NCBI RefSeq assembly: GCF_029960785.1
Contig: NZ_JASBQE010000024.1
Coordinates: 1 to 64,000, forward strand
Direction: 5' to 3'
From: Polyangium sp. 15x6
GTDB lineage: Bacteria; Myxococcota_A; Polyangia; Polyangiales; Polyangiaceae
Length of the DNA stretch: 64,000 bases
Shown: positions 1-64,000 of the stretch, piece after piece
How the letters are laid out: the number at the start of each line of letters is the position of its first letter
Numbering within the stretch: position 1 is the stretch's first letter
Program-made: the position numbers and the translations under genes
Notes under the pieces: model-generated
The model's input: only the letters and a program-made list of their open reading frames with translations
Databases searched by the model: none
What the model was told of the DNA's origin: nothing

Positions 1-1
1 C

Positions 2-1447
2 TTACGCAACAATCTCTTCGACCTGAGACGCCATGCCGCCATGCTGAACCTCGAGGTAATCCAGCGTCGCAGCGACATGGCCAACGCCGCGTAGTTCCTG
101 GGAGGATCGAACCGTTCGGCGCTCTAGCGCTTTGAAGTGACGCGCCGCGAGTTTTTCGATCTTCGGATCGATCTCATCCTGCCGATTCCAGGGCGCTCCC
201 TGGCAACGCTCCCGCGTCCCGTGCTTCAACTCGGGAGCGTATCGCTTGCGGCACACGTAGTAGCCTGCATGCTTGTTTTTCTCGCTCGCGGGGTGCGACG
301 TGATCATGGAGCCGCAAAGGGAGCACCGGGCGAGCCCTCGGATCAACCATTGTGCCGTGATCGTCGTCGTGCTCGCCTTGCGCCCGTAGCTGCGGCGCCC
401 TGACAGTGCATGCTGCGCCGTGTGCCACATTTGCAGGGTGACGATCGGTTCGTGCGCGTCGACCCATTCAGCGGGCTTCTGTGTCAACTGGCGGTTTTTG
501 TCGGGCCTTACAGGGGTCGTTGCAATCTGTCCGGCGTACATGCGGTTTTTAAGCAATGCCAGGATCCAACGAGAGCGGAAGGCGGAGAGGCCCGGATAGG
601 TGGTTTGGCAATGTCGCGCGATGTCGTTCGCGCTGTGCCCTGCGATGCACATATCGAACATCTGACGCACGATCGGCGCTTTGATCGGATCGATCTCCAA
701 TCGGCGCGGCTTATCGTGGACGTCCGCCCCCTTGGCCCGCACGTAGCCGAAGGGGGGCTGGCCCTCTACGAACTTCCCCAGGGCGCGCAGCCGCTTCCGG
801 TTGCCTTCCGTGCGCTCGCGGATGCGGGCCCGCTCCATTTGCGCGATAGAGGCCCACAGCGCCATTTGCGTCTCACCCTCCGGGGTAGACGCGTCGAATC
901 GCTCGGCCAGGGACAGGAAGCGCGCCCCCCGCTTGATGATGTCGCGTACGGCGGAGATCGTGAACACGATGTCACGGGAGAACCGATCGAGCTTCGCCAC
1001 GATCACGAGATCCCCCGGGCGGACTGCCTTTAGCAGGGCGGCGATCTTCTCTCGCTTCTCTTGTGACTCGACGCCGCCCGATTCCGTCTCCTCAAAGTCA
1101 ATCGGACCGGGGAGGCGGGCATATTGGCAGTAACGCCGGATCTCCTCGTCCTGCGCGTCGAGCGACGTCCCGGATCGCATTTGCTCCATCGTGGAGACGC
1201 GCCGATAGGCGAGGACTCGCGCCGTCCCTGCGTGCGGACCGTTGACCGTGAAAACACGCTTGACCGCGGAAGGATCTTCGATCGTGGGCCCTGCGTTCAC
1301 GACCGCGGGCGCGTCGGGTGCGGCGTCGAAGAAAGAGACTTCTCCCGGGGGGCTCACGTGCGCGCCCTTCTGCGCCGTGCCGCGCGCCTTGCTGCCCTTG
1401 CTACCCTTGCCGCCCATGCCGGGCATGATGCCGTTCTTGGGATCCAT
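2..1447 (-). CDS. Large serine recombinase (resolvase/invertase family)
   Basis: Site-specific DNA recombinase of the large serine family, 481 residues and complete (TAA at the window edge). The catalytic N-terminal domain starts near residue 75. The nucleophile is Ser85 in YRRVSTMEQ, and KLDRFSRD (about 152-159) carries the conserved arginines. A recombinase domain (about 225-330) and a zinc beta-ribbon (CSLCG, later YYVC and RC, about 375-420) follow. Residues 1-70 are a Gly/Lys/Ala-rich extension not typical of the family. A GAGAGG ribosome site lies about 8 bases before the ATG. Base composition is visibly less GC-rich than neighbouring genes, which suggests it arrived on a mobile element. 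No attachment sites or element boundary could be identified, and its partner genes may lie beyond the left edge. Confidence 0.9.
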   Translation of the reverse strand: MDPKNGIMPGMGGKGSKGSKARGTAQKGAHVSPPGEVSFFDAAPDAPAVVNAGPTIEDPSAVKRVFTVNGPHAGTARVLAYRRVSTMEQMRSGTSLDAQDEEIRRYCQYARLPGPIDFEETESGGVESQEKREKIAALLKAVRPGDLVIVAKLDRFSRDIVFTISAVRDIIKRGARFLSLAERFDASTPEGETQMALWASIAQMERARIRERTEGNRKRLRALGKFVEGQPPFGYVRAKGADVHDKPRRLEIDPIKAPIVRQMFDMCIAGHSANDIARHCQTTYPGLSAFRSRWILALLKNRMYAGQIATTPVRPDKNRQLTQKPAEWVDAHEPIVTLQMWHTAQHALSGRRSYGRKASTTTITAQWLIRGLARCSLCGSMITSHPASEKNKHAGYYVCRKRYAPELKHGTRERCQGAPWNRQDEIDPKIEKLAARHFKALERRTVRSSQELRGVGHVAATLDYLEVQHGGMASQVEEIVA

Positions 1448-1592
1448 GGTCGAGACCTCTCTAACGGACAGGCTCGACTACTGAACAAGCGATCAGCTAA
1501 AGTACCGGGCCGCGCGTCGCTCTCAGAGTCGCGTAAGTTGTTGTAATCATTGGAGTAGCGGCCTAGGTGGTACGTAGCAAATGGATCCCTGA

Positions 1593-1672
1593 TCGGGAGC
1601 GGGCGCGGAGGCGGGAGCGGGAGCGGGAGCGGAGGCGGGCGCGGAGGCGGAGGCGGAGGCGGAGGCGGGAAC
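1593..1672. repeat. Purine-rich GGAGGC/GGGAGC simple repeat
   Basis: About 80 bases of alternating GGGAGC, GGAGGC and GGCGCGGA hexamer-like units, almost all purine on the + strand, between the recombinase and the hydrolase gene ends. The same type of tract recurs at about 17694-17716, inside the gene at 37839 (as EA-rich codons) and in the Gly-rich region near 61430-61560. It is low-complexity DNA; no function can be read from it. Confidence 0.6.
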
Positions 1673-1681
1673 GAAAACACT

Positions 1682-3088
1682 TCAATGCGCGAGCAGCCAC
1701 TGCGCGAGCGGCGCCCACGCGAGCGCGGGCGCATCCTCTGCGTAAAGCAAATCCGCATGGCCGAAGTCCTCGACCTCGCTCGAGGCCGGAAGGCGGCGCA
1801 CCACGTGCGTGGTCACGTCCGTGGAGGCCACCAGCGTGGTCGTGTAAAGCCCGTGATCGCCGAAGCCGCCCGCGGCGCCGAGATAGAAGAGCGGCACCGA
1901 GATGTCGGCGAGGTGATCCGCGAGCGGCAGGGTCCCGGTCCCGCACCACATGGCATCCCGGTCGGCGGTCTCCACCAGCGACTCGTGCGGCGGCGAATGC
2001 GCGAGCCAGTCGCTGATGAGCGCCTCCGACGAATAGCGCAACGTGCTCGGAAACCCATTCTTGTACACGCCGGCCACCAGGTGATACTGGGGCTTCGGCT
2101 CATAAAGCAGGAACGTCGCCGCCACGAACCCGAGCATCGCCTCCCGGTTCGTGTAACCCTCGAAGATCGGCGAATCGCCCCAGGGTGCGGAAGCCGCGAG
2201 CGCGCCCAGCGGCTGGGCGAACGTGCTGTTGTCGCTGTCCACGAACCCCTGCGCGACCCAATCATACTCGTCGGCCGCATTCGCGCAGGCGTAGAGCCTC
2301 AGCGACTCGTCCGCCGGGGAGAGCTTGCCGTAGATATCGATGGGCACGATGCCCTTCACGTGCCGCTGCGCCAGCGGCTTCTGGCTCTCCTCGGCCGCAT
2401 ACAGGTACGTGAGCTGCGCGCCGCTGCTGAACCCGCCCAGGAACAGGCGCGCCTTGCCCCCGCCCGTCAGGGTGCGGAGCGTGCGCGCGAAGGACAGCGC
2501 GAGGCCCGTATCCGAGACGGCCTGCGCCACCCCCATGCCGGCGAAATCCGAGAAATCGGTCCCCTCCGCGGGCGCCGTCGTCCACCGCCGATCGACGCCC
2601 CACACGTCGATCCCGCGCTTGGCCAGGTACACGGCCAGATCGCGATCGGGCTTCGCGGCAGCGCTGATCCGCGACGGCACGAAGTTCGTGGTGAAGTTCG
2701 CGAAATCGCCGTGCATGAGCAGGATGGCCTGCGACGTCGGATGCGCGACGTTGGGCGAATCCTCGCGCACGACCCGGTGCACGCGGATGCGCGCATTGGG
2801 GGTGTCCCCCACCTTCAGCAGGAAGCTGTAATGGTACACGTCGCCGACGACCTGCTCGCGCTCCACCAAGCCCAGCAGCGTTGCCGACAGGGCGGCGGAA
2901 GCCTCGGCGGTGGCCTGCAGAACCTCGCTGTCGTCGACCGGGGCCGTCTCCGTCGTGCATCCGGCGGCGGCGGCGGTTAGAAGGCCCAGCACGACCGGCA
3001 TCACGGCGAGGCGCTTCGACCTTTTTTGCGCGTGCGAGGGGGCGAGGGGCGCGACGCCGGACGGCACGACGAAAGCAATCTTCTTCAT
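1682..3088 (-). CDS. Alpha/beta-hydrolase lipoprotein (lipase/esterase-like)
   Basis: Predicted exported lipid-anchored serine hydrolase of about 468 residues. The signal peptide ends in the lipobox AAAAGC (Cys near 44). The mature part has an alpha/beta-hydrolase layout: LLMHGDFANF as the oxyanion strand, WGVDRRW, then GFSSG as the nucleophile elbow (Ser near 222) and a candidate catalytic His in DFGHADLL near the C terminus. AAGGAG lies 7 bases before the ATG at 3088; an ATG three bases earlier and a TTG six bases earlier are also in frame. The substrate is unknown; the fold resembles gastric-lipase and AB-hydrolase 1 proteins. It faces the AraC gene across a repeat-rich gap and appears monocistronic. 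Confidence 0.85.
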   Translation of the reverse strand: MKKIAFVVPSGVAPLAPSHAQKRSKRLAVMPVVLGLLTAAAAGCTTETAPVDDSEVLQATAEASAALSATLLGLVEREQVVGDVYHYSFLLKVGDTPNARIRVHRVVREDSPNVAHPTSQAILLMHGDFANFTTNFVPSRISAAAKPDRDLAVYLAKRGIDVWGVDRRWTTAPAEGTDFSDFAGMGVAQAVSDTGLALSFARTLRTLTGGGKARLFLGGFSSGAQLTYLYAAEESQKPLAQRHVKGIVPIDIYGKLSPADESLRLYACANAADEYDWVAQGFVDSDNSTFAQPLGALAASAPWGDSPIFEGYTNREAMLGFVAATFLLYEPKPQYHLVAGVYKNGFPSTLRYSSEALISDWLAHSPPHESLVETADRDAMWCGTGTLPLADHLADISVPLFYLGAAGGFGDHGLYTTTLVASTDVTTHVVRRLPASSEVEDFGHADLLYAEDAPALAWAPLAQWLLAH

Positions 3089-3104
3089 CATCAATCTCCT
3101 TGGC

Positions 3105-3407
3105 CGATGCGCTCAGCACATTGCATGCCGCGCTCGTTCGGGGGCCAGGAGAGGGAATGGCGGATCGATTGCGTGGAGGCGAATTGCGCAATGCTGCACG
3201 AACTGCGCAAGCGTGCTCGACTTGTGCATCGCGGCGTGTATGGAGCGACCGCAGGCACGCTTGCTCGAAGCGCCCGATTGCGGAAATTTTCCCATGAGTA
3301 TCGTCAATGGTGAGATCCAAACCGAAAGATGGGCCCCACGGAGCAGCGCACCGAGACGACTCTTGGGCGCGCTCCGCATGAGCTCGTACTTGTCCCCCCC
3401 TCGGAGA
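3105..3407. other. Intergenic, no gene seen
   Basis: Upstream region of the hydrolase gene. Short open frames exist on both strands but none has a plausible start or protein-like composition. It is less GC-rich than the genes around it and probably holds the hydrolase promoter. Confidence 0.4.
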
Positions 3408-3745
3408 CCTCCCGAAGGTCATCGATGCGACGTTGATGCCGACGTACCGACCTCCCCGAGCCCTCCAGCTCGAGATGAACGTAGACACGAACACCTCCCC
3501 GAGGACCTTTCCTGACGGTTGATGTAGGCGATTTTACCTCCCAGAGGTCTCTCCCTGGGGGTCGATGTAGGTTTACCTACCTCGCGGAAGTCTCCGGGCG
3601 GGGGTCGATGTCGGCTTGCCGACCTCGCGGAAGTCTCCGGGTGGGGGTCGATGTCGGCTTGCCGACCTCGCGGAAGTCTCCGGGCGGGGGTCGATGTCGG
3701 CTTGCCGACCTCGCGGAAGTCTCCGGGCGGGGATTGATCTCGGCG
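3408..3745. repeat. 43-bp tandem repeat array, about 8 units
   Basis: Units start with CCTC at 3408, 3451, 3494, 3537, 3580, 3623, 3666 and 3709, an exact 43-base step throughout. Units on the right are almost identical, while units towards the left are increasingly diverged but keep the period. Each conserved unit holds a palindrome: GTCGGC-TT-GCCGAC in the right units and GTAGGT-TT-ACCTAC at 3567-3580, so both arms changed together. There are no unique spacers, so it is not a CRISPR array. Open frames across it are a by-product of the repetition. Confidence 0.9.
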
Positions 3746-3783
3746 TGGCCCCCTGCGCGAGCGGTCCGGAGCGCGCTCGGGGT

Positions 3784-4070
3784 TCAGGTCTGCGCGTTCG
3801 CGCCGGGGTCCGCGGGGGGGAACACCTCGCCCGTCTCCGGGTTCACGTCCGGGCGAAGCTCGCACCTGGCGATCGAGCGTGTCGCGGAAAGACGTTATCG
3901 TCCCGTCGAGCGAGCGTGATATCGAGCTCACGCAGCCCCGGAACGACCGTCGAACCCTGCGCGCGGCCATTCCACTTCGCTTCGATGACGAGCGTATCTC
4001 GATCATGCGCGACGCAAGTATCCGCATGCAAAGCGAGCCCCCCGAAAACAGGGCGTAGGCTCGCCGACAT
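3784..4070 (-). pseudogene. Possible decayed protein-coding remnant
   Basis: Protein-like text is split over three reverse frames. One frame from ATG 4070 gives a segment containing DTLVIEAKWNGRAQG and VVPGLRELDITLARRDDNVF and then stops near 3843. A neighbouring frame gives FRDTLDRQVR at about the same place. The third continues with ELRPDVNPETGEVFPPADP to a stop at 3784, which looks like a genuine C terminus. Joining them needs two small frameshifts. The family is not recognised. It could be chance, but the composition is more protein-like than the rest of this gap. Confidence 0.25.
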
Positions 4071-4219
4071 GCAACCGGGCTGTCGAGGGGGAGAGCCGCG
4101 GAAGCGGAATCTGCTTGCATACCGTGGTCTTGGCTAAGCGCTCGCTCCGCGCGATGTCCAGGCAGCAGCACCATCGCGTTGGCTTTGACTGCCGGTACGC
4201 GTGATCATGGAGGTGCATG

Positions 4220-5284
4220 ATGCACGCCAGGTCGGGAACGGATCTCGTCCACAGCCAGCCGCTCCTCGACAAGGTGGCGCTTTCCGCCAGTCGAGGAGCG
4301 GCGCCCCTCTTGGTCGTGAAGAGTCACCTCAGCACCACCGACCCCGACGAGCTGCTCCCCGCCTTCTCCCGCCTCTACCCGGGCGCAATGCTCCGGCCCC
4401 TGGCCGGGAACGCCTTCCGGTGTCATTTCGCGGTCACCTCGGCCGGGCCCGTGTCGTTCGTGGCGGGTGACTGGGACCTCGGCGGCCGGGTCGAGGCCGC
4501 CGCCCTCGGCGATCGGTACGCGCTGGTGTTCGCAGGGGAAGGCAGCGGCGACGGGGAGGTGGAGATCCGCAGCCGGCGCCTCTCGATCGCTCCTGGAACG
4601 CGGGCCGCGCTCTTCGTTCCCGGGCGGCCGGGGAACATCAGGCTGCCCGTGGGTTCGAAGGGCCGGACCGTCACCATCGAGCGATCGGCCCTCGAAGCGC
4701 ACTTCGCCATGCTCACGGGCCACGCGAGCCGCGGCGCGATCCCGTTCGACCCCGATCTGGACCTCACCACGGGCGGCGGCGCGACGCTCCACGGGATCGT
4801 GCGGCTGCTCCGGGAGGAGATCGAGCGCCCCGCGGTCTCGCCGTTCGTCCGGCCGCGGCTCTTCGACGTGCTCCTCACCGCGCTCGTGACCATTCCTCGC
4901 CACGAGGGTTTGCGCCTGCTCGAGCTCCCGCCCCCGCGCGTCGCCCCCGCGGTCGTGCGCCGGGCCGAGGAGTACATCGCGGCGCACGCCGGCGAGGCGA
5001 TCCGGCTCTCGGACATCGTCGCCGCCGCGGGCGCGCCGGCCCGCTCGCTCCAGGCGGCGTTCCGCGCGGCGCGGGGCATGACGCCGATGGAGTTTCTGAA
5101 GATCCGGCGGCTCGAGCAGGCGCGCCACATGCTCCTCGCCCCGCGGCCCGAGACGACCGTGTCCAGCGTCGCCGCCGTCATCGGCTTCCGCAACGCGGGG
5201 CGGTTCAGCGTCGAGTACAGGAAGTGCTTCCAGGAGAGCCCCTCCGAGACGCTCGCGTGCGGCCGCGCCTCCGCCGCGCGCTGA
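4220..5284 (+). CDS. AraC family transcriptional regulator
   Basis: DNA-binding regulator of about 354 residues. The N-terminal 220 residues form a cupin-like AraC-binding sensor region of the type found in AraC_binding_2 proteins. The C-terminal about 100 residues hold the double helix-turn-helix: AIRLSDIVAAAGAPARSLQAAF is the first HTH, followed by RGMTPMEFLKIRRLEQARHML and the second HTH region ending in VIGFRNAGRFSVEYRKCFQESP, the family signature. GGAGG at 4209-4213 sits 6 bases before ATG 4220 and 3 bases before an alternative ATG at 4217. It lies just upstream of the exported beta-propeller cluster on the same strand and could control it, but this is only positional inference. Confidence 0.9.
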   Translation: MHARSGTDLVHSQPLLDKVALSASRGAAPLLVVKSHLSTTDPDELLPAFSRLYPGAMLRPLAGNAFRCHFAVTSAGPVSFVAGDWDLGGRVEAAALGDRYALVFAGEGSGDGEVEIRSRRLSIAPGTRAALFVPGRPGNIRLPVGSKGRTVTIERSALEAHFAMLTGHASRGAIPFDPDLDLTTGGGATLHGIVRLLREEIERPAVSPFVRPRLFDVLLTALVTIPRHEGLRLLELPPPRVAPAVVRRAEEYIAAHAGEAIRLSDIVAAAGAPARSLQAAFRAARGMTPMEFLKIRRLEQARHMLLAPRPETTVSSVAAVIGFRNAGRFSVEYRKCFQESPSETLACGRASAAR

Positions 5285-5382
5285 TCAAAAAACGCAAGGC
5301 TGCTCGAAAAGCGCAACGATCTCGCCCCGGCTCCGAGACGGACGTCGCCGGAGCGATCGCGCTTCGCTATCGATTCGTCTCC

Positions 5383-7929
5383 ATGACATACGCCTCTCCA
5401 TTGCCGGGACGGAGGTCGTGGCTCCGCCGCGCCTCCGCCGCCGCCGTGTTGATCCTGCTTGCCGCGTCTTGCAGCCCTGACACCGTCCCCGAGGGCCAGC
5501 CGGCGCCGGCCTCCGCCGCCCCGACGCAAGCTTCAGCGCCGTCGTCGAGCGCCGCGATGCCGAAGGACCTGCGCGCGGCGTACATCGCCGCCGTGCAGGC
5601 GAAGGCGCCGGAGGCGTATGCCGCGAGGACAGCGCGTCCGGGGAGCATCGTCGCCGAGAACGAGGCCGCGCGGTTCGTGACGACGATGGATCACGCGGGG
5701 GCGGTGCTCACGTCGGACGTCGAGCCGTGGTCGGTCTCGGTGCGGACCGCGGGGCTCGGCTGCGAGGGGGCCGTGGCGCCCGTCTCCGAGGCGGAGCCCG
5801 TGGCGGAGGGGAACCGGGTCTCGTACCGGCACGAAGGGCTCTCGGCGTGGTACCTCAACGGGCCGCTGGGGCTCGAGCAGGGGTTCGTCCTCGACGAGGC
5901 GCCCGGGTGCGCGGGGACGAAGGTCGTGACGATGGAGGTCGGCGGCGAGCTGCGCGCGGAGCTCGACGATGCGGACGGCGACGGGCGCGGCGAGCGGATC
6001 CGGCTCGTCGATGCCGAGGGCCGGGTGGCGCTCACGTATGCGGACCTGTTCGTGAAGGACGCCAAAGGGAAGGAGCTGCCCGCGTGGCTCTCGGTGTCGA
6101 AAGGGCAGATCGCCGTTCACGTGGAGGACGCGGGGGCAGCGTATCCGGTGGAGATCGATCCGCTCTTCAGCATCGAGCAAGCGAAGCTCCTGGCGAGCGA
6201 CGGGGCCCCGAGCGACCGCTTTGGCACATCCGTCGCGCTGTCGGGGGACACGGCGCTCGTGGGGGCGTACGGGGACGATGACAAGGGGGACAACTCCGGC
6301 GCGGCGTACGTGTTCGTGCGTAGCGGCGGCGCCTGGACCCAGCAGGCGAAGCTCGTGGCGAGCGACGGCGCGGCGGGCGACGAGTTCGGCAATTCGGTCT
6401 CGCTGTCCGGGGACATGGCGCTCGTGGGGGCGTACGGGAACGCAAGTCAAAAGGGTGCGGCGTATGTGTTCGTGCGCGGCGGCGACGACTGGTTCCAGGC
6501 GGCGAAGCTCCCGGCGAGCGACGGCGCGGCGGGCGACCAATTTGGCTTCTCCGTCGCGCTGTCCGGGGACACGGCGCTCGTCGGGGCGCGATACGATGAC
6601 GACAACGGGAACAACGCAGGTTCGGTCTACGTGTTCGATCTCTCCACCTTGACCGAGCAGGGAAAGCTCTTGGCGAGCGACGGGGCCGCAGACGACTACT
6701 TCGGCACTTCGGTCGCGCTGTCCGGAGACACGGCGCTCGTCGGGGCGAACGGGGATGATGACACCGGATCGGACGCTGGCTCGACCTACGTCTTCGTGCG
6801 CAATGGCGGCGTGTGGACCCAGGAGACGAAGCTCTTGGCGAGCGACGGGGCAGAAGGCGACTACTTCGGGTTTTCGGTCACGATGTCGGAGGACACGGCG
6901 CTCATCGGGGCGTTAGAAGCTGAGATCAACGGGGCGGGCGTAGGCGCGGCGTACGTGTTCGTCCGGAGCGGCGGCGTATGGTCCCAGCAGGCGAAGCTCT
7001 TGGCGAACGACGGCGCTGCATACGACCGGTTTGGCGAGAGGGTCGCACTGTCGGGCGACATGGCGCTCATCGGGGCCAGTGTACACGCCGAAAACGGACC
7101 GTACGCCGGCGCGGCGTATGTGTTCGTGCGGAGTGGCGGCGCCTGGACCCAGGAGACGAAGCTCTTGGCGAGCGACGGCGTGGAGAGCGATAGGTTCGGC
7201 GTGTCGGTCGCGCTGTCAGGGAACACGGCGCTCATCGGGGCGTATGGCGACGATGATCTTGGGAGCTCGTCCGGCTCGGCCTACGTGTTCGTACTCCTGC
7301 CGGGCAACGGCGCATCGTGCTCGCTTGCATCCGAGTGCGGCAGCGGGTTCTGCGTGGACGGCGTGTGCTGCGACAGCGCTTGCGGCGACGGCGATGCGAC
7401 CGATTGCCAGGCGTGCAGCGTGGCGGCGGGGGCCGCGGTGGACGGGACGTGCGCGCCGCGCTCGGCCGGCACCGAATGCCGCGCGTCCGCGGGCGCGTGT
7501 GACGCCGCCGAGACCTGCGACGGCGTGGGCGACGTTTGCCCCGACGATGCCATGGCGGCGCCGGGGACCGAATGCCAACCGGCCACGGGCGAATGTGATC
7601 TCGCAGCGAGCTGCGATGGTGCCGCGCCGAGCTGCCCGACGAACCCGAACAAGCCCGACGGCACGGTCTGCACCGGCGGCACGTGCCTCGCGGGCGCATG
7701 CATGGACACGGGAGCGGGAGGAAGCGGCGGCGGTGGTGGCACTGGCGGCGGTGGCACTGGCGGCGGTGGCACTGGCGGCGGCGGTGGCACTGGCGGCGGT
7801 GGGACCAGCGGCGACAGCGGCGGGTGCGGCTGCGTCGCGGCCGGCACGACCGAACGCGAGGGAGCGGCCGCGTGGGCCGCGCTCGGGCTCATCGGAATGG
7901 TCTTCGCGCGACGCCGCCGCCGGAGCTGA
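5383..7929 (+). CDS. FG-GAP beta-propeller lipoprotein with Cys-rich region and sorting tail
   Basis: Exported surface protein of about 848 residues. ATG 5383 is chosen because it opens a lipoprotein signal (Cys in LLAASCSPD); the frame is open further upstream into the AraC gene. After an N-terminal module (about 90-262) ending in EIDPLF come seven repeats of about 52 residues (about 263-640), each like KLLASDGA..D.FG.SVALSGDTALVGA...AYVFVRSGG, i.e. a seven-bladed FG-GAP propeller. Then follow a Cys-rich region (about 645-770), a Gly-rich linker and a tail GCGCVAAGTT, a hydrophobic stretch and Arg-rich end, resembling the MYXO-CTERM sorting signal. It is predicted to be surface-anchored and to bind a ligand or matrix; no catalytic residues were seen. 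It is the first gene of the cluster. Confidence 0.85.
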   Translation: MTYASPLPGRRSWLRRASAAAVLILLAASCSPDTVPEGQPAPASAAPTQASAPSSSAAMPKDLRAAYIAAVQAKAPEAYAARTARPGSIVAENEAARFVTTMDHAGAVLTSDVEPWSVSVRTAGLGCEGAVAPVSEAEPVAEGNRVSYRHEGLSAWYLNGPLGLEQGFVLDEAPGCAGTKVVTMEVGGELRAELDDADGDGRGERIRLVDAEGRVALTYADLFVKDAKGKELPAWLSVSKGQIAVHVEDAGAAYPVEIDPLFSIEQAKLLASDGAPSDRFGTSVALSGDTALVGAYGDDDKGDNSGAAYVFVRSGGAWTQQAKLVASDGAAGDEFGNSVSLSGDMALVGAYGNASQKGAAYVFVRGGDDWFQAAKLPASDGAAGDQFGFSVALSGDTALVGARYDDDNGNNAGSVYVFDLSTLTEQGKLLASDGAADDYFGTSVALSGDTALVGANGDDDTGSDAGSTYVFVRNGGVWTQETKLLASDGAEGDYFGFSVTMSEDTALIGALEAEINGAGVGAAYVFVRSGGVWSQQAKLLANDGAAYDRFGERVALSGDMALIGASVHAENGPYAGAAYVFVRSGGAWTQETKLLASDGVESDRFGVSVALSGNTALIGAYGDDDLGSSSGSAYVFVLLPGNGASCSLASECGSGFCVDGVCCDSACGDGDATDCQACSVAAGAAVDGTCAPRSAGTECRASAGACDAAETCDGVGDVCPDDAMAAPGTECQPATGECDLAASCDGAAPSCPTNPNKPDGTVCTGGTCLAGACMDTGAGGSGGGGGTGGGGTGGGGTGGGGGTGGGGTSGDSGGCGCVAAGTTEREGAAAWAALGLIGMVFARRRRRS

Positions 7930-7931
7930 CC
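7822..7931 (+). repeat. Sorting-tail coding repeat, copy 1
   Basis: This segment encoding GCGCVAAGTT and the hydrophobic Arg-rich tail is nearly identical at DNA level to 14022-14128 in the kelch gene downstream. There are a handful of substitutions and one codon fewer in copy 2; identity continues just past the stop codon (GGAGCTGACC). The Gly-rich linkers in front differ. This indicates recent duplication or gene conversion of the tail alone. Confidence 0.85.
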
Positions 7932-7980
7932 CGCCCCGCGCGCTGATCCGACCTCGCCGCTTCAACCAGGAGATCCATCG

Positions 7981-9240
7981 ATGACTCACCTTTTCCATCC
8001 GCCTCGCGAATCCATGCGCCGCCGTTGCGCCGGCCTCGCGGCGACCCTCGCCATGGCCGCCTGCAGCGCGCAAGACCCCACGTCGCTCGAAATTTCCTCG
8101 CCGGAGGCGCTTTCGGTGGCGACCTACGTGGGGCTCACCACGGCTCCGCAATGGGAGGCCGTCCCGCAGCATGGCGACGTCCCGACCGCGCTCTGGGAGG
8201 CCGGCATCTCGTTCGCGCGCAGTAGCGATCCCGATATCGTCTACCGTTTTGGCGGTCAGATCGGGGCGTTCCCCACCGATTTCACCGTGAACGACTTCTA
8301 CTCCCTCGACCTCTCCACGATGACGTGGACGAACCTCGGATCGCCCGAGACCCCCGCCCCGCGGGCCGACACGCTGATGATCCCCGGCCCCTGCGGCAAT
8401 TGCGTGAGCATCGTCGGCGGCCGGGGCCAGTTCCGGACCGGCTCGGATCACATGTTCCCCGAGATGTGGACCTACCACACGAAGAGTCGTCAATGGGAAC
8501 TGGCCCCGCAAGAGGAGCAGGGAGATCCATTCGCCATGCGCCGCTCGTCCGCCGCGGTCGTGGGGGTGCCGGCGATTGGCCACCCGAAGAAGAAGAAGAC
8601 GTTTTATGCGTTCGGCGGCGTGGGCAATACGCTGCCGCGATTCGCCACGACGCCCAGCGGTCTGCGCGACGACCTCGCCATGTACGACGCGGAGGCGGGC
8701 TGGCAAATCGTCCCGACCCACGGCGAGAAGCCCGCGCCGCGGGCCTGGCCCGCCGGTGCATATGATCCGGCCACCCATTCGCTACTGATCTTCGGCGGCT
8801 ACCGCCTCGGGGCGGACCAGGGGCCGGACACGCCGCCCGGTGAGCTCTTCGGTCCGACCAACTACGAGAATGACCTCTGGTCGCTCAGCCTCGATACGTT
8901 CACCTGGACCCGGCTCCACCCGGAGGGAGATCTGCCGTCACCGCGCGACAACGCCGTGGTCTTCTTCGATACCGCGCACGGCGGGCTCGTCGTCTTCGGC
9001 GGGAGCGGGTTCGACAGGGTTTCGAATGATCTCTGGTTCTACTCGATGGCGGCGAACCGGTGGACCGAGATGACCCTCGATCCCATCGCCCCGATTCCCC
9101 CGGCGCGCGTGGGAGGCGTCTCCTTCGTGCGCGAGACGAAGGCGGCCTTCGAGCTCTTCCTCCACGGCGGGTCCTCCTCCGATGGCGGCTCGAGCGCGTT
9201 CTTCGACGACCTGTGGAAGCTGACCTGGTCGAAGCGCTGA
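7981..9240 (+). CDS. Kelch-repeat lipoprotein
   Basis: Exported protein of 419 residues. AGGAG at 7968-7972 precedes ATG 7981 by 8 bases. The signal ends in LAMAAC, a lipobox. The mature protein consists of kelch-type beta-propeller blades (galactose-oxidase-like), visible as repeated FGG motifs followed by W: YRFGGQIGAFP, SIVGGRGQFR, YAFGGVGNTL, IFGGYRLG, VFGGSGFDRVSNDLW and LHGGSSSDGG..DDLWKLTW. It lacks the Cys-rich and sorting-tail modules of the flanking propeller genes. The gap to the preceding gene is about 50 bases and to the next about 28, consistent with co-transcription. The ligand is unknown. Confidence 0.85.
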   Translation: MTHLFHPPRESMRRRCAGLAATLAMAACSAQDPTSLEISSPEALSVATYVGLTTAPQWEAVPQHGDVPTALWEAGISFARSSDPDIVYRFGGQIGAFPTDFTVNDFYSLDLSTMTWTNLGSPETPAPRADTLMIPGPCGNCVSIVGGRGQFRTGSDHMFPEMWTYHTKSRQWELAPQEEQGDPFAMRRSSAAVVGVPAIGHPKKKKTFYAFGGVGNTLPRFATTPSGLRDDLAMYDAEAGWQIVPTHGEKPAPRAWPAGAYDPATHSLLIFGGYRLGADQGPDTPPGELFGPTNYENDLWSLSLDTFTWTRLHPEGDLPSPRDNAVVFFDTAHGGLVVFGGSGFDRVSNDLWFYSMAANRWTEMTLDPIAPIPPARVGGVSFVRETKAAFELFLHGGSSSDGGSSAFFDDLWKLTWSKR

Positions 9241-9253
9241 AAAGAAGTCGACG

Positions 9254-9311
9254 ATGATGAGGACCAGAATGACGAAAGCGTCCATCACACCCCTGTTGCT
9301 CGTCCTGCTTT
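9254..9311 (+). repeat. Start-region repeat, copy 1 of 3
   Basis: The stretch covering the start and signal-peptide codons (GATGATG, a GGA-rich site, then the codons for MTKASITPLLLV) recurs at 11366-11423 and 11850-11901 with very few changes. Copies 1 and 2 also share the bases just upstream, including a preceding CGCTGAAA that ends the previous reading frame. This is a duplicated 5' gene end. Confidence 0.85.
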
Positions 9312-11179
9312 CGGGCGGTTCGCTCGGCTGCGAGCTCATCGCCAAGGTCGACCGCAGCCAGATCGACGTCGGCGCCGGCGGGAGCGGCGGCGCTGGCGGC
9401 AATGGCGGCAATGGCGGCGCGGGCGGCGGCGAATGCACCCCCGAGGACGACGAGAACCCCTGCACGGAGGACGTCTGCGAGGACGGCGTGCCCACGCACA
9501 AGCCCACGGCGGCCGGGACCGCCCTGCCCGATCAGGTGACGGGCGATTGCCAAGAGGCCGTGTGTGACGGCAACGGCGCCGCGACCCAGCAAGCCGACGA
9601 CGCCGACCTGCCCGACGACATGAACGAATGCACCAGCGACGTGTGCACCGCGGGCGTGCCCTCGAACCCCCCGCTCTCGGCGGGCTCCGCCTGCGGCGCG
9701 GGCCTCGTGTGTGACGGCAACGGCATGTGCGTCGGTTGCAACACGCCGGCCGACTGCGCGGGCATGGACGACGAATGCAAGGCGCGCACGTGCGAGGCCG
9801 GGGTCTGCGGCGTGGGCTTCACGCCCGCGAACACGCCCGTGGCCATGCAGGCCTCCGGGGATTGCAGCGCGATCGTGTGTGACGGCAGCGGCGACACCAC
9901 CACCATCGCCGACGACACCGACCTGCCGCCCGACGACGCGGACCCCTGCAAGGTCCCCGCGTGCAGCGCCGGTCAGCCGGCCGTGGCCGACGCGCCGGAC
10001 GGCACCACCTGCGCGGACGGCGACGCGTGCACGCAAACGGACACGTGCCAGGCCGGCATGTGCCAGGGCGCGGATCCGCTCGTCTGCGCCGTGAACGAGA
10101 CCTGCACGGCCGGCGCGTGTGCCTGCCCGAGCGGCTACACCCTCGTCGTCACGACGGTCGCCATGGCGCCCCAGAACGCAGACGCCACGACGGCGGATCT
10201 GGATGGAGACGGCAAGCTCGATCTGATCACCATCGAGGTCATTACGGGCCCCAACCTCAGCGTGCGCCTCGGCCTGGGCGACGGCACGTTCGGCCCGCTC
10301 GTTCAGTACGCCGTGGGGGAGGGCAACGCGGTCGTCCCGGCGGACGTGAACGGCGACGGCAAGACGGACATCGCCGTCCTCGGCTCCGGCAACCCCGGAA
10401 ACCTGCGGGTCATGCTGAACCAGGGCGACGGCACCCTCGCCGCGCCCGTGAGTTACCCGACAAACGGGATACCGCACGGCCTCGCGGCCGCGGACCTGAA
10501 CGGCGACGGCGACATGGACCTCGCCGTCGCGTACTTCGGCGTCAACAACGTGAGCGTGTTCCTGAACCAGGGCGACGGCACCTTCGCGGCCAAGGTCGAC
10601 TACCCGGTGACGACGAGCGGGACCGGGCCCGCCATGCTCAAGGCCGGGGACCTCAACAAGGACGGCAAGCCCGACCTCGCGTTTTCGCGCGGCGGCGGTG
10701 TCTACGTCCTCCTCAATCAGGGGGACGGAACCTTCGGCGCATCGATATCGTACCCGATCACCGCCCAGAGGGCTCGCGCGATGGAGATCGCCGATCTGAA
10801 CGGCGACGAGATGCTCGATCTGGCCGCGGTCTACACCGACAACGTTTCCTCCTCTGGCCTGGACGTGCTCCTGAACCAGGGCGGTGGCACGTTCGCCGCC
10901 CCCGTCAATTATCCCATCGTCGCGAACGCCTATGGCGTCGAGACGGGGGACATCGACGATGACGGCGACCTCGACGTCGTGGTCACCTCGAACAGCTCGA
11001 ACATGTTCTCGGTGTTCTTGAACCCAGGTGATGGCAATCTCGGTGCCCCGACCACGTCCTCCTATTCAGGTGGCACCTACCGCATGACGGCAGCCGATCT
11101 GAACGCGGACGGCCGGACGGACTTCATTGTCGGGTGCGAGGGCCCCGTGAACGTGCTCCTCTCGACCTGCGCGCCCTGA
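9269..11179 (+). CDS. VCBS/FG-GAP repeat lipoprotein with Cys-rich N-terminal half
   Basis: Exported protein of about 636 residues. ATG 9269 is preferred over ATG 9254 because the paralogous start at 11865 aligns there and AGGA precedes it by 5 bases. The signal peptide MTKASITPLLLV ends in a lipobox SLGC followed by ELIAKVDRSQI, a motif common in myxobacterial lipoproteins (from memory). A Gly/Asn linker and a Cys-rich region (about 55-290) follow. Seven VCBS/FG-GAP repeats with calcium-type loops then run to the end (DGDGKLD, NGDGKTD, NGDGDMD, NKDGKPD, NGDEMLD, DDDGDLD, NADGRTD), suggesting a seven-bladed calcium-binding propeller. Unlike the genes at 5383 and 11865 it has no sorting tail and ends soon after the last blade. 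Confidence 0.87.
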   Translation: MTKASITPLLLVLLSGGSLGCELIAKVDRSQIDVGAGGSGGAGGNGGNGGAGGGECTPEDDENPCTEDVCEDGVPTHKPTAAGTALPDQVTGDCQEAVCDGNGAATQQADDADLPDDMNECTSDVCTAGVPSNPPLSAGSACGAGLVCDGNGMCVGCNTPADCAGMDDECKARTCEAGVCGVGFTPANTPVAMQASGDCSAIVCDGSGDTTTIADDTDLPPDDADPCKVPACSAGQPAVADAPDGTTCADGDACTQTDTCQAGMCQGADPLVCAVNETCTAGACACPSGYTLVVTTVAMAPQNADATTADLDGDGKLDLITIEVITGPNLSVRLGLGDGTFGPLVQYAVGEGNAVVPADVNGDGKTDIAVLGSGNPGNLRVMLNQGDGTLAAPVSYPTNGIPHGLAAADLNGDGDMDLAVAYFGVNNVSVFLNQGDGTFAAKVDYPVTTSGTGPAMLKAGDLNKDGKPDLAFSRGGGVYVLLNQGDGTFGASISYPITAQRARAMEIADLNGDEMLDLAAVYTDNVSSSGLDVLLNQGGGTFAAPVNYPIVANAYGVETGDIDDDGDLDVVVTSNSSNMFSVFLNPGDGNLGAPTTSSYSGGTYRMTAADLNADGRTDFIVGCEGPVNVLLSTCAP

Positions 11180-11215
11180 CGCGCCCCTCCCGGTGGCGCG
11201 TTCACGCGCTCGTCG

Positions 11216-11353
11216 ATGGTCAGCGGCACCTTCAGCGGCCGAGAGCAGGCCCAGGTGCAGGCATTCACGATCAACGCGGGCAGCCAGCCCAAGGGCGCGC
11301 TGCCCGGGGAGAGCAAGGTCGATAACGACGGTCGGCCGAACGGTCGCCGCTGA
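11216..11353 (+). pseudogene. Truncated copy of the 3' end of the lipoprotein gene at 15846
   Basis: The short frame from ATG 11216 reads MVSGTFSGREQAQVQAFTIN and ends in PGESKVDNDGRPNGRR. It matches the C-terminal third of the gene at 15846, which has VSGTFNGREQAKVQSFTVN and GESKVDKDGRPVKV, and the two stretches are clearly homologous at DNA level. The signal peptide and the first two thirds are missing. It sits directly after the VCBS gene and is followed by a duplicated gene start, so it is probably debris of a duplication. A 45-residue peptide could still be translated, but no good ribosome site is visible. Confidence 0.75.
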
Positions 11354-11380
11354 AAACTCGACGATGATGGAAGGATCAGA

Positions 11381-11535
11381 ATGACGAAAGCATCCATCAC
11401 ACCCCTATTGCTCGTCTCCCGCCGGTCCTTCGGTTACGGCGGGAGGGAGGTCCCTCTGCTGCTCCACCGCATCCGCCGGGCGCGTTGGGCGTTCGCCGCC
11501 AAGCACCGCTCGCTGCGCGCGCCCGCGGCTCGATG
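11381..11535 (+). pseudogene. Orphan duplicated signal-peptide start
   Basis: ATG 11381, with a GGAAGGA-type site upstream, begins with MTKASITPLLLV, identical to the starts at 9269 and 11865. After Val12 the sequence diverges into an Arg-rich run (SRRSFGYGGREV) that is not protein-like and stops at 11535. There is no lipobox. This is a duplicated 5' end whose gene body has been lost. Confidence 0.7.
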
Positions 11536-11864
11536 ACGGTGAGTCTCCGGTACAGCAGGACCGTGAGCGCCCTGCTCCTCAGGTGCGGCCTTCCGCACTC
11601 ACTCCCGCGGAAGAGCGACGGAATCGAGGCCGCCTCGCGTCCAGGCTCCGTCGCCTGGCGGAGCCGGCCGAGACCGCGTCCACCGAGCACCGCAACACCG
11701 ATGGCACCAACATTGAATACGGCGACCCGAGACTCACAAGCCAGCGCTGGCCAGCCCGCGCGGCGACCATGGACGACAACGATACCCAAATGACTTCTTC
11801 TCTCATCCGTCGTCATCTCAGCGCCCTCGTGCTCCCGGCCCTGCCGATTATGGAAGGACCCAGA
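11536..11864. other. Intergenic, no gene seen; contains third start-region copy at its end
   Basis: No frame here looks coding before ATG 11865. The open frame running into the kelch gene from 11583 lacks a signal peptide and has a mixed composition. The last 15 bases belong to the duplicated start region (GGAAGGA ribosome site at 11852-11858). A promoter for the downstream genes may lie here, but none was recognised. Confidence 0.4.
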
Positions 11865-11901
11865 ATGACGAAAGCATCCATCACACCCCTATTGCTCGTC
11901 G
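11850..11901 (+). repeat. Start-region repeat, copy 3 of 3
   Basis: Intact copy of the duplicated start and signal-peptide coding region, here serving the kelch gene. It is nearly identical to 11366-11423 and slightly less similar to 9254-9311, so the 11366 and 11850 copies look like the most recent pair. Confidence 0.8.
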
Positions 11902-14126
11902 CGGCGTCGTTCGGCGGCGCTTGCGGAGGCGAACCGACGACGCAGGAGCTCGGGCCCGCGAGCGCCCTCCGACAACGATTTCCCGATCAAGCAGCTCAGG
12001 TGCTCGACCAGGACGCGCTGATACGCGCCACGGACGCGAGCTTCTCGCTTTCGGACACGTCGGAGGCGAGCGCCTCCTCGCGCGCTCCCGTCACCCTGCC
12101 GCGAGAGGGTCACGAGACGATCCGCTTCCGCGGGTTCGGCGGGGTCGAGGTGCGTGTGCACGAGATCGGCACGCAAGGGAAAGGCGTGCTGGCCGACCAC
12201 GCGGTGGCCTATCCACGCCGAGGAGGCACGTCCTTCTGGACGCGCGTCCCGGAAGGCGTGGAGGAATGGCTCCACCTCGAAGCATCCGCGGTGCACGCTG
12301 GAGAAGCGGTGGCGGCATGGCAGCTCGACGACATGACGGCGCGGCAACGAGGCGACCGCGTGGAGATCGTCGACGCGCTCGGCGTGGTGCGGCTCTCGGT
12401 CACCGCGCCGGTCGCGTATGCGGCCGAGGGCCGGAGCGTGGGCGTGTGGCTCGTCGCGAAGGGGACGAGCTTCGAGCTGCACGTGGACGCCGATGCAGAG
12501 GAGGTGCTGGTCGATCCCCTGTGGGTCCCCGCTGCCATGATGAACACCGGTCGAAGGTGGCACACGGCGACCCGGCTGCCGGATGGCAAGGTGCTCGTCG
12601 CGGGTGGAGAGAGTTCCGGGACCGCAACGGCGAGCGCGGAGATCTACGATCCAGCGACAAACACCTGGACCGCGACGGGCTCCATGGCGAAGGCCCGCAG
12701 TTCGCACACCGCCACGCTGACCGAGTTTGGCTATGTGCTCGTCGCCGGCGGCGAGGCCGCTGGCGCGCCGCTCGCGTACGCCGAGGTTTACGAACCGATG
12801 AGCGGCACCTGGTTCTTTGCGGGCGCGCTCAAGGTTGCCCGGACCCGCGCCACCGCGACCCGGCTCCCCGATGGCCGCGTGCTCGTCGTGGGGGGCACCA
12901 ACTCGCTCATGGGCGGCGCGCAGAAGAGCGCGGAGATCTACGATCCGCTCGTAAACTTTTGGACCGACGCGGCAGCCCCGACCACGGGCCGTTGGAACCA
13001 CACGGCGACACTGCTTCCGAATGGCCAGGTGCTCGTCGCCGGCGGCAGCGTCTCTGGGCCGGACGGCGTCGAGCTCTACGACCCGGCGGCGAATGGCTGG
13101 TCGGCGGCGCCGAGCATGATCCAGCATCGATCGGAGCATACCGCGACATTGCTCGGCAATGGCCAGGTGCTCGTCGCCGGCGGCTTCGGCAGCGAGCCCC
13201 TGGCGAGCGCCGAGCTTTACGATCCGGCCACGAACACCTGGTCGGCCGCGGGCTCGTTGAACCAGGCGCGTTATGCGCAGACGGCGACCTTGCTCGGCAG
13301 CGGCGAGGTGCTCGCCACGGGCGGCTGGGGTGGCGGGAAGGTCCTCGAGACCGCGGAGATCTTCGACCCTGCAAGCAATACGTGGAAGCCGGACGGCGCG
13401 ATGACCGCGGCGCGCGAGCACCACTGCGCGACGCTGCTCGCCAGCGACGAGGTGCTCGTGACGGGCGGCCATGGAGACGCGTCGTTCTCGATGACGAGCA
13501 CCGAGCTCCGTGCCGCACCATTACCGCTTGGCAGCGCATGCGTTGGTGCGGACGAATGCGCGAGCGGCTTTTGCGCCGACGGCGTCTGCTGCGATACGGC
13601 CTGCAGCGCCGGCGCGTGCGACGCATGCACGATGGCCGGCGGCGCTGCGTCGGACGGCGTTTGCGCGTTGCTCACCGGAACGACCTGCGACGATGGCGAT
13701 CTCTGCACGAGCGATGACACCTGCCAGGCGGGCACCTGCGCGCCGGGCAGCCCGGTCGTCTGCCCGGCGCCCGACGCGTGCCACGAGCCGGGCGTTTGTG
13801 AGGTGCTGTCGGGTCAATGTGTGGACACGGCCAAACCCGACGGCACGCCTTGCCCCGGCGGCACGTGCCTCGGCGGGGCTTGCATGTCCGGCGGCTCCTC
13901 GTCGAGCAGCGGCACCGGGGGCAGCGGCGGCAATGGCGGCGGCGGCAATGGCGGCGGCGGCGGGGCCGGCGGCGGTGGCACCGGCGGCAACGGCGCGGAC
14001 GACCCCCTCATCGTGGGCGACGGGTGCGGCTGCGTCGCGGCCGGCACGACCGGACGCGAGGGAGCGGCCGCGTGGGCTGCGCTCGGGCTCATCGGAATGC
14101 TCCTCGCGCGACGCCGCCGGAGCTGA
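11865..14126 (+). CDS. Kelch beta-propeller protein with Cys-rich region and sorting tail
   Basis: Exported protein of about 753 residues. ATG 11865 lies 6 bases after GGAAGGA, and the signal peptide MTKASITPLLLV ends in a lipobox (FGGAC). An N-terminal module (about 60-220) ends in VLVDPLW and resembles the module in the 5383 gene that ends EIDPLF. Seven kelch repeats follow (about 224-545), each like HTATLL..GQVLVAGG and AE.YDPATNTW, giving a seven-bladed propeller. Then come a Cys-rich region (about 559-672), a Gly/Ser linker and a GCGCVAAGTT sorting tail with a hydrophobic segment and terminal Arg cluster. It shares N-module, Cys region and tail with the 5383 protein but carries a different propeller type. 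Probably surface-exposed; function unknown. Confidence 0.87.
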   Translation: MTKASITPLLLVAASFGGACGGEPTTQELGPASALRQRFPDQAAQVLDQDALIRATDASFSLSDTSEASASSRAPVTLPREGHETIRFRGFGGVEVRVHEIGTQGKGVLADHAVAYPRRGGTSFWTRVPEGVEEWLHLEASAVHAGEAVAAWQLDDMTARQRGDRVEIVDALGVVRLSVTAPVAYAAEGRSVGVWLVAKGTSFELHVDADAEEVLVDPLWVPAAMMNTGRRWHTATRLPDGKVLVAGGESSGTATASAEIYDPATNTWTATGSMAKARSSHTATLTEFGYVLVAGGEAAGAPLAYAEVYEPMSGTWFFAGALKVARTRATATRLPDGRVLVVGGTNSLMGGAQKSAEIYDPLVNFWTDAAAPTTGRWNHTATLLPNGQVLVAGGSVSGPDGVELYDPAANGWSAAPSMIQHRSEHTATLLGNGQVLVAGGFGSEPLASAELYDPATNTWSAAGSLNQARYAQTATLLGSGEVLATGGWGGGKVLETAEIFDPASNTWKPDGAMTAAREHHCATLLASDEVLVTGGHGDASFSMTSTELRAAPLPLGSACVGADECASGFCADGVCCDTACSAGACDACTMAGGAASDGVCALLTGTTCDDGDLCTSDDTCQAGTCAPGSPVVCPAPDACHEPGVCEVLSGQCVDTAKPDGTPCPGGTCLGGACMSGGSSSSSGTGGSGGNGGGGNGGGGGAGGGGTGGNGADDPLIVGDGCGCVAAGTTGREGAAAWAALGLIGMLLARRRRS

Positions 14127-14128
14127 CC
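14022..14128 (+). repeat. Sorting-tail coding repeat, copy 2
   Basis: Second copy of the DNA segment encoding the GCGCVAAGTT tail, nearly identical to 7822-7931 and ending just past the stop codon with the same GGAGCTGACC. It is one Arg codon shorter. Confidence 0.85.
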
Positions 14129-14184
14129 TACCCATCACTGACGCATGGCCGGCGCGTCCAGACAGTCCGGTAGAAGGATGCTTC

Positions 14185-15831
14185 ATGATCTACGCACGCT
14201 CTCTCGTTCTCCGCAGGACCCTCCCTTTCCTCATATCAGCGCTCGCCCTCGGGCTCGTCGCCGGTTGCGACGACGACAATGGCAGCAGCAGTAGCAATAG
14301 CAGCAGTAGCTCTTCCTCGGGAAGCGGCGGAGCCGGCGGTCAGGACGCCGGGTTCCGCCTCTCGGGCTCGCTGTCGTACGAGTACGTGCCCTTCGACGCC
14401 GACCTCGAAAAGCTCGATTATGGCAAGATCGAGAAGCGCCCGATCCGCGGGGCCTCGGTCCGCCTGATCGACGCCGACACCGACGCCGAGATCGCGAAGA
14501 CGACCTCCGACGACGAGGGCGCCTACAGCTTCGACTACACGGGGGCCGCAAAGGTGAAGCTTTGGGTCTACGCCCAAACAGAAGCCCCCTCGTTGACCGT
14601 CGAGGACAATACGTCCGGAGACGAGGTCTACGTGATGGAGAGCAACACGGCCGACAGCGCCGAGGACGCGAAGCTCGACGTCCTCGCCGCCACGGGCTGG
14701 GACGGGACCGCGTACACCAAGATCCGCGCCGCCGCACCGTTCGCCGTGCTCGATACGGCCTACACGGCGGCGAGGCGCTTCCTCGACGAGGTCTCCCCGC
14801 CCCCTGCGTTCCCTCCGCTCAAATTCAACTGGAGCATCAACAATCGCCCCGAGGAGGGAGACAAAGCCATGGGCCAGGTCGGCACCTCCCATTTTGACGG
14901 CGAGGAGCTCTACATCCTCGGCAAGGAGGACGTGGACACCGACGAGTTCGATTCGCACATCATCGTCCACGAGTGGGGCCACTGGTTCGACCAGACGCTC
15001 GGCCGTGCGGACACCATCGGAGGCACCCACGGCTCCGGGGACATCGAGGACCCGCGGCTCGCCTGGAGCGAAGGGTTCTGCACCGCCTTGAGCGCGATCA
15101 TCCTCGATCCGGACACCACGTACACCGACAGCTCCGGGCCCGGGCAGGCGAGCGGCTTCGCGAACGATGTCGAAATGAACGACAACAACGCCGAGTCGAG
15201 CCCGGGCTGGTTTTCGGAGACGACGGTCCACGGGGTCGTGTACGATCTCTATGACGGGCCGAACGAGCCCTTCGACCAGGTCAGCGTGGGCATCAAAGGC
15301 ATCTACGAGGCGCACCAGAGCCAGAAGAACAAGGCCTCGTTCACGACGCTCTTCTCGTTCGTGGCCTCGCTCAAGGAGAACGACCCGCAAGCCGCGCCGG
15401 GCATCGACGCGGTCACGTCGTTCTACAACGCAAGCGCCGATTTCGGCATCGACCCCATCGAGGACGAGTGGGGGACGAACGAGACGCATTCAGGCGGCTT
15501 CCCCGGGAGCCTGCCGGTCTACAAGCAGGGCGTCGTCGGCAATAGCTACACCGTGGATCTGACCGGCGACGGCGAATCCAATCGGCTCTCCCAGAACGTC
15601 TACTACCAGATCGAAGGCGACGGGATGCCCATCACCGTCACCTCCACCAGCCCGAGCAACGTCGACCTGGCGGTGTTCAATGCTGGCGTTCTCGTCACGT
15701 CCGACGAAAACCCGAGCGGGGAAGAGAGCCTCACGTTCAATTCGGAGGCAGGGACGATCTACGTGCTCAGCGTGCGTGGGTACAACACGATGCCCGTGTC
15801 GTACGCGGCCGACATCACCATCTCGCACTGA
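14185..15831 (+). CDS. Zinc metalloprotease lipoprotein (HEWGH)
   Basis: Predicted secreted lipid-anchored metalloprotease of 548 residues. GAAGGA lies 6 bases before ATG 14185. The signal peptide ends in LGLVAGC and is followed by an Asp/Asn/Ser-rich linker encoded by a run of AGC/AGT codons. Residues about 60-130 resemble a carboxypeptidase-regulatory (transthyretin-like) domain: RPIRGASVRLIDADTD and DEGAYSFDYTG. The catalytic zinc motif is HEWGH (His262, Glu263, His266), and Glu296 in WSEGFCTAL is a candidate third ligand, a gluzincin-like arrangement. The C-terminal about 100 residues look like a PPC-type beta-sandwich (VDLTGDGESNR, VDLAVFN, YVLSVRGYN). It is followed after 14 bases by a small lipoprotein gene, very likely in one operon. 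The substrate is unknown. Confidence 0.88.
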   Translation: MIYARSLVLRRTLPFLISALALGLVAGCDDDNGSSSSNSSSSSSSGSGGAGGQDAGFRLSGSLSYEYVPFDADLEKLDYGKIEKRPIRGASVRLIDADTDAEIAKTTSDDEGAYSFDYTGAAKVKLWVYAQTEAPSLTVEDNTSGDEVYVMESNTADSAEDAKLDVLAATGWDGTAYTKIRAAAPFAVLDTAYTAARRFLDEVSPPPAFPPLKFNWSINNRPEEGDKAMGQVGTSHFDGEELYILGKEDVDTDEFDSHIIVHEWGHWFDQTLGRADTIGGTHGSGDIEDPRLAWSEGFCTALSAIILDPDTTYTDSSGPGQASGFANDVEMNDNNAESSPGWFSETTVHGVVYDLYDGPNEPFDQVSVGIKGIYEAHQSQKNKASFTTLFSFVASLKENDPQAAPGIDAVTSFYNASADFGIDPIEDEWGTNETHSGGFPGSLPVYKQGVVGNSYTVDLTGDGESNRLSQNVYYQIEGDGMPITVTSTSPSNVDLAVFNAGVLVTSDENPSGEESLTFNSEAGTIYVLSVRGYNTMPVSYAADITISH

Positions 15832-15845
15832 AAGAGGAATCGATA

Positions 15846-16361
15846 ATGAAATACATCGGCATCGTGGGGATGGTCGTCCTTCTCGCGGCAGCGGCGTGCG
15901 GGACCGAGGGAGCGCGGCCTCCGGCTCCTCCCACACCAAGCACGGTCGCGACCGAGAAGGCAGGCCCATCCGAGCCCACAGCGAAGCCCTCCGCTCCCGT
16001 GAACGTGACCGCGACGCTAAAGCCAGGCGCGGCCGATCTGGATGTCGTCTTCGGCGCAGACGGCTCGAACATCACCATCGAGGTCTGGGGGGTGGACGGG
16101 CTGAAGCTCGAGGGAGGAGCGAGCCCGGTCTCGAAGCCGTCCGTGAGAAACGGGCAATCCGTCAAGGTGTCCGTTCTCTACGACGCGGGGGCGACCGAGA
16201 GTAACCTCGCGATCCGCGTCAGCGGCACCTTCAACGGCCGAGAGCAGGCCAAGGTGCAGTCGTTCACGGTCAATGCAGGTAGCCAGCCCAAAGGCGCGCC
16301 GGCCGGGGAGAGCAAGGTCGATAAAGACGGTCGGCCGGTCAAGGTGATGAAGTCGCAATAA
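15846..16361 (+). CDS. Small lipoprotein, unknown function
   Basis: Exported 171-residue protein. AGAGGA lies shortly before ATG 15846, and the signal peptide ends in AAAAC. A Pro/Thr-rich stretch (about 23-55) is followed by a domain of beta character: VNVTATLKPGAADLDVVF, ITIEVWGVDGL, SVKVSVLYDAG and LAIRVSGTFNGREQAKVQSF. This suggests an immunoglobulin-like fold, but no named family was recognised. It starts 14 bases after the metalloprotease gene, and a truncated relative of its 3' end lies at 11216, so this family is locally duplicated. It is the last gene of the exported-protein cluster. Confidence 0.8.
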   Translation: MKYIGIVGMVVLLAAAACGTEGARPPAPPTPSTVATEKAGPSEPTAKPSAPVNVTATLKPGAADLDVVFGADGSNITIEVWGVDGLKLEGGASPVSKPSVRNGQSVKVSVLYDAGATESNLAIRVSGTFNGREQAKVQSFTVNAGSQPKGAPAGESKVDKDGRPVKVMKSQ

Positions 16362-16635
16362 TGCCCTCCCGCCGGGCTACCGCCGTTTCATGGCGCGGGG
16401 CAGCTTGCCAACGGCATGATACGCAGCCCGCGCAGCGGCCCGTGCTTTCCTCATCCGCGCATACGCCGTCTTCTCCGGGGGGCGTTCACGGCAGGAGCCC
16501 CGCTTCTCGACACTTCCCCTCCAGGACCTGAGCATTGGTCCCATCACGACGCACGTGATCCCCCCAACGGCTCCAGCACTTTCCGCACTTTTCACCAGAC
16601 GATCCGGCCTCTCAACACATCTGAGCATGGGTCTC

Positions 16636-16754
16636 ATCTGGGAGCCGCTGCGCTGGGGCGTTGCCCCAGGCCCCAGCAGGGGCTGTCCGCCCCTGCACCC
16701 GGACCAGCCAGGGGCTGGACCCAGGACGATGAACTGCGCGGTGCGCAGTTCATC
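16636..16754 (+). repeat. Four-hairpin interspersed element, copy 1
   Basis: Four consecutive perfect stems: CTGGGGC-GTT-GCCCCAG (16653-16669), GCAGGGG-N7-CCCCTGC (16676-16696), CCAGCC-AGG-GGCTGG (16704-16718) and a 12-bp stem with loop GGT (16728-16754). Copy 2 (16797-16917) is the same design in inverse orientation, and copy 3 is at 47029-47133. It lies between the convergent genes ending at 16361 and 16958. It could work as a terminator or be a REP-like mobile repeat. Confidence 0.85.
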
Positions 16755-16796
16755 GCACAGGCCCGGTCGAGACCGGCGACGTCTCGACGGCCTGCT

Positions 16797-16917
16797 GGGA
16801 GAACTGCGCACCGCGCAGTTCTCCCACAAAAGGTCCAGCGCTTGCGCTGGTCCGGGTCCAGGGGCGGATAGCCCCGGTGGGGCCTGGGGCAACGCCCCAG
16901 CGCAGCGGCTCCCAGAT
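16797..16917 (-). repeat. Four-hairpin interspersed element, copy 2 (inverted)
   Basis: Reverse-strand copy of the element at 16636. Its variable hairpin is a 13-bp perfect stem (16797-16825, arm GGGAGAACTGCGC), then CCAGCGC-AA-GCGCTGG, the CAGGGGC/GCCCC stem (imperfect) and CTGGGGC-GTT-GCCCCAG. Copies 1 and 2 face each other across about 40 bases that contain a further inverted pair GTCGAGAC/GTCTCGAC, so the whole 16636-16917 block is one large inverted repeat. Confidence 0.85.
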
Positions 16918-16957
16918 AAATCTCATTGTGTGCCGCTCGCGAGGCGAGGAGCAGGGC

Positions 16958-17575
16958 TCACCCATCGCAGACGGCGGGCCCCGTCTGGCAGACGACGAAG
17001 ACCGTCCTCAGCACCGACGCCTCCTGCGTCGCCGCGCCGGCAAAGCGGACCATGCGCGGCGAGTCGCTCGGGCAAGACGCGATGAGCGCGGGGTTTCCAC
17101 GCGGCGGGTCGACATAACACCAGCCGTTCACCGGCTGGTCGTCCACGACGACGTCGTCCTGGAGGTCGACATTCAAGCAGGCCTCGACGTGCGCGGGATC
17201 GCCCGCGATCGGCAGCACCTCGCAGACGCAGTCGGAGGCTGCGCCCGCCACCGCGCCGGCGTGCTCCGGCGCGACGGGTGCAAAACCCTGCGCGGCGTCG
17301 CAAGTGCACGCGCCGCCCCCAGCGCGCACATCGAGCACGAAGCAGGAGGCGTCGCCCAAGGCATCGAGGTACGGCACCTCGTCGAGACACAGCCCGCCGA
17401 GGCTGGACTCGCCCTCGGCGGGCATGGCGGCGCCCAGCTCGATCGAGCGCGTGAACGACGGGGCCTGGCACGAGGAGTCGACTGGCACCTCGAGGCCGGC
17501 CTTCGCGCCGCAGCCGGCAGCAAACGAAGCAAAAAAGAGGGTGAAGAGAGTGTAAGTGGATTTCATTGGCCGCAT
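16958..17575 (-). CDS. Cys-rich lipoprotein, unknown function
   Basis: Exported protein of about 205 residues. The start is placed at ATG 17575 (MRPMKSTYTL) because a signal peptide ending in the lipobox FAAGC follows; ATG 17566 is equally possible and no strong ribosome site is visible. The mature protein has many cysteines in pairs (CTCD, CVCEV, CYVD) and no recognised catalytic motif or domain. Proteins of this kind are common in myxobacterial envelopes, but a role cannot be given. It converges with the lipoprotein gene ending at 16361 across the hairpin elements. Confidence 0.7.
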   Translation of the reverse strand: MRPMKSTYTLFTLFFASFAAGCGAKAGLEVPVDSSCQAPSFTRSIELGAAMPAEGESSLGGLCLDEVPYLDALGDASCFVLDVRAGGGACTCDAAQGFAPVAPEHAGAVAGAASDCVCEVLPIAGDPAHVEACLNVDLQDDVVVDDQPVNGWCYVDPPRGNPALIASCPSDSPRMVRFAGAATQEASVLRTVFVVCQTGPAVCDG

Positions 17576-17750
17576 CGGCGAGCAAGCGTGGTGCCCCGCG
17601 ACGAATCCACGGAATTTCCGGGCAACGTCGCGGTATGCGCCAACCATGGTAGGCTATCTAGCAACCGAGTACAACAATGGCGCTCTGCGGCAGGCGGGAG
17701 CGGAGGCGGAAGCGGTGTGATGAAGTGCTCGGCAATCGGCGCGGATTTCG

Positions 17751-18773
17751 TTATGGCCGCTCGAACACGGCGACCGCGCTCGGGTAGTCGACGGTCACCC
17801 GGAAGTCGTGAAGCGCTGACCCGCCCAGCGCGCCGTCCACCCGTTTATCCATCCACTGCGACATCCACTCGTGAAAATTCGCATCCCGCCGCCGCACGAA
17901 CCAGACCGGCCCAACCTCGTGACCCGCGACCGTGATCCGCGGGACTTCGATCATCGGCTCCCCGCGGGCGCAAAGGTCGGCGCCCTCGATCACACGCCAC
18001 TCCGGGTGATCCTGGCGCCACCGGTCGAAGGTGGACTGCACGATGAAGCTCGTGGCGCGCACCACAGGCCCGCCGTCCGCGAGCGCCGCTGCCGCCTGAT
18101 CCGTGAGGTTCACGGTCGCGCCCGTGTCGAAGAGGAGATCCACGGTCTGGCCGTCGATCTGCGCCTGGATGCGCGGGAAGTTGGTCGCCCGCGTGCCGGC
18201 TTCGTTCATGGGAAAGCCGAGCGAGACCCGGTGAGACGCGTCGTGCGCTGGCAGATCGCCCGTGGCGCGGAGGAGGAGCCGGCGGCCCGGGTAATCGAAG
18301 GTCCACGTGCGGCCCTGGAACCAGGCCTGGCCGAGCATGCCGTCGCTGGTCTCACGTTCACAAGCCTTCTTGTCCTTCGAGGCCACGCCGAGGTGCCCCC
18401 CCAGCACGGTCACCGGGGGAATCGAAGCCTCAGGCTTGAAGGGCGGGAGCCGTACACCCTCGGCCAGCCCCTCGTCGCCCGCGATCTGCTCTGTCGGGAG
18501 GCCGAGCCGCTCGACGGCGCTGCGGGTGAGGAAGAGTCCGCCGCCGGTATCGGTGTAGAGGAGCAGCCGGGCCCCGCTGGTGGTGATGGGCTCCACGAAG
18601 AACCGGTCGGCCATGAAGCGCGTGGGCAGCGGTAACGGTCTGCCGGGCGAGGGGAGCGCAGGTGGAGAAGGGAGGGCGCTCTGCGGGGGAGGCGCGGGGG
18701 CGGCCGGGGCGCAGGCGGTCACGCAGGAGAGGAGCAGCAACGAAGCAAGGCGAAGATGCACACGAGGGCTCAT
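17751..18773 (-). CDS. Retropepsin-like aspartic protease lipoprotein with two DTG sites
   Basis: Predicted exported 340-residue protein. The signal peptide ends in CVTAC (lipobox) and is followed by a Pro-rich linker. Two aspartyl-protease-like sites are present: YTDTGGGLFLTRSAVERLGL (near 73) and LLFDTGATVNLTDQAA (near 215). The family (aspartyl_protease 2 / retropepsin-like) normally uses one DTG per monomer and a dimer, so this chain may be an internally duplicated pseudo-dimer. ATG 18773 is used. It lies 37 bases downstream of the giant kinase/STAS gene on the same strand and may be co-transcribed with it. Peptidase activity is inferred only from the motifs. Confidence 0.8.
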   Translation of the reverse strand: MSPRVHLRLASLLLLSCVTACAPAAPAPPPQSALPSPPALPSPGRPLPLPTRFMADRFFVEPITTSGARLLLYTDTGGGLFLTRSAVERLGLPTEQIAGDEGLAEGVRLPPFKPEASIPPVTVLGGHLGVASKDKKACERETSDGMLGQAWFQGRTWTFDYPGRRLLLRATGDLPAHDASHRVSLGFPMNEAGTRATNFPRIQAQIDGQTVDLLFDTGATVNLTDQAAAALADGGPVVRATSFIVQSTFDRWRQDHPEWRVIEGADLCARGEPMIEVPRITVAGHEVGPVWFVRRRDANFHEWMSQWMDKRVDGALGGSALHDFRVTVDYPSAVAVFERP

Positions 18774-18810
18774 AGCATTCCTCCGCCGCGGGCGAAGGAG
18801 GCGGGCGGCG

Positions 18811-21800
18811 TTATCCCTGTGCTCGGAGCGACGCCGACCCGCGGAGCTTGAGGGCGCGCGCGATGCCGCTGCGCAGCGTGCCCATCGTGACGATGCTCCC
18901 GAGGTCGAGGCCCAGGCAGATGAGCGTCTGCGCCACCTCGCGGCTGAGCCCCGTCAGCATCGCCTCGGCGCCGAGCAACTTGAGCGCCCCCGCCGTGCGG
19001 AGCAGCGTGCTGGCGACGGCCGTGTCCATCACCTTCACGCCCGTGATGTCGATGATCACGACCTCGGCCCGATGCGCCTGCGCGCCTTCGAGCGCCGTCG
19101 TGAGCACCTGCTCGGCCCGCTGCTCGTCGATCGCTCCGATGAGCGGCATGACCATGATCCGGTCCGTGATCGGGATCATGGGCGTGGACAGCTCCAAGAG
19201 GCGGGCGCTCTGCGCGCGGATGATCTCCTCCTGCAATCGGGCGCGCTCCTCTTCGCCCCGCGCCCGCTCGGAGAGCTCGTTCGAGAGGCGCTCGTTCGCG
19301 TCGAAAAGCTCCGCGGTGCGCCGCTCGACCTCGCTCTCCAGCGCCTCGTTCGAGCGCTTGAGCTCGGCGGTCATCTCCTGGAGTTGCTGATAGAGGAGCG
19401 CGTTCGCCACGGCGATCGCCGCCTGCGACGCGAGGAGCGTGCAATGCTCCGTCTGGCGCGGCGTGAACGCCTCCTTCACACAGTTGTTTTCCATGTAGAG
19501 GATCCCCCCGAGCTCGCCCTTCTGCACCATCGCCAGGCAGAGGACCGATTTCGGTTTTATCTCCGCGATGTAGGGATCGGCCGAGAATCGGCTCTCCGCG
19601 CCCGCGTCGCCGAGGACGATGGGCTCTCTCGTCCTCGCGACGTATTGCACGATGGTCCGAGGCAGGCCCGCGCTCTGCTCGAGCGGCGTCGAGAGGCCGA
19701 GCTCCACCCGGTCCGGCTCGACCGAGATCGAGGCCGCGATCACGAGTTGTGTGTCGCGCCCGAGGAGCAGGACCGCCCGCTGCGCGCCGCCAATCTCGAT
19801 GACGAGCTTCAAGACCTGCTCGACCACCTTGTCGAGCACGAGCTCGGCCGCGATGGCCTGAGCGGACCGGACGACGGCCGCGGCCTCGAAGAGCTCGGCG
19901 GCGAAGGCCCTCGTCGTGGTCGTCGTCGTGAGGGAGCGGAGGTTCGCGGCGGCCGTGGTGGCGACGTTCGTCGCGGGTAGCGCCGCAGCCGGGGGGAGCA
20001 GGTGCGTATATCGTTCGGCGATGTCGTCCGCCTTCGCCGTGGCCCCCCAGCGTAGATAGGCGTAATGCGCGTCGGACATGTAGATGTGCGCGACCCGGGT
20101 CTTGCCCTTGGCAAGGTAGAGCCGCGCGCAGAGCTCGTTCGCGAGGGCTTCCAGCGAGGTAAAACCATTCTCGCGGGCAGCCTCGATGGCCGCGTCGTAG
20201 AGATCGATCGCCTCGGCGTCCCGCCCCGAAGCGCGGGCTTCTTCGGCCCGCACGAGCAGGAGCTTTTGCCGGAAGTTCTCGGGACAGCTTTCCGCGAGCC
20301 GCGCGAGCTTTTCCTGATGGGGAGCGGCCGCCGCCGCGTACCGCGCCCGCTCCTCGGGCGAGGCGCCCAGAGAGAGCGCATGACTCGCCATGCAGAGGTA
20401 GAACGAGAGCTCGGTCGCGAAGTATTGGCCCGCGCTGCTGCCGAGCTGCTCGTCCGCGCGCTTGGCCATTTCGAGCGCGGCCCGGGGATCGCCGTGGAGA
20501 TAAAAGAGCTGGGCCTTCACCGTGTAATACCAGCACGTGATGAAGTGCGCCCCGGCCGCCTCGTGCGAGGCGACGAAGGCGGCCTCGTCGAACGACTCGC
20601 TGGCGAGGGAGGTGCGGCTCGCCGTGCGCCCCGTGAGGGCCGCGAGCGTGTGCTTCGTGATCGTCAGGAAGCCGATGGCCATCGCTTCCTTGGTCCGCTG
20701 CGTGAGCCCGAGGAACCGGTCGAGCTCCTCGCGCACCACGGCGAGATCCTCGCCGAGGCTCAGCCGGACGATCATCGTGTAGAAGCAGGCGTGCGACGTG
20801 TACACGAAATCGCCCGAGACGAGGTCGGACTCGTAGGCGCGCCTGTAATACGCGATGGCCTCCCGGACCGGCCTCGAGAAATGCAGGTACACGCCGAACA
20901 CCGTGTTCACCATGGCCGTAATCTCGACGCTGCCGAACCTCTCCTGCAAGGCGAGCGCGAGCCGGCCATAACGATGGGCCTCCTCGTACCGATCCATCCC
21001 CCCGGCCAGGATGAAGCCATAAAGGACGTAGCCGTAGGCGGACCCATCCGAATGGCCGTATCGAAGGGAGATCTCGACCTGCTTCAGCGCGACGAGGGCG
21101 ATGAACGTCGGTCCCTCGTAATAGGCCGGCGAGGTGAGGAAGATCAAAAGCTTCTGGACCGCCCTGCGCTCCGGATCGGTCATCTCCGGGGCGTCCACGA
21201 GATCCTCGATACGTCGCTCGCCGAGGATCGCGTCCACCTCCTCCATTCCCCGGGCAAGCAACGCCTTTCGCGCCTCCTCGCCTTCGGGGATCTCCACCCC
21301 GAAGCGCGCGAGGCCCCGGAGCCCGGCCTTGATGGCCTCGGGCAGCCGGCCGGCCGTGGTGCAGAGGTTCATGCGCAGGCAATCGACGTGCGCGAGCTCG
21401 AGCTTCGTCCGGGCGCGGGCGAGGAGCACCTCGAAGAGCGCGTCCGACACGTCCATGCGGCCATTGATGGCCTCGCATTCGGCTTGCTCCACGTGGAGCC
21501 AGTACGCGAGCTCAGGGTCCTCGTCCCAGCTCGACGCGGAGAGGAGCGCGAGCCCTGCCCCGAGATAACCGGCGGCGGCCTGGTACGCGGCGGCCGCCTT
21601 GGCCCTCCTCCCGGCCGCGAGGTTCAATCGGGCGAGCGTCGATCGTTCAGCGGGATCGGTGATCAGCTCGGCGCCGATGTCGAGGTGGTTCGTGATATCG
21701 AAGAGCTCCTCGCCGACCGCGTTCGCGGCGCGGCCCGCGAGCAGGAGCCGGCCAATGCGGAGGTGCGTCTCGCGCTCGCGGCCATCCCCGAGGAGCGCGT

Positions 21801-23883
21801 AGGCCGCGTGCTGCACGCGATCGTGGAGGAACCTGTAGGAGACGTCGAAGGCCTCGGTCGCCGACGGATCGGCGGCATCGATGAACCGGTCCTCGGTGTC
21901 GAGCTGCAGGACGAGGCCCTCCTCGAGCGCCTCCCAGAGGGCCGCGACCGCCTCGGTCATCGATTGCTCGCCGAGCGTGGCGAGCGTGCGCAGGGTGAAC
22001 CTGTGCCCGACGCACGCCGCGAGCTTCAAGGCGCGCTGCGTGGAGGGCCTGAGCCCCCGCAGCTTGTGCATCATGAAATCGACGACGTTGTCCGTGATGT
22101 TCGCCCGCTGGATACGCTCGAGGTCCCATACCCAGGCGCGAGCGCGCGCGTCGAACGCGATCAGGTCTTGCTTGTGGAGGTCGCGCAGGAGCTGATGAAT
22201 GAAAAACGGGTTTCCGTGGGTCTTCGTGAAGACGAGCTCCGCCAAGGGCGCGCACGCCTCGGCGTCGGACCCGAGGATATCGCCGATCATCTCCCCGACG
22301 GCCCGGGGTGAGAGCGGCTGGAGCGTGAGCGATCGGAGCGCGACGCCCTCCTTGCGGAGCTCGTCCAGGGCCGAAAGGAGCGGGTGTCCGGGCTCGACCT
22401 CGTTGTCACGATAGGCGCCGATCACGAGGAGGTAGCGGCTCTGCGGGCCGGAGAGGAGGATCCGGAGGAGCCTGAGCGACGCGGGATCGGCCCATTGCAG
22501 ATCGTCGAGGAAGATGCAGAGCGGGTGCTCTTCGGCGGTGAACACGCGCGCGAAGCTTTCGAAGACGAGGGCGAACCGGTTCTGGGCCTCCGTCGGCGCG
22601 AGCTCCGGGAGGCTCGGCTGCGGCCCGAGCAGCAGAGAGAGCTCGGGGATGAGGTCGGCGATGAGCTGGCCGCTCAGCCCGAGGGCCCTCCGGAGCTTGC
22701 CCTGCCAGCGCGCGAGGGCCTCCGCGGGCTCGGTCAAGATGCGCCGAACGAGCTCCCGAAAGGTGTGGACGAAGGGGGCGTAGGGCACGCTTCGGTTGAG
22801 CTTGTCGAACTTGCCCGCGACGAAATACGCGCCGGGGCGGCGAGCGATGGCCTTGTGCATCTCGCCGACGAGGACCGATTTGCCCACGCCCGCATACCCG
22901 GCGACGAGCAGCCCCTCGGCTTTGCCTTCCCGCGCGCGATCCCACGCGGCGAGGAGCGCCCGCTCGTCGTCTTCCCTGCCATAAAGCCTGTGGGGCACGC
23001 GCAGCTCGCCGCCGAGGTCGAGCCGGCCGAGCGCCATGGGCCCGATCCACCCGTTCGCCTCCCATTGCCGCAGGCATTCGTCGAGATCGGCCTTCAGCCC
23101 GTAGGCCTGCTGATAACGGTCCTCCGCGGCCTTGGCCAGGAGCTTCATGGTGATGTCGGAGACGGCCTTCGGGATCTCGGGCGCGAGCTCGTGCGGGGGC
23201 GTGGCCTGCCGCGCGATATGGCTGTGCAAGAGCTCCATCGCGTCGGTCGAGCGGAAGGGCCGGACGCCGGTGAGCATCTCGTAGAGGGTGACGCCGAGCG
23301 AATAAAAATCCGTGCGGTGGTCGATCTGCCGGTTCATGCGCCCGGTCTGCTCGGGCGACATGTACGCGTGCGTCCCCTCGATGAGCTCCGAGCTCGCGGG
23401 GCGCTGGGTCTCCTGCGAGACGCGCGCGGCGATGCCGAAATCGATGAGCATGACCTCCCGCGTTCGAGGATTGTAGAGGATATTGGAAGGTTTGGTGTCC
23501 TTGTGGATCACGTGGGCGCGGTGCAGGGAATCCAGGATTCCCGCGACCGCGGAGGCGATGTGGAGCGCCGTGCCGACGTCGAGCCGCTTCTCCTCGAGGA
23601 TCGTGTCGAGCGGCTCGCCGCCGCGGTCCTCCATGACGAGCGCGAGGCCGTTGCTGAGCCGCTCGAGGCCGTAGGCCGTGAGGATGCCGGGGATGTGCAG
23701 GCTCTTCAGGATGGCGTACTCGTGCCGGAGCTTCGCGATGTCCCGCGGGGTCGGGTGCTCGTGCTTGAGGAGCTTCACCGCGACCGGGGCGTGATCCGCG
23801 ATTCTGTGGCCCCGATGGATGATGGTGGTGTCGGTCTCGTGAAGGATATCCGACAGGACGTAGCTGGGAAGACTCGAACGCAT
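18811..23883 (-). CDS. Giant Ser/Thr kinase - AAA ATPase - GAF - STAS signalling protein
   Basis: Cytoplasmic multidomain regulator of 1690 residues. Residues about 8-270 form a eukaryotic-like protein kinase: catalytic loop HKDTKPSN (HKD in place of HRD), then DFG and the APE-region variant MSPEQ. About 300-640 is an AAA/NACHT-like ATPase with GREDD, Walker A GYAGVGKS and Walker B CIFLDDLQWAD. About 650-1300 is a helical TPR-like region. About 1330-1490 is a GAF domain, then a coiled coil (about 1490-1555). About 1560-1690 is a STAS domain with IDITGVKVMDTAVASTLL, as in RsbR/RsbS-type stressosome proteins. The layout is known in Polyangia, where such proteins are numerous. Input is probably sensed by the GAF/TPR part and output goes through the kinase and STAS; targets are unknown. 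Confidence 0.9.
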   Translation of the reverse strand: MRSSLPSYVLSDILHETDTTIIHRGHRIADHAPVAVKLLKHEHPTPRDIAKLRHEYAILKSLHIPGILTAYGLERLSNGLALVMEDRGGEPLDTILEEKRLDVGTALHIASAVAGILDSLHRAHVIHKDTKPSNILYNPRTREVMLIDFGIAARVSQETQRPASSELIEGTHAYMSPEQTGRMNRQIDHRTDFYSLGVTLYEMLTGVRPFRSTDAMELLHSHIARQATPPHELAPEIPKAVSDITMKLLAKAAEDRYQQAYGLKADLDECLRQWEANGWIGPMALGRLDLGGELRVPHRLYGREDDERALLAAWDRAREGKAEGLLVAGYAGVGKSVLVGEMHKAIARRPGAYFVAGKFDKLNRSVPYAPFVHTFRELVRRILTEPAEALARWQGKLRRALGLSGQLIADLIPELSLLLGPQPSLPELAPTEAQNRFALVFESFARVFTAEEHPLCIFLDDLQWADPASLRLLRILLSGPQSRYLLVIGAYRDNEVEPGHPLLSALDELRKEGVALRSLTLQPLSPRAVGEMIGDILGSDAEACAPLAELVFTKTHGNPFFIHQLLRDLHKQDLIAFDARARAWVWDLERIQRANITDNVVDFMMHKLRGLRPSTQRALKLAACVGHRFTLRTLATLGEQSMTEAVAALWEALEEGLVLQLDTEDRFIDAADPSATEAFDVSYRFLHDRVQHAAYALLGDGRERETHLRIGRLLLAGRAANAVGEELFDITNHLDIGAELITDPAERSTLARLNLAAGRRAKAAAAYQAAAGYLGAGLALLSASSWDEDPELAYWLHVEQAECEAINGRMDVSDALFEVLLARARTKLELAHVDCLRMNLCTTAGRLPEAIKAGLRGLARFGVEIPEGEEARKALLARGMEEVDAILGERRIEDLVDAPEMTDPERRAVQKLLIFLTSPAYYEGPTFIALVALKQVEISLRYGHSDGSAYGYVLYGFILAGGMDRYEEAHRYGRLALALQERFGSVEITAMVNTVFGVYLHFSRPVREAIAYYRRAYESDLVSGDFVYTSHACFYTMIVRLSLGEDLAVVREELDRFLGLTQRTKEAMAIGFLTITKHTLAALTGRTASRTSLASESFDEAAFVASHEAAGAHFITCWYYTVKAQLFYLHGDPRAALEMAKRADEQLGSSAGQYFATELSFYLCMASHALSLGASPEERARYAAAAAPHQEKLARLAESCPENFRQKLLLVRAEEARASGRDAEAIDLYDAAIEAARENGFTSLEALANELCARLYLAKGKTRVAHIYMSDAHYAYLRWGATAKADDIAERYTHLLPPAAALPATNVATTAAANLRSLTTTTTTRAFAAELFEAAAVVRSAQAIAAELVLDKVVEQVLKLVIEIGGAQRAVLLLGRDTQLVIAASISVEPDRVELGLSTPLEQSAGLPRTIVQYVARTREPIVLGDAGAESRFSADPYIAEIKPKSVLCLAMVQKGELGGILYMENNCVKEAFTPRQTEHCTLLASQAAIAVANALLYQQLQEMTAELKRSNEALESEVERRTAELFDANERLSNELSERARGEEERARLQEEIIRAQSARLLELSTPMIPITDRIMVMPLIGAIDEQRAEQVLTTALEGAQAHRAEVVIIDITGVKVMDTAVASTLLRTAGALKLLGAEAMLTGLSREVAQTLICLGLDLGSIVTMGTLRSGIARALKLRGSASLRAQG

Positions 23884-24143
23884 GGCATCCTCGACCGAAC
23901 CCCCTGCAATCGTGGCCGTGGTTGCTCAACACGCGACGAACGGGCACCGACGGCATGGGGATCCCGTCCTCGGGTAGACCAATTCAATCGAAGTCTGTCA
24001 AGAAGGAAGCGCCCTCGCGATTCGCTCGGATCGCGGCGGAGATCACGGGGAAAGAGCATCGGCCTGTTTTGGCTGGCCGGCGAAGAGGATGTCCGGGTGT
24101 GGGGCGGATGCCCCGCGGCGGTAAAGCGCCAGAAATTTGTCAG

Positions 24144-24545
24144 TTACTCGCACTTCCCCGCGCGGCATGCGGGAGGCGACGGCGGGACACACGGGGGCAC
24201 GATATGGCGGCACTCTGCAGCCGCAAATGCTGGACACTCGCGGCTTTCGGCCTCTGCGATGGCTGCCTTGACGGCATCGACCCCGGTGACGCTCACCGCG
24301 TCCGAGCACGCATCGAAGCAGGCTCCGGCGACGCCCACGAGCGTACAGTCCGTGTCGGTCGTGCAGGCGCGGTTGGCTTCGACGACGGCCTGAACCGCTT
24401 GAATGGCTCGATTCGAGCGCTCGGCGCAGCTGTTCGTGCTCTCGGCTCCGGTCGCGGGGGGGCTCGCGGTCCCGGACGAACTGCAGGCGCCGAGGAGCGC
24501 GGTTGCGGTGATCAGGGATCCGGCAAGGAGGGTGGAGACTCGCAT
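24144..24545 (-). CDS. Small Cys-containing lipoprotein
   Basis: Exported 133-residue protein. The signal peptide from ATG 24545 ends in TALLGAC (lipobox), followed by a Ser/Thr-rich linker. The mature domain contains ACTTDTDCTLVG, ACFDAC and a Cys-rich end (CRHIVPPCVPP, CRAGKCE). The TDxDC pattern recurs in many myxobacterial lipoproteins; no biochemical role is known to me. It is divergent from the OmpA operon start and separated from the giant kinase gene by about 260 bases with no other gene. Confidence 0.75.
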   Translation of the reverse strand: MRVSTLLAGSLITATALLGACSSSGTASPPATGAESTNSCAERSNRAIQAVQAVVEANRACTTDTDCTLVGVAGACFDACSDAVSVTGVDAVKAAIAEAESRECPAFAAAECRHIVPPCVPPSPPACRAGKCE

Positions 24546-24636
24546 GCACGCGAGAACGCAAGCAAGGGCTCCGACTTACACCGCCGACGCGCTGCCCCTT
24601 GACCCCCTCCCCCACCCCCGCCTACCGTCCTGCCCC

Positions 24637-26307
24637 GTGACGCCCGGGCCGCGCTTCTTGCCGTTCCTCTTCCCGGCCCTCGCGTTCGTCGCCTCTCCGC
24701 GCCTCGCGGCCGCCGACGAGACCCCTTCCCTCGCCGTCGAACCCGCGCCCGCCGGCGATCGCGCCTTCCTCGTCGAGCACGCCGACGTCCGCGGCCACCT
24801 CCTCCCCTCGGCGCGCCTCCTCGTCGATTACGCGCGCCGCCCCCTCGTCCTCCGGAACGACGCCGACGAGCTCGACCCGATCGTTTCAGATCAAACCTTC
24901 TTCCACGCCCTCGCGTCCCTCTCGCTCTTCTATCGGGCCACCCTCTCCCTCGACGTCCCCTTCTCCATCGCCCAGGCCGGGAGCGCCCCGCCCTCGGGCG
25001 ACGCCTTCCCCCGCGCCGGCGTCGGGGCATCATTTGGCGACATACGACTCGGCGCCCGCGTCCGCCTCGCGGGGGGACTCGACGAAGCCGGACAGGGCGC
25101 TGCCCTCGGCCTCTCCGCGTCCCTCTGGCTCCCGACGGCCACCGACGGATATGCCGGCGACGGCGCCATTCGCGGGCGCTTCGCGCTCGTCGCGGAGGCC
25201 ACGGGCAAGCGGCTCCACGGCGCCTTTTCCGGCGGCCTGCGCACCCGCCCGGCCGTCGCATTGCCGGGCGTCTTGCCGACGCGCGTCGCCACCTCCCTCA
25301 CCTTCGGCCTCGCGGGCGGTTTTTTCGTGGATGGCGCGCGCAGCTTGAGCCTCGGCGGCGAGCTCTCGGCCGAGCTGCCTTTCCTCGGCGGCGCGCGCCT
25401 CTTCGATCCCCGCGCGACCGTCGCGCATGCGCTCGTCACGGGGCACTACCGCATCACCGGCGGACCGCTCGAAATCGGGCTCGCGATGGGACCCGGCCTC
25501 GGGCGTGGCGCGGGCAGCGCCGACGTGCGCGTGCTCGCGCTGCTCGGGTATGCGCCGGAGAAGGCCAAACCCCCGCCGGATCGGGACGAGGACGGCATTC
25601 CGGACAAGAGCGACGCTTGTATCGATCTCGTCGGCGTGGAATCGGGTGATCCCTTGCTGCACGGCTGCCCCGAACCTCCGCCCGATTACGACGGCGACGC
25701 CATTCCCGACGAGAACGACGCGTGCCCGCGCGCCGCGGGCGAGGCCACGTTCGTGCGCAAGACGCACGGCTGCCCGAAGGACACGGACGAGGACGGCGTG
25801 CCCGACAAGAAGGACGCCTGCCCCACGGAGCCGGGCCCGAAGCCGCCCGAGGGCAATGGTTGTCCGAAGCCGAAGGAGCCGGAGCCCCCGCCCGTCGCGT
25901 CGCTCGCCGAGCAGGAAATCGTGATCTCGCAGCAGGTGCAATTCGAGACGGGCACGGCCGTGCTGCGGCCGGAGAGCGACGGCGTGCTCGGCGAGGTCGC
26001 GCGGGTGCTCACGGATCACCCGGAGGTCACGCGGGTCGAGGTGCAAGGCCACACGGACGACACGGGCAGCCCCGACGTGAACCGCAAGCTCGGGCAAGAC
26101 CGCGCCGAGAGCGTGGTCGAATGGCTGGTCCGGCGCGGCATCGCTCGCGGGCGGCTCGTGCCGAAGGGATACGGCTCGGACAAGCCAATCGCGGACAATA
26201 CGACGGAGGAGGGCCGCAGCAAGAACCGGCGCGTCGAGTTCCGGATCCTCGAAAAAAAGCCGGCGGCGAAGGACGAGGCCAAGCCCGCGAAGGGAGGCGC
26301 GAAATGA
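24637..26307 (+). CDS. OmpA-family outer-membrane protein with thrombospondin type-3 repeats
   Basis: Envelope protein of about 556 residues. GTG 24637 is chosen because a signal peptide (TPGPRFLPFLFPALAFVA, cleaved after RLAAA) begins there; ATG 24544 in frame would add 31 residues before it, and no ribosome site is clear. About 30-300 is a predicted outer-membrane beta-barrel. Three calcium-type TSP3 repeats follow (DEDGIPDKSDAC, DGDAIPDENDAC, DEDGVPDKKDAC). The C-terminal OmpA domain (about 430-545) has VQFETGTAVLRPES and VQGHTDDTGS...NRKLGQDRAESV, which binds peptidoglycan in this family. Its stop overlaps the next start (ATGA), so the genes are coupled. Confidence 0.88.
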   Translation: MTPGPRFLPFLFPALAFVASPRLAAADETPSLAVEPAPAGDRAFLVEHADVRGHLLPSARLLVDYARRPLVLRNDADELDPIVSDQTFFHALASLSLFYRATLSLDVPFSIAQAGSAPPSGDAFPRAGVGASFGDIRLGARVRLAGGLDEAGQGAALGLSASLWLPTATDGYAGDGAIRGRFALVAEATGKRLHGAFSGGLRTRPAVALPGVLPTRVATSLTFGLAGGFFVDGARSLSLGGELSAELPFLGGARLFDPRATVAHALVTGHYRITGGPLEIGLAMGPGLGRGAGSADVRVLALLGYAPEKAKPPPDRDEDGIPDKSDACIDLVGVESGDPLLHGCPEPPPDYDGDAIPDENDACPRAAGEATFVRKTHGCPKDTDEDGVPDKKDACPTEPGPKPPEGNGCPKPKEPEPPPVASLAEQEIVISQQVQFETGTAVLRPESDGVLGEVARVLTDHPEVTRVEVQGHTDDTGSPDVNRKLGQDRAESVVEWLVRRGIARGRLVPKGYGSDKPIADNTTEEGRSKNRRVEFRILEKKPAAKDEAKPAKGGAK

Positions 26308-27554
26308 GCCGCGCGAAGTTTTTCGCGATCGCCGCGCTCGCGATCGCCTCGGTTTCGGGCCCGGGCCGGGCCGAGGAGCCGGGCGAGGACCGGGCCGCGA
26401 TGGGCCCCGAGGTGCTGCACAACCCGACGCTGGAGCGGACGGCCGAGCAAGGCATTCTCCGCGCCGTTCCCATTTCGATCGAGCTCCCCATCGACATCGC
26501 GCTCCGCGCGCGCCGCGTGCTCGTGCATTACCGGCTCTGGGGGGATCCGGACTGGACGGCGCTCGAGCTCCGCCGAAACGGCGCGAAATACGAGGGCGCG
26601 ATCCCGTGCCTCGAGATCAGCACCGTCACGGGGGATCTCCGCTACTACATCCGCGTCCACGACGCCGAGGGCCGCGTGATCGCCACGGGCGCGTCCCGCG
26701 CGCGGCCGTACCTCGTGACCATCAAGCACGACACGGTGCTGGAGCCCGGCCAGGGCAGCGGCGCGAAATGTCCCGATCCGGCCGATTGCCCCGCGGGCCT
26801 GCTCGGCTGCCCGAGCGAGCGGGTCGTGGAGATCGCCTGCCAGTCGGACGCCGATTGCGAGGGCGGCACGACGTGCAGCTGGCGCGGGTTCTGCGAACGC
26901 GCCGATCGGCGCAAGAACTGGTTCACCCTCGGCGTGCAGCAAGACGTGGGCGCTTTCGCCACCGCGGGCGCTTGCAGCCTGTATTCGCAGGAAAACGAGG
27001 GGTTTGCCTGTTTCCGCGCGGACGACGCGCAATACACGGGCACGCCGGTCCAGACGAACGCAAAGCTCTCCGGAGGCCTCGGGCCGACGCGGGTCGTCCT
27101 CGGATACGAGCGGCTGATCCATTACGACACGACACTCGGCGTCCGGCTCGGCTGGGCCTTCTTCGGCGAGGGACCGACGCCGCGCGAGGGCACGGCGTTC
27201 GTGCCGTTCTCCGTCGCCGCCCGCGCGACGCACTGGTTCGGCGACGACCTCTTCGCCCGCTCCGGGCTCCGGCCTTACGCGTTCCTCACCGGCGGATATG
27301 CGATGGTCGACGTGAAGGGGAGCACGGTCGTCCGGGAAAACCCGCTCGCTCCGCCGTACCAGGGCGGCAATGACCTGGAGCAGGAGGTCACGGTCTGGAA
27401 ACGCGCGGGCGACGGCTTCGTCGGCGCCGGGACGGGCCTCGCATTCGCGTGGGAGAGCCGCCGGGCGGCCTTCGTGGAGGTCGCGGCGCATGCCGTGTTC
27501 CCGTTCGGCGCGTTCGTGCTCGCGCCGAGCGCGGGGGTTACACTCGGCTTCTGA
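26304..27554 (+). CDS. Exported protein with Ig-like N-domain and C-terminal beta-barrel
   Basis: Predicted envelope protein of 416 residues, coupled to the OmpA gene through an ATGA overlap. The signal peptide is MSRAKFFAIAALAIASVSG, cleaved after GRAE. The first half has beta strands such as ARRVLVHYRLWGDPDWTALEL and DLRYYIRVHDAEGRVIATG, suggestive of an Ig-like domain, then a Cys-rich segment with CQSDADCEGGTTCSWRGFC. The C-terminal 190 residues alternate in the manner of an outer-membrane barrel and end in VTLGF, with a terminal Phe as expected for barrel insertion. No named family was recognised; it probably works with the OmpA protein. Confidence 0.78.
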   Translation: MSRAKFFAIAALAIASVSGPGRAEEPGEDRAAMGPEVLHNPTLERTAEQGILRAVPISIELPIDIALRARRVLVHYRLWGDPDWTALELRRNGAKYEGAIPCLEISTVTGDLRYYIRVHDAEGRVIATGASRARPYLVTIKHDTVLEPGQGSGAKCPDPADCPAGLLGCPSERVVEIACQSDADCEGGTTCSWRGFCERADRRKNWFTLGVQQDVGAFATAGACSLYSQENEGFACFRADDAQYTGTPVQTNAKLSGGLGPTRVVLGYERLIHYDTTLGVRLGWAFFGEGPTPREGTAFVPFSVAARATHWFGDDLFARSGLRPYAFLTGGYAMVDVKGSTVVRENPLAPPYQGGNDLEQEVTVWKRAGDGFVGAGTGLAFAWESRRAAFVEVAAHAVFPFGAFVLAPSAGVTLGF

Positions 27555-27567
27555 AGGGAGGCTCGGA

Positions 27568-27957
27568 TTGTTGCAAGCGTTGCTCCGGAACCTCTGTCTC
27601 GGGTGGGCGAGCGCCGTCCTCGTGGCCGGCTGCGCGTCGGACGCATTGACCCCGCCCGAGGCCCGCATCGATACCCCCGGCGCCTTCGTGGCCGTGGAGG
27701 GATATTACGAGCCGGGCGAGCTCACGCTCGTCCGCATCCTCGATCGCCTGCAATTCGAGGAGGCGCGGCTCTTGTTCATGACGGTCCACGACGCCCGCCC
27801 CGAGACCTACGACGAGGCGCGCGAGCTCGCCAAGGACCACGAGCTCCCGATCCGCGAGCTCATTCGCATCGAGCCGGACACCGTGGTCACGCAATCGCCG
27901 CACCGTGTCGTCTGGTTCCGGACGCTCACGGCCAAAGAGCAGGAGCGCGTGCCGTGA
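27568..27957 (+). CDS. Small lipoprotein, third gene of envelope operon
   Basis: Predicted 129-residue lipoprotein. TTG 27568 is chosen because GGGAGG ends 6 bases before it and the resulting peptide (LQALLRNLCLGWASAVLVAGC) is a proper lipoprotein signal; the frame has no ATG there. The mature part includes FVAVEGYYEPGELTLVRILD and ends TLTAKEQERVP. No domain was recognised. The start lies 13 bases after the preceding stop and the end overlaps the next start (GTGA), so it belongs to the operon 24637-28448. Confidence 0.75.
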   Translation: MLQALLRNLCLGWASAVLVAGCASDALTPPEARIDTPGAFVAVEGYYEPGELTLVRILDRLQFEEARLLFMTVHDARPETYDEARELAKDHELPIRELIRIEPDTVVTQSPHRVVWFRTLTAKEQERVP

Positions 27958-28448
27958 AATCGCAAAAGCTCGCCCTCGTCGCGCTCGTCGCTATCGCCCT
28001 CGGCGCCCTCGCCGCGCCCCTCGCCTGCACCCGGCACGCCGACATCCGCGACGAACCGGATAGCTCGATCATCGACCGTCCCCCCGAGTTCGACGCCGGC
28101 GGCATCCCCGAACTCGACAGCGGCCTCGGCAGCGACGCCTATCCGCTCTGCGCGGATCGACCCACGGGCAAATGCGTCGGCTCGAACGATTTTCCTTGCG
28201 GATTCGAGGATTGGGTCCTCGCGACGGCGAAGGCCTGCCAGGAGGCCTCGGGCTGCACGACGAACGGCTGGCTCGAGGTGAAGATGGGCTCCAGCGGGTG
28301 CGTCGAGCTGATCGGGATGGAGGAGCCGAACGACGAGGTGGTCGCCTGCCTCGTCGCGGAGATGGGCGCCGTGAAGTGCCCGTGCGGCGAGGGGATCACG
28401 AAATACTATTTCGGGGCGGGGAACGTCGGGCCGTGCGGCTCGATGTGA
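27954..28448 (+). CDS. Small Cys-containing lipoprotein, fourth gene of envelope operon
   Basis: Predicted 164-residue exported protein that starts with GTG 27954, overlapping the previous stop by the GTGA arrangement. The signal peptide ends in AAPLAC. The mature region is acidic at first (DEPDSSIIDRPPEFDAGG) and then has conserved-looking cysteines (CADRPTGKC, FPCGFED, ACQEASGC, CPCGEG). No family was recognised. It ends 9 bases before the convergent gene at 28458, and no obvious terminator hairpin fits in the gap. Confidence 0.75.
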   Translation: MKSQKLALVALVAIALGALAAPLACTRHADIRDEPDSSIIDRPPEFDAGGIPELDSGLGSDAYPLCADRPTGKCVGSNDFPCGFEDWVLATAKACQEASGCTTNGWLEVKMGSSGCVELIGMEEPNDEVVACLVAEMGAVKCPCGEGITKYYFGAGNVGPCGSM

Positions 28449-28457
28449 GGTGGTTCG

Positions 28458-30005
28458 TCACTTCGGAATGGCGCCCTCGCCGGGCTCGAGGTTGTTCATG
28501 ATGGCCCCGACGTCGCACGCCTGAAGATACGTCGTGAGGACCTCCGCGCGGCGCGGCAAGAACACGTCCGTGAGCGCCTCCGAGAGCGTGCCGTTCTCGT
28601 CGATGTGGACCTCGCCGAGCGTGGACGGGAACGAGAGCCCGCAGCCGAGCGACCGATCCGGGCCGAGGAAACGCTGCGGCGCGTGGCAACCGGCGCAGGT
28701 GAGCGAGGTCGCGCGGTGCAGGACCGCCTCGGGCGTGAGCGGATCCGTCGGGGGGCAATCCTTGCCGAGCTCGTAGATGTCGAGCCCCATCTGGATCTCG
28801 GCCGCGAAATCGGCCCCCGCGACGCCGATCCCGCGCGACGCGTAATCGACGGACGCGTCCCCGGAGACGACGCTCTCGCCCATGTTGAAGTGCTTGCCGG
28901 TCCGCATGCGGACCTTGGGGAACTCCTTCTGCGCGAGATCCCAGAGGCTGAAATTGACGAACTCGCTCCGGAAGCTCACGGCGGCCTCCGACGCGTTCGC
29001 GCTATCGAAGAGCTCCGGCAGGGGGTTGTTTTTGACGGTGACGGGCTGGAACGTGAGCTTGAACTCCATCGACCCCGGCGGCATGCGCTTCAGGTGATAC
29101 TCGCGCATCTCCCAGGGCTCCTGCATCTGCTGGCTCACGCGCACCTGGCCGTGCGAGGAGCCGTAAGGATCCTCCTCGCTGGAGACGGCGCCGTAATGGT
29201 CGGGGTGGACGACGGGCAAGAAGCCCTGCACGCCCGTGAAGAAGAGCTGTTCGAGCGTGTCGGCGACGACCTCCACGTTCGTCTCGGTCGCGAAGCTCCC
29301 CCACGCCTCGGCCACGGGACGGCAGGCCGTGACGACGTCGAAGCCCGACGGGTTCGGCAGCGCCGCCTCGAAGATCAAAAACACGCGATTCGCCGGGTCC
29401 GTGCGGCCCGAGGTCTTCGCGTACACGATGCGGTGCTCGCCGCAGTTCGAGCCCGACGTGGGCGTGAGGTCGAAGCGGTTGACGATCGCCACGGGCACGA
29501 AGGAGTCGGGGTGGCCCGCCTCGAAGAGCCCCGAGCTCGACGCGAGCGCCCCCTCGGCCCGCGGGCAGAAGAGGGCCGCGCCGTTCTTGAACGCGGCGTT
29601 GTCCGGATCGTCGCAATGGGGGTTGTCCGCGAAGACCCCATCGGCCGCGGGGTTCTGCGCATCGAAGAGGCGCTTGACGAGCTCCTCGGGCGTGGTCTCT
29701 TCCCCCGCGAGCGTGATGATCTGATTCAGGACGCGGTCGAGGCTGAAGCGCGCGAGCACGGCCGGATCCCGCACCACGAGCGCGCGGCTGTCCGCGGCGA
29801 TGGAGATGTCCGCATTGCAAACGGGGACGTCGGGGTAGTCGACCGGGGGCTTGTCCGGAGGATCGGGGATGGGGAAATCGGGTTGCTCGCCCGAGCTGCT
29901 CGGCACGATCCCACCCTCGCTGTGCCCCCCGCAGCCCACGAGAAGGCCGAGGACCGCCGCCACCGCCAATGGCCGAACACCCAAGCACGAAAGCTCGAAA
30001 GCCAT
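28458..30005 (-). CDS. Lipoprotein with a single CXXCH haem-type motif
   Basis: Exported protein of about 515 residues. GGAGG lies 5-6 bases before ATG 30005; upstream in-frame codons would only add residues before the signal peptide, which ends in LLVGC. A Pro-rich linker is followed by a large domain without a recognised family: NRFDLTPTSGSNCGEHRIVY and later LTFQPVTVKNNPLPELFD. Near residue 436 LTCAGCHAPQRF is a CXXCH motif as in c-type cytochromes. A distal Met ligand cannot be assigned, so this may be a real haem site or only a structural Cys pair. Related lipoproteins of unknown function are common in Myxococcota (from memory). It is convergent with the envelope operon. Confidence 0.75.
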   Translation of the reverse strand: MAFELSCLGVRPLAVAAVLGLLVGCGGHSEGGIVPSSSGEQPDFPIPDPPDKPPVDYPDVPVCNADISIAADSRALVVRDPAVLARFSLDRVLNQIITLAGEETTPEELVKRLFDAQNPAADGVFADNPHCDDPDNAAFKNGAALFCPRAEGALASSSGLFEAGHPDSFVPVAIVNRFDLTPTSGSNCGEHRIVYAKTSGRTDPANRVFLIFEAALPNPSGFDVVTACRPVAEAWGSFATETNVEVVADTLEQLFFTGVQGFLPVVHPDHYGAVSSEEDPYGSSHGQVRVSQQMQEPWEMREYHLKRMPPGSMEFKLTFQPVTVKNNPLPELFDSANASEAAVSFRSEFVNFSLWDLAQKEFPKVRMRTGKHFNMGESVVSGDASVDYASRGIGVAGADFAAEIQMGLDIYELGKDCPPTDPLTPEAVLHRATSLTCAGCHAPQRFLGPDRSLGCGLSFPSTLGEVHIDENGTLSEALTDVFLPRRAEVLTTYLQACDVGAIMNNLEPGEGAIPK

Positions 30006-30083
30006 GAGTCCCTCCACCCTGGAAAGTAACGAGAATCTTTCGAGAGTATCGGGCCCCACGTCGGGGTCAAGAGCGAGCGCGCG

Positions 30084-30890
30084 TCAGGACTCGGCCGACG
30101 AGGCTGCGGTCGAGCTCTCGTCCGGCTTGGACGAAGCGTCGGGGACGCGGCCGCCAATGGAGACGAGCATCTCGGCGACGGCGGCATGCGTGCGGTCGCG
30201 CAGATCAACGACACGCGCCGACTCCTTGCCCGTGGTGATGGGATGGATCGGCTTGCCCACGCGCACGCGCACGAGGCGCATGGAGCCGTCGCCGGTATCG
30301 AGGGCGCCCTTCTGCATGAGGTTGCCCGCGCCCTCCAGCGCGACGGGCACGACGGGGACGCCGGCGCGCACGGCGGCATAAAAGCCGCCCATCTTGAACT
30401 CCTTGAGGACGCCGTCCTCGCTGCGCGTGCCCTCGGGGAAGATGAGCAAGGGTTTTCCGCGCCCGAGGACCTCCTGGAAGCGCTTGATGACCTCGGCCGC
30501 GACGCGCGGCCCGCCTCCACGCTCGACCGGGACGTGCCCCGCGAGCTTGAGGTGCCAGCCGAGGAAAGGAATGTTCATGAGCTCGCGCTTGGCGGCCCAC
30601 TTGTAATCCCCCGGCAGGACCGCGCCGAGGACGAGGATGTCGAGCAGGCTCTGGTGATTCGAGGCATAGACGTACGCGCCGTCGGTGGGCACGTTCTCGA
30701 GCCCCGTGGCGTCGACGTCGATGTGCAGCCCCCGCGCGCTCGACTTGCACCAGCGCTTCATTGCCCAGGTGCTGGCGCGGTGATCGTTCGTGACCGGGCC
30801 GAGCGTGAGCGAGATCGTCCCATACCCGACGGTGCGAGCGGTGAAAGGAATCCACTGACGCGCGGCGCGAATGGCTTCTCGGAGCTGCAT
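30084..30890 (-). CDS. plsC: 1-acyl-sn-glycerol-3-phosphate acyltransferase (PlsC)
   Basis: Membrane-associated acyltransferase of 268 residues that transfers an acyl group to lysophosphatidic acid to make phosphatidic acid, the second step of phospholipid synthesis. Block I is NHQSLLD (78-84, catalytic His and Asp), and block III is FPEGTR (151-156). Between them lies the VPVERGGG segment, and a later VPVVPVAL block IV is visible. The length is normal for the family. A GGAAG site precedes ATG 30890. The C-terminal about 25 residues are Ser/Ala-rich and probably unstructured. Its neighbours are not lipid genes, and it may be transcribed alone. Confidence 0.92.
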   Translation of the reverse strand: MQLREAIRAARQWIPFTARTVGYGTISLTLGPVTNDHRASTWAMKRWCKSSARGLHIDVDATGLENVPTDGAYVYASNHQSLLDILVLGAVLPGDYKWAAKRELMNIPFLGWHLKLAGHVPVERGGGPRVAAEVIKRFQEVLGRGKPLLIFPEGTRSEDGVLKEFKMGGFYAAVRAGVPVVPVALEGAGNLMQKGALDTGDGSMRLVRVRVGKPIHPITTGKESARVVDLRDRTHAAVAEMLVSIGGRVPDASSKPDESSTAASSAES

Positions 30891-30967
30891 GGATCAGGCT
30901 TCCTAACACCACGCGGGAAGCAATTCCAGACCTGCAAAGTGCGCAAAATGATACGCGGTATGGCAGC

Positions 30968-31876
30968 TCAGAGTGGGTCCATGATGAGGCCATAACCCAC
31001 GACCTCTGGCTTGCCCGCTCGCTCGAACTTCACGGTGAAGATTCCCGGCTCGTTCTCGCTCTGCATCACGGCGCGGCGCATCGTGCCCGCCCACTCGGCC
31101 CATACGACGGCGCCGGCTTTGCCTTTCCATTTGATCGGGATCCGCTGCAAATCGGCCTCGTCGGCGATCAGCGCCGCGCCGCCGAATCCCAGGCAGAACC
31201 AGCGCTTCACCCCGCCCGCCTCGAACGGCGAGACGAGCAGCACGTGCCGGTACTCGCCCTCCTGCCGGTGCGCCGCATAGTTCCCGGGCTGGAGCCCTTC
31301 GACCTGCTTGACCCAGCGCACCCCCTTCAAGAGCCCCTCGGGCGCGCGCGCCTCCATGTCCGTGTACCGGACCGCGATCCGATCCTTCACGTACCGCCGC
31401 ACGACGGCGTGCTTCATCACGCCGTTCCACTCCGTCAGCACGACGTCGTTGAGCCTCGGCTTCACGTTGTCCGGCACCGGGATCACGTAGCCCGGGTGGA
31501 CCTTGTACGACGGGCCGCCGCCCTTCCCCTCGATGACGAGGTCGTCGCCGTCGAAGCCGATCGCCGTGGCCGCGTAGAGCACGAGCGTCGAGCCGATGCG
31601 CGCGTTCGACAGCATGGGCTCGGAGAACGTGAAGACGCGGCGCTGCGGGTCGAGCTTGATCTTGCGCGGGGGCAGGCCGAGCGGGTTCGGCTGCGGCGAC
31701 TTGGGCTGCGGGGGCTGCGTGGGGCTCGGCGCGATGAACGAGCCGAGCGGCGGCGGATCGGGCGATCCGCTCGCAGCGGGCGTCGCCTCGGTGGTCGTCG
31801 ACGACCCGCTGCTGCACGCGGCGAGCAGGGCCGCGGCGAAGAGGCCGCGGGCCAGGGGTCGTTCGAGGCCGAACAT
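30968..31876 (-). CDS. Lipoprotein with SH3/Tudor-like beta repeats, unknown function
   Basis: Exported protein of about 302 residues. ATG 31876 is used because the signal peptide MFGLERPLARGLFAAALLAAC follows; an ATG 42 bases upstream would lengthen the N terminus. A Ser/Thr/Pro-rich linker (about 22-75) is followed by beta-rich repeats of similar character: FDGDDLVIEGKGGGPSYKVH, VLTEWNGVMKHAVVRRYVKD and VVWAEWAGTMRRAVMQSENE. The repeated W.G....AVV pattern hints at two related small barrel units, but no named family was recognised. It lies downstream of dnaE2 on the same strand with a gap of about 100 bases, probably as a separate unit. Confidence 0.75.
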   Translation of the reverse strand: MFGLERPLARGLFAAALLAACSSGSSTTTEATPAASGSPDPPPLGSFIAPSPTQPPQPKSPQPNPLGLPPRKIKLDPQRRVFTFSEPMLSNARIGSTLVLYAATAIGFDGDDLVIEGKGGGPSYKVHPGYVIPVPDNVKPRLNDVVLTEWNGVMKHAVVRRYVKDRIAVRYTDMEARAPEGLLKGVRWVKQVEGLQPGNYAAHRQEGEYRHVLLVSPFEAGGVKRWFCLGFGGAALIADEADLQRIPIKWKGKAGAVVWAEWAGTMRRAVMQSENEPGIFTVKFERAGKPEVVGYGLIMDPL

Positions 31877-31980
31877 CAGCCGGGATCTTTGCCGCGTCGC
31901 GGCCGGTCTGGCGAGCAAAAAGCGACCGGGGAGGCGCTCGAACCGGTCGATTGGAGCACAAACGATGTGGGGCGCGCGCC

Positions 31981-35159
<3,179 letters not shown>

Positions 35160-35163
<4 letters not shown>

Positions 35164-36887
35164 TCGCACCAGCCCTGGAGGTACCCTTCCCCGGTCGTCC
35201 GGTCCACGAAGACCCACGCGAGCCCGGCCGCCCGCGACGCCCCCTCGGCCTTCGGCCCCGCCGGCCCCTTCCCGCTCGTGGCGCCCGGCACGAGCCAGGC
35301 GACCCCGTAATCCCGCGAGGCCGAAGAGCTCGTCCACCACTCGACCCCGTCGAGCCGCATCACGAACCGCAAGGACTCGATGGCGTAGAGACGATTGTCC
35401 ACGGCGACGACCGCGCCCTTCGTGATGCGGCCGATCGGGACGGGCGTCGGGAAGAGCCGTGTGGGCAGCGGGACATCGCGATCCTCGGCGGCTTCGAGGT
35501 CATCGGCTTTCGCGGGGGCGCGCTTCTGGTCGAGATCCCGGACGGGGACGAGCTTCGAGCGCGCTTCGGGCTTGTGGGCGTGCGTCGCTTCGAGCACGCC
35601 CACGCGATCCTGGCCGATCTCGGCGGAGAGCTCGGCGAGCAGGGCCGGCAGGGCGTCCGGACGAACGGCCTTGTCGCGCGAGAGGTCGATCTGGACGCGC
35701 CGCGCCTCGACGATCTGCGAGACCTCGAGATGGACGCCGACGGCCGGCGCGAAGAGCTCGGCGCGCTCGAGCTTGGCCCGGAGCGCGCGGTGGAGGTCGC
35801 CCGCGTCGGAGAGCGCCGAGGGCAGCTCGATCGAGAGCGAGAGGACCGGCTCCTTGCCTGGATCGCGCAGGCTCGCGATGGAGCGATCGAGCGGGATCGT
35901 GAGGGAGAGCGAGAGGCAAGCCTCGCCGCGGGCGCCGAGGCGGGCGGCGAAGCGCGAAGTCATGCCGCGGAGGACGAAGAGGATGGGCTCGACGCTTCCG
36001 ATCGGGTCGTCAAAACTCGTCTCCTCGACGATCGTGCGCGGGGGCGCGTACGGGACGAGCGGCAGATCGTCGCGGCCGGAGGCGAGATCGAGCACCTCGG
36101 CGGCGCGCAGGCCGAGCCTCGGCGTGAGCTCGCCGCGCGGGAGCTTCGTCAGGGCCTCGACCGTGAAGATGCCGAGCCGGCCGAAGAAGGCTGCCGTGTC
36201 GGCATCGAGCGGCAGCGCCGTGAGCGGCAGCGGGCCGAGGACACGCGCGCCGGGCTTGGCGACGACCGTCGGGTGCGGGGCTTTTCGCACCACGAGGGCC
36301 GATCCGCTGGCGAGAACCGGGCTCGCGGCGAACCGGGCGAGGGCGCGGGCGATGCGCGGACCGTCGGCGATCGCGGCGAAGACCTTGTGGCCGAGCGCGT
36401 GGATCCGCTCGCAGAGCTCGTCGAGCAGGGCCTCCTCGCCGCCCACGAGGTGCGCCGCGCCCGTGACGTCGAGGAAGACCGTGTCGAAGGGCGCGTCGCC
36501 CGCCGGGCCGCGGCGTTTGTCCTCGTCGGGGTGCTCGGGCGCCAGCCGAACGGCCGCGGTCGTCCCGAGGCTCAAACAAACCTCCGCCACGCGACCGAGC
36601 GCCGCGTCGACCTCCGTGAACGAGACGTTCTGGATCGTGAGCTCGGCGAGCGTCGCTTGCGCCTCGGCCACGCGCTGGCCGGGGCGGATCCCGTACCGCC
36701 ATGCGGCCTCGTCGACGAGATCAAGCGTGGCCGTGGCGCGGTCCTCGGCCTCCCCTCCCCCGTCCGGTTTGCCCCGGGAGAACAGCACGGCGAGCGGGCC
36801 GTCCGCGTGGCTCTCCTCGTGGGCGCGTTGCCGCGCGAGCTCGCAGCCGAGCTGGGGCAAGACCACCGCCACGATTCGCCGGCCCAT
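35160..36887 (-). CDS. imuB: ImuB, inactive Y-family polymerase-like protein
   Basis: Accessory protein of the mutasome, about 575 residues. The Y-family fold is retained, but the metal-binding acidic motifs are missing: the first strand reads RRIVAVVLPQLGCELA instead of IDMDCFFASVE, and the second motif reads FDTVFLDVTG where active enzymes have SIDE. In the known ImuB family this makes it a non-catalytic adaptor that links DnaE2 to the beta clamp and ImuA. LPTRLFP near residue 478 might be a clamp contact, which is only a guess. GAGGA lies 7 bases before ATG 36887; a GTG just before it is in frame. It starts about 21 bases after imuA and overlaps dnaE2. Confidence 0.92.
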
Positions 36888-36908
36888 CACCCGATCCTCA
36901 TGCGCCCA

Positions 36909-37637
36909 TCATGCGCTCTTTCCAAGCTCGATCGACTGCGCCCCCGTCACGCGGCCGCGGCGGTCCTTGGCGACCCGCAGGCCGAGCCGATCCTCGCCGA
37001 GCCGCTCGAGCTCGATGCGCATCGCGGCCGGCAGCGGCATCGCGCGGGAGGCGGCCGCGTCCGTGAGCAAGAGGACGGTCGTGTCGCTGCCCTCGACGGC
37101 GAGGGCGAGGCGGCGGACGATCGTGACCCACCGGTCGAGCCGGGCCTCGCCGCGGCAGCCGGGCACGCCGGCCGTGTCGACCACGACCACGGAGAAGGCG
37201 TGGCAGCCGGCGACGCGGACGGCGACGCGGGCGAGGTCGTCGAGGTTCGGCCGGACGACGAGCAGCCGGTCGGGATCGACGCCGGCGCGGCCGAGGGCGG
37301 GCGCGAAAAGAGTTTGTGTGGGGTCGAGCCAGGCGCACCAGGCTCCGCGCGTGTCGCTCTCGCCGCGGAGGCGGGCCTCGGCTTGCGCGGAGGCGCAGAG
37401 GGACAAGGCGAGCGTCGTCGAGCGGGCGAGCCCCTGGGGCGCCGTCAGCTCGACGACGGCGCCTCGCGGCAGGCCTCCCTCGGGCAAGGACGCGTCGACG
37501 GTGCGGAGGCCCAGGGGCAGGGCCTTGGCGCGCCCGGAGAGGCCCTCGATGGCAGGACGAACGAGGGCGCTCTGGAAGAGCTCCTTGTGGCGGGCGTCGG
37601 CGTCCGGGGCGAGGACCGTGGCAGCGGCGCGGTGCAT
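36909..37637 (-). CDS. imuA: ImuA, RecA-like mutasome protein
   Basis: First gene of the damage-induced mutagenesis operon, about 242 residues. The recognisable core is LPLGLRTVDASLPEGGLPRGAVVELTAP, the RecA/ImuA-like region around the nucleotide site, although a full Walker A GxxxxGKT is not present. Further conserved strands are WCAWLDP, LLVVRPN and VVVVDTAG. ATG 37637 is preferred because upstream residues are not conserved-looking, but ribosome-site support is weak and an ATG 72 bases further up is possible. GTTCAG half-sites lie immediately before this start. Members of this family act with ImuB and DnaE2 at stalled forks. Confidence 0.85.
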   Translation of the reverse strand: MHRAAATVLAPDADARHKELFQSALVRPAIEGLSGRAKALPLGLRTVDASLPEGGLPRGAVVELTAPQGLARSTTLALSLCASAQAEARLRGESDTRGAWCAWLDPTQTLFAPALGRAGVDPDRLLVVRPNLDDLARVAVRVAGCHAFSVVVVDTAGVPGCRGEARLDRWVTIVRRLALAVEGSDTTVLLLTDAAASRAMPLPAAMRIELERLGEDRLGLRVAKDRRGRVTGAQSIELGKSA

Positions 37638-37638
37638 A

Positions 37639-37664
37639 CTGAACACCCTACCAGGTACCTGAAC
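37639..37664 (-). promoter_or_regulatory. Candidate SOS-type boxes before imuA
   Basis: On the reverse strand two GTTCAG hexamers occur as direct repeats 20 bases apart (37664-37659 and 37644-37639), the second only 2 bases before the proposed imuA start. The LexA motif described for Myxococcus xanthus, as I recall it, ends in GTTCAG, which fits; the rest of that motif matches only partly here. If correct, LexA would block transcription of the mutasome operon. Confidence 0.4.
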
Positions 37665-37838
37665 GCGGGCCAAGAAAGATGACACGAACCGGGCGCCCGT
37701 GACGGACATAAGCTGTCCGAGCACCGGTGAACTTGTCCGGTGAAGACCGAAATCGGCAGGCGGGGCCCCGGTTCGTGTCCTGGACGACGGATCAGCCGAG
37801 GACCACTGAACAGACCGGGCGAGGCGGTCGAGGGCAGG

Positions 37839-38717
37839 TCAGCGGCGCGCCCGCGCCCCGCGCCCCGCGTTTGCTTCCGCTTCCGCCTCCGCTTCCGCTT
37901 CCGCGCCTGCTTCCGCCTCCGCCTCCGCGCTCGCTGCCGCGATCCGCTTCCGCTTGCGCTTCCGCGGCGCGGCCGCTTCCTCTGCCACCCGCGCGCCCGG
38001 CGACGCCGCGTGCGCCACGTCCGAGAGGCGCGAAAGGAGCTCGCGGTGCTTCCTCGACCGCCGCCGCACGAGCCAGGGGAACAAAAGCCGCGGGATCAGG
38101 AACGCGAACATCAAGACGGCGACCCCGGCCAGCGCCGCGGCGAATCCATCTTTCGTGGTGGTCGCAATGGCCACCGCGACGGGCAATCCTCCGCCGAGCC
38201 CGAAGCCGAGACCGATGCCCAGGTACAAGGCCGCGGCGAAATTCGTGTATCGCTCCTCCACGCGTACGAGGGTCTTTCCATTGCGCGACCGCACCGTGAC
38301 CGACAGTTGCCTCGGCTGCGATTGCGGGTGCACCGTGGGCGTCCAGGTCAGGGTTTTTCCCACGATCTGCACCTGCCCCGCGTCGCCCGTCACGCTGCGA
38401 ATCACGTCGACGATATCCTCGTGCGAATCGGACGTGATTTCACCCTCGATCTCCTCCTCGAACAGCGTCCGCAGCGGCGCGCCGAGCCACCCGCCTCGGG
38501 CTTTCGGCTCCTCGGGCGGCGCATGCTCGACCGCCGCGCCTCGAATGGCCGTGCGCGGAATGCCGAGCTCGCCCGCGTGCCGGACGAGCTCGGCCTCGGT
38601 CATCGAGGTCTCGACGGCCTGCGTCTCGGCGTCCTGCTCGGCGAGCTCCAGGGCCCGGCGCAGGATGCGGCGCACTTCGGCCGGGGAGAGTCGACGTTCG
38701 CGGAAAGGGTCGTCCAT
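37839..38717 (-). CDS. Two-TM membrane protein with EA-rich tail, unknown function
   Basis: Predicted inner-membrane protein of about 292 residues. ATG 38717 gives MDDPFRERRLSPAEVRRIL; an ATG 18 bases further up is in frame. The N-terminal part (SPAEVRRILRRALELAEQD...LVRHAGELGIP) is helical and resembles short regulatory domains seen in other Polyangia proteins. Two hydrophobic helices (AAALYLGIGLGFGLGGGLPV and FAAALAGVAVLMFAFLIPRL) lie at about 167-215. The end is a basic stretch followed by an Ala-Glu repeat encoded by GGAAGC/GGAGGC-type DNA. No function can be assigned. Confidence 0.75.
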   Translation of the reverse strand: MDDPFRERRLSPAEVRRILRRALELAEQDAETQAVETSMTEAELVRHAGELGIPRTAIRGAAVEHAPPEEPKARGGWLGAPLRTLFEEEIEGEITSDSHEDIVDVIRSVTGDAGQVQIVGKTLTWTPTVHPQSQPRQLSVTVRSRNGKTLVRVEERYTNFAAALYLGIGLGFGLGGGLPVAVAIATTTKDGFAAALAGVAVLMFAFLIPRLLFPWLVRRRSRKHRELLSRLSDVAHAASPGARVAEEAAAPRKRKRKRIAAASAEAEAEAGAEAEAEAEAEANAGRGARARR

Positions 38718-38801
38718 GACCGCGGAAGGATACACGGGTTGATCCGGCCGCGCGCGCGAAGCGTGTCGCCATGCGTCGCGAGCAGCCGGACGGCGGCGGG
38801 T

Positions 38802-39458
38802 TCAGGGCTCGACGCCTTCGGCCTCGGCGCCTTCGCCCGTATCGACGTCTTCGCCCCTGGCCGCGTCGGGCTTCCGGAAGAAGGACTCGACCCACGACCT
38901 CGGCAGCTTCTTCGCCGTCGCGATCTTGAGCAGCTCCGCGTAGGTCACGGTCCGCAGGGCGTTGATGCCCTCCTTCCATTCGTCGGTCTCGTTCGTGACG
39001 AGTTGCCGATTGCCTTTGGCCGTGGTGCGCACGTCGAGCGCCTCGAGCGCGGCTTTGCTGAGCGTGTCGATCGGGGCCGCGAAGGGCGTGAGCTCGTGAT
39101 TCGGGCCGAGCTTCTTGGCCTCGGGCAGCAGCACTTTGCGCGTCTTCTCGCATTGGTCGCGCAGCCCCTTGCGCACGAATTGCCCCGGGGCCGCGCTGCC
39201 GAAGAACTTCGCGAGCAGCTCCGGCACGAACGCGCGCACGGCGGCGGCGAAGCGCTTCGTGAGCGAATCGAGCCGCTCGTTACGGACCGCGACCACCGCC
39301 TCGGCCCGGGTCACCTCTCGGCGAGCAGCGCGCTCCTGCGCGAAGAGGCCCTCCCACTCGCCGATGGCCTCGGCGAAGGGCGGGGCGAGCCCGGCGGCGT
39401 CCTCGTCGGCGGCGAGGGCAGACTCGGAGAATTCGAGCTCGTCGAGGAAATAAAGCAT
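38802..39458 (-). CDS. Hypothetical protein, helical
   Basis: Soluble 218-residue protein of unknown function. ATG 39458 (MLYFLDELEFSESAL) is used; an ATG 27 bases upstream is also in frame. It is mostly helical (REVTRAEAVVAVRNERLDSL, AAVRAFVPELLAKFFG) with a middle segment FVRKGLRDQCEKTRKVLLPE and an acidic C terminus. No signal peptide or membrane helix is seen. No family is recognised. Its codon usage is that of a genuine gene in this genome. It is transcribed towards the gene at 37839, with an 84-base gap, possibly together. Confidence 0.75.
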   Translation of the reverse strand: MLYFLDELEFSESALAADEDAAGLAPPFAEAIGEWEGLFAQERAARREVTRAEAVVAVRNERLDSLTKRFAAAVRAFVPELLAKFFGSAAPGQFVRKGLRDQCEKTRKVLLPEAKKLGPNHELTPFAAPIDTLSKAALEALDVRTTAKGNRQLVTNETDEWKEGINALRTVTYAELLKIATAKKLPRSWVESFFRKPDAARGEDVDTGEGAEAEGVEP

Positions 39459-39846
39459 ACCATAGGTGTTCGGAATCCGGCGCATGCGAAGTGCGCTACC
39501 GTACCACGCCCCGTCACGTCAAGCGAAAGTTGCCGCGGACGCTTGCCTACCCCCGTGCGCTCCGTGGAGGGACCCGAAACACGCGTCGCCTGGCGGCGTG
39601 CACGTCGAGCCGCCGGGGAGGAGACGCGCGATCTACCGGCGAACAGGCCGTGACCACGGGAGGATCACGTCTCGTCTCGGCGAGGGCGGGCCGCGCGCGG
39701 GGGAGGATCAGGGGCGTTTTCGCCGGGTGATTTTCGCGGAGCGGGAGAGAGACGGGTTCGTCTGGCTCCGCTCCGCCGGAGAGTGGAGGAGGATCGCGTC
39801 TGGGCGCGGGTCGCGCCGCTCTTGCTGGGCGGTTAGACTACCAGAC
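39459..39846. other. Intergenic, no gene seen
   Basis: GA-rich region between divergent genes. A frame open through it on the + strand has an Arg-rich, non-protein-like translation. It should contain promoters for both flanking genes, but none was recognised. Confidence 0.4.
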
Positions 39847-40074
39847 ATGGGCTCGATGGCGACGAAGCTCACCACGTCCTTGGGGCTCGCCCTCGGCTTG
39901 GGATGCGTGTTCACGCCGCTCGGCTGCGCGAGCGGCCGACGAGGAAGCGGAGAAGGAGCGGTGCAAGCAGGTCAAGCAGAGCTGTATCGTATACTGTTCC
40001 GATACGATACTGGACCAAGGGATTCACGAACCGCATTTTACCCGCTGTCCGAGAGTGTTCGGGAAACGGCATGA
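39847..40074 (+). pseudogene. Frameshifted small Cys-rich lipoprotein
   Basis: ATG 39847 gives a lipoprotein signal peptide (KLTTSLGLALGLGC...PLGCAS). From about 39935 the protein-like text moves to the next frame: ADEEAEKERCKQVKQSC, IVYCSDTILDQG, HEPHFTRC. By about 40048 it moves again to the frame reading VRECSGNGM, which runs into the ATPase frame. In the middle section GC at third positions is roughly 68% in the shifted frame versus about 39% in the signal-peptide frame, so the shift is probably real. The signal-peptide frame stops at 40074, overlapping ATG 40071. Two single-base insertions would explain it; sequencing errors are an alternative. Confidence 0.5.
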
Positions 40075-40850
40075 CGTCGAAGAGAACTGCACCGGCGCCC
40101 TTCGCAGGCCAGATGTACCTCCGGAGCGTGTACGCCGTCGCCGAGCGTATCCCCGACGAGCCACGTTTCCCGTACACTCTCCCGTTCGTCCGCGGCCTCG
40201 ACCTCGGGCTCGATCAGCCGGTCACCTTCTTCGTGGGCGAGAACGGCTCCGGGAAATCGACGCTGCTCGAAGCGATCGCGGACCTCTGCGGCCTGCACGT
40301 GGGCGGCGGAGCGAACACCGACGTGCTCGCCAGCTATCACGAGAGCGGCTCCGAGCTTGCCCGCGTGCTGCGCCCGCGCTTCCGTCATCGCCCCCGGGAC
40401 GGCTTCTTCTTCCGCGCCGAGACGCTCGTGAACTTCGCGACGCTCCTCGAGGAACGAAAACGCGATCCGGATTTCCTCGGCGATCCCTACATGTACTACG
40501 GCGGCAAATCGCTGCACCTCCGGTCACACGGCGAGGCGTTCCTCACCGTGTTCCAAGAGCGCGTGCACGAGGGGCTCTTCCTCATCGACGAGCCGGAGGC
40601 GGCGCTGTCACCGCAACGCCAGCTCACGCTGCTCTATCTGCTACGTGATCGCGTCCTGCGCGGCCGGGCGCAGTTCATCATCGCCACGCACTCGCCGATC
40701 CTGCTCACGTTCCCAGGCGCCGTCATCATCGACTTCGACGACCCCGCATTGCCCCACGTCGCATTGCAGGAGACGAAGCATTACCAGATCACGCGAGGCA
40801 TCCTGGAGCGTCCGGAGCGGTACTGGAAGGTCGACGGCGGCGACGACTGA
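40071..40850 (+). CDS. AAA family ATPase (ABC/SMC-like, small)
   Basis: Cytoplasmic ATPase of 259 residues. Walker A is GENGSGKST (56-64). Walker B with the catalytic Glu is LFLIDEPEAALS (about 173-184), and the switch His lies in IIATHSPILL (about 204-213). An ABC-type signature is weak (ALSPQRQ). Proteins of this AAA_21/AAA_23 kind, without a membrane partner, are widespread, and this one is close to those annotated simply as AAA family ATPase; some belong to defence or DNA-repair modules, but no partner gene is seen here. ATG 40071 is chosen at TSKRTAPAPFAGQM; upstream codons belong to the broken lipoprotein. Ribosome-site support is weak. Confidence 0.85.
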   Translation: MTSKRTAPAPFAGQMYLRSVYAVAERIPDEPRFPYTLPFVRGLDLGLDQPVTFFVGENGSGKSTLLEAIADLCGLHVGGGANTDVLASYHESGSELARVLRPRFRHRPRDGFFFRAETLVNFATLLEERKRDPDFLGDPYMYYGGKSLHLRSHGEAFLTVFQERVHEGLFLIDEPEAALSPQRQLTLLYLLRDRVLRGRAQFIIATHSPILLTFPGAVIIDFDDPALPHVALQETKHYQITRGILERPERYWKVDGGDD

Positions 40851-40934
40851 TTTTTCCACCACCACGAACTTGCCCGCGCGCCGACAGCCACGTTAGGAGC
40901 CGCTCGCCCGGAAGAACCCACCGAGGAGAGATCG

Positions 40935-41273
40935 ATGAAGACGAAAGGCAAGAAGGCAGCGAAAAAGAGCGAGGCAGGCAAGAAGGGCGCGAAAGCCGCC
41001 GCAGCCGCCGCCGCCCTCGAATCGATCGCGCCGCCGCCCGTCGCGCTCGCGCCGGCGCCCGCAGCAGAGCCGGCCGCGATCGACGAGGATTCCAAAGCGC
41101 CCGCCGCCTCCGAGCGCAGGCCCATCTCGATCGAGGAGCGCCGCCGCATGATCGCGCTCGCCGCGTATCGCCGGGCCGAGACGATCGGATTCGGGAAGAC
41201 CAATCCCGTCGAGGACTGGCTCGTCGCCGAGCGCGAGATCGACGCCATGCTCGTCGGCGGGGTCCACATCTGA
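40935..41273 (+). CDS. DUF2934 family protein
   Basis: Small cytoplasmic protein of 112 residues. GAGGAGAG lies about 5 bases before ATG 40935. A Lys/Ala-rich, probably disordered N-terminal half (residues 1-60) precedes a DUF2934-like helical segment: SIEERRRMIALAAYRRAETI and NPVEDWLVAEREIDAML. The function of the family is unknown; members often occur in soil bacteria. It is transcribed in the same direction as the ATPase and lysC but with gaps of 84 and 165 bases, so it may have its own promoter. Confidence 0.8.
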   Translation: MKTKGKKAAKKSEAGKKGAKAAAAAAALESIAPPPVALAPAPAAEPAAIDEDSKAPAASERRPISIEERRRMIALAAYRRAETIGFGKTNPVEDWLVAEREIDAMLVGGVHI

Positions 41274-41438
41274 GCGAAGGGGAAAAACCTCCCCCGGCGC
41301 CACCCGCCGCAGCTGATCCGGGCCGGCTGCGCGAGGTGGCGCTCTTGTTAAAGTCGGAATCTCGTTCGCCCGACTTCACCGGTAAATCAAGAGAAACCGG
41401 CTGCACGTTTCGACGCACTGCGCTACCGTCCGGCCGCC

Positions 41439-42767
41439 ATGATCGTCATGAAGTTCGGCGGCAGCTCCGTCGCCAACCGCAAGCAGATCGAGAAGGTGCT
41501 CGCGATCGTCCGCGGGCGCGCGGCGCGTACGCCGCTCGTCGTGAGCTCGGCCCACAAGGGCATGACCGACGCGCTGCTCTCGGGCGCGCGCGAGGCCGCC
41601 CGCGGCGTCTACGCCCCCGAGCGCGTGATCGAGCGCCAGACCGCGATCGCCCGCGAGCTCGGCTGCGACGACGCTCTGCTCGCGCCGTTTTTCGAAGAGA
41701 TCTCGGCCCTCTACCGGGGCCTGTCGCTCGTGCGGGAGCTCAGCTTGCGCAGCCTCGACTACGCCGCGAGCTTCGGCGAGCGCATGGCCGTGCGGGTCAT
41801 CGCCGATTTTTTCACGCGACAAGGTCTGCCCGCCCAGGCCTTCGACGTCTGGGATCTCGGCTTCCTCACGGACGCGGCGTTCGGCTCGGCGCGTCCCCTG
41901 CCCGGCTACGAGGCCGCGATGCAGCGCGCGGTGCAGGAGCGCGTGCCGGCCGGCGTCGTGCCCGTCGTGACGGGCTTCGTCGGAAAGACCGAGGCCGGCG
42001 ACATCACGACCGTCGGCAGGAACGGCAGTGATCTCACGGCGACGCTCGTCGGCGCCGCGCTCACCGCCGAGGAGGTCGAGATCTGGAGCGACACCGACGG
42101 CGTGATGACCGCGGATCCGAGCGTCGTGAAGAAGGCCCGCTCGATCTCCGAGATGCGCTTCGACGAGGCCGCGGAGCTCGCCTACTTCGGCAGCCGCGTC
42201 CTGCACCCGTCGACGCTCGTGCCGGCGATGCAGAAGAACATCCCGGTCCGCGTGCTCAACACGAACCGGCCCGAGCATCCCGGCACGGTCATCCGCGAGA
42301 GCGCGCCCGCGAGCGAGCTGCCCGCGACGAGCATCGCCTACAAGGAAGGGCAGCTCGCCGTGACGATCCTGTCGACGCGGATGTTCGGAGCGGCGGGCTT
42401 CCTCGGCGAGGCGTTCCAGGCGCTCGGGCGGCACGAGGTCGTGGTCGACATGATCGCGACGTCGGAGGTGAGCGTGTCGTTCACGACGGACCGCCGCGAG
42501 CCCTTGGAGCGCGCCCTGCTGGACCTCCAGCGGCTCGGCGAGGTGCGGGTCGAGGCGGGAAAGACGCTGATGGTCGTGGTGGGCCGGAGGCTCGCGGAGC
42601 AAGCGGGGCTCGGAGCTGCTATCTTGCAGGCCGTCGCGGACGCAGGTGTGAACGTGGAAATGGTGAGTTACGGCATGAAGAGCATCAGCCTGACGATGCT
42701 CGTGGCCGACAAGGACGTAGGCGCGGCGGCCGCGGTGCTGCACGAGAGGCTCTTCGAGCGCGCTTGA
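41439..42767 (+). CDS. lysC: Aspartate kinase
   Basis: Monofunctional aspartokinase of 442 residues that phosphorylates aspartate, the first step to lysine, threonine, methionine and diaminopimelate. The N-terminal amino-acid kinase domain has MKFGGSSVA (start), [33 protein letters not shown] and [14 protein letters not shown]. The C-terminal about 130 residues hold the paired ACT domains expected for feedback control ([39 protein letters not shown]). It resembles the AKIII-like group in length. ATG 41439 opens it directly; another ATG occurs 9 bases later. No attenuator or riboswitch was recognised upstream. Confidence 0.95.
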
Positions 42768-42798
42768 CGCCGGCCGCCGTGTGGTCGATTGCAAGGCC

Positions 42799-44319
42799 AT
42801 GAAGAAGATCGCCCTCTTCTGGCCCGGCGACGCGCGGGCCAAGCCCAACGAGGTCGCCCTCCCCAGCATCACGGCCGCGACGATCCAGATGGAGCGAGCG
42901 CTCGAGAAGCTCGGCCATTCGCCCTACCGCATCGAGGGGTTCCTCTCGAAGCCTCACGAGTCGATCGAAAAACTCGGGCCCATCGACGATCCGATGATCG
43001 GCGTGTGCGTGCACTGGTTTTACGGGCCACACACGACGGACGGCGTGGTCGGCAAGGAAAACCCCTTGCTTCTGGCCTCGAACTTCTCGGGCCGCTGGCC
43101 GGGCCTCGTGGGCCTCTTGAACACGGGCGCCTGCCTGGAGAGCCTGGATCGGCCGTTCTCGCGGATCTGGACGGACGCCGAGGACTGGACCGCGGACAAG
43201 GCGTTCATGGATCGGCTCGATACGTGGTGTCGGACGGGCCGGCTCGCCTGGCCCGAGGACGCGATCCGCGAGCCCGGCCCGGTCGCGCCGGCGGCGGAGG
43301 CGATCGCGCGGAAGGTGGCCGCGGAGATCCACAAGCGGCGGGTGCTCCTGCTCATGCTCGGTGACACCTCGATGGGCATGATCAACGGGTATTTCGGCCC
43401 GCGGCTCCTGAACAAGCACGGGTTCACCGAGCACAAGATCGATCAGGCCTGGATCATCGATCGAGGCCGCGGCATCTCGGAGAAGCGGATCGACGACGCG
43501 CTCCGGTTCGTGAAGGATCGGGGCCTCACGTTCCACTGGGGTGAGAACGGCGCGGCCGATTTCGACGAGCGCGCCACGCGCGAGCAGCTCCGCGATTACC
43601 TCGTGGTGCTCGACATGGTGAACGAATACAAGGCCGATTGCCTGGGCTGGCAATACCAGCTCGGGCTCATCCCGCTGCGCCCGCCCTCGGACCTCGCCGA
43701 GGGCCTGTTCAACTCGGCCTGCCGGCCCGAATCGAACGGGACGACGATCGCGTGCGCGACCGAAGCCGATCAGGGCAACGCCATCCCGATGGAGCTGATG
43801 AAGCGGCTCCTGCGGGAGAAAGGCCTGCACGAGGCGGTGATGTTCCATGACGTGCGCTGGGGCGGGGAGCACGACGGGCGATTCTTGTGGGTGCTCCTGA
43901 ATTCGGGATCGTGCGGCGCATACGCGTTCAATCACGACAAGGACACGCTGCGCGGCGCGCACAGCTACCGGCAGCCCGCGATGTATTTCCCGACGCCGGG
44001 CGGCACGCTCGCCGGCGAGAGTTTGCCCGGGGCGATGACCTGGGCGCGCACGTACATCAAGGAAGGCGCGCTCTGGATGGATATCGGCAAGGGCGAAGTG
44101 GTAAAACTTCCGCCGGCGGTGCGTGATGCCTGGTGGGAGGGCACGACGCGCGAATGGCCGTTCATGGCGGCGGACATGGGCATCGGCCGCGATACGCTGA
44201 TGGCGCATTACCTCTCGAACCACGTGGCCGTGGCGTACGGGGACGTGTTCGACGAGATGGTCGCGCTGTCGCGCGAGCTCGGCTTCAAGGTCCGTATCCT
44301 CGCCGATCGGGCGGGCTAG
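42799..44319 (+). CDS. L-fucose isomerase-like protein
   Basis: Cytosolic protein of about 506 residues related to L-fucose/L-arabinose isomerases (COG2407 type). It starts at ATG 42799 (MKKIALFWPGDARAKPNEVA) after a CAAGG site. The N-terminal half has the periplasmic-binding-like layout of the family (MIGVCVHWFYGPHTT, VGLLNTGACLESL). The middle has VLLLMLGDTSMGMINGYFG and DCLGWQYQLGLIPL. Acidic residues suited to metal binding occur around NGTTIACATEADQGNAIP and MFHDVRWGGEHDG, but exact ligands cannot be assigned. Reaction and sugar are uncertain; the family interconverts aldoses and ketoses. It is near, not next to, the FGGY kinase and sugar transporter. Confidence 0.8.
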   Translation: MKKIALFWPGDARAKPNEVALPSITAATIQMERALEKLGHSPYRIEGFLSKPHESIEKLGPIDDPMIGVCVHWFYGPHTTDGVVGKENPLLLASNFSGRWPGLVGLLNTGACLESLDRPFSRIWTDAEDWTADKAFMDRLDTWCRTGRLAWPEDAIREPGPVAPAAEAIARKVAAEIHKRRVLLLMLGDTSMGMINGYFGPRLLNKHGFTEHKIDQAWIIDRGRGISEKRIDDALRFVKDRGLTFHWGENGAADFDERATREQLRDYLVVLDMVNEYKADCLGWQYQLGLIPLRPPSDLAEGLFNSACRPESNGTTIACATEADQGNAIPMELMKRLLREKGLHEAVMFHDVRWGGEHDGRFLWVLLNSGSCGAYAFNHDKDTLRGAHSYRQPAMYFPTPGGTLAGESLPGAMTWARTYIKEGALWMDIGKGEVVKLPPAVRDAWWEGTTREWPFMAADMGIGRDTLMAHYLSNHVAVAYGDVFDEMVALSRELGFKVRILADRAG

Positions 44320-44500
44320 GGCGCCGTCCGCCGCGATTCTTGGCGACAAACGATCCGCCCGGTCGGTAGCCTTTCCAGGAATATCGACCGGGCGTGGGCG
44401 AGCGAAACGAGAATGCAGTCCTCGTTTGCGAACGTGCTGCCCTCTCGTTAGCCTTGTCGAGGCGGAAGCGCCTCGGTTCCGCCATTCCGAGCGAGGGTCG

Positions 44501-47020
44501 ATGCAAACAGCCGACGAAGGCCGCGACACGCGGCTCGAGGCCCCCCGCAGTGATCATGCCGAGCCGGGGAGGGCGTGGCGCACCTACGGCCTCTCCATGG
44601 CCGTCATGCTCGTGATCGTCCTCGTCCGGTTCTCCCTGGAGCCGTGGCTGGACGGCAATGCGCCCCTCCTCGCTTTGCTCTTGCCCGTGGCCATCGCCGC
44701 CGCATACGGCGGGCTCTGGCCGGGCATCATCGCCACGAGCCTTGCCGCGTTCGTCGGGCTCCTGCTTTTCCTGAGTCCGCTCGGCAGCCTGACCATCGAT
44801 ACGCTCGCGGATCAGGCGCGCCTCGCCCTGTTTCTGCTCACCGGGCTCGGCATCAGCGTGCTCACCGAGCGAGCGCGGCGCGCGCGAGAGGCCGCCCTTT
44901 CGCGGGATCTCGAAGCGCGTATCCGTGCCGAAGCCAATCGCAATGCGGAGCTCGAACGGCGGGTCGCCGAGCGCGCGGCCGCGCTGGAGGCGAGCGAGCG
45001 CGAGGTCCGTTCATCCCTTCGGGCCGCGCAAAGGGCCGAGGAGGCGCTGCGGGAGAGCGAGGCCGTCGCGCGTCGGCAGCTCGACGAGCTCGAAGCGACC
45101 TATGCCGCCGCGCCGATCGGGCTCTGCGTGCTCGATCGGGACCTGCGCTGGGTGCGGATCAACGAGCGGCTCGCCGAGATCAACGGCATTTCCCCCGCCG
45201 CGCACATCGGCCGCTCGGTGCGCGAGCTCCTGCCGAACATCGCGGACCAGGCCGAGCCGATGCTGCGCAAGATCCTGGACACGGGCGAGCCGCAAAAGGA
45301 CGTGGAGATCGTCGGCGAGACGCCCGCCCAGCCCGGCAAGAAGCGGATCTGGATGGAGAGCTTTTTCCCGCTGCGGGACACGAGCGGGACGATCGTGGGC
45401 GTCAACGTGGTCTGCGAGGAGGTCACCGAGCGAAGGGAGGCCGCGGCGGCCCTCGCCGAGAGCGCGGATCGGCTGCAACTGGCGCTCGACGGGGCGAAGG
45501 CCGGGTGGTGGGAGTACAACGCCGAGAGCGATCTCTACACGTGGTCCGACGCCCAGTGCGAGCTCTACGGGCACGACATGAGGAACCGCCCGCTCCGGAT
45601 CGCCGACTGGCGGAGCCGGGTGCATCCGGCCGACCTGGCGGAGTGCGACGCCGACTTGGCTCGGCGCACGGCGCAGCGGATACCGGACTTCACGTACGAG
45701 TTCCGCGTCCTGCACCCGGAGAAAGGCGAGCGCTGGATTCACTCGCTCGGGCGCATCACCTACGACGAGGAAGGAAAGACGGTGCGGATCGTGGGGATCA
45801 GCCGCGACGTGACCGAGGAGAAGAAGGCCGCGATCGAGCGCCTGTTCCTGCTGGAGAGCGAGCGCGCGGCGCGGGCCGAGGCCGAGCGGGCGAGCCGGAT
45901 GAAGGACGAGTTCCTCGCGACGCTGTCGCACGAGCTGCGCACGCCGCTGAACGCGATCCTCGGCTGGACGCAGCTCGTGCAAAGGCCCGGGATCCGGCCG
46001 GAGCAGCTCGCCAAGGGGCTCGCGGTGATCGAGCGGAACACGCACCTGCAGGCGCAGCTCATCAACGATCTGCTCGACGTGAGCCGGATCGTGGCAGGAA
46101 AGATCCACGTGGAGCTCGAGCCGACGCAGCTCACGCCCGTGGTGGAGGCCGCCATCGAGGCCTGTCGCGCCTCGGCGGAGGCCAAGGGCGTGACGGTGCG
46201 GGGGCCGCGAGATCCAGCGCGCATGGCGGTGCGCGGCGATCCGGCGCGTCTGCAGCAGATCGTGTGGAACCTGGTCTCGAACGCGATCAAGTTCACGCCG
46301 AAGGGCGGGCACGTCGAGGTGTCGATGGCGCAGGAGGGCGAGCGCGCCGTGATCTCCGTGCAAGACACGGGTCAGGGCATCGCGCCGGAGTTCCTTCCGT
46401 TTCTGTTCGAACGATTCCGCCAGGCCGACTCGTCGATGGCGCGGCGGCACGGCGGTCTCGGCCTGGGGCTTTCCATCGTGAAGCGCCTGGTCGAGCTGCA
46501 CGGAGGCGTGGTGCGCGCGGAGAGCGAGGGTCCCGACAAGGGCGCGACGTTCAAGGTGGAGCTGCCCTGCGTGGCCGGCGAGCGCAGTCGCGTGCCCTCG
46601 CAGCTGCCCCGGAGCGCGCCCACGAACGATCCACGAAACCTGCAGGGCGTGGCCGTGCTCGTGGTGGACGACGAGGCCGATTCACGGGAGCTCGTGAAGC
46701 GGGTGCTGGAGGAGCACGAAGCAGTCGTGTGCACGGCAGCCTCGGCCGCAGAGGCGCTGGACGTGTCGGCGTCGCGGTCGATCGATCTCATCGTGAGCGA
46801 CATCGGCATGCCAGGCATGGACGGATACGCGCTCCTGCGGGAGATCCGGGCCCGCCGGAACGGGCACGGAAAAGACGTCGTCGCCGTCGCAGTGACCGCA
46901 TTCGCACGGCCAGAGGACCGAGAACGCGCGCTCGCCGCAGGCTACCGGGCGCACCTCGCAAAGCCGTTCGAGCCCTCCGAGCTGGTGTCGCTGCTCGCAG
47001 GGCTGCGCGAGGCGAGTTAG
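44501..47020 (+). CDS. Hybrid sensor histidine kinase with DUF4118-like membrane domain
   Basis: Membrane sensor of about 839 residues. ATG 44501 follows GAGGG by 5 bases. Residues about 30-125 contain several hydrophobic helices of DUF4118 type (LLALLLPVAIAAAYGG, IATSLAAFVGLLLFLSPLG), as in KdpD-like sensors. A coiled coil and two PAS/PAC domains follow (about 205-330 and 335-450). HisKA is MKDEFLATLSHELRTPLNAI with phospho-acceptor His477. HATPase has NLVSNAIKFTPKGG (N box) and later GQGIAPEF, GGLGLGLSIV (G boxes). A receiver domain (about 716-835) has VLVVDDEAD and the acceptor Asp767 in VSDIGMPGMDG. No response regulator partner is adjacent. Signal unknown. Confidence 0.93.
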   Translation: MQTADEGRDTRLEAPRSDHAEPGRAWRTYGLSMAVMLVIVLVRFSLEPWLDGNAPLLALLLPVAIAAAYGGLWPGIIATSLAAFVGLLLFLSPLGSLTIDTLADQARLALFLLTGLGISVLTERARRAREAALSRDLEARIRAEANRNAELERRVAERAAALEASEREVRSSLRAAQRAEEALRESEAVARRQLDELEATYAAAPIGLCVLDRDLRWVRINERLAEINGISPAAHIGRSVRELLPNIADQAEPMLRKILDTGEPQKDVEIVGETPAQPGKKRIWMESFFPLRDTSGTIVGVNVVCEEVTERREAAAALAESADRLQLALDGAKAGWWEYNAESDLYTWSDAQCELYGHDMRNRPLRIADWRSRVHPADLAECDADLARRTAQRIPDFTYEFRVLHPEKGERWIHSLGRITYDEEGKTVRIVGISRDVTEEKKAAIERLFLLESERAARAEAERASRMKDEFLATLSHELRTPLNAILGWTQLVQRPGIRPEQLAKGLAVIERNTHLQAQLINDLLDVSRIVAGKIHVELEPTQLTPVVEAAIEACRASAEAKGVTVRGPRDPARMAVRGDPARLQQIVWNLVSNAIKFTPKGGHVEVSMAQEGERAVISVQDTGQGIAPEFLPFLFERFRQADSSMARRHGGLGLGLSIVKRLVELHGGVVRAESEGPDKGATFKVELPCVAGERSRVPSQLPRSAPTNDPRNLQGVAVLVVDDEADSRELVKRVLEEHEAVVCTAASAAEALDVSASRSIDLIVSDIGMPGMDGYALLREIRARRNGHGKDVVAVAVTAFARPEDRERALAAGYRAHLAKPFEPSELVSLLAGLREAS

Positions 47021-47028
47021 GCAGGCGT

Positions 47029-47133
47029 TGCGCCGGGGTTTCACCCCGGGCCCGACCAGGGGTTGTCCACCCCTGGACCCGGACCAGCGCAAGCGCTGGA
47101 CCGGTGGTGCATCGACCGCGATGCGGTCGATGC
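47029..47133 (+). repeat. Four-hairpin interspersed element, copy 3
   Basis: Same design as 16636: CCGGGGT-TTC-ACCCCGG (47033-47049), CCAGGGG-N7-CCCCTGG (47056-47076), CCAGCGC-AA-GCGCTGG (47084-47099) and a perfect 11-bp stem with loop GAT (47109-47133, arm GCATCGACCGC). Two pairs of stem 1 differ from copies 1 and 2 in both arms, and the last stem has a different sequence but the same position. It fills the gap between the convergent histidine kinase and permease genes, so it may terminate both. Confidence 0.85.
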
Positions 47134-47148
47134 AAAGGGGAATTCGAT

Positions 47149-48108
47149 TCAGCGTCGTGCCTCGCCCGCGCGCCGCGCGCGATCGAGCGCGACGGCGGTC
47201 ACGACGATGCCGCCCGTGACGATGTCCTGCACCCAGTTCTCGATGCCGAGGTAGGTCGATCCCGTGCGGATCACGGTCATCAGGAGGGCGCCGAAGAGCG
47301 CGCCCGCGACCGAACCTTCGCCGCCCGCAAGGGAGCCGCCGCCGATCACCACGGCCGCGATGACCTCGAGCTCGAGGCCGATCGAGTCCGTCGGATCGCC
47401 GACCGTCAACGTCGAAAACTCCATCACGCCCGCGAGCCCGGCGAAGAGGCCGGCGAGCCCGTAGACGAGCCATTTCACGCGCTCGACGCGCACGCCGCAG
47501 AGCCGCGCCGTGGCCTCGTTCGACCCGATGGCCACGATGTGCCGCCCACCTCTCGTGTACACGAGCATCGCGGCCACGAGCGCGGAGGTGGCCAGCATGA
47601 TCCACACGCCCGGTGGAAACAGGGCCCATCCATAACCAGGCGGGAGCGGCGCGACGAGGGCCTCGATACCCGAGGCCGGCGCATCGATCTTCTGCTCCTC
47701 CGCGAGCCCCTTCGCGAGGCCACGCAGCGCCCGCATCGTGCCGAGCGTCACGATGAACGGCGTGATCCGGAGCGTCGTCACGAGCGCGCCATTCAGGAGC
47801 CCCGCGACGAGCCCGCTCGCCATGGCCGCCGCAACGGCGAGGATCGCGGGCGCGCCCTCGCGTAAGCAGAGCGCGCAGACGACCGTGGAGAGCGCGACGT
47901 TCGACCCGACGGAGAGATCGATCCCGCCGAGCAGGATCACGAGCGTCATGCCGCTCGCGGCGATCCCCACGACCACGGTCTGGCCGGCCATCGTCGTGAG
48001 GTTCTCCGCCCGCGTGAAGGAGCCGCCCGCGACGATCGCGAAGATCACGTAGACGACGACGACGGCCACGAGCGGGCCGAGGAACGGGTACTTACGCAAG
48101 TACTTCAT
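47149..48108 (-). CDS. Sugar ABC transporter permease (RbsC-like)
   Basis: Inner-membrane permease of 319 residues of the ribose/xylose/galactoside importer group (BPD_transp_2). It has about eight to ten hydrophobic helices, for example FLGPLVAVVVVYVIFAIVAG, and the family motif GGIDLSVGSNVALSTVV followed by a later GGGSLAGGEGSVAGALFGAL region. ATG 48108 overlaps the ATPase stop (ATGA), so the three transporter genes are translationally coupled in the order binding protein, ATPase, permease. It ends against the hairpin element at 47029. The substrate is presumed to be a pentose or related sugar from the divergent FGGY kinase. Confidence 0.93.
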   Translation of the reverse strand: MKYLRKYPFLGPLVAVVVVYVIFAIVAGGSFTRAENLTTMAGQTVVVGIAASGMTLVILLGGIDLSVGSNVALSTVVCALCLREGAPAILAVAAAMASGLVAGLLNGALVTTLRITPFIVTLGTMRALRGLAKGLAEEQKIDAPASGIEALVAPLPPGYGWALFPPGVWIMLATSALVAAMLVYTRGGRHIVAIGSNEATARLCGVRVERVKWLVYGLAGLFAGLAGVMEFSTLTVGDPTDSIGLELEVIAAVVIGGGSLAGGEGSVAGALFGALLMTVIRTGSTYLGIENWVQDIVTGGIVVTAVALDRARRAGEARR

Positions 48109-49607
48109 GAGGCGCCTGCTTGCTCCAGCATCACCGCGCGGACGTCGAGCTCACCGACCGGCCGCGCCGGGCCGAGCTCGCCCTTGTGCATGACCGCGAT
48201 GCGGTCCGCGATCCCCACGAGCTCCTCGGCCGAGCTCGACACGACGAGCACGGCCTTGTTCGATTCACACGCGAGTCGGTCGATGAGCGCGTAGATCGCG
48301 GCGCGCGCGCCCACGTCCACACCGCGCGTGGGCTCGTCGAGCAGGAGCACGTCGACGTCGTGGTAGAGCAGTCGAGCGAGCGCGACCTTCTGCTGGTTGC
48401 CGCCGGAGAGCGACGAGGTGGGCGCGTCGGGCCCCGCGCAGACGATGCCGAGCTTCTCGATGAAGCGCGCGGCCGCCACGCGCATGCGAGAAGGCGCGAC
48501 GAACCCGAGCGGGCCGAGGCCGAAGAGCCGCGAGAGCGTGACGTTGTCCGCGATCGTGAGCCCGAGCGCGAGGCCTTCGCCGCCGCGATCTTCGCTGAGG
48601 AGGCCCACGCCCTGCGCGAGCCGGGCCGCGGGCGAGGCCGGGCCGACGTACGCGCCCACGCGGACCTCACCGCGGCGCACACGTTCGAGGCCGAAGATCG
48701 CGCGAAGAAGCTCGGTGCGGCCCGAGCCGACGAGGCCGGCGATGCCGAGCACCTCGCCGCGGCGAAGCTCGAAGCTCGCGCGCACGGGCAAACCCGCGCC
48801 CGCGAGATCCCGCGTCGAAAGGACGACGTCGCCGGGGACACGCGGCGATCGGGGGTAGAGCTCCTCGATGGATCGACCGGCCATCATGGTCACGATGTCC
48901 GCGGGCGTGGCCTCGGCGACGCGGCCGGTCCCGGCCGTGCGGCCGTCGCGGATGACCGTGAAGCGGTCGGCGATGCGGCGGATCTCGTCGAGGTGGTGCG
49001 AGATGTACACGACGGCGAGGCCGGCTTCGCGGAGGCGCGTGACGACGGAGAAGAGGGCCTCGACGTCGTCGGCGCCGAGGCTCGACGTGGGCTCGTCGAG
49101 CAGGAGCAAGCGGCAACGCGGCTCGGTGATGGCGCGCGCGATCTCCACGAGCTGCCGCTCTCCCGGGCCGAGGTCGCGCACGAGCGCGTCGGGCCGCAGG
49201 CGATGTTTCTTCGCGCCCGAAGGATCGATCGCGAGGAGCGCGCGCGCCGCGATCGCCCGCGCTTCCTCGCGCCGGAGGACGCCGAGCCGCGTGGGCTCGC
49301 CGCCGAGCAGGACGTTCTCCTCCACGGTCATGTGCGGGCAAAGCGCGCGCTCCTGGCTGACGAGGCGCACGCCGGCCGCGCGGGCGGCGGCGGGATCTTT
49401 CGGCGCGTAAGGCGCGCCGTCGAGCGTGAGCGTCCCGCCGTCCGGCCGCACCGCGCCGGCCAGGATCTTCACGAGCGTGCTCTTGCCCGCGCCGTTCTCG
49501 CCGAGCAGCGCGTGCACCTCGCCCGCGCGGACCTCGAAGTCCACCCCCGCGAGCGCGACCGTCGCGCCGTAGGCCTTCGCCACGCCGCGCGCGACGAGGC
49601 CGCTCAC
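48105..49607 (-). CDS. Sugar ABC transporter ATP-binding protein (RbsA-like, two nucleotide domains)
   Basis: Cytoplasmic ATPase of about 500 residues with two ABC domains, as in RbsA/MglA. Domain 1 has Walker A GENGAGKST and Walker B LLLLDEPTSSL, with signature LGPGERQLVEIARAI. Domain 2 is degenerate at Walker A (GLVGSGRTEL) but keeps signature LSGGNQQKVALARLL and LLLDEPTRGVDVGA, typical of the family. GTG 49607 is preferred because it overlaps the binding-protein stop (GTGA); a GTG 12 bases upstream is also in frame. It is coupled to the permease at its end. It energises import of the sugar bound by the 49604 protein. Confidence 0.93.
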   Translation of the reverse strand: MSGLVARGVAKAYGATVALAGVDFEVRAGEVHALLGENGAGKSTLVKILAGAVRPDGGTLTLDGAPYAPKDPAAARAAGVRLVSQERALCPHMTVEENVLLGGEPTRLGVLRREEARAIAARALLAIDPSGAKKHRLRPDALVRDLGPGERQLVEIARAITEPRCRLLLLDEPTSSLGADDVEALFSVVTRLREAGLAVVYISHHLDEIRRIADRFTVIRDGRTAGTGRVAEATPADIVTMMAGRSIEELYPRSPRVPGDVVLSTRDLAGAGLPVRASFELRRGEVLGIAGLVGSGRTELLRAIFGLERVRRGEVRVGAYVGPASPAARLAQGVGLLSEDRGGEGLALGLTIADNVTLSRLFGLGPLGFVAPSRMRVAAARFIEKLGIVCAGPDAPTSSLSGGNQQKVALARLLYHDVDVLLLDEPTRGVDVGARAAIYALIDRLACESNKAVLVVSSSAEELVGIADRIAVMHKGELGPARPVGELDVRAVMLEQAGAS

Positions 49608-50590
49608 TTGCCGAGCCACGGCGCGAGATCGGGCGCGACGATCGCCTTCGTCTCCGGGTTGTCGAGGTTCGCCTTGTCGACGACCACGGCGCCCGTGTCG
49701 ATGCGCGGCGGCACGGGCTTGCCCGCGAGGACGTCGGCCATCGTGCGCACCGACTCGTAGCCGATCTTGAAGGGATCCTGCACGACGAGCGCGTCGACGT
49801 GCCCGTCCCGGAGCGCGCTCACGAGCTTGTCCGACGCGTCGAACCCGACGAACTTGATCTTCCCGGCGAGGCCCGCCTTCCGGAGCGCGAGCAGCATTCC
49901 GAACGTGGTCGACTCGTTGGGGCAGAAAACACCGTCCACGCCGCCGCTGCCGGCGTTCTGCGCGGCGAGCAGGCTCTCGGCCTTCTTGAAGGCGCTCTCC
50001 GTCGTGGCGCCGCCGTACTGGTTGTCACTCACGACCTGGATGTCCGGCATCTTCCGGATGGCCTCGAGAAAGCCCTCCTCGCGCTTCTGCGTGCTGGCCG
50101 AGCCCTCCTGGTAGCGGAGCACCGCGATCTTGCCCTTCTGCCCGAGCAGCGCGGCGAGCTTCTCGCCGGCGAGCCGGCCGGCCGCGAGGTTGTCGGTCGC
50201 GACGAAGCTCTTGTGCGAAGTGCCCGCGAGATCCGAGTCGAAGATCACCACGGGGATGTTCGCCTTCACCGCGCCCTCGACGGGCTTTTCGAGCGCCTTG
50301 TCGTTGAGCGGCGCGAGCACGATGCCGCTTACGCCCTGGGCGACGAAGCTCTGCACGACATCGATCTGCCCCTTGAGATCGTCCTCCGCGAGCGGGCCCT
50401 TCCACACGATCTCCACGCCGATTTCGCGCGAGGCTTTGACGGCGCCCGCGTGCACGGCCTTCCAGAACTCGTGCGTCGTGCCCTTGGGGATGACGGCGAT
50501 CTTCTTCGCGCCTCCCTCCTTGCGGCTACACGAGAGCAGGAGCAGCGTCGCGACGAGCACGAGGGCGAAACGAAGGGTCCGGCCAACCAT
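49604..50590 (-). CDS. Sugar ABC transporter substrate-binding lipoprotein
   Basis: Periplasmic-binding-protein family 4/LacI-like protein of 328 residues. ATG 50590 opens a signal peptide MVGRTLRFALVLVATLLLLS with Cys at the lipobox. The mature start KKIAVIPKGTTHEFWKAVHA is typical of ribose/rhizopine-type binding proteins, then VQSFVAQGVSGIVLAPLND, IPVVIFDSDL, GQKGKIAVLRYQEGSAS and VDGVFCPNES complete the two-lobed fold. A longer frame further upstream lies antisense to the kinase gene and is rejected. It is the first gene of the transporter operon and is divergent from the FGGY kinase with only about 24 bases between the starts, so their promoters must overlap or lie within coding DNA. Confidence 0.92.
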   Translation of the reverse strand: MVGRTLRFALVLVATLLLLSCSRKEGGAKKIAVIPKGTTHEFWKAVHAGAVKASREIGVEIVWKGPLAEDDLKGQIDVVQSFVAQGVSGIVLAPLNDKALEKPVEGAVKANIPVVIFDSDLAGTSHKSFVATDNLAAGRLAGEKLAALLGQKGKIAVLRYQEGSASTQKREEGFLEAIRKMPDIQVVSDNQYGGATTESAFKKAESLLAAQNAGSGGVDGVFCPNESTTFGMLLALRKAGLAGKIKFVGFDASDKLVSALRDGHVDALVVQDPFKIGYESVRTMADVLAGKPVPPRIDTGAVVVDKANLDNPETKAIVAPDLAPWLGK

Positions 50591-50614
50591 GGGCGCGGAG
50601 TATAATCGGCCAGG

Positions 50615-52279
50615 ATGCAAGACCGTCACTATCTCGGGATCGACGTGGGTACCGGCAGCGTACGCGCCGCCCTCTTCGACGGCCAAGGACGCAAGCTCGG
50701 GATCGGCGTGCGTCCCATCTCGCTGCACCGCCCCGCGCCGGACTTCGTCGAGCAGTCGTCCGACGAGATCTGGACGGCCGCCTGCGAGGCCACGCGCGCG
50801 GCGCTCCGCGAGGCGGGCGATCGTCCCGAACTCGTGGTCGGCGTCGGGTTCGACGCGACGTGCTCGCTCGTGCTGCTCGACGGCGAAGATCGCCCCGTGA
50901 CCGTGAGCCCCACGGGCGACGATCGCTGGAACGTGATCGTGTGGATGGATCACCGCGCGATCGAGCAGGCCGCGCGCATCAACGCGGGCGGCCACGAGGT
51001 CCTGCGGTACGTGGGCGGCGTGATCTCGCCGGAGATGCAGACGCCGAAGCTCGTCTGGCTCCGGGCGCACCTCGCGGCGAGCTACCGGCGCGCGGCGCGC
51101 TTCCTGGATCTGCCGGATTTCCTGGCCTATCGCGCCACGGGGAACGACGTGCGATCGCTCTGCACCACGGTGTGCAAGTGGACGTACCTCGGGCACGAGC
51201 CCGGCGCGGACGGGAGCATCGGGCGCTGGGACGACTCGTATTTCCGCTCGATCGGCCTCGGCGACCTCGTCGACGAGGGGTATGCGCGCATCGGAAAACG
51301 CGTGCGTCCGATGGGCGAGCGCGCCGGCGGTTTGACCGAGCGCGCCGCGGCCGAGCTTGGCCTCCGCGCGGGGACGGCCGTGGCGGTGCCGCTCATCGAC
51401 GCGCACGCCGGCGGGCTCGGTTTGCTTGGCATCCCAACGAACGGCGTGGCGCCCGACGAGGCCGCGATGGAGGAGCGGCTCGCGCTCATCGGCGGGACCT
51501 CGACGTGCCACATGGCCTCGTCCCGCGAGGCGCGCTTCGTGCCGGGCGTGTGGGGCCCCTACAACTCGGCGATGATCCCGGGCCTCTGGCTCACGGAGGG
51601 CGGGCAAAGCGCGACGGGCGCGCTGATCGATCACGTCGTGCATTCGCACGCGCGAGGGCCGGAGCTCGCCGAGGAAGCGCGGCGGCGCGGCACGACGGTG
51701 TACGCGCTCTTGAACGAGCGGCTCGACGCGCTCGCTGCGAAGCACGCCTTTCCCGCAGCCATCACGCGCGACGTGCACGTGCTGCCGGATCACCACGGAA
51801 ACCGGTCGCCGCGGGCCGATCCGACGCTCAAGGGCATGGTGAGCGGGCTCGGGCTCGAGGACGACGTGGACGCGCTTGCGGTCCTGTACCTCGCGACGAT
51901 CCAGGCGCTCGCGCACGGGACGCGGCACATCCTCGCGGCGATGAACCGCGCGGGCTATCGGATCGATGTGCTCTACGCGACGGGCGGAGACACGAAAAAC
52001 CCGGTCTTCGTGCGGGAACACGCGGACGTGACGGGCTGCCGCGTGATCCTCCCCCGCGAGCCCGAGGCGGTCCTGCTCGGCGCGGCGATCCTCGGCGCCG
52101 TGGCCTCGGGGGATCAGCCGACCGTGCTCGCGGCGATGGGCGCGATGAGCGAGGCCGGCGCGGTCGTCGCGCCCACGGGCGGCGAGGTGGCGCGCTTCCA
52201 CGACCGGAAACACCGCGTGTTCTTGCGCATGTACGAAGATCAGATGGCGTACCGCGCCCTCATGCGCGAAGACGCGTGA
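50615..52279 (+). CDS. FGGY family carbohydrate kinase (ribulokinase-like)
   Basis: Sugar kinase of 554 residues. The N-terminal FGGY domain begins YLGIDVGTGSVRAALFDGQG, with phosphate-binding Asp/Gly, and WNVIVWMDHRAIEQA carries the conserved Asp-His of the substrate site. The C-terminal domain has GLWLTEGGQSATGALIDHVV and VLYATGGDTKNPVFVREHAD, the adenosine motif. Length and WMDHRA point to the ribulokinase / D-ribulose kinase (FGGY) subgroup rather than glycerol kinase. The proposed substrate is a ketopentose brought in by the divergent transporter. ATG 50615 has only a weak AGG upstream. The CoA-transferase gene follows after 19 bases. Confidence 0.9.
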   Translation: MQDRHYLGIDVGTGSVRAALFDGQGRKLGIGVRPISLHRPAPDFVEQSSDEIWTAACEATRAALREAGDRPELVVGVGFDATCSLVLLDGEDRPVTVSPTGDDRWNVIVWMDHRAIEQAARINAGGHEVLRYVGGVISPEMQTPKLVWLRAHLAASYRRAARFLDLPDFLAYRATGNDVRSLCTTVCKWTYLGHEPGADGSIGRWDDSYFRSIGLGDLVDEGYARIGKRVRPMGERAGGLTERAAAELGLRAGTAVAVPLIDAHAGGLGLLGIPTNGVAPDEAAMEERLALIGGTSTCHMASSREARFVPGVWGPYNSAMIPGLWLTEGGQSATGALIDHVVHSHARGPELAEEARRRGTTVYALLNERLDALAAKHAFPAAITRDVHVLPDHHGNRSPRADPTLKGMVSGLGLEDDVDALAVLYLATIQALAHGTRHILAAMNRAGYRIDVLYATGGDTKNPVFVREHADVTGCRVILPREPEAVLLGAAILGAVASGDQPTVLAAMGAMSEAGAVVAPTGGEVARFHDRKHRVFLRMYEDQMAYRALMREDA

Positions 52280-52298
52280 CGAGAGGACAGGGAACCGG

Positions 52299-53609
52299 AT
52301 GGATTGGCGCGAGCGTTTCGCGGACAAGATCACGACAGCCGAAGGCGCCGTGCGGGCGATCCCCAAGGGACGCCGCATCCTCATCGGCTCGGGCGCGGCC
52401 GAGCCGGCGCGGCTCGTCGAGGCGATGACCGAAAAAGGGACGCACCTCGAAGGCAACGAGATCGTCCACCTGCTCACGCTCGGCCCCGCGCCGTACGTGA
52501 AGCCGGGGCTCGAAAAACGCTTCCGCCACACGGCGTTTTTCATCGGCGCGAACGTGCGCGACGCGGTGGCCGAGGGGCGCGCCGACTTCATGCCCGTCTT
52601 TCTGTCGGAGATCCCGCAGCTCATCTGCTCGGGCCGCGTGAAGATCGACGTGGCGCTCGTGCAGGTCTCGCCGCCGGACGAGCACGGCTACGTCAGCCTC
52701 GGCGTGTCGGTGGACATCGTGCGCGCCGCGATCGACACGGCCGATCTCGTGCTCGCCGAGGTGAACCCGCGCATGCCGCGGACCCACGGTGACTCGTTCT
52801 TGCACGTGGATCGCATCGCCCACCTCGTGCCCGTCGACGACGAGCTCCCGGAGCGCGAGGCCGAGCCGCTCGACGAGGTCGACCGGGCGATCGGCCGCCA
52901 CGTGGCGAGCCTGGTGCCGGACGGCGCGACGCTGCAGATGGGCATCGGCAAGATCCCGGACGCGGCGCTCGCCGCGCTCGAAGGCCACCACGATCTCGGC
53001 ATCCACACGGAGATGTTCTCCGACGGCGTGATGCACCTCGTGCAAAAAGGCGTGATCACCTGCCGCAAGAAGACGCTCTTGCCCGGGAAGATCGTGACCT
53101 CGTTCGTGATGGGCAGCCGCGCGCTCTACCGCTGGGTGCACGACAACCCCTTCCTCGAGATGCGCTCGTCCAGCTTCACGAACGACCCGTTCACGATCGC
53201 GCGGAACGACCAGATGATCGCGATCAACGCGGCGCTCGCGATCGATCTGACGGGCCAGGTCGCGGCCGACACGCTCGCCGGGCGGTTCTTCTCGGGCATC
53301 GGCGGCCAGGTGGATTTCATCCGCGGCGCGGCGCGGAGCCGCGGGGGCAAGCCGATCATCGCGATGCGCTCGACGGCGAAAAAAGGCGCGGTCAGCCGCA
53401 TCGCGGCGACGCTCGAGGCCGGCGCGGGCATCGTGACGAGCCGCGGCGACGTCCATTACGTGGTGACCGAGCACGGCATTGCCGATCTCTGGGGCAAGAA
53501 CATCCGCCAGCGCGCGCTCGCGCTCATCGACATCGCGCACCCGGATCACCGCGCGGATCTGCTCGCGGCCGCGAAGCAGCGTCGCTACGTTTTCCTCGAT
53601 CCCGCCTGA
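52299..53609 (+). CDS. Acetyl-CoA hydrolase/transferase family protein (4-hydroxybutyrate CoA-transferase-like)
   Basis: Cytosolic CoA-transferase of 436 residues. The N-terminal domain begins MDWRERFADKITTAEGAVRAI, and the family signature RRILIGSGAAEPARLVEAMT follows. The CoA-binding loop is GIGGQVDFIRGA, and the catalytic Glu probably lies in VVTEHGIADLWG. The length and these motifs match the family that includes 4-hydroxybutyrate and acetate CoA-transferases; the exact acyl group is not readable. It starts 19 bases after the FGGY kinase, with GAGAGGA upstream, so it is likely in the same operon, an unusual partner for sugar kinases. Confidence 0.9.
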   Translation: MDWRERFADKITTAEGAVRAIPKGRRILIGSGAAEPARLVEAMTEKGTHLEGNEIVHLLTLGPAPYVKPGLEKRFRHTAFFIGANVRDAVAEGRADFMPVFLSEIPQLICSGRVKIDVALVQVSPPDEHGYVSLGVSVDIVRAAIDTADLVLAEVNPRMPRTHGDSFLHVDRIAHLVPVDDELPEREAEPLDEVDRAIGRHVASLVPDGATLQMGIGKIPDAALAALEGHHDLGIHTEMFSDGVMHLVQKGVITCRKKTLLPGKIVTSFVMGSRALYRWVHDNPFLEMRSSSFTNDPFTIARNDQMIAINAALAIDLTGQVAADTLAGRFFSGIGGQVDFIRGAARSRGGKPIIAMRSTAKKGAVSRIAATLEAGAGIVTSRGDVHYVVTEHGIADLWGKNIRQRALALIDIAHPDHRADLLAAAKQRRYVFLDPA

Positions 53610-53703
53610 TTCCCCTGCCGGAAGAAGCGCCGAGATCTGGAATTTGGCCCTCCCGGGGCGATACGTCTAGGCTCGGCGCACTTCCTGCTCGGCAGGGGAT
53701 CAC

Positions 53704-54171
53704 ATGCGTGGAACAAGGCGAGCCATTCGTATTGCGGTGCTCTTCGCCGCGCTCGGGACGATGTCCGGGACGACCGACGTGGCCTCTGCGGGCCAGGCGG
53801 AGTCCCGCGGCCCCATCGATTCCGACGGCGACGGCATCTCGGACATTTCCGACAACTGCCCGCGTGTCGTGAATCCGTCGCAGTCCGATTGTGATGGCGA
53901 CGGGAGCGGCGACGCGTGTGACGCGGCGAGCGTGATCTCCGAGCAAAAGGTGAACGTCACGCCCGACATGGAGAGCTGCCTGCAGTACAAGTTCCACGGC
54001 TGCGCCGGGGCGAAGCGGGCGATGGTGCAATACCAGTGCCTCGCGCACGGGACCTCGTGGACCGAGAATCGCTGGTGCACGAGCGGGCAGGTGCAGCGGA
54101 GCAACACGTCGAGCTTCCAGACGTGGGAGTATCATCTCCGCAACGTGCCGTGGCCGTCGTGCAATGAGTGA
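53704..54171 (+). CDS. Secreted protein with a thrombospondin type-3 calcium repeat
   Basis: Exported protein of 155 residues. AGGGG lies 5-6 bases before ATG 53704. The signal peptide (RIAVLFAALGTMSG) is likely cleaved near DVASAG. The mature part begins with a TSP3-type calcium region (DSDGDGISDISDNCP and CDGDGSGDACD) followed by a Cys-containing domain (SCLQYKFHGCAGAKRAMVQY, CLAHGTSW, WCTSG). No enzyme motif was seen. It faces the hypothetical gene at 54176 with only 4 bases between the stops. Confidence 0.8.
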   Translation: MRGTRRAIRIAVLFAALGTMSGTTDVASAGQAESRGPIDSDGDGISDISDNCPRVVNPSQSDCDGDGSGDACDAASVISEQKVNVTPDMESCLQYKFHGCAGAKRAMVQYQCLAHGTSWTENRWCTSGQVQRSNTSSFQTWEYHLRNVPWPSCNE

Positions 54172-54175
54172 TTGA

Positions 54176-54868
54176 TCAGGGCGCGGCCGGGGTGCTGGCC
54201 TCGCCGGCCTTCCTGGCGCGCGCCTTTTTCTTCGCCGGGGCCGCTCGTTCGAAGAGCGCCGCATGGAGCCCGCGGTGCCCGTCGTCCTCGGCCGCCTTGG
54301 CGCCGCGCTTCAAGCTCGCGAATGCCGTCTCCCACGCCTGCTCCAGCGCATCCCGCTTCGCCATTGCGTCCGCGCGGGCCTTTTCGAGCTTCACGATGGG
54401 CTTGAGGACGGCCTCGACCTTGCGCGCGGCATTGCCGGCCGCCTTGGCCGCCTCGACGGTTTGCGGGGAGAACGAGGCCTTCTTTTTGAGAATGGCCTTC
54501 TCCAGGCCGAGGAGGACCTTGGCCTCCCTGGCGTACCCGAGGTCCTTGACCTTGTGGGGCGCGGCGACGCCGAAGGGCTTGAATGGATTGGCGCGAGGCA
54601 ATCCGTCGGCCGGCAGCACGTTCGCGAGTGTATCGACCGAATCGTCTTGATCGACGTCGGCCTCGGCGACCTTCTCCTGCTGCGCGCGCAGGGCGTCGCT
54701 CGCTTTGCGCGCGGCGGCGTCGGCGGCGCTGTAATCGGCGTGGACCTTCTGAAATGCGGCGACCCGCGCGGCGATGGGGGCCGTATCGACGGATGCGGCG
54801 GCGCTGAGAACGGCGTCGCCCGCTTCGACGCGCGTCCCGGGGCTGCCTCCGCTCTGGATGGTGGGCAT
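54176..54868 (-). CDS. Hypothetical helical/coiled-coil protein
   Basis: Soluble protein of about 230 residues. GGAGGA lies 4 bases before ATG 54868 (MPTIQSGGSPGTRVEAGDAV); the frame upstream runs through the tandem array and is not coding. It is rich in Ala and Lys, with long helices such as VAAFQKVHADYSAADAAARK, VLLGLEKAILKKKASFSP and IVKLEKARADAMAKRDALEQ, and a Lys/Ala-rich tail. No signal peptide or known domain is seen. Similar unassigned proteins occur in Polyangia (impression, not checked). Lies downstream of the 42-bp repeat array, which probably falls in its leader. Confidence 0.7.
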   Translation of the reverse strand: MPTIQSGGSPGTRVEAGDAVLSAAASVDTAPIAARVAAFQKVHADYSAADAAARKASDALRAQQEKVAEADVDQDDSVDTLANVLPADGLPRANPFKPFGVAAPHKVKDLGYAREAKVLLGLEKAILKKKASFSPQTVEAAKAAGNAARKVEAVLKPIVKLEKARADAMAKRDALEQAWETAFASLKRGAKAAEDDGHRGLHAALFERAAPAKKKARARKAGEASTPAAP

Positions 54869-54990
54869 GGTTCCTCCGACCCTTTTCAGGGATGTCCGGA
54901 TTGGAACGGATCGCGAAGACCGGCGCAAGGGGATCGTGGGGAGGATCGGTGCGGTCCCCCGCTCCCTCCGCCATCTCGTGCGGACGACCC

Positions 54991-55191
54991 ACCGGGACGC
55001 AGGGTACCCGAGCCGGATGCTTCGGAGCGCCGACCGGGACACAGGGTACCCGAGCCGAACGCTTCGGAGCGCCGACCGGGACGCAGGGTACCCGAGCCGA
55101 ACGCTTCGGAGCGCCGACCGGAGCCCGGGTACCCGATCCGAACGCTGCGGCTCGACGACCGGGGCGCTGGGAACCCCATCCGAACGCCTGG
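54991..55191. repeat. 42-bp tandem repeat array, about 5 units
   Basis: Units marked by GGTACC begin at 55003, 55045, 55087, 55128 and (degenerate, GGAACC) 55170, a 42-base step with one single-base deletion. Each good unit contains the palindrome GGGTACCC and the hairpin CGCT-TCGG-AGCG. The central units are almost identical and the outer ones diverge. It lies between two same-strand genes. No unique spacers are present, so it is not a CRISPR array. Confidence 0.88.
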
Positions 55192-55223
55192 TTCTGCCTC
55201 CTTGCCCCTCCGGTCGTGAGCAG

Positions 55224-56057
55224 TCAACGAGCCGTCAAGAAGATCCCCTCAATAACGGGCGCAGCAAGGATGGACTGCCATGACTGCCGATACGGTACCG
55301 TCTGGAGCGGGTCGTGGACGAGCGCGACGAGCTCAAGCTCCCCGCCCCTCGGCGGCTTGGCAGTTCCCTTGATGGAAAACGCATTGGATAGCTTCCGGAA
55401 GTCTCGCGCGACGATCCAGTGTCGCGGGTTGTACCCCTCCTCGTTCCAGTAAGAGATCAACAAGACCAGAAGGAACTTCTCCGGCTCGCTCAGCAGGTTT
55501 GCCGTTTGCACGTCCACGAGCGTCTGGACTTCAACGCGAGACACGAGTTTCGCAGATCGCTCACCGACCAGACTCGCAATGGCACTGCGCATCTTGTTCG
55601 GTTCTATCCCGTCTTCCGGTGACCACCACTCACGTAGCTTGGGCTCGGACACCTCCAGACCCAACCAGTCTCGGACCATACGAAGGCACGCGAGACCACA
55701 GTCCATGGTTTCGCTCTGCGCGTGATGGGTGAAAAAGTCTCGTCGACTTACATTGCCATGCGACTTTCCCATTTTTTCCCCTCCCCTTGAAACACGGCTG
55801 CGCCACGCGTCGAGTCGATCGAACGCGTCGATCTCCCGCCAATGCGCCTCCCAATCCTCCCGGCGCTCTTCGTCGCTCGGCCAGCCGGGCTTTTGCGCGA
55901 GGACTTGCTTGCGGAGCTCATCGGCCATGCGGATCCCGGCGGCAGCGCCGTGTTTCCTCTTCCAATCGCGCCAATAGAGCTCCTTGCCGCGCGCGGCGGC
56001 GGCCCAATCCTGGCGGGCGAACCGGCGGAGCTCCTCGGCGTCGTGCACGAGGAGCAC
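55224..56057 (-). CDS. C39-like cysteine peptidase domain protein with extra N-terminal module
   Basis: Protein of 277 residues in two parts. Residues 1-95 are a charged, Trp-rich helical module (RRFARQDWAAAARGKELYW...PGWPSDEERREDWEAHW). From residue 96 the sequence matches the papain-like C39/GUCD1-like fold: HHAQSETMDCGLACLRMVRD carries the catalytic Cys after D, a candidate catalytic His is in NPRHWIVARDF near 218, and an Asp/Pro motif occurs in LVHDPLQT. A very strong ribosome site (GGGGAGGGG) lies inside the frame 5 bases before ATG 55772, so the peptidase part may also be made alone as a 182-residue product. No ABC exporter is nearby, so a bacteriocin-export role is unlikely. Substrate unknown. 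Confidence 0.65.
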   Translation of the reverse strand: MLLVHDAEELRRFARQDWAAAARGKELYWRDWKRKHGAAAGIRMADELRKQVLAQKPGWPSDEERREDWEAHWREIDAFDRLDAWRSRVSRGGEKMGKSHGNVSRRDFFTHHAQSETMDCGLACLRMVRDWLGLEVSEPKLREWWSPEDGIEPNKMRSAIASLVGERSAKLVSRVEVQTLVDVQTANLLSEPEKFLLVLLISYWNEEGYNPRHWIVARDFRKLSNAFSIKGTAKPPRGGELELVALVHDPLQTVPYRQSWQSILAAPVIEGIFLTAR

Positions 56058-56101
56058 CGTACCACGGATGGAGGAGAGGAGGCTCGAAGGCGGGAACTAC
56101 G

Positions 56102-59100
56102 TCATTCGCCGCCCGGCGCGGGGGCCGGGTTGGGGTCGGCGGTCGGGGCTTCGTCGTCGTTCGAGCTGCCGAACTTGAACGTATTGCGCGCCCAGACCGA
56201 GAGGTCGTCGAAGAGCGAATACGCGACCGGTGTGGCGAGCAGGGTCAAGAGGAGCGCGAGCGACTGGCCGCCGATGATGACGAAGCCCGTCGCGCGGTTC
56301 GTGCCCGCGCCCGCGCCGCTGGAGGCGACGAGCGGGATCATGCCGGCCACGAACGCCGCCGTCGTCATGAGGATCGGCCGGAGACGATCCTTGTTCGCGA
56401 GCAGGATCGCTTCGAGCCGTGGCAGGCCCTCTTCGCGCAGCTTCAGCGTGTGATCGATCTGGAGAATCGAGTTCTTCTTCACGACGCCGAAGAGCACGAG
56501 GATGCCCAGCATCGAGAAGATGTTCAGCGATTGCCGGAAGATGATCACGCTGAGGATCGCGAACGGCACCGTCAGCGGCAGGCTGAGCAGGATCGTGATC
56601 GGGTGCAGCCACGACTCGAACTGCGCCGCGAGCACGAGGTACATGAAGATGAACGAGAGCAGGAAGGCGAGGCCGAAGTTCCGCGCCGCGCGGCCGAGCT
56701 CGCGGGACCGGCCCGTCGCGCTCGCCGAGTAGCCAGGCTCCATCCCGAGATCCTTCGCCGCCTTGTCGAGCGCCTCGATGACCGTGCGCTCCGAGAAGCC
56801 CTTCTGCAGGTTGCACATGATCATGACCTGCCGCTGGCGGTTGTAGCGGTCGATCTTCGACGGGCCCGAGCCCTCCGTGAACGACACGAGGTTCTCAAGC
56901 GAGACCGTGCCGAGCCGCGTCGAGGGCACCGTGAGGCGCTTGAGCCCCTCGACGTTCGAGCGGTAGCTCGGCACCGCGCGGGCGTGGACCTCGTACTGCT
57001 CGCCCTTCTCGTTGTAGTTCGTCACCTCGTAGCCGCCGACGAGCAGGCGCAGCGAGCTCGCGATGTCGGAGACGCTCACGCCGAGATCCGCCGCCTTCTC
57101 ACGATCGATGTGCGCGCGGAGCTCGGGCTTGCCGAGGATGAGCCCGGTGTCGGCGTCGACGACGCCCGGCAGCGTCTTCATCTTGGCGAGCAGTGCCTCG
57201 GCGTAGGACGCGATCTTGGTCATGTCCGGGCCGGTGATCTGGTACATGACCGGGTAGTTCGCGCCGCCGCCCATCGAGTTCACGGGGCCGATCGAGATCC
57301 GGTACTCCTTGCCGTACCTCGGCAAGAGCTCCGCGCGCGCCTTGTCGATGAGCTCCTGTTGCGAGAGCTTGCGCTGGTCCGCTGGGACGAGCTTTACGTA
57401 CAGGCTCGCGAGGTTCGGGGTCTTCTGCGCGTCGTCGCCGACGGTCGTGATCGCGTACGCGACGCCCTCGATCTTCTCGAGATCCCCGACGATGCGCGTC
57501 GCGATGAGGCGCATCTCGTCGAGGCTCGTGCCCTCGTGCGCGCGGATGCTCGCCTGGAACTGCGACTCGTCCTCGTCGGGGAGGAAGTTCGCATTGGCGC
57601 GGCCCGCGAGGATCGGGATCGAGAAGAGCGCGACGACGCACGAGACCACGATCACCCAGCGGTGCGACATCGACCAGCGGAGGATCCGCACGTAGGCGCG
57701 CTCGATGACCCCGTAGATCCCCTTCGCCTCGCCGTGGCCATGCCCGTGGCCGTGGCCGTGGCCGTGGCTCGGGGCCGCGGCGGCGTTTTCCTTGGCGTCG
57801 CTCCCCTTCTTCGCGTGCTTGCGCAGCCACCGCGCGCACATCATCGGCGTCAGGGTGAAGCTCACGACGAGGCTCACCATGATCGAGAACGACATGGTCA
57901 AGCCGAACGAGCTCATGAAGCGGCCGACGATGCCGCCCATGAACGCGACCGGGAGGAAGACGGCGACGAGCGAGAGCGTCGTCGCGAGCACGGCGAGGCC
58001 GATCTCCTTCGTCCCGTTGATCGCGGCCTGCATGGGCCGCTCGTTGTTCTCCTCGATGCGCTTGAAGATGACCTCGAGGACGACGATGGCGTCGTCGATG
58101 ACGATGCCGACGGCAAGCGTGAGGGCGAGGAGCGTGATCGAGTTCAGCGTGAAGCCCGCGGCGCGCATGACGCCGAAGGTGCTGATGACGCTCGTGGGGA
58201 TGGCGACGGCCGCGATGACCGTGGACCGGGCATTGCCGAGGAACGCGAACACGATGAGCGCCGCGCAGATGGCGCCGAGCACGAGGTGCTCCTTCACCGA
58301 GTGGATCGAGTTCTCGATGAACTCGGACTGATCACGGGCGATGTCGATCGTGTAGCCCTGGGGCAGGCGCTTGCCGAGCTCGTCGAGGCGCTCCTTGACG
58401 GTGTTGACGACCTCGACCGTGTTCGTGCCGCTCTGCTTGCGGACGTTGAGCACGACCGTCGCGCGCTGGCCCTTGAAGCCCACGGACTCGGGCTCGGCCG
58501 TGCCGTCCTCGACCTCGCCAATGTCGTTGAGGCGCACGCCGTACCCGTCACGCGTGGCCACCACGATCTCGCCCATCTCCCGGACCGACTCCACGCGGCC
58601 GCGCGTGCGGAGCGTGAGCTGGCGGGAGCCCTGCTCGACGCGCCCGCTCGGCAGCTCGATGTTCTGCGTCTTCAGCGCGCGCTCGACCTCGGGGCCCGAG
58701 ATGCCGTACTTCTGGAGCTTCTCCGGGTCGATCCAGACGTTGATCTGCCGCGGGCGACCGCCGATCAAGGTCACCTGGCCGACGCCGTTGATCGACTCGA
58801 TCTGCCGGCGCACGACCTTGTCCGCGGTCTCCGTGACGTCACGCACGTTGCCCGGGCCCGAGAGCGCGAGCGTGAGGATCGGCGCGGCGTCCGGATCCAT
58901 CTTCGCGATGACGGGCTGCTCGATGCCCGGCGGCAGCTCGTTGAGGACCGCGTTCACCTTGTCGCGGACCTCCTGCGAGGCGACGTCGACGTCCTTCTCC
59001 AGGACGAAGGTCACGATGACCATGCTCACGCCCTCCGAGGAGGAGCTGCGGAGCTCGTCGATGCCGCTGATCGTGTTGACCGCGCTCTCGATCTTGTCGC

Positions 59101-59293
59101 TGATCTCGGTCTCGATCTCTTCAGGCGCCGAGCCCGGGAGGATCGTGGTGATCACGACGGCCGGGAAGTCGACCTTCGGGAAGCGATCGAGGCCGAGCTG
59201 CGCATAGGAGAACACCCCGACCACGGTCAGGATGAGCACGATCACCGTCGCGAAGACGGGTCGTCGTACACAAATCGCTGCGAGCCATTGCAT
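56102..59293 (-). CDS. RND efflux pump permease (AcrB/HAE-1 type)
   Basis: Inner-membrane proton-driven exporter of 1063 residues. It begins [20 protein letters not shown] with the usual N-terminal transmembrane helix. The proton relay in TM4 is [19 protein letters not shown], with the two Asp residues of this family. The periplasmic docking regions ([38 protein letters not shown]) are of the MdtBC/AcrB type rather than the metal-exporting CusA type. Between TM6 and TM7 there is a cytoplasmic loop with a His-Gly repeat ([12 protein letters not shown], about residue 507). It starts 2 bases after the adaptor stop and belongs to the operon TetR-adaptor-permease; no outer-membrane factor gene is seen next to it. 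Confidence 0.95.
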
Positions 59294-59295
59294 GG

Positions 59296-60528
59296 TTACT
59301 TCGCTCCGGACGCGGGCGCGACGTTCACGTCGACGCCGTCCTGCAAGAGGTCGACTCGCTCGGTCGCGACCTCGTCCGTCGGGAGGACGTTGCCGCGGAT
59401 CTCGACCTCGCCGTCGATCTCACGGCCTAGCGTCACGATGCGCTCGACGACGCGGTTGCCCGAACGAACGAAGACACGATTGGCGCTGCCGCTCGATCCG
59501 ATGGCGGCGCGGGGGACGAAAAGCGCGTTCGTCTCGGTCTCGCCGAGCTCGACGTACGCGCGCGCGAAATAGCCGGGCTTGAGCAGGCCGTCGCCGTTCG
59601 CGACCTCGGCCTCGATCGGCAGCGTGCGCGACTGCGCCTTGAGGCTCGCGCCGACGCGCTTGACGAGACCCTTGAAGGTCTTGCCCGGGTGCGCGGAGAC
59701 GGTGAGCGTCACCTCCTTGCCGATGGTGACCTTCGACGCGTCCGTCTCCGGGACGTCGATGCGCAGCCGCAACGTCTCGTCGCGCACGACGACGGCGATG
59801 ACCTTGCCCATCGGCGCGAACTCGCCGACCGTGGCGCGGCGCTCGGCAACGGCGCCGTCGAAGGGCGCGCGGATGCTCGTGTCGGCGACCGATTTGCGCG
59901 CGAGGTTCGCCTGGGACTGCGCGGCCGCGAGGCCGGCCCAGCCTTGCGCCGCGCCGTTCAGCGCGGCCTCGTACTGGGCGCGCGCTTGTTCGGCGCGGGA
60001 TCGGGCCTGATCCCACTGGGACGCGGCGACCGATCCGCCCTCGTAGAGCTTCTTCGTCCGGTCGGCCTCGGACACGGCGAGGTCCATGCTCTCCTTCGCG
60101 GCGCGGACCTCGGCCACGTTGTTCGGATCGAACTTCTCGCCCTTCTTCACGCCGAGCTTGGCGAGCGCCTGGGCCGCGGAAGCGTCGGCGGCCTGGGCGC
60201 GGAGGGCGGGATCGCTGCTGTCGAGCTGCACGAGGATGTCGCCCTTTTTCACGCGCGTTCCCACGTCGATCACGACCTTCGTGACGATGCCGGAGGTCGC
60301 GGCGGCGACCTCGCTGGTCTCGTCGGCGGCGAGCGTGCCGGTCAGCTCGAGCGTGGGCGACAGCTTGCGCTCGGTGACCTTCGCGAACTTCACCGCCGGC
60401 GCGGGCTCGGCGGTGGCGCTCTCCGCGGGTTTGGCCTTCTGCTCGGCGCTCTTTCGTGCGCACGACGGCGTGAACGAAAGGAGCAGCGCGAGCGCGGCGA
60501 CGTACGCGGATTGATCAAGACGCATCAT
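59296..60528 (-). CDS. RND efflux periplasmic adaptor (membrane fusion protein)
   Basis: Lipoprotein adaptor of 410 residues that links the 56102 permease to an outer-membrane channel. The signal peptide ends in SFTPSC (lipobox). The biotinyl-lipoyl half-motifs [20 protein letters not shown] and [19 protein letters not shown] flank a helical hairpin. A beta-barrel region has [19 protein letters not shown], and the membrane-proximal part ends [15 protein letters not shown] 60528 overlaps the TetR stop (ATGA); ATG 60525 has better spacing to the GGAG site and cannot be excluded. Co-operonic and coupled with both neighbours. Confidence 0.93.
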
Positions 60529-61214
60529 CGTTCTCCAAGATCGTTTTCATCACGCGGGCGCCTGGGGCGATCGGCCCGGCCCGCGCCGTTCAAATAGAGG
60601 TCCACGAGAAGCGAAGCCTCGGCTTCGAGGTTCGGATGGCTCTGCTCCATGAGCATGCCGATGGAGGAAGAGCGGATCAGGCCGCCGAGCGCGCGCGCGA
60701 GGGGCACGGGATCCATCGGCCGAAGCGCGCCCGACTGGAGCCCTTCGTTCACGAGCGCGAGCATCGTGGCGCGGAGTTTTTCGAAGTGCTCCACGGCCTT
60801 GTCCTTGAGGATGCTCGACGCCGAGGCCGTGCCCTTCGCGAAGAGCCCGCAGTCGAGGGCCACCTGATGGAAGTCGCGGTGCGTTTCGACGAACTGGAGC
60901 GTGCGCATGACGCAGCACGTCAGTTTCTGGTCAAAGGGTTCCGGATCGGTGGGCTGCGGCCGGAGGCTGTCGATCATCTGATCGAGCCGCACCTCGAGCA
61001 GCGCGTGGAGCACGTCTTCTTTCTGCTCGAAGTGGTTGTAGACGGTGCCGACGGCGATCCGCGCGTGGTCGGCGATGTCCTGGATCCGCGCGCCGTGGAA
61101 GCCCTGCTTGGCGAAGACGTGCTCGGCGGCGTCGAGGATCGCGTTGCGGAAGAGCGCCTTGGCCTCGTCACGGCGACGTGGAAGCGTTGTTCGTCGATCG
61201 GACGAGTTGCTCAC
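60525..61214 (-). CDS. TetR/AcrR family regulator of the RND operon
   Basis: Cytoplasmic repressor-type regulator of 229 residues. The N-terminal HTH is ARIQDIADHARIAVGTVYNH followed by FEQKEDVLHALL; the C-terminal ligand domain is typical of the family (helical, Pro/Glu-rich start). GTG 61214 opens MSNSSDRRTTLPRRRDEAKA; no strong ribosome site is seen. Its stop overlaps the adaptor start, so regulator and pump are one operon and autoregulation is likely. A candidate operator lies upstream at about 61237-61262 (GAACG...CGTTC). The inducer is unknown. Confidence 0.9.
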   Translation of the reverse strand: MSNSSDRRTTLPRRRDEAKALFRNAILDAAEHVFAKQGFHGARIQDIADHARIAVGTVYNHFEQKEDVLHALLEVRLDQMIDSLRPQPTDPEPFDQKLTCCVMRTLQFVETHRDFHQVALDCGLFAKGTASASSILKDKAVEHFEKLRATMLALVNEGLQSGALRPMDPVPLARALGGLIRSSSIGMLMEQSHPNLEAEASLLVDLYLNGAGRADRPRRPRDENDLGER

Positions 61215-61302
61215 GGGATGAACCGTCGCTCATCTTTTGAACGTGCGCAACGACCGTTCGTAACAAATGTGGGGATCTCGGGGGATGGCTAACGGGGCGG
61301 GG

Positions 61303-62394
61303 TCACGACGAGGCAGGGCGGCGGCGGCGATTCCGTGAGGCGAACAACATCAGTCCGAGGAGTCCGAGCACCGCGACCCCCGAGCGCGCATCCCCCGGGG
61401 CGGAGACCACGCAGGACCCGTCATCGCCGCTGCTTCCGCCGCTGCCACCGCTTCCGCCGGCGCCACCGCTTCCGCCGGCGCCACCACTTCCGCTCCCGCT
61501 TCCGCCAGCGCCGCCGCTTCCGCTTCCGCTTCCGCCAGCGCCGCCGCTTCCGCTTTCGTCACAGACTCCGCCGGGGTGGACGTCGGCCGCGGTCCACATC
61601 GGCTCGTCGGGGGGCCACTGCGAGGTGCCCGGCGGGTCGACGCGCACGTGGCAGGGCGATGAAACCACCCATGATCCGCCCTTGTTTCCCGCAGCGTCGT
61701 GCGTGGTCACGCGGAACTTGAAGGCCGTCGCCGGATCGGCGCCTTGGAGCTCCAGGGCGAGCTTCTGGAACCGGATCGCGCTGCCCGCACGCACGGACCG
61801 TTCGAATGCGAGGTCCTGCATCGCCGCATCGCGGAACGCCTCGACGCGCCACACCTCGAGCGCCGCCCCCGCCTCGGGCGCGTCCGCGTCGACGTGCAGA
61901 AAATACGCGAGATCACTGTCGATCTGGCAATCGCCGCCGCTCGACTTGAAATCGGGGTAGTCGTAGACGTCGAAGAGCAGGCTCTTCACCGGCGCGGGCG
62001 ACGTCGTGTCCGGCGCGCTCGTCGTGAACGCAATTGATTTGGGTTCACACGTCACGTCGGGGGTGCAGAAGTTGCCGCTGACCTTCACGACCTGACCGAC
62101 CGCCGGGGTCGGGTCGATGCGCACGGCGAACCCGCCGAGCGCCGTGAGCGCGACGTCCCCGGTTGGCACGAACGACGCGGGGGTTCCGTCGACCGTGACC
62201 GTGACGGCGTCGAGGGAGATCGAATGACCCCAAAAGAATAGTGCAGCGTTCGCGGGGTACGTTGCCCCGCTCTCGGGGATGTGGTTGGAGAGGCCCGGCA
62301 AGGGCGGTGGGCAGGCGCGGGCAGGCTGCGGGGCAGCGGAGAACAGCGCGGCGGCCGCCACGAGAGCAAGCGACAAACGGGGGAGCATACGCAT
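61303..62394 (-). CDS. MYXO-CTERM anchored exported protein
   Basis: Exported protein of about 363 residues. GGAGG lies 6 bases before ATG 62394. The signal peptide (MRMLPRLSLALVAAAALFSA) is cleaved after QPARA. Two beta-sandwich-like regions follow: AVTVTVDGTPASFVPTGDVA and a larger one with KSLLFDVYDYPDFKSSGGDC and AFKFRVTTHDAAGNKGG. A Gly/Ser-rich linker (about 285-330) leads to a MYXO-CTERM-type end: CVVSAPGDARSG, a hydrophobic helix VAVLGLLGLMLFA and RNRRRR. Such tails are known to anchor surface proteins in Myxococcota. Function otherwise unknown. Divergent from the TetR gene at 62507. Confidence 0.85.
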   Translation of the reverse strand: MRMLPRLSLALVAAAALFSAAPQPARACPPPLPGLSNHIPESGATYPANAALFFWGHSISLDAVTVTVDGTPASFVPTGDVALTALGGFAVRIDPTPAVGQVVKVSGNFCTPDVTCEPKSIAFTTSAPDTTSPAPVKSLLFDVYDYPDFKSSGGDCQIDSDLAYFLHVDADAPEAGAALEVWRVEAFRDAAMQDLAFERSVRAGSAIRFQKLALELQGADPATAFKFRVTTHDAAGNKGGSWVVSSPCHVRVDPPGTSQWPPDEPMWTAADVHPGGVCDESGSGGAGGSGSGSGGAGGSGSGSGGAGGSGGAGGSGGSGGSSGDDGSCVVSAPGDARSGVAVLGLLGLMLFASRNRRRRPASS

Positions 62395-62489
62395 GGAGAG
62401 CCTCCTCGAAGAAGCAAGGACGCCCCATCGTATCGCGGTCGCGATGGGGGTCCGAGCCCTCTTGACCGGCAAGGGGCATCCCCCCATAG

Positions 62490-62503
62490 TGACCCACCGG
62501 TCA
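62490..62503. promoter_or_regulatory. TGACC-N4-GGTCA palindrome before the tetR gene
   Basis: Perfect 5-bp inverted repeat TGACC-CACC-GGTCA just upstream of (and overlapping a possible GTG of) the TetR gene, in the 112-base divergent gap. A second site with the same arms lies at 63127-63140. The size and symmetry suit a TetR-type operator, and autorepression is inferred. Confidence 0.5.
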
Positions 62504-62506
62504 GGA

Positions 62507-63202
62507 ATGCCTCGCATCGCCGATCCACGCGCGCGTATCGACCTCCTCCGAGCTGCCGAAGCGATCTTCGCGGAGAACGGCCTCGCCGCGGCCAAGGTCG
62601 AAGACATCACCATCCGAGCAGGCGTGTCGAAGGGCGCCTTCTACCTGCATTTCAAGAGCAAACAGGACTGCTTCCGGCAGATCGTGGAGGGCGTCGTGGC
62701 TCGGCTCTCGGCATGCATCGAGGCAGCGCGCTTCGACGAGTGCGCGCCACCCGAGAGCATGGAGGCGCTCTTCGAAGGACGACTCGCGCACGTCGTCGAC
62801 CTGCTCGAGTTTTGCTGGCAAAATCGCGGGATTTTGGGGATGATCCTCACGGGCGGCGGCGGGACGCCCTACGCGTACCTCATGGACGCGTTCGCGGAGC
62901 GCATCGAGCGGCAAGCCGAGACCTGGCTGCGGCACGGCGTGGAGGTGGGGCTTTACCGCGATGACATCGAGCCGGCGATCGTCGCTCGGCTCGTCGCGGG
63001 CACGCACGAGCGGCTGGTGCGCGAGATCATCAAGCAGCCGCGGCGCCCAGACATCGAGAGCTGGGCGCGTCAAGCGCAGGATTTGCTCGCGCGCGGGCTC
63101 TTTTCCGCCGCGTCGAGCGCGGTTGTTGACCGGACGGTCACGAAGAACCGGGAGCGGGACGAACGTCCGCGAGAACCCAGGGCGAGAGCGAAGACAGGAT
63201 GA
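62507..63202 (+). CDS. TetR family regulator
   Basis: Regulator of 231 residues. ATG 62507 (MPRIADPRARIDLLRAAEAI) is preferred; a GTG 18 bases earlier and further upstream frames exist and no good ribosome site separates them. The HTH is AAKVEDITIRAGVSKGAFYL followed by HFKSKQDCFRQIV, a standard TetR N terminus. The C-terminal domain is helical (VVDLLEFCWQNRGILGMILT). Its stop overlaps the start of the next RND adaptor gene (ATGA), so it is probably the specific regulator of that pump. Palindromes with arms TGACC/GGTCA lie at 62490 and inside its 3' end at 63127. Confidence 0.9.
   Translation: MPRIADPRARIDLLRAAEAIFAENGLAAAKVEDITIRAGVSKGAFYLHFKSKQDCFRQIVEGVVARLSACIEAARFDECAPPESMEALFEGRLAHVVDLLEFCWQNRGILGMILTGGGGTPYAYLMDAFAERIERQAETWLRHGVEVGLYRDDIEPAIVARLVAGTHERLVREIIKQPRRPDIESWARQAQDLLARGLFSAASSAVVDRTVTKNRERDERPREPRARAKTG
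63127..63140. promoter_or_regulatory. TGACC-N4-GGTCA palindrome inside the tetR 3' end
   Basis: TGACCG-GA-CGGTCA, a 6-bp inverted repeat with the same outer arms as 62490-62503, about 60 bases before the adaptor ATG at 63199. Its position suggests regulation of a separate adaptor promoter by the same TetR protein. Confidence 0.5.
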
Positions 63203-64000
63203 GCACCGTGGCAACGACGGGTACGACGAAGAAGTTTGGCGCGGGCAAGCTGATTGCCCTCGCGATCGTGCTGGGCACCGGGGGTCTGATCGGCGTCCGG
63301 GTCAAGGCCAAGATGGACCAGAAAAAGGCCATCGAGGCACAATCGGCCGTCACGGCCGAGCACGCCGCGACGCCGGGAAATGCGGCCGCGCCGCCGAAGG
63401 TGACAGCGCACGGCGGCACGCTGCTCGCGAAGCCCGAGCCGATGCGCTGGCAGCCGAGGGTCGCCGTGACGGGCACGCTCGAGCCGATTCAGCAGGCCGA
63501 CGTGGGCTTCAAAGCAGGCGGGCGGCTGCTCGCGATCAAGGCGAAGATCGGCGACGTCGTGAAGCCGGGGCAGGTCCTCGGCGTGGTCGACGCGTCGGAG
63601 TCCTCGGCGCAGGCGAACGTGGCGCAGACGGGCGTACGCGTGGCGGAGATCTCGCTCGAAATGGCGAAGGACGCGCAAAAACGCTCGGATACGCTCTACC
63701 AGCAGAGCGCGGTGCCCGAGGCCGAGAAGACGACGGCGACGCAGCGGGCGCTGCTCGCGGCGGCGCAGCTCGAACAGGCGCGCGCGCAGGCGCGGCTCGC
63801 GTCGGTGTCGGTGGGCAATGCGACGCTCGCGGCGCCCTTCGGCGGGCTCGTGACGCGCGCGCCGAACGGCATCGGCAAGATCGTCGCGCCGGGCGAGCCG
63901 CTCTATCACGTCGAGGACACGTCCGTGCTCAAGCTCTCGGCTTCGGTCTCGGAGAACGACGCGAACGTGTTCGAGGTGGGCGCCGCGGTGTCGATCGACG
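63199..64000 (+). CDS. RND/HlyD periplasmic adaptor (cut by right window edge)
   Basis: Open through the window end, at least 267 residues. ATG 63199 overlaps the TetR stop. The N-terminal hydrophobic segment GKLIALAIVLGTGGLIGVRV is an inner-membrane anchor or signal. The mature part has the MFP layout: RVAVTGTLEPIQQADVGFKA, the lipoyl half-motif AGGRLLAIKAKIGDVVKPGQ, a coiled-coil hairpin (ISLEMAKDAQKRSDTLYQQS...RALLAAAQLEQARAQARLAS), the second lipoyl half ATLAAPFGGLVTRAPNGIGK and the start of the beta-barrel (VLKLSASVSENDANVF). The permease and probably an outer-membrane factor should follow outside the window. Confidence 0.88.
   Translation, partial: MSTVATTGTTKKFGAGKLIALAIVLGTGGLIGVRVKAKMDQKKAIEAQSAVTAEHAATPGNAAAPPKVTAHGGTLLAKPEPMRWQPRVAVTGTLEPIQQADVGFKAGGRLLAIKAKIGDVVKPGQVLGVVDASESSAQANVAQTGVRVAEISLEMAKDAQKRSDTLYQQSAVPEAEKTTATQRALLAAAQLEQARAQARLASVSVGNATLAAPFGGLVTRAPNGIGKIVAPGEPLYHVEDTSVLKLSASVSENDANVFEVGAAVSID

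Follow-up and report, generated by a model that had tools for sequence, protein, structure and literature searches.

Where two genes converge in the genome of Polyangium sp. 15x6, two multi-hairpin elements face each other as one large inverted repeat, which raises the questions of what kind of element this is, how it spreads and whether it serves its host. The pair lies in the stretch of 64,000 nucleotides analysed here (the window). A sequence-only reading of this stretch had described two elements of about 120 bp, each built of four stems and facing each other with an extra inner inverted pair, together with a related element at 47029, and had taken them for a REPIN-like family of structured repeats specific to this lineage.

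Fold and make-up of the arms

The paired elements are present as that reading had described them. Based on the DNA fold, the left arm (class a) occupies 16643..16755 on the plus strand, with hairpins H1 at 16653-16669, H2 at 16676-16696, H3 at 16704-16718 and H4 at 16727-16755, and was matched by a covariance model (CM) at 16645-16721 with 88.4 bits. The right arm (class b, GGGAG form) lies on the minus strand at 16796..16911, with H1 at 16900-16884, H2 at 16877-16858, H3 at 16850-16835 and H4 at 16826-16796 (CM match 16832-16908, 92.5 bits). Between them lies a linker read directly from the sequence (16756..16795), which at 40 nt is shorter than the usual ~88 nt (58-121 nt in 46 other pairs). 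The outer inverted repeat of the pair joins 16627-16681 to 16872-16926 (55 nt, 89% complementary), and the inner inverted pair joins 16731-16763 to 16789-16821. The related element proved to be a third copy, a single arm of class S1 folding at 47023..47134 on the plus strand (H1 47033-47049, H2 47056-47076, H3 47084-47099, H4 47108-47134; CM match 47025-47102, 104.6 bits).

The three window arms measure 112-116 nt with four hairpins each. H1-H4 appear in the minimum-energy single-stranded DNA fold of all three (z -6.1 to -7.2; none of 200 shuffles was as stable), the centroid structure of the right arm giving firm support for H4 only, and the 47 kb arm shows the four-hairpin fold on both strands. 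RNA folds of slightly longer arm pieces gave z -3.7 to -4.5. Furthermore, a 30-nt core motif (up to 3 mismatches) was found three times in the window against 0.00 expected, with an exact copy at 47056. An Rfam search of 16300-17200 returned no family at gathering score, the lowest E value (0.088) belonging to a match far below its gathering score.

Each arm also holds a pseudoknot, not seen by the earlier reading, in which the H2 loop pairs with bases before H3 (TCC with GGA, or TTC with GAA). It joins TCC 16686..16688 to GGA 16701-16703 in the left arm (plus strand), TCC 16868-16866 to GGA 16853-16851 in the right arm (minus strand) and TCC 47066-47068 to GGA 47081-47083 in the single arm (plus strand), and its pairs covary in the two alignments examined, A3 and A4. 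A3 holds 27 arms (26 distinct), from which the covariance model R1 was built; R1 covers H1-H3 and leaves the pseudoknot out. A4 holds the best 150 of 183 matches (130 distinct arms) and favours structure, since it is fitted to the model and consists of the best-scoring arms. In A3, 98.0% of cells pair and 8 of the 24 pairs are changed on both sides; the corresponding values in A4 are 98.6% and 11 of 24, and sliding the partners by 1-3 columns lowers pairing to 24-59%. These figures count sequences, not events, and the stem alleles are few and widely shared; a shuffle measure of further pair types was not above chance in A3 or A4. The pseudoknot is unbroken in all 130 distinct A4 arms, with its middle pair changed on both sides in 22 and a U-G pair elsewhere in 2. 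H2 is weaker at its foot, where one position is unpaired in 31 of the 130 arms. Together, these data agree with the proposal of a structured family with covarying stems.

The wobble pairs bear on the strand for which pairing is kept. H1-H3 and the pseudoknot hold 33 G-U against 1 A-C mismatch, with 31 of the 33 in a single column of H2, and H4 holds 3 G-U against 8 A-C. With so few G-U wobbles, pairing may be maintained on both DNA strands rather than for one RNA; this scarcity, though based on few independent events, fits a both-strand constraint (a DNA structure or a two-way element) better than a constraint on one RNA strand. The G-U bias in the one H2 column points to RNA, counter to this argument.

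Across the family, the unit is an arm of ~115 nt with three GC-rich hairpins and the H2-loop pseudoknot, followed by a longer, class-specific H4, and elements are either single arms or two facing arms joined by a conserved linker, such pairs mostly measuring ~280-360 bp overall. Most arms carry an H4 of class a (CGATGAACTGCGC), b (GGAAGAACTGCGC), S1 (TGCATCGACCGC), S2 (CGACAGCGCGC) or c (GCATCGACTGCGC), the window's three being of class a, a variant of class b, and S1. The H4 stem has a median of 14 pairs (fewer than 9 in 5 of 214 arms), and a few classes dominate among 42 distinct 5' sides. The four-hairpin architecture is therefore kept, as had been proposed, but a last hairpin unique to each place is not found, since a few classes recur across the family. 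A BLAST search with the 47 kb arm led to a second subfamily. H3 alleles occur together with several H1 and H4 classes, so that the hairpins look shuffled as units.

Several further sequence features were observed around the arms. A second hairpin (GGGGCTACGCTCGGC-aag-CCGAGC..) is nested beside H2 in some arms, as if another repeat had inserted (L171 ~14080-14205, L271 and the junction orthologous to 86.8 kb of contig C198), and at two loci (L026, L027) an array of short repeats, tandem or dispersed, stands in place of the sequence behind the left arm. The motif CTGAGCATGGGTCTCATC precedes some class a arms (GTCTCAT in 15 of 84); in the window it is found at 16528-16545 and 16621-16638, once as a variant to which no arm belongs, and it may be a separate repeat or a target remnant.

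Copy number and distribution in the genus

Further copies are abundant in the genome of origin. BLAST with the left arm gave at least 110 matches there (40 of 417 candidates scored), and R1 gave at least 150, the best 150 all scoring at least 97.6 bits. The copies were counted in a sample of 846 kb, comprising the window, contigs C198 and C209 and the first 80 kb of C275. This sample contains 48 arms, all of at least 54.8 bits, while the next score is 28.8 and each of the 24 weaker matches overlaps one of these arms; 45 of the arms lie outside the window, in 782 kb. Arm density is uneven, with 39 arms in 354 kb of C198, 6 in 348 kb of C209 and none in the 80 kb of C275, and ~770 arms per genome, the number expected if the sample density held, is accordingly a rough extrapolation. 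A Polyangium genome probably carries hundreds of copies. The 48 arms group into 19 face-to-face pairs, with H4 inward in all, and 10 single arms, so that 19 of 29 elements are paired. No isolated decayed copy was seen in the 846 kb at the search sensitivity used. Several contigs of this genome end inside or beside an arm (L003, L007, L019, L024, L029; C271, C256, C173, C201, C144), suggesting that the family probably breaks the assembly and that copies may be under-counted.

The distribution was searched in 59 genomes, comprising that of strain 15x6 (G000), five of the genus (G001-G005) and 53 of other relatives, with strict filters that lose weak matches. In each of the six Polyangium genomes, 77-80 of the 80 candidates scored were matches. 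Among the 53 other relatives, G028 alone matched, and weakly (11 matches, best E 0.005); four of these were read and belong to a repeat that differs in H2 and lacks the pseudoknot. When 140 genomes from across the phylum were searched, under filters that likewise lose weak matches, only G176 matched besides the genome of origin, again with a look-alike. A DNA pattern for H2-H3 was found in at least 57 stretches of genome contigs, all from Polyangium among the matches listed (Polyangium sp. 6x1, sp. y55x31 and P. fumosum DSM 14668), a set from which strain 15x6 itself may be absent. A strict hairpin-ACCC-hairpin pattern occurred among 188 genomes in that of strain 15x6 only, and in one viral contig; the arm pattern had no match in viral contigs, and a search of plasmids gave short, weak matches only.

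The repeats of G028 (L097, L103, L109, L115) and G176 (L289, L290) were rejected as members, as they share the hairpin-ACCC-hairpin layout only and have no pseudoknot; they possibly hint at a wider class of G/C-rich repeats. With matches in all six Polyangium genomes and look-alikes elsewhere, the searches support the idea of a lineage-specific family, which so far appears restricted to the genus Polyangium at the level of sequence matches.

Placement at gene ends and turnover of the junctions

Both window loci lie between convergent genes, as had been noted. The gene left of the pair (15846..16361, plus strand, 171 aa), an open reading frame for which the gene call has a shorter start, stops 281 nt before the arm, and the convergent gene to the right (16958..17647, minus strand, 229 aa), supported by both reading frame and gene call, stops 46 nt after it. 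The genes called around the single arm are closer, with stops 2 nt before it (44501..47020, plus strand) and 14 nt after it (47149..48108, minus strand). Genes were called with our own simple codon-usage caller rather than taken from standard annotation.

To map copies relative to gene ends, a pattern search was carried out in 1.686 Mb of the six genomes, window included, in which syntenic stretches count some junctions in more than one species. It gave 113 arms and 70 intergenic elements, 43 in convergent, 22 in tandem and 5 in divergent junctions; 2000 random placements gave a mean of 8.9 and a maximum of 18 convergent elements. Elements occupy 41 of 189 convergent, 20 of 769 tandem and 5 of 190 divergent junctions (convergent versus the rest, 41/189 vs 25/959: odds ratio 10.3, Fisher p 4e-18). 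Moreover, 52 of the 70 elements have the 3' end of a gene no more than 20 nt away; the 2000 random placements gave 6.2 such elements on average and 18 at most. At loci mostly selected by similarity, the median distance from stop to arm is 17 nt for paired and 14 nt for unpaired arms.

Such placement raises the main rival to a mobile repeat, namely that the element serves the host at 3' ends in both directions. In RNA, the arm would terminate the transcript of the gene ending before H1 or protect it from exonucleases, with copies kept and homogenised by need and movement secondary. The arms follow the upstream gene in sense in 182 of 215 cases (from 219 arms, mostly selected by similarity and thus a biased sample), and of the 22 elements in tandem junctions, too, 16 are found no more than 20 nt from the stop of the upstream gene. 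The near-perfect stems, the covarying pseudoknot and the lack of decayed copies in the sample likewise speak for this reading. However, a U-tract as in intrinsic terminators is not the rule, TTTT occurring within 12 nt of H4 in only 6 of 218 arms, and H4 shows no G-U excess. In terminator scans, the right arm gave a single weak site behind its H3 (1-kb scan) and the 47 kb locus gave none. Also against a need of the host, 148 of the 189 convergent junctions do without an element, 40 of 96 convergent gaps in the sample from strain 15x6 are shorter than 10 nt, and orthologous junctions can be empty. We therefore consider a primarily host-serving element unlikely, though a serious contender.

Indeed, presence varies at orthologous sites, as expected of the non-autonomous mobile repeat that the sequence-only reading had listed among its options. 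At the junction near 120.5 kb of C198, G000, G004 and G002 carry a pair, G005 and G003 have overlapping stop codons and no element, and G001 has a different repeat in its place. Another junction has a single arm in G004, overlapping stops (CTAG) in G005, G003 and G001, and other inserts in G000 and G002. In the empty counterparts that were read, the two stop codons overlap or lie no more than ~60 nt apart, and the left proteins of the orthologous junctions read end at the same residues with and without the element. Over all orthologous comparisons, a partner element was present in 56 and none in 36, the sites coming from three genomes and being counted more than once. At one junction the pair stands in opposite orientation in G000 and G002.

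The form of the element changes as well. At the 47020 junction, whose flanking genes are 83-92% identical between Polyangium species, G000 carries the S1 arm. In the same place G004 has a pair in which another hairpin is nested at H2, G002 has a composite, and G003 has a single arm whose H4 is of class b; G001 has an unrelated repeat of the CCCTCTCC type, and the two genes are 5.4 kb apart in G005. In G003 and G002 the left arm at this junction still has the H1 loop and H2 seen in G000, with a different H4 in each. At the 16.6 kb junction, the left gene is present in all five congeners and the right gene was not found beside it. Arms of the same class at orthologous junctions have a median identity of 0.905 (24 pairs, in one of which both arms are unclassified), compared with 0.897 for same-class arms at unrelated places (643 pairs). 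Among 52 orthologous arm pairs, 10 join two named classes and 18 join a named class to an unclassified H4, some of the latter being mere point variants. A few orthologous arms, 0.95-0.99 identical, look simply inherited. That orthologous junctions can be empty, differ in form or hold unrelated inserts shows that the repeats move or are rewritten; the class changes, with identity as low as at unrelated sites, further indicate that many junctions were recolonised or rewritten rather than inherited unchanged. Replacement by recombination instead of transposition is a possible route. Inspection by eye for target-site duplications showed that CTA fits two clean empty sites and that others show none; CTAG as a target was rejected, as it fits some empty sites and not all.

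A third reading holds that convergent junctions are unstable DNA, supercoiled and structure-forming, at which hairpins are copied by template switching or ectopic gene conversion with no dedicated mobile system, triplex-forming repeats arising at the same sites. It would account for the finding that other species have unrelated repeats, of hairpin or triplex type, at these junctions, for stem alleles common to several arm classes and for the left arm at 47020, where H1 loop and H2 persist while H4 changes, and instability has been published for intrastrand triplex motifs (PMC4666352). Insertion of whole units is nevertheless a better fit to the conserved linker and to the presence or absence of pairs as units, and we regard ectopic copying as improbable. 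We thus rank the non-autonomous mobile repeat as most likely, a host-serving 3'-end element as its main rival and ectopic copying third, noting that the readings overlap.

Other repeats were seen at these junctions. A TM-ECO/REP-like motif, CCCTCTCCC..GGGAGAGGG..GGGGTGAGGG, occupies the same convergent junctions in other species, at the orthologues of ~93.5 kb of C198 in G000 (in G005 and G003) and of window position 47020 (in G001, L270). Another inverted-repeat element, with the ends GAGGGTGTTTCACAGGC and GCCTGTGGAACACCCTC, stands at a gene end at L038 (both ends) and L056 (one end). GAGGGTGTTTCACAGGC was dismissed as a shared element end, as of its two occurrences in the contiguous stretches one adjoins an arm and the other lies within a gene.

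Relation to known repeats and the search for a mobiliser

REPs adjoin the 3' ends of genes and in convergent spaces lie mostly within 20 bp of them (PMC3733652), and REPINs are inverted doublets (PMC3116915). Like the REP and REPIN doublets of these accounts, the Polyangium elements are inverted, structured pairs with a spacer, present in hundreds of copies, intergenic and beside 3' ends, with a preference for convergent and unidirectional spaces. Different from the single palindrome of 20-40 bp that makes up the unit in the same accounts, or of 20-65 bp by the wider definition of a REP, the Polyangium unit has ~115 nt, four hairpins and a pseudoknot, and the GTAG tag of REPs is not conserved, standing at a hairpin foot in 53 of 218 arms.

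The family of REP-associated transposases (RAYTs), PF01797, which the sequence-only reading had suggested looking for, was not matched in G002, in G004 or in G005, whose assembly consists of 2 contigs. There was one partial match in G000, one full match (152-aa frame) in G003, and one full match (152-aa frame) plus one partial match with a stop in G001; no arm lies in the ~3 kb around any of these four. Despite the inverted doublets, high copy number and placement beside 3' ends shared with published REPs, the lack of a PF01797 match in half of the genomes, of arms around the matches in the others, the sparse GTAG tag and the pseudoknotted unit largely refute a genuine REP/REPIN system mobilised by RAYTs, which we hold to be highly improbable. 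By these tests the Polyangium repeats are REP-like in place and arrangement but outside the REP/REPIN class, and the label REPIN-like does not apply in the strict sense.

A search for an autonomous partner was made in five stretches of 0.3-4.5 kb between facing arms (from 226 arms in the genomes sampled), and no recurrent gene was found in them. One such stretch in G005, between facing arms 3.4 kb apart, holds a gene for a XerD-type recombinase (NCBIfam TIGR02225, above cut-off; L170 10306-11196) together with two unrelated genes. We rejected the recombinase as mobiliser, as it occurs in one of the five stretches and is probably a housekeeping xerD present by coincidence.

Other repeat classes are each similar in part. 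Extragenic hairpins at gene ends, seemingly without a dedicated transposase, link the family to the CGTC-tagged REPs (PMC3733652), from which it differs in size and fold and in having CGTC just before H1 in only 17 of 218 arms. It resembles the G/C-rich intrastrand triplex motifs of the TM-ECO type (PMC4666352) as G/C-rich intergenic repeats at unstable junctions, and TM-ECO-like motifs indeed occupy some of the same convergent junctions in other Polyangium species. The arms, by contrast, are without the 9-nt C-G-G pattern, and the C-run after H1, a candidate third strand, is 3-5 nt by eye. The TM-ECO pattern CCCTCNCCC N3-6 GGGNGAGGG N3 GGGNGAGGG, with up to 3 substitutions and looser loops, had 5 matches in 1.686 Mb compared with 113 arms, and the arms were rejected as this motif; four of the 5 matches are in convergent junctions. 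ERIC/RU sequences and other prokaryotic MITEs are non-autonomous elements of ~100-350 bp with inverted-repeat ends that vary between related genomes. The Polyangium elements are similar to ERIC/RU and other MITEs (PMC2759123, PMC10969869) in size, inverted-repeat ends (in the window pair, the 55 nt outer repeat), probable non-autonomy and variability between genomes, and differ in that no parent transposon was found in the genomes sampled, that no consistent target-site duplication was found by eye and that each arm is a four-hairpin fold. A literature search, made largely without the genus name, gave no description of the family among the matches listed.

Taken together, we consider it probable that these repeats are a genus-specific family of non-autonomous mobile repeats. 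A trans-acting enzyme would recognise the folded single-stranded or extruded DNA of the arm, and insertion would be directed to, or best survived at, convergent gene ends, where it would interrupt neither operon nor promoter; spaces between convergent genes have been proposed to be supercoiled and favourable for insertion (PMC1525189). Once inserted, the repeat would form the 3' untranslated region of one of the genes or of both, and may hinder transcription or RNA decay arriving from either side. In E. coli, REPs within 15 nt of the stop codon can stall ribosomes (PMC12306157). More speculatively, and rather unlikely as it stands, the family could be a new kind of mobile element, in which a pseudoknotted multi-hairpin fold is the signal of a non-RAYT mobiliser and the meeting point of convergent transcription units is the target; such an element would give many genes new 3' ends, in every species independently of the others.

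The spread of short palindromic repeats and their possible use to the host are long-standing questions, and what is known comes largely from REPs linked to RAYTs. Polyangium offers a large family in which no RAYT-type enzyme is detectable and whose fold is more complex and includes a covarying pseudoknot. As six related genomes show the same junctions empty, filled or otherwise filled, insertion preference, turnover and the effect on gene ends become directly testable.
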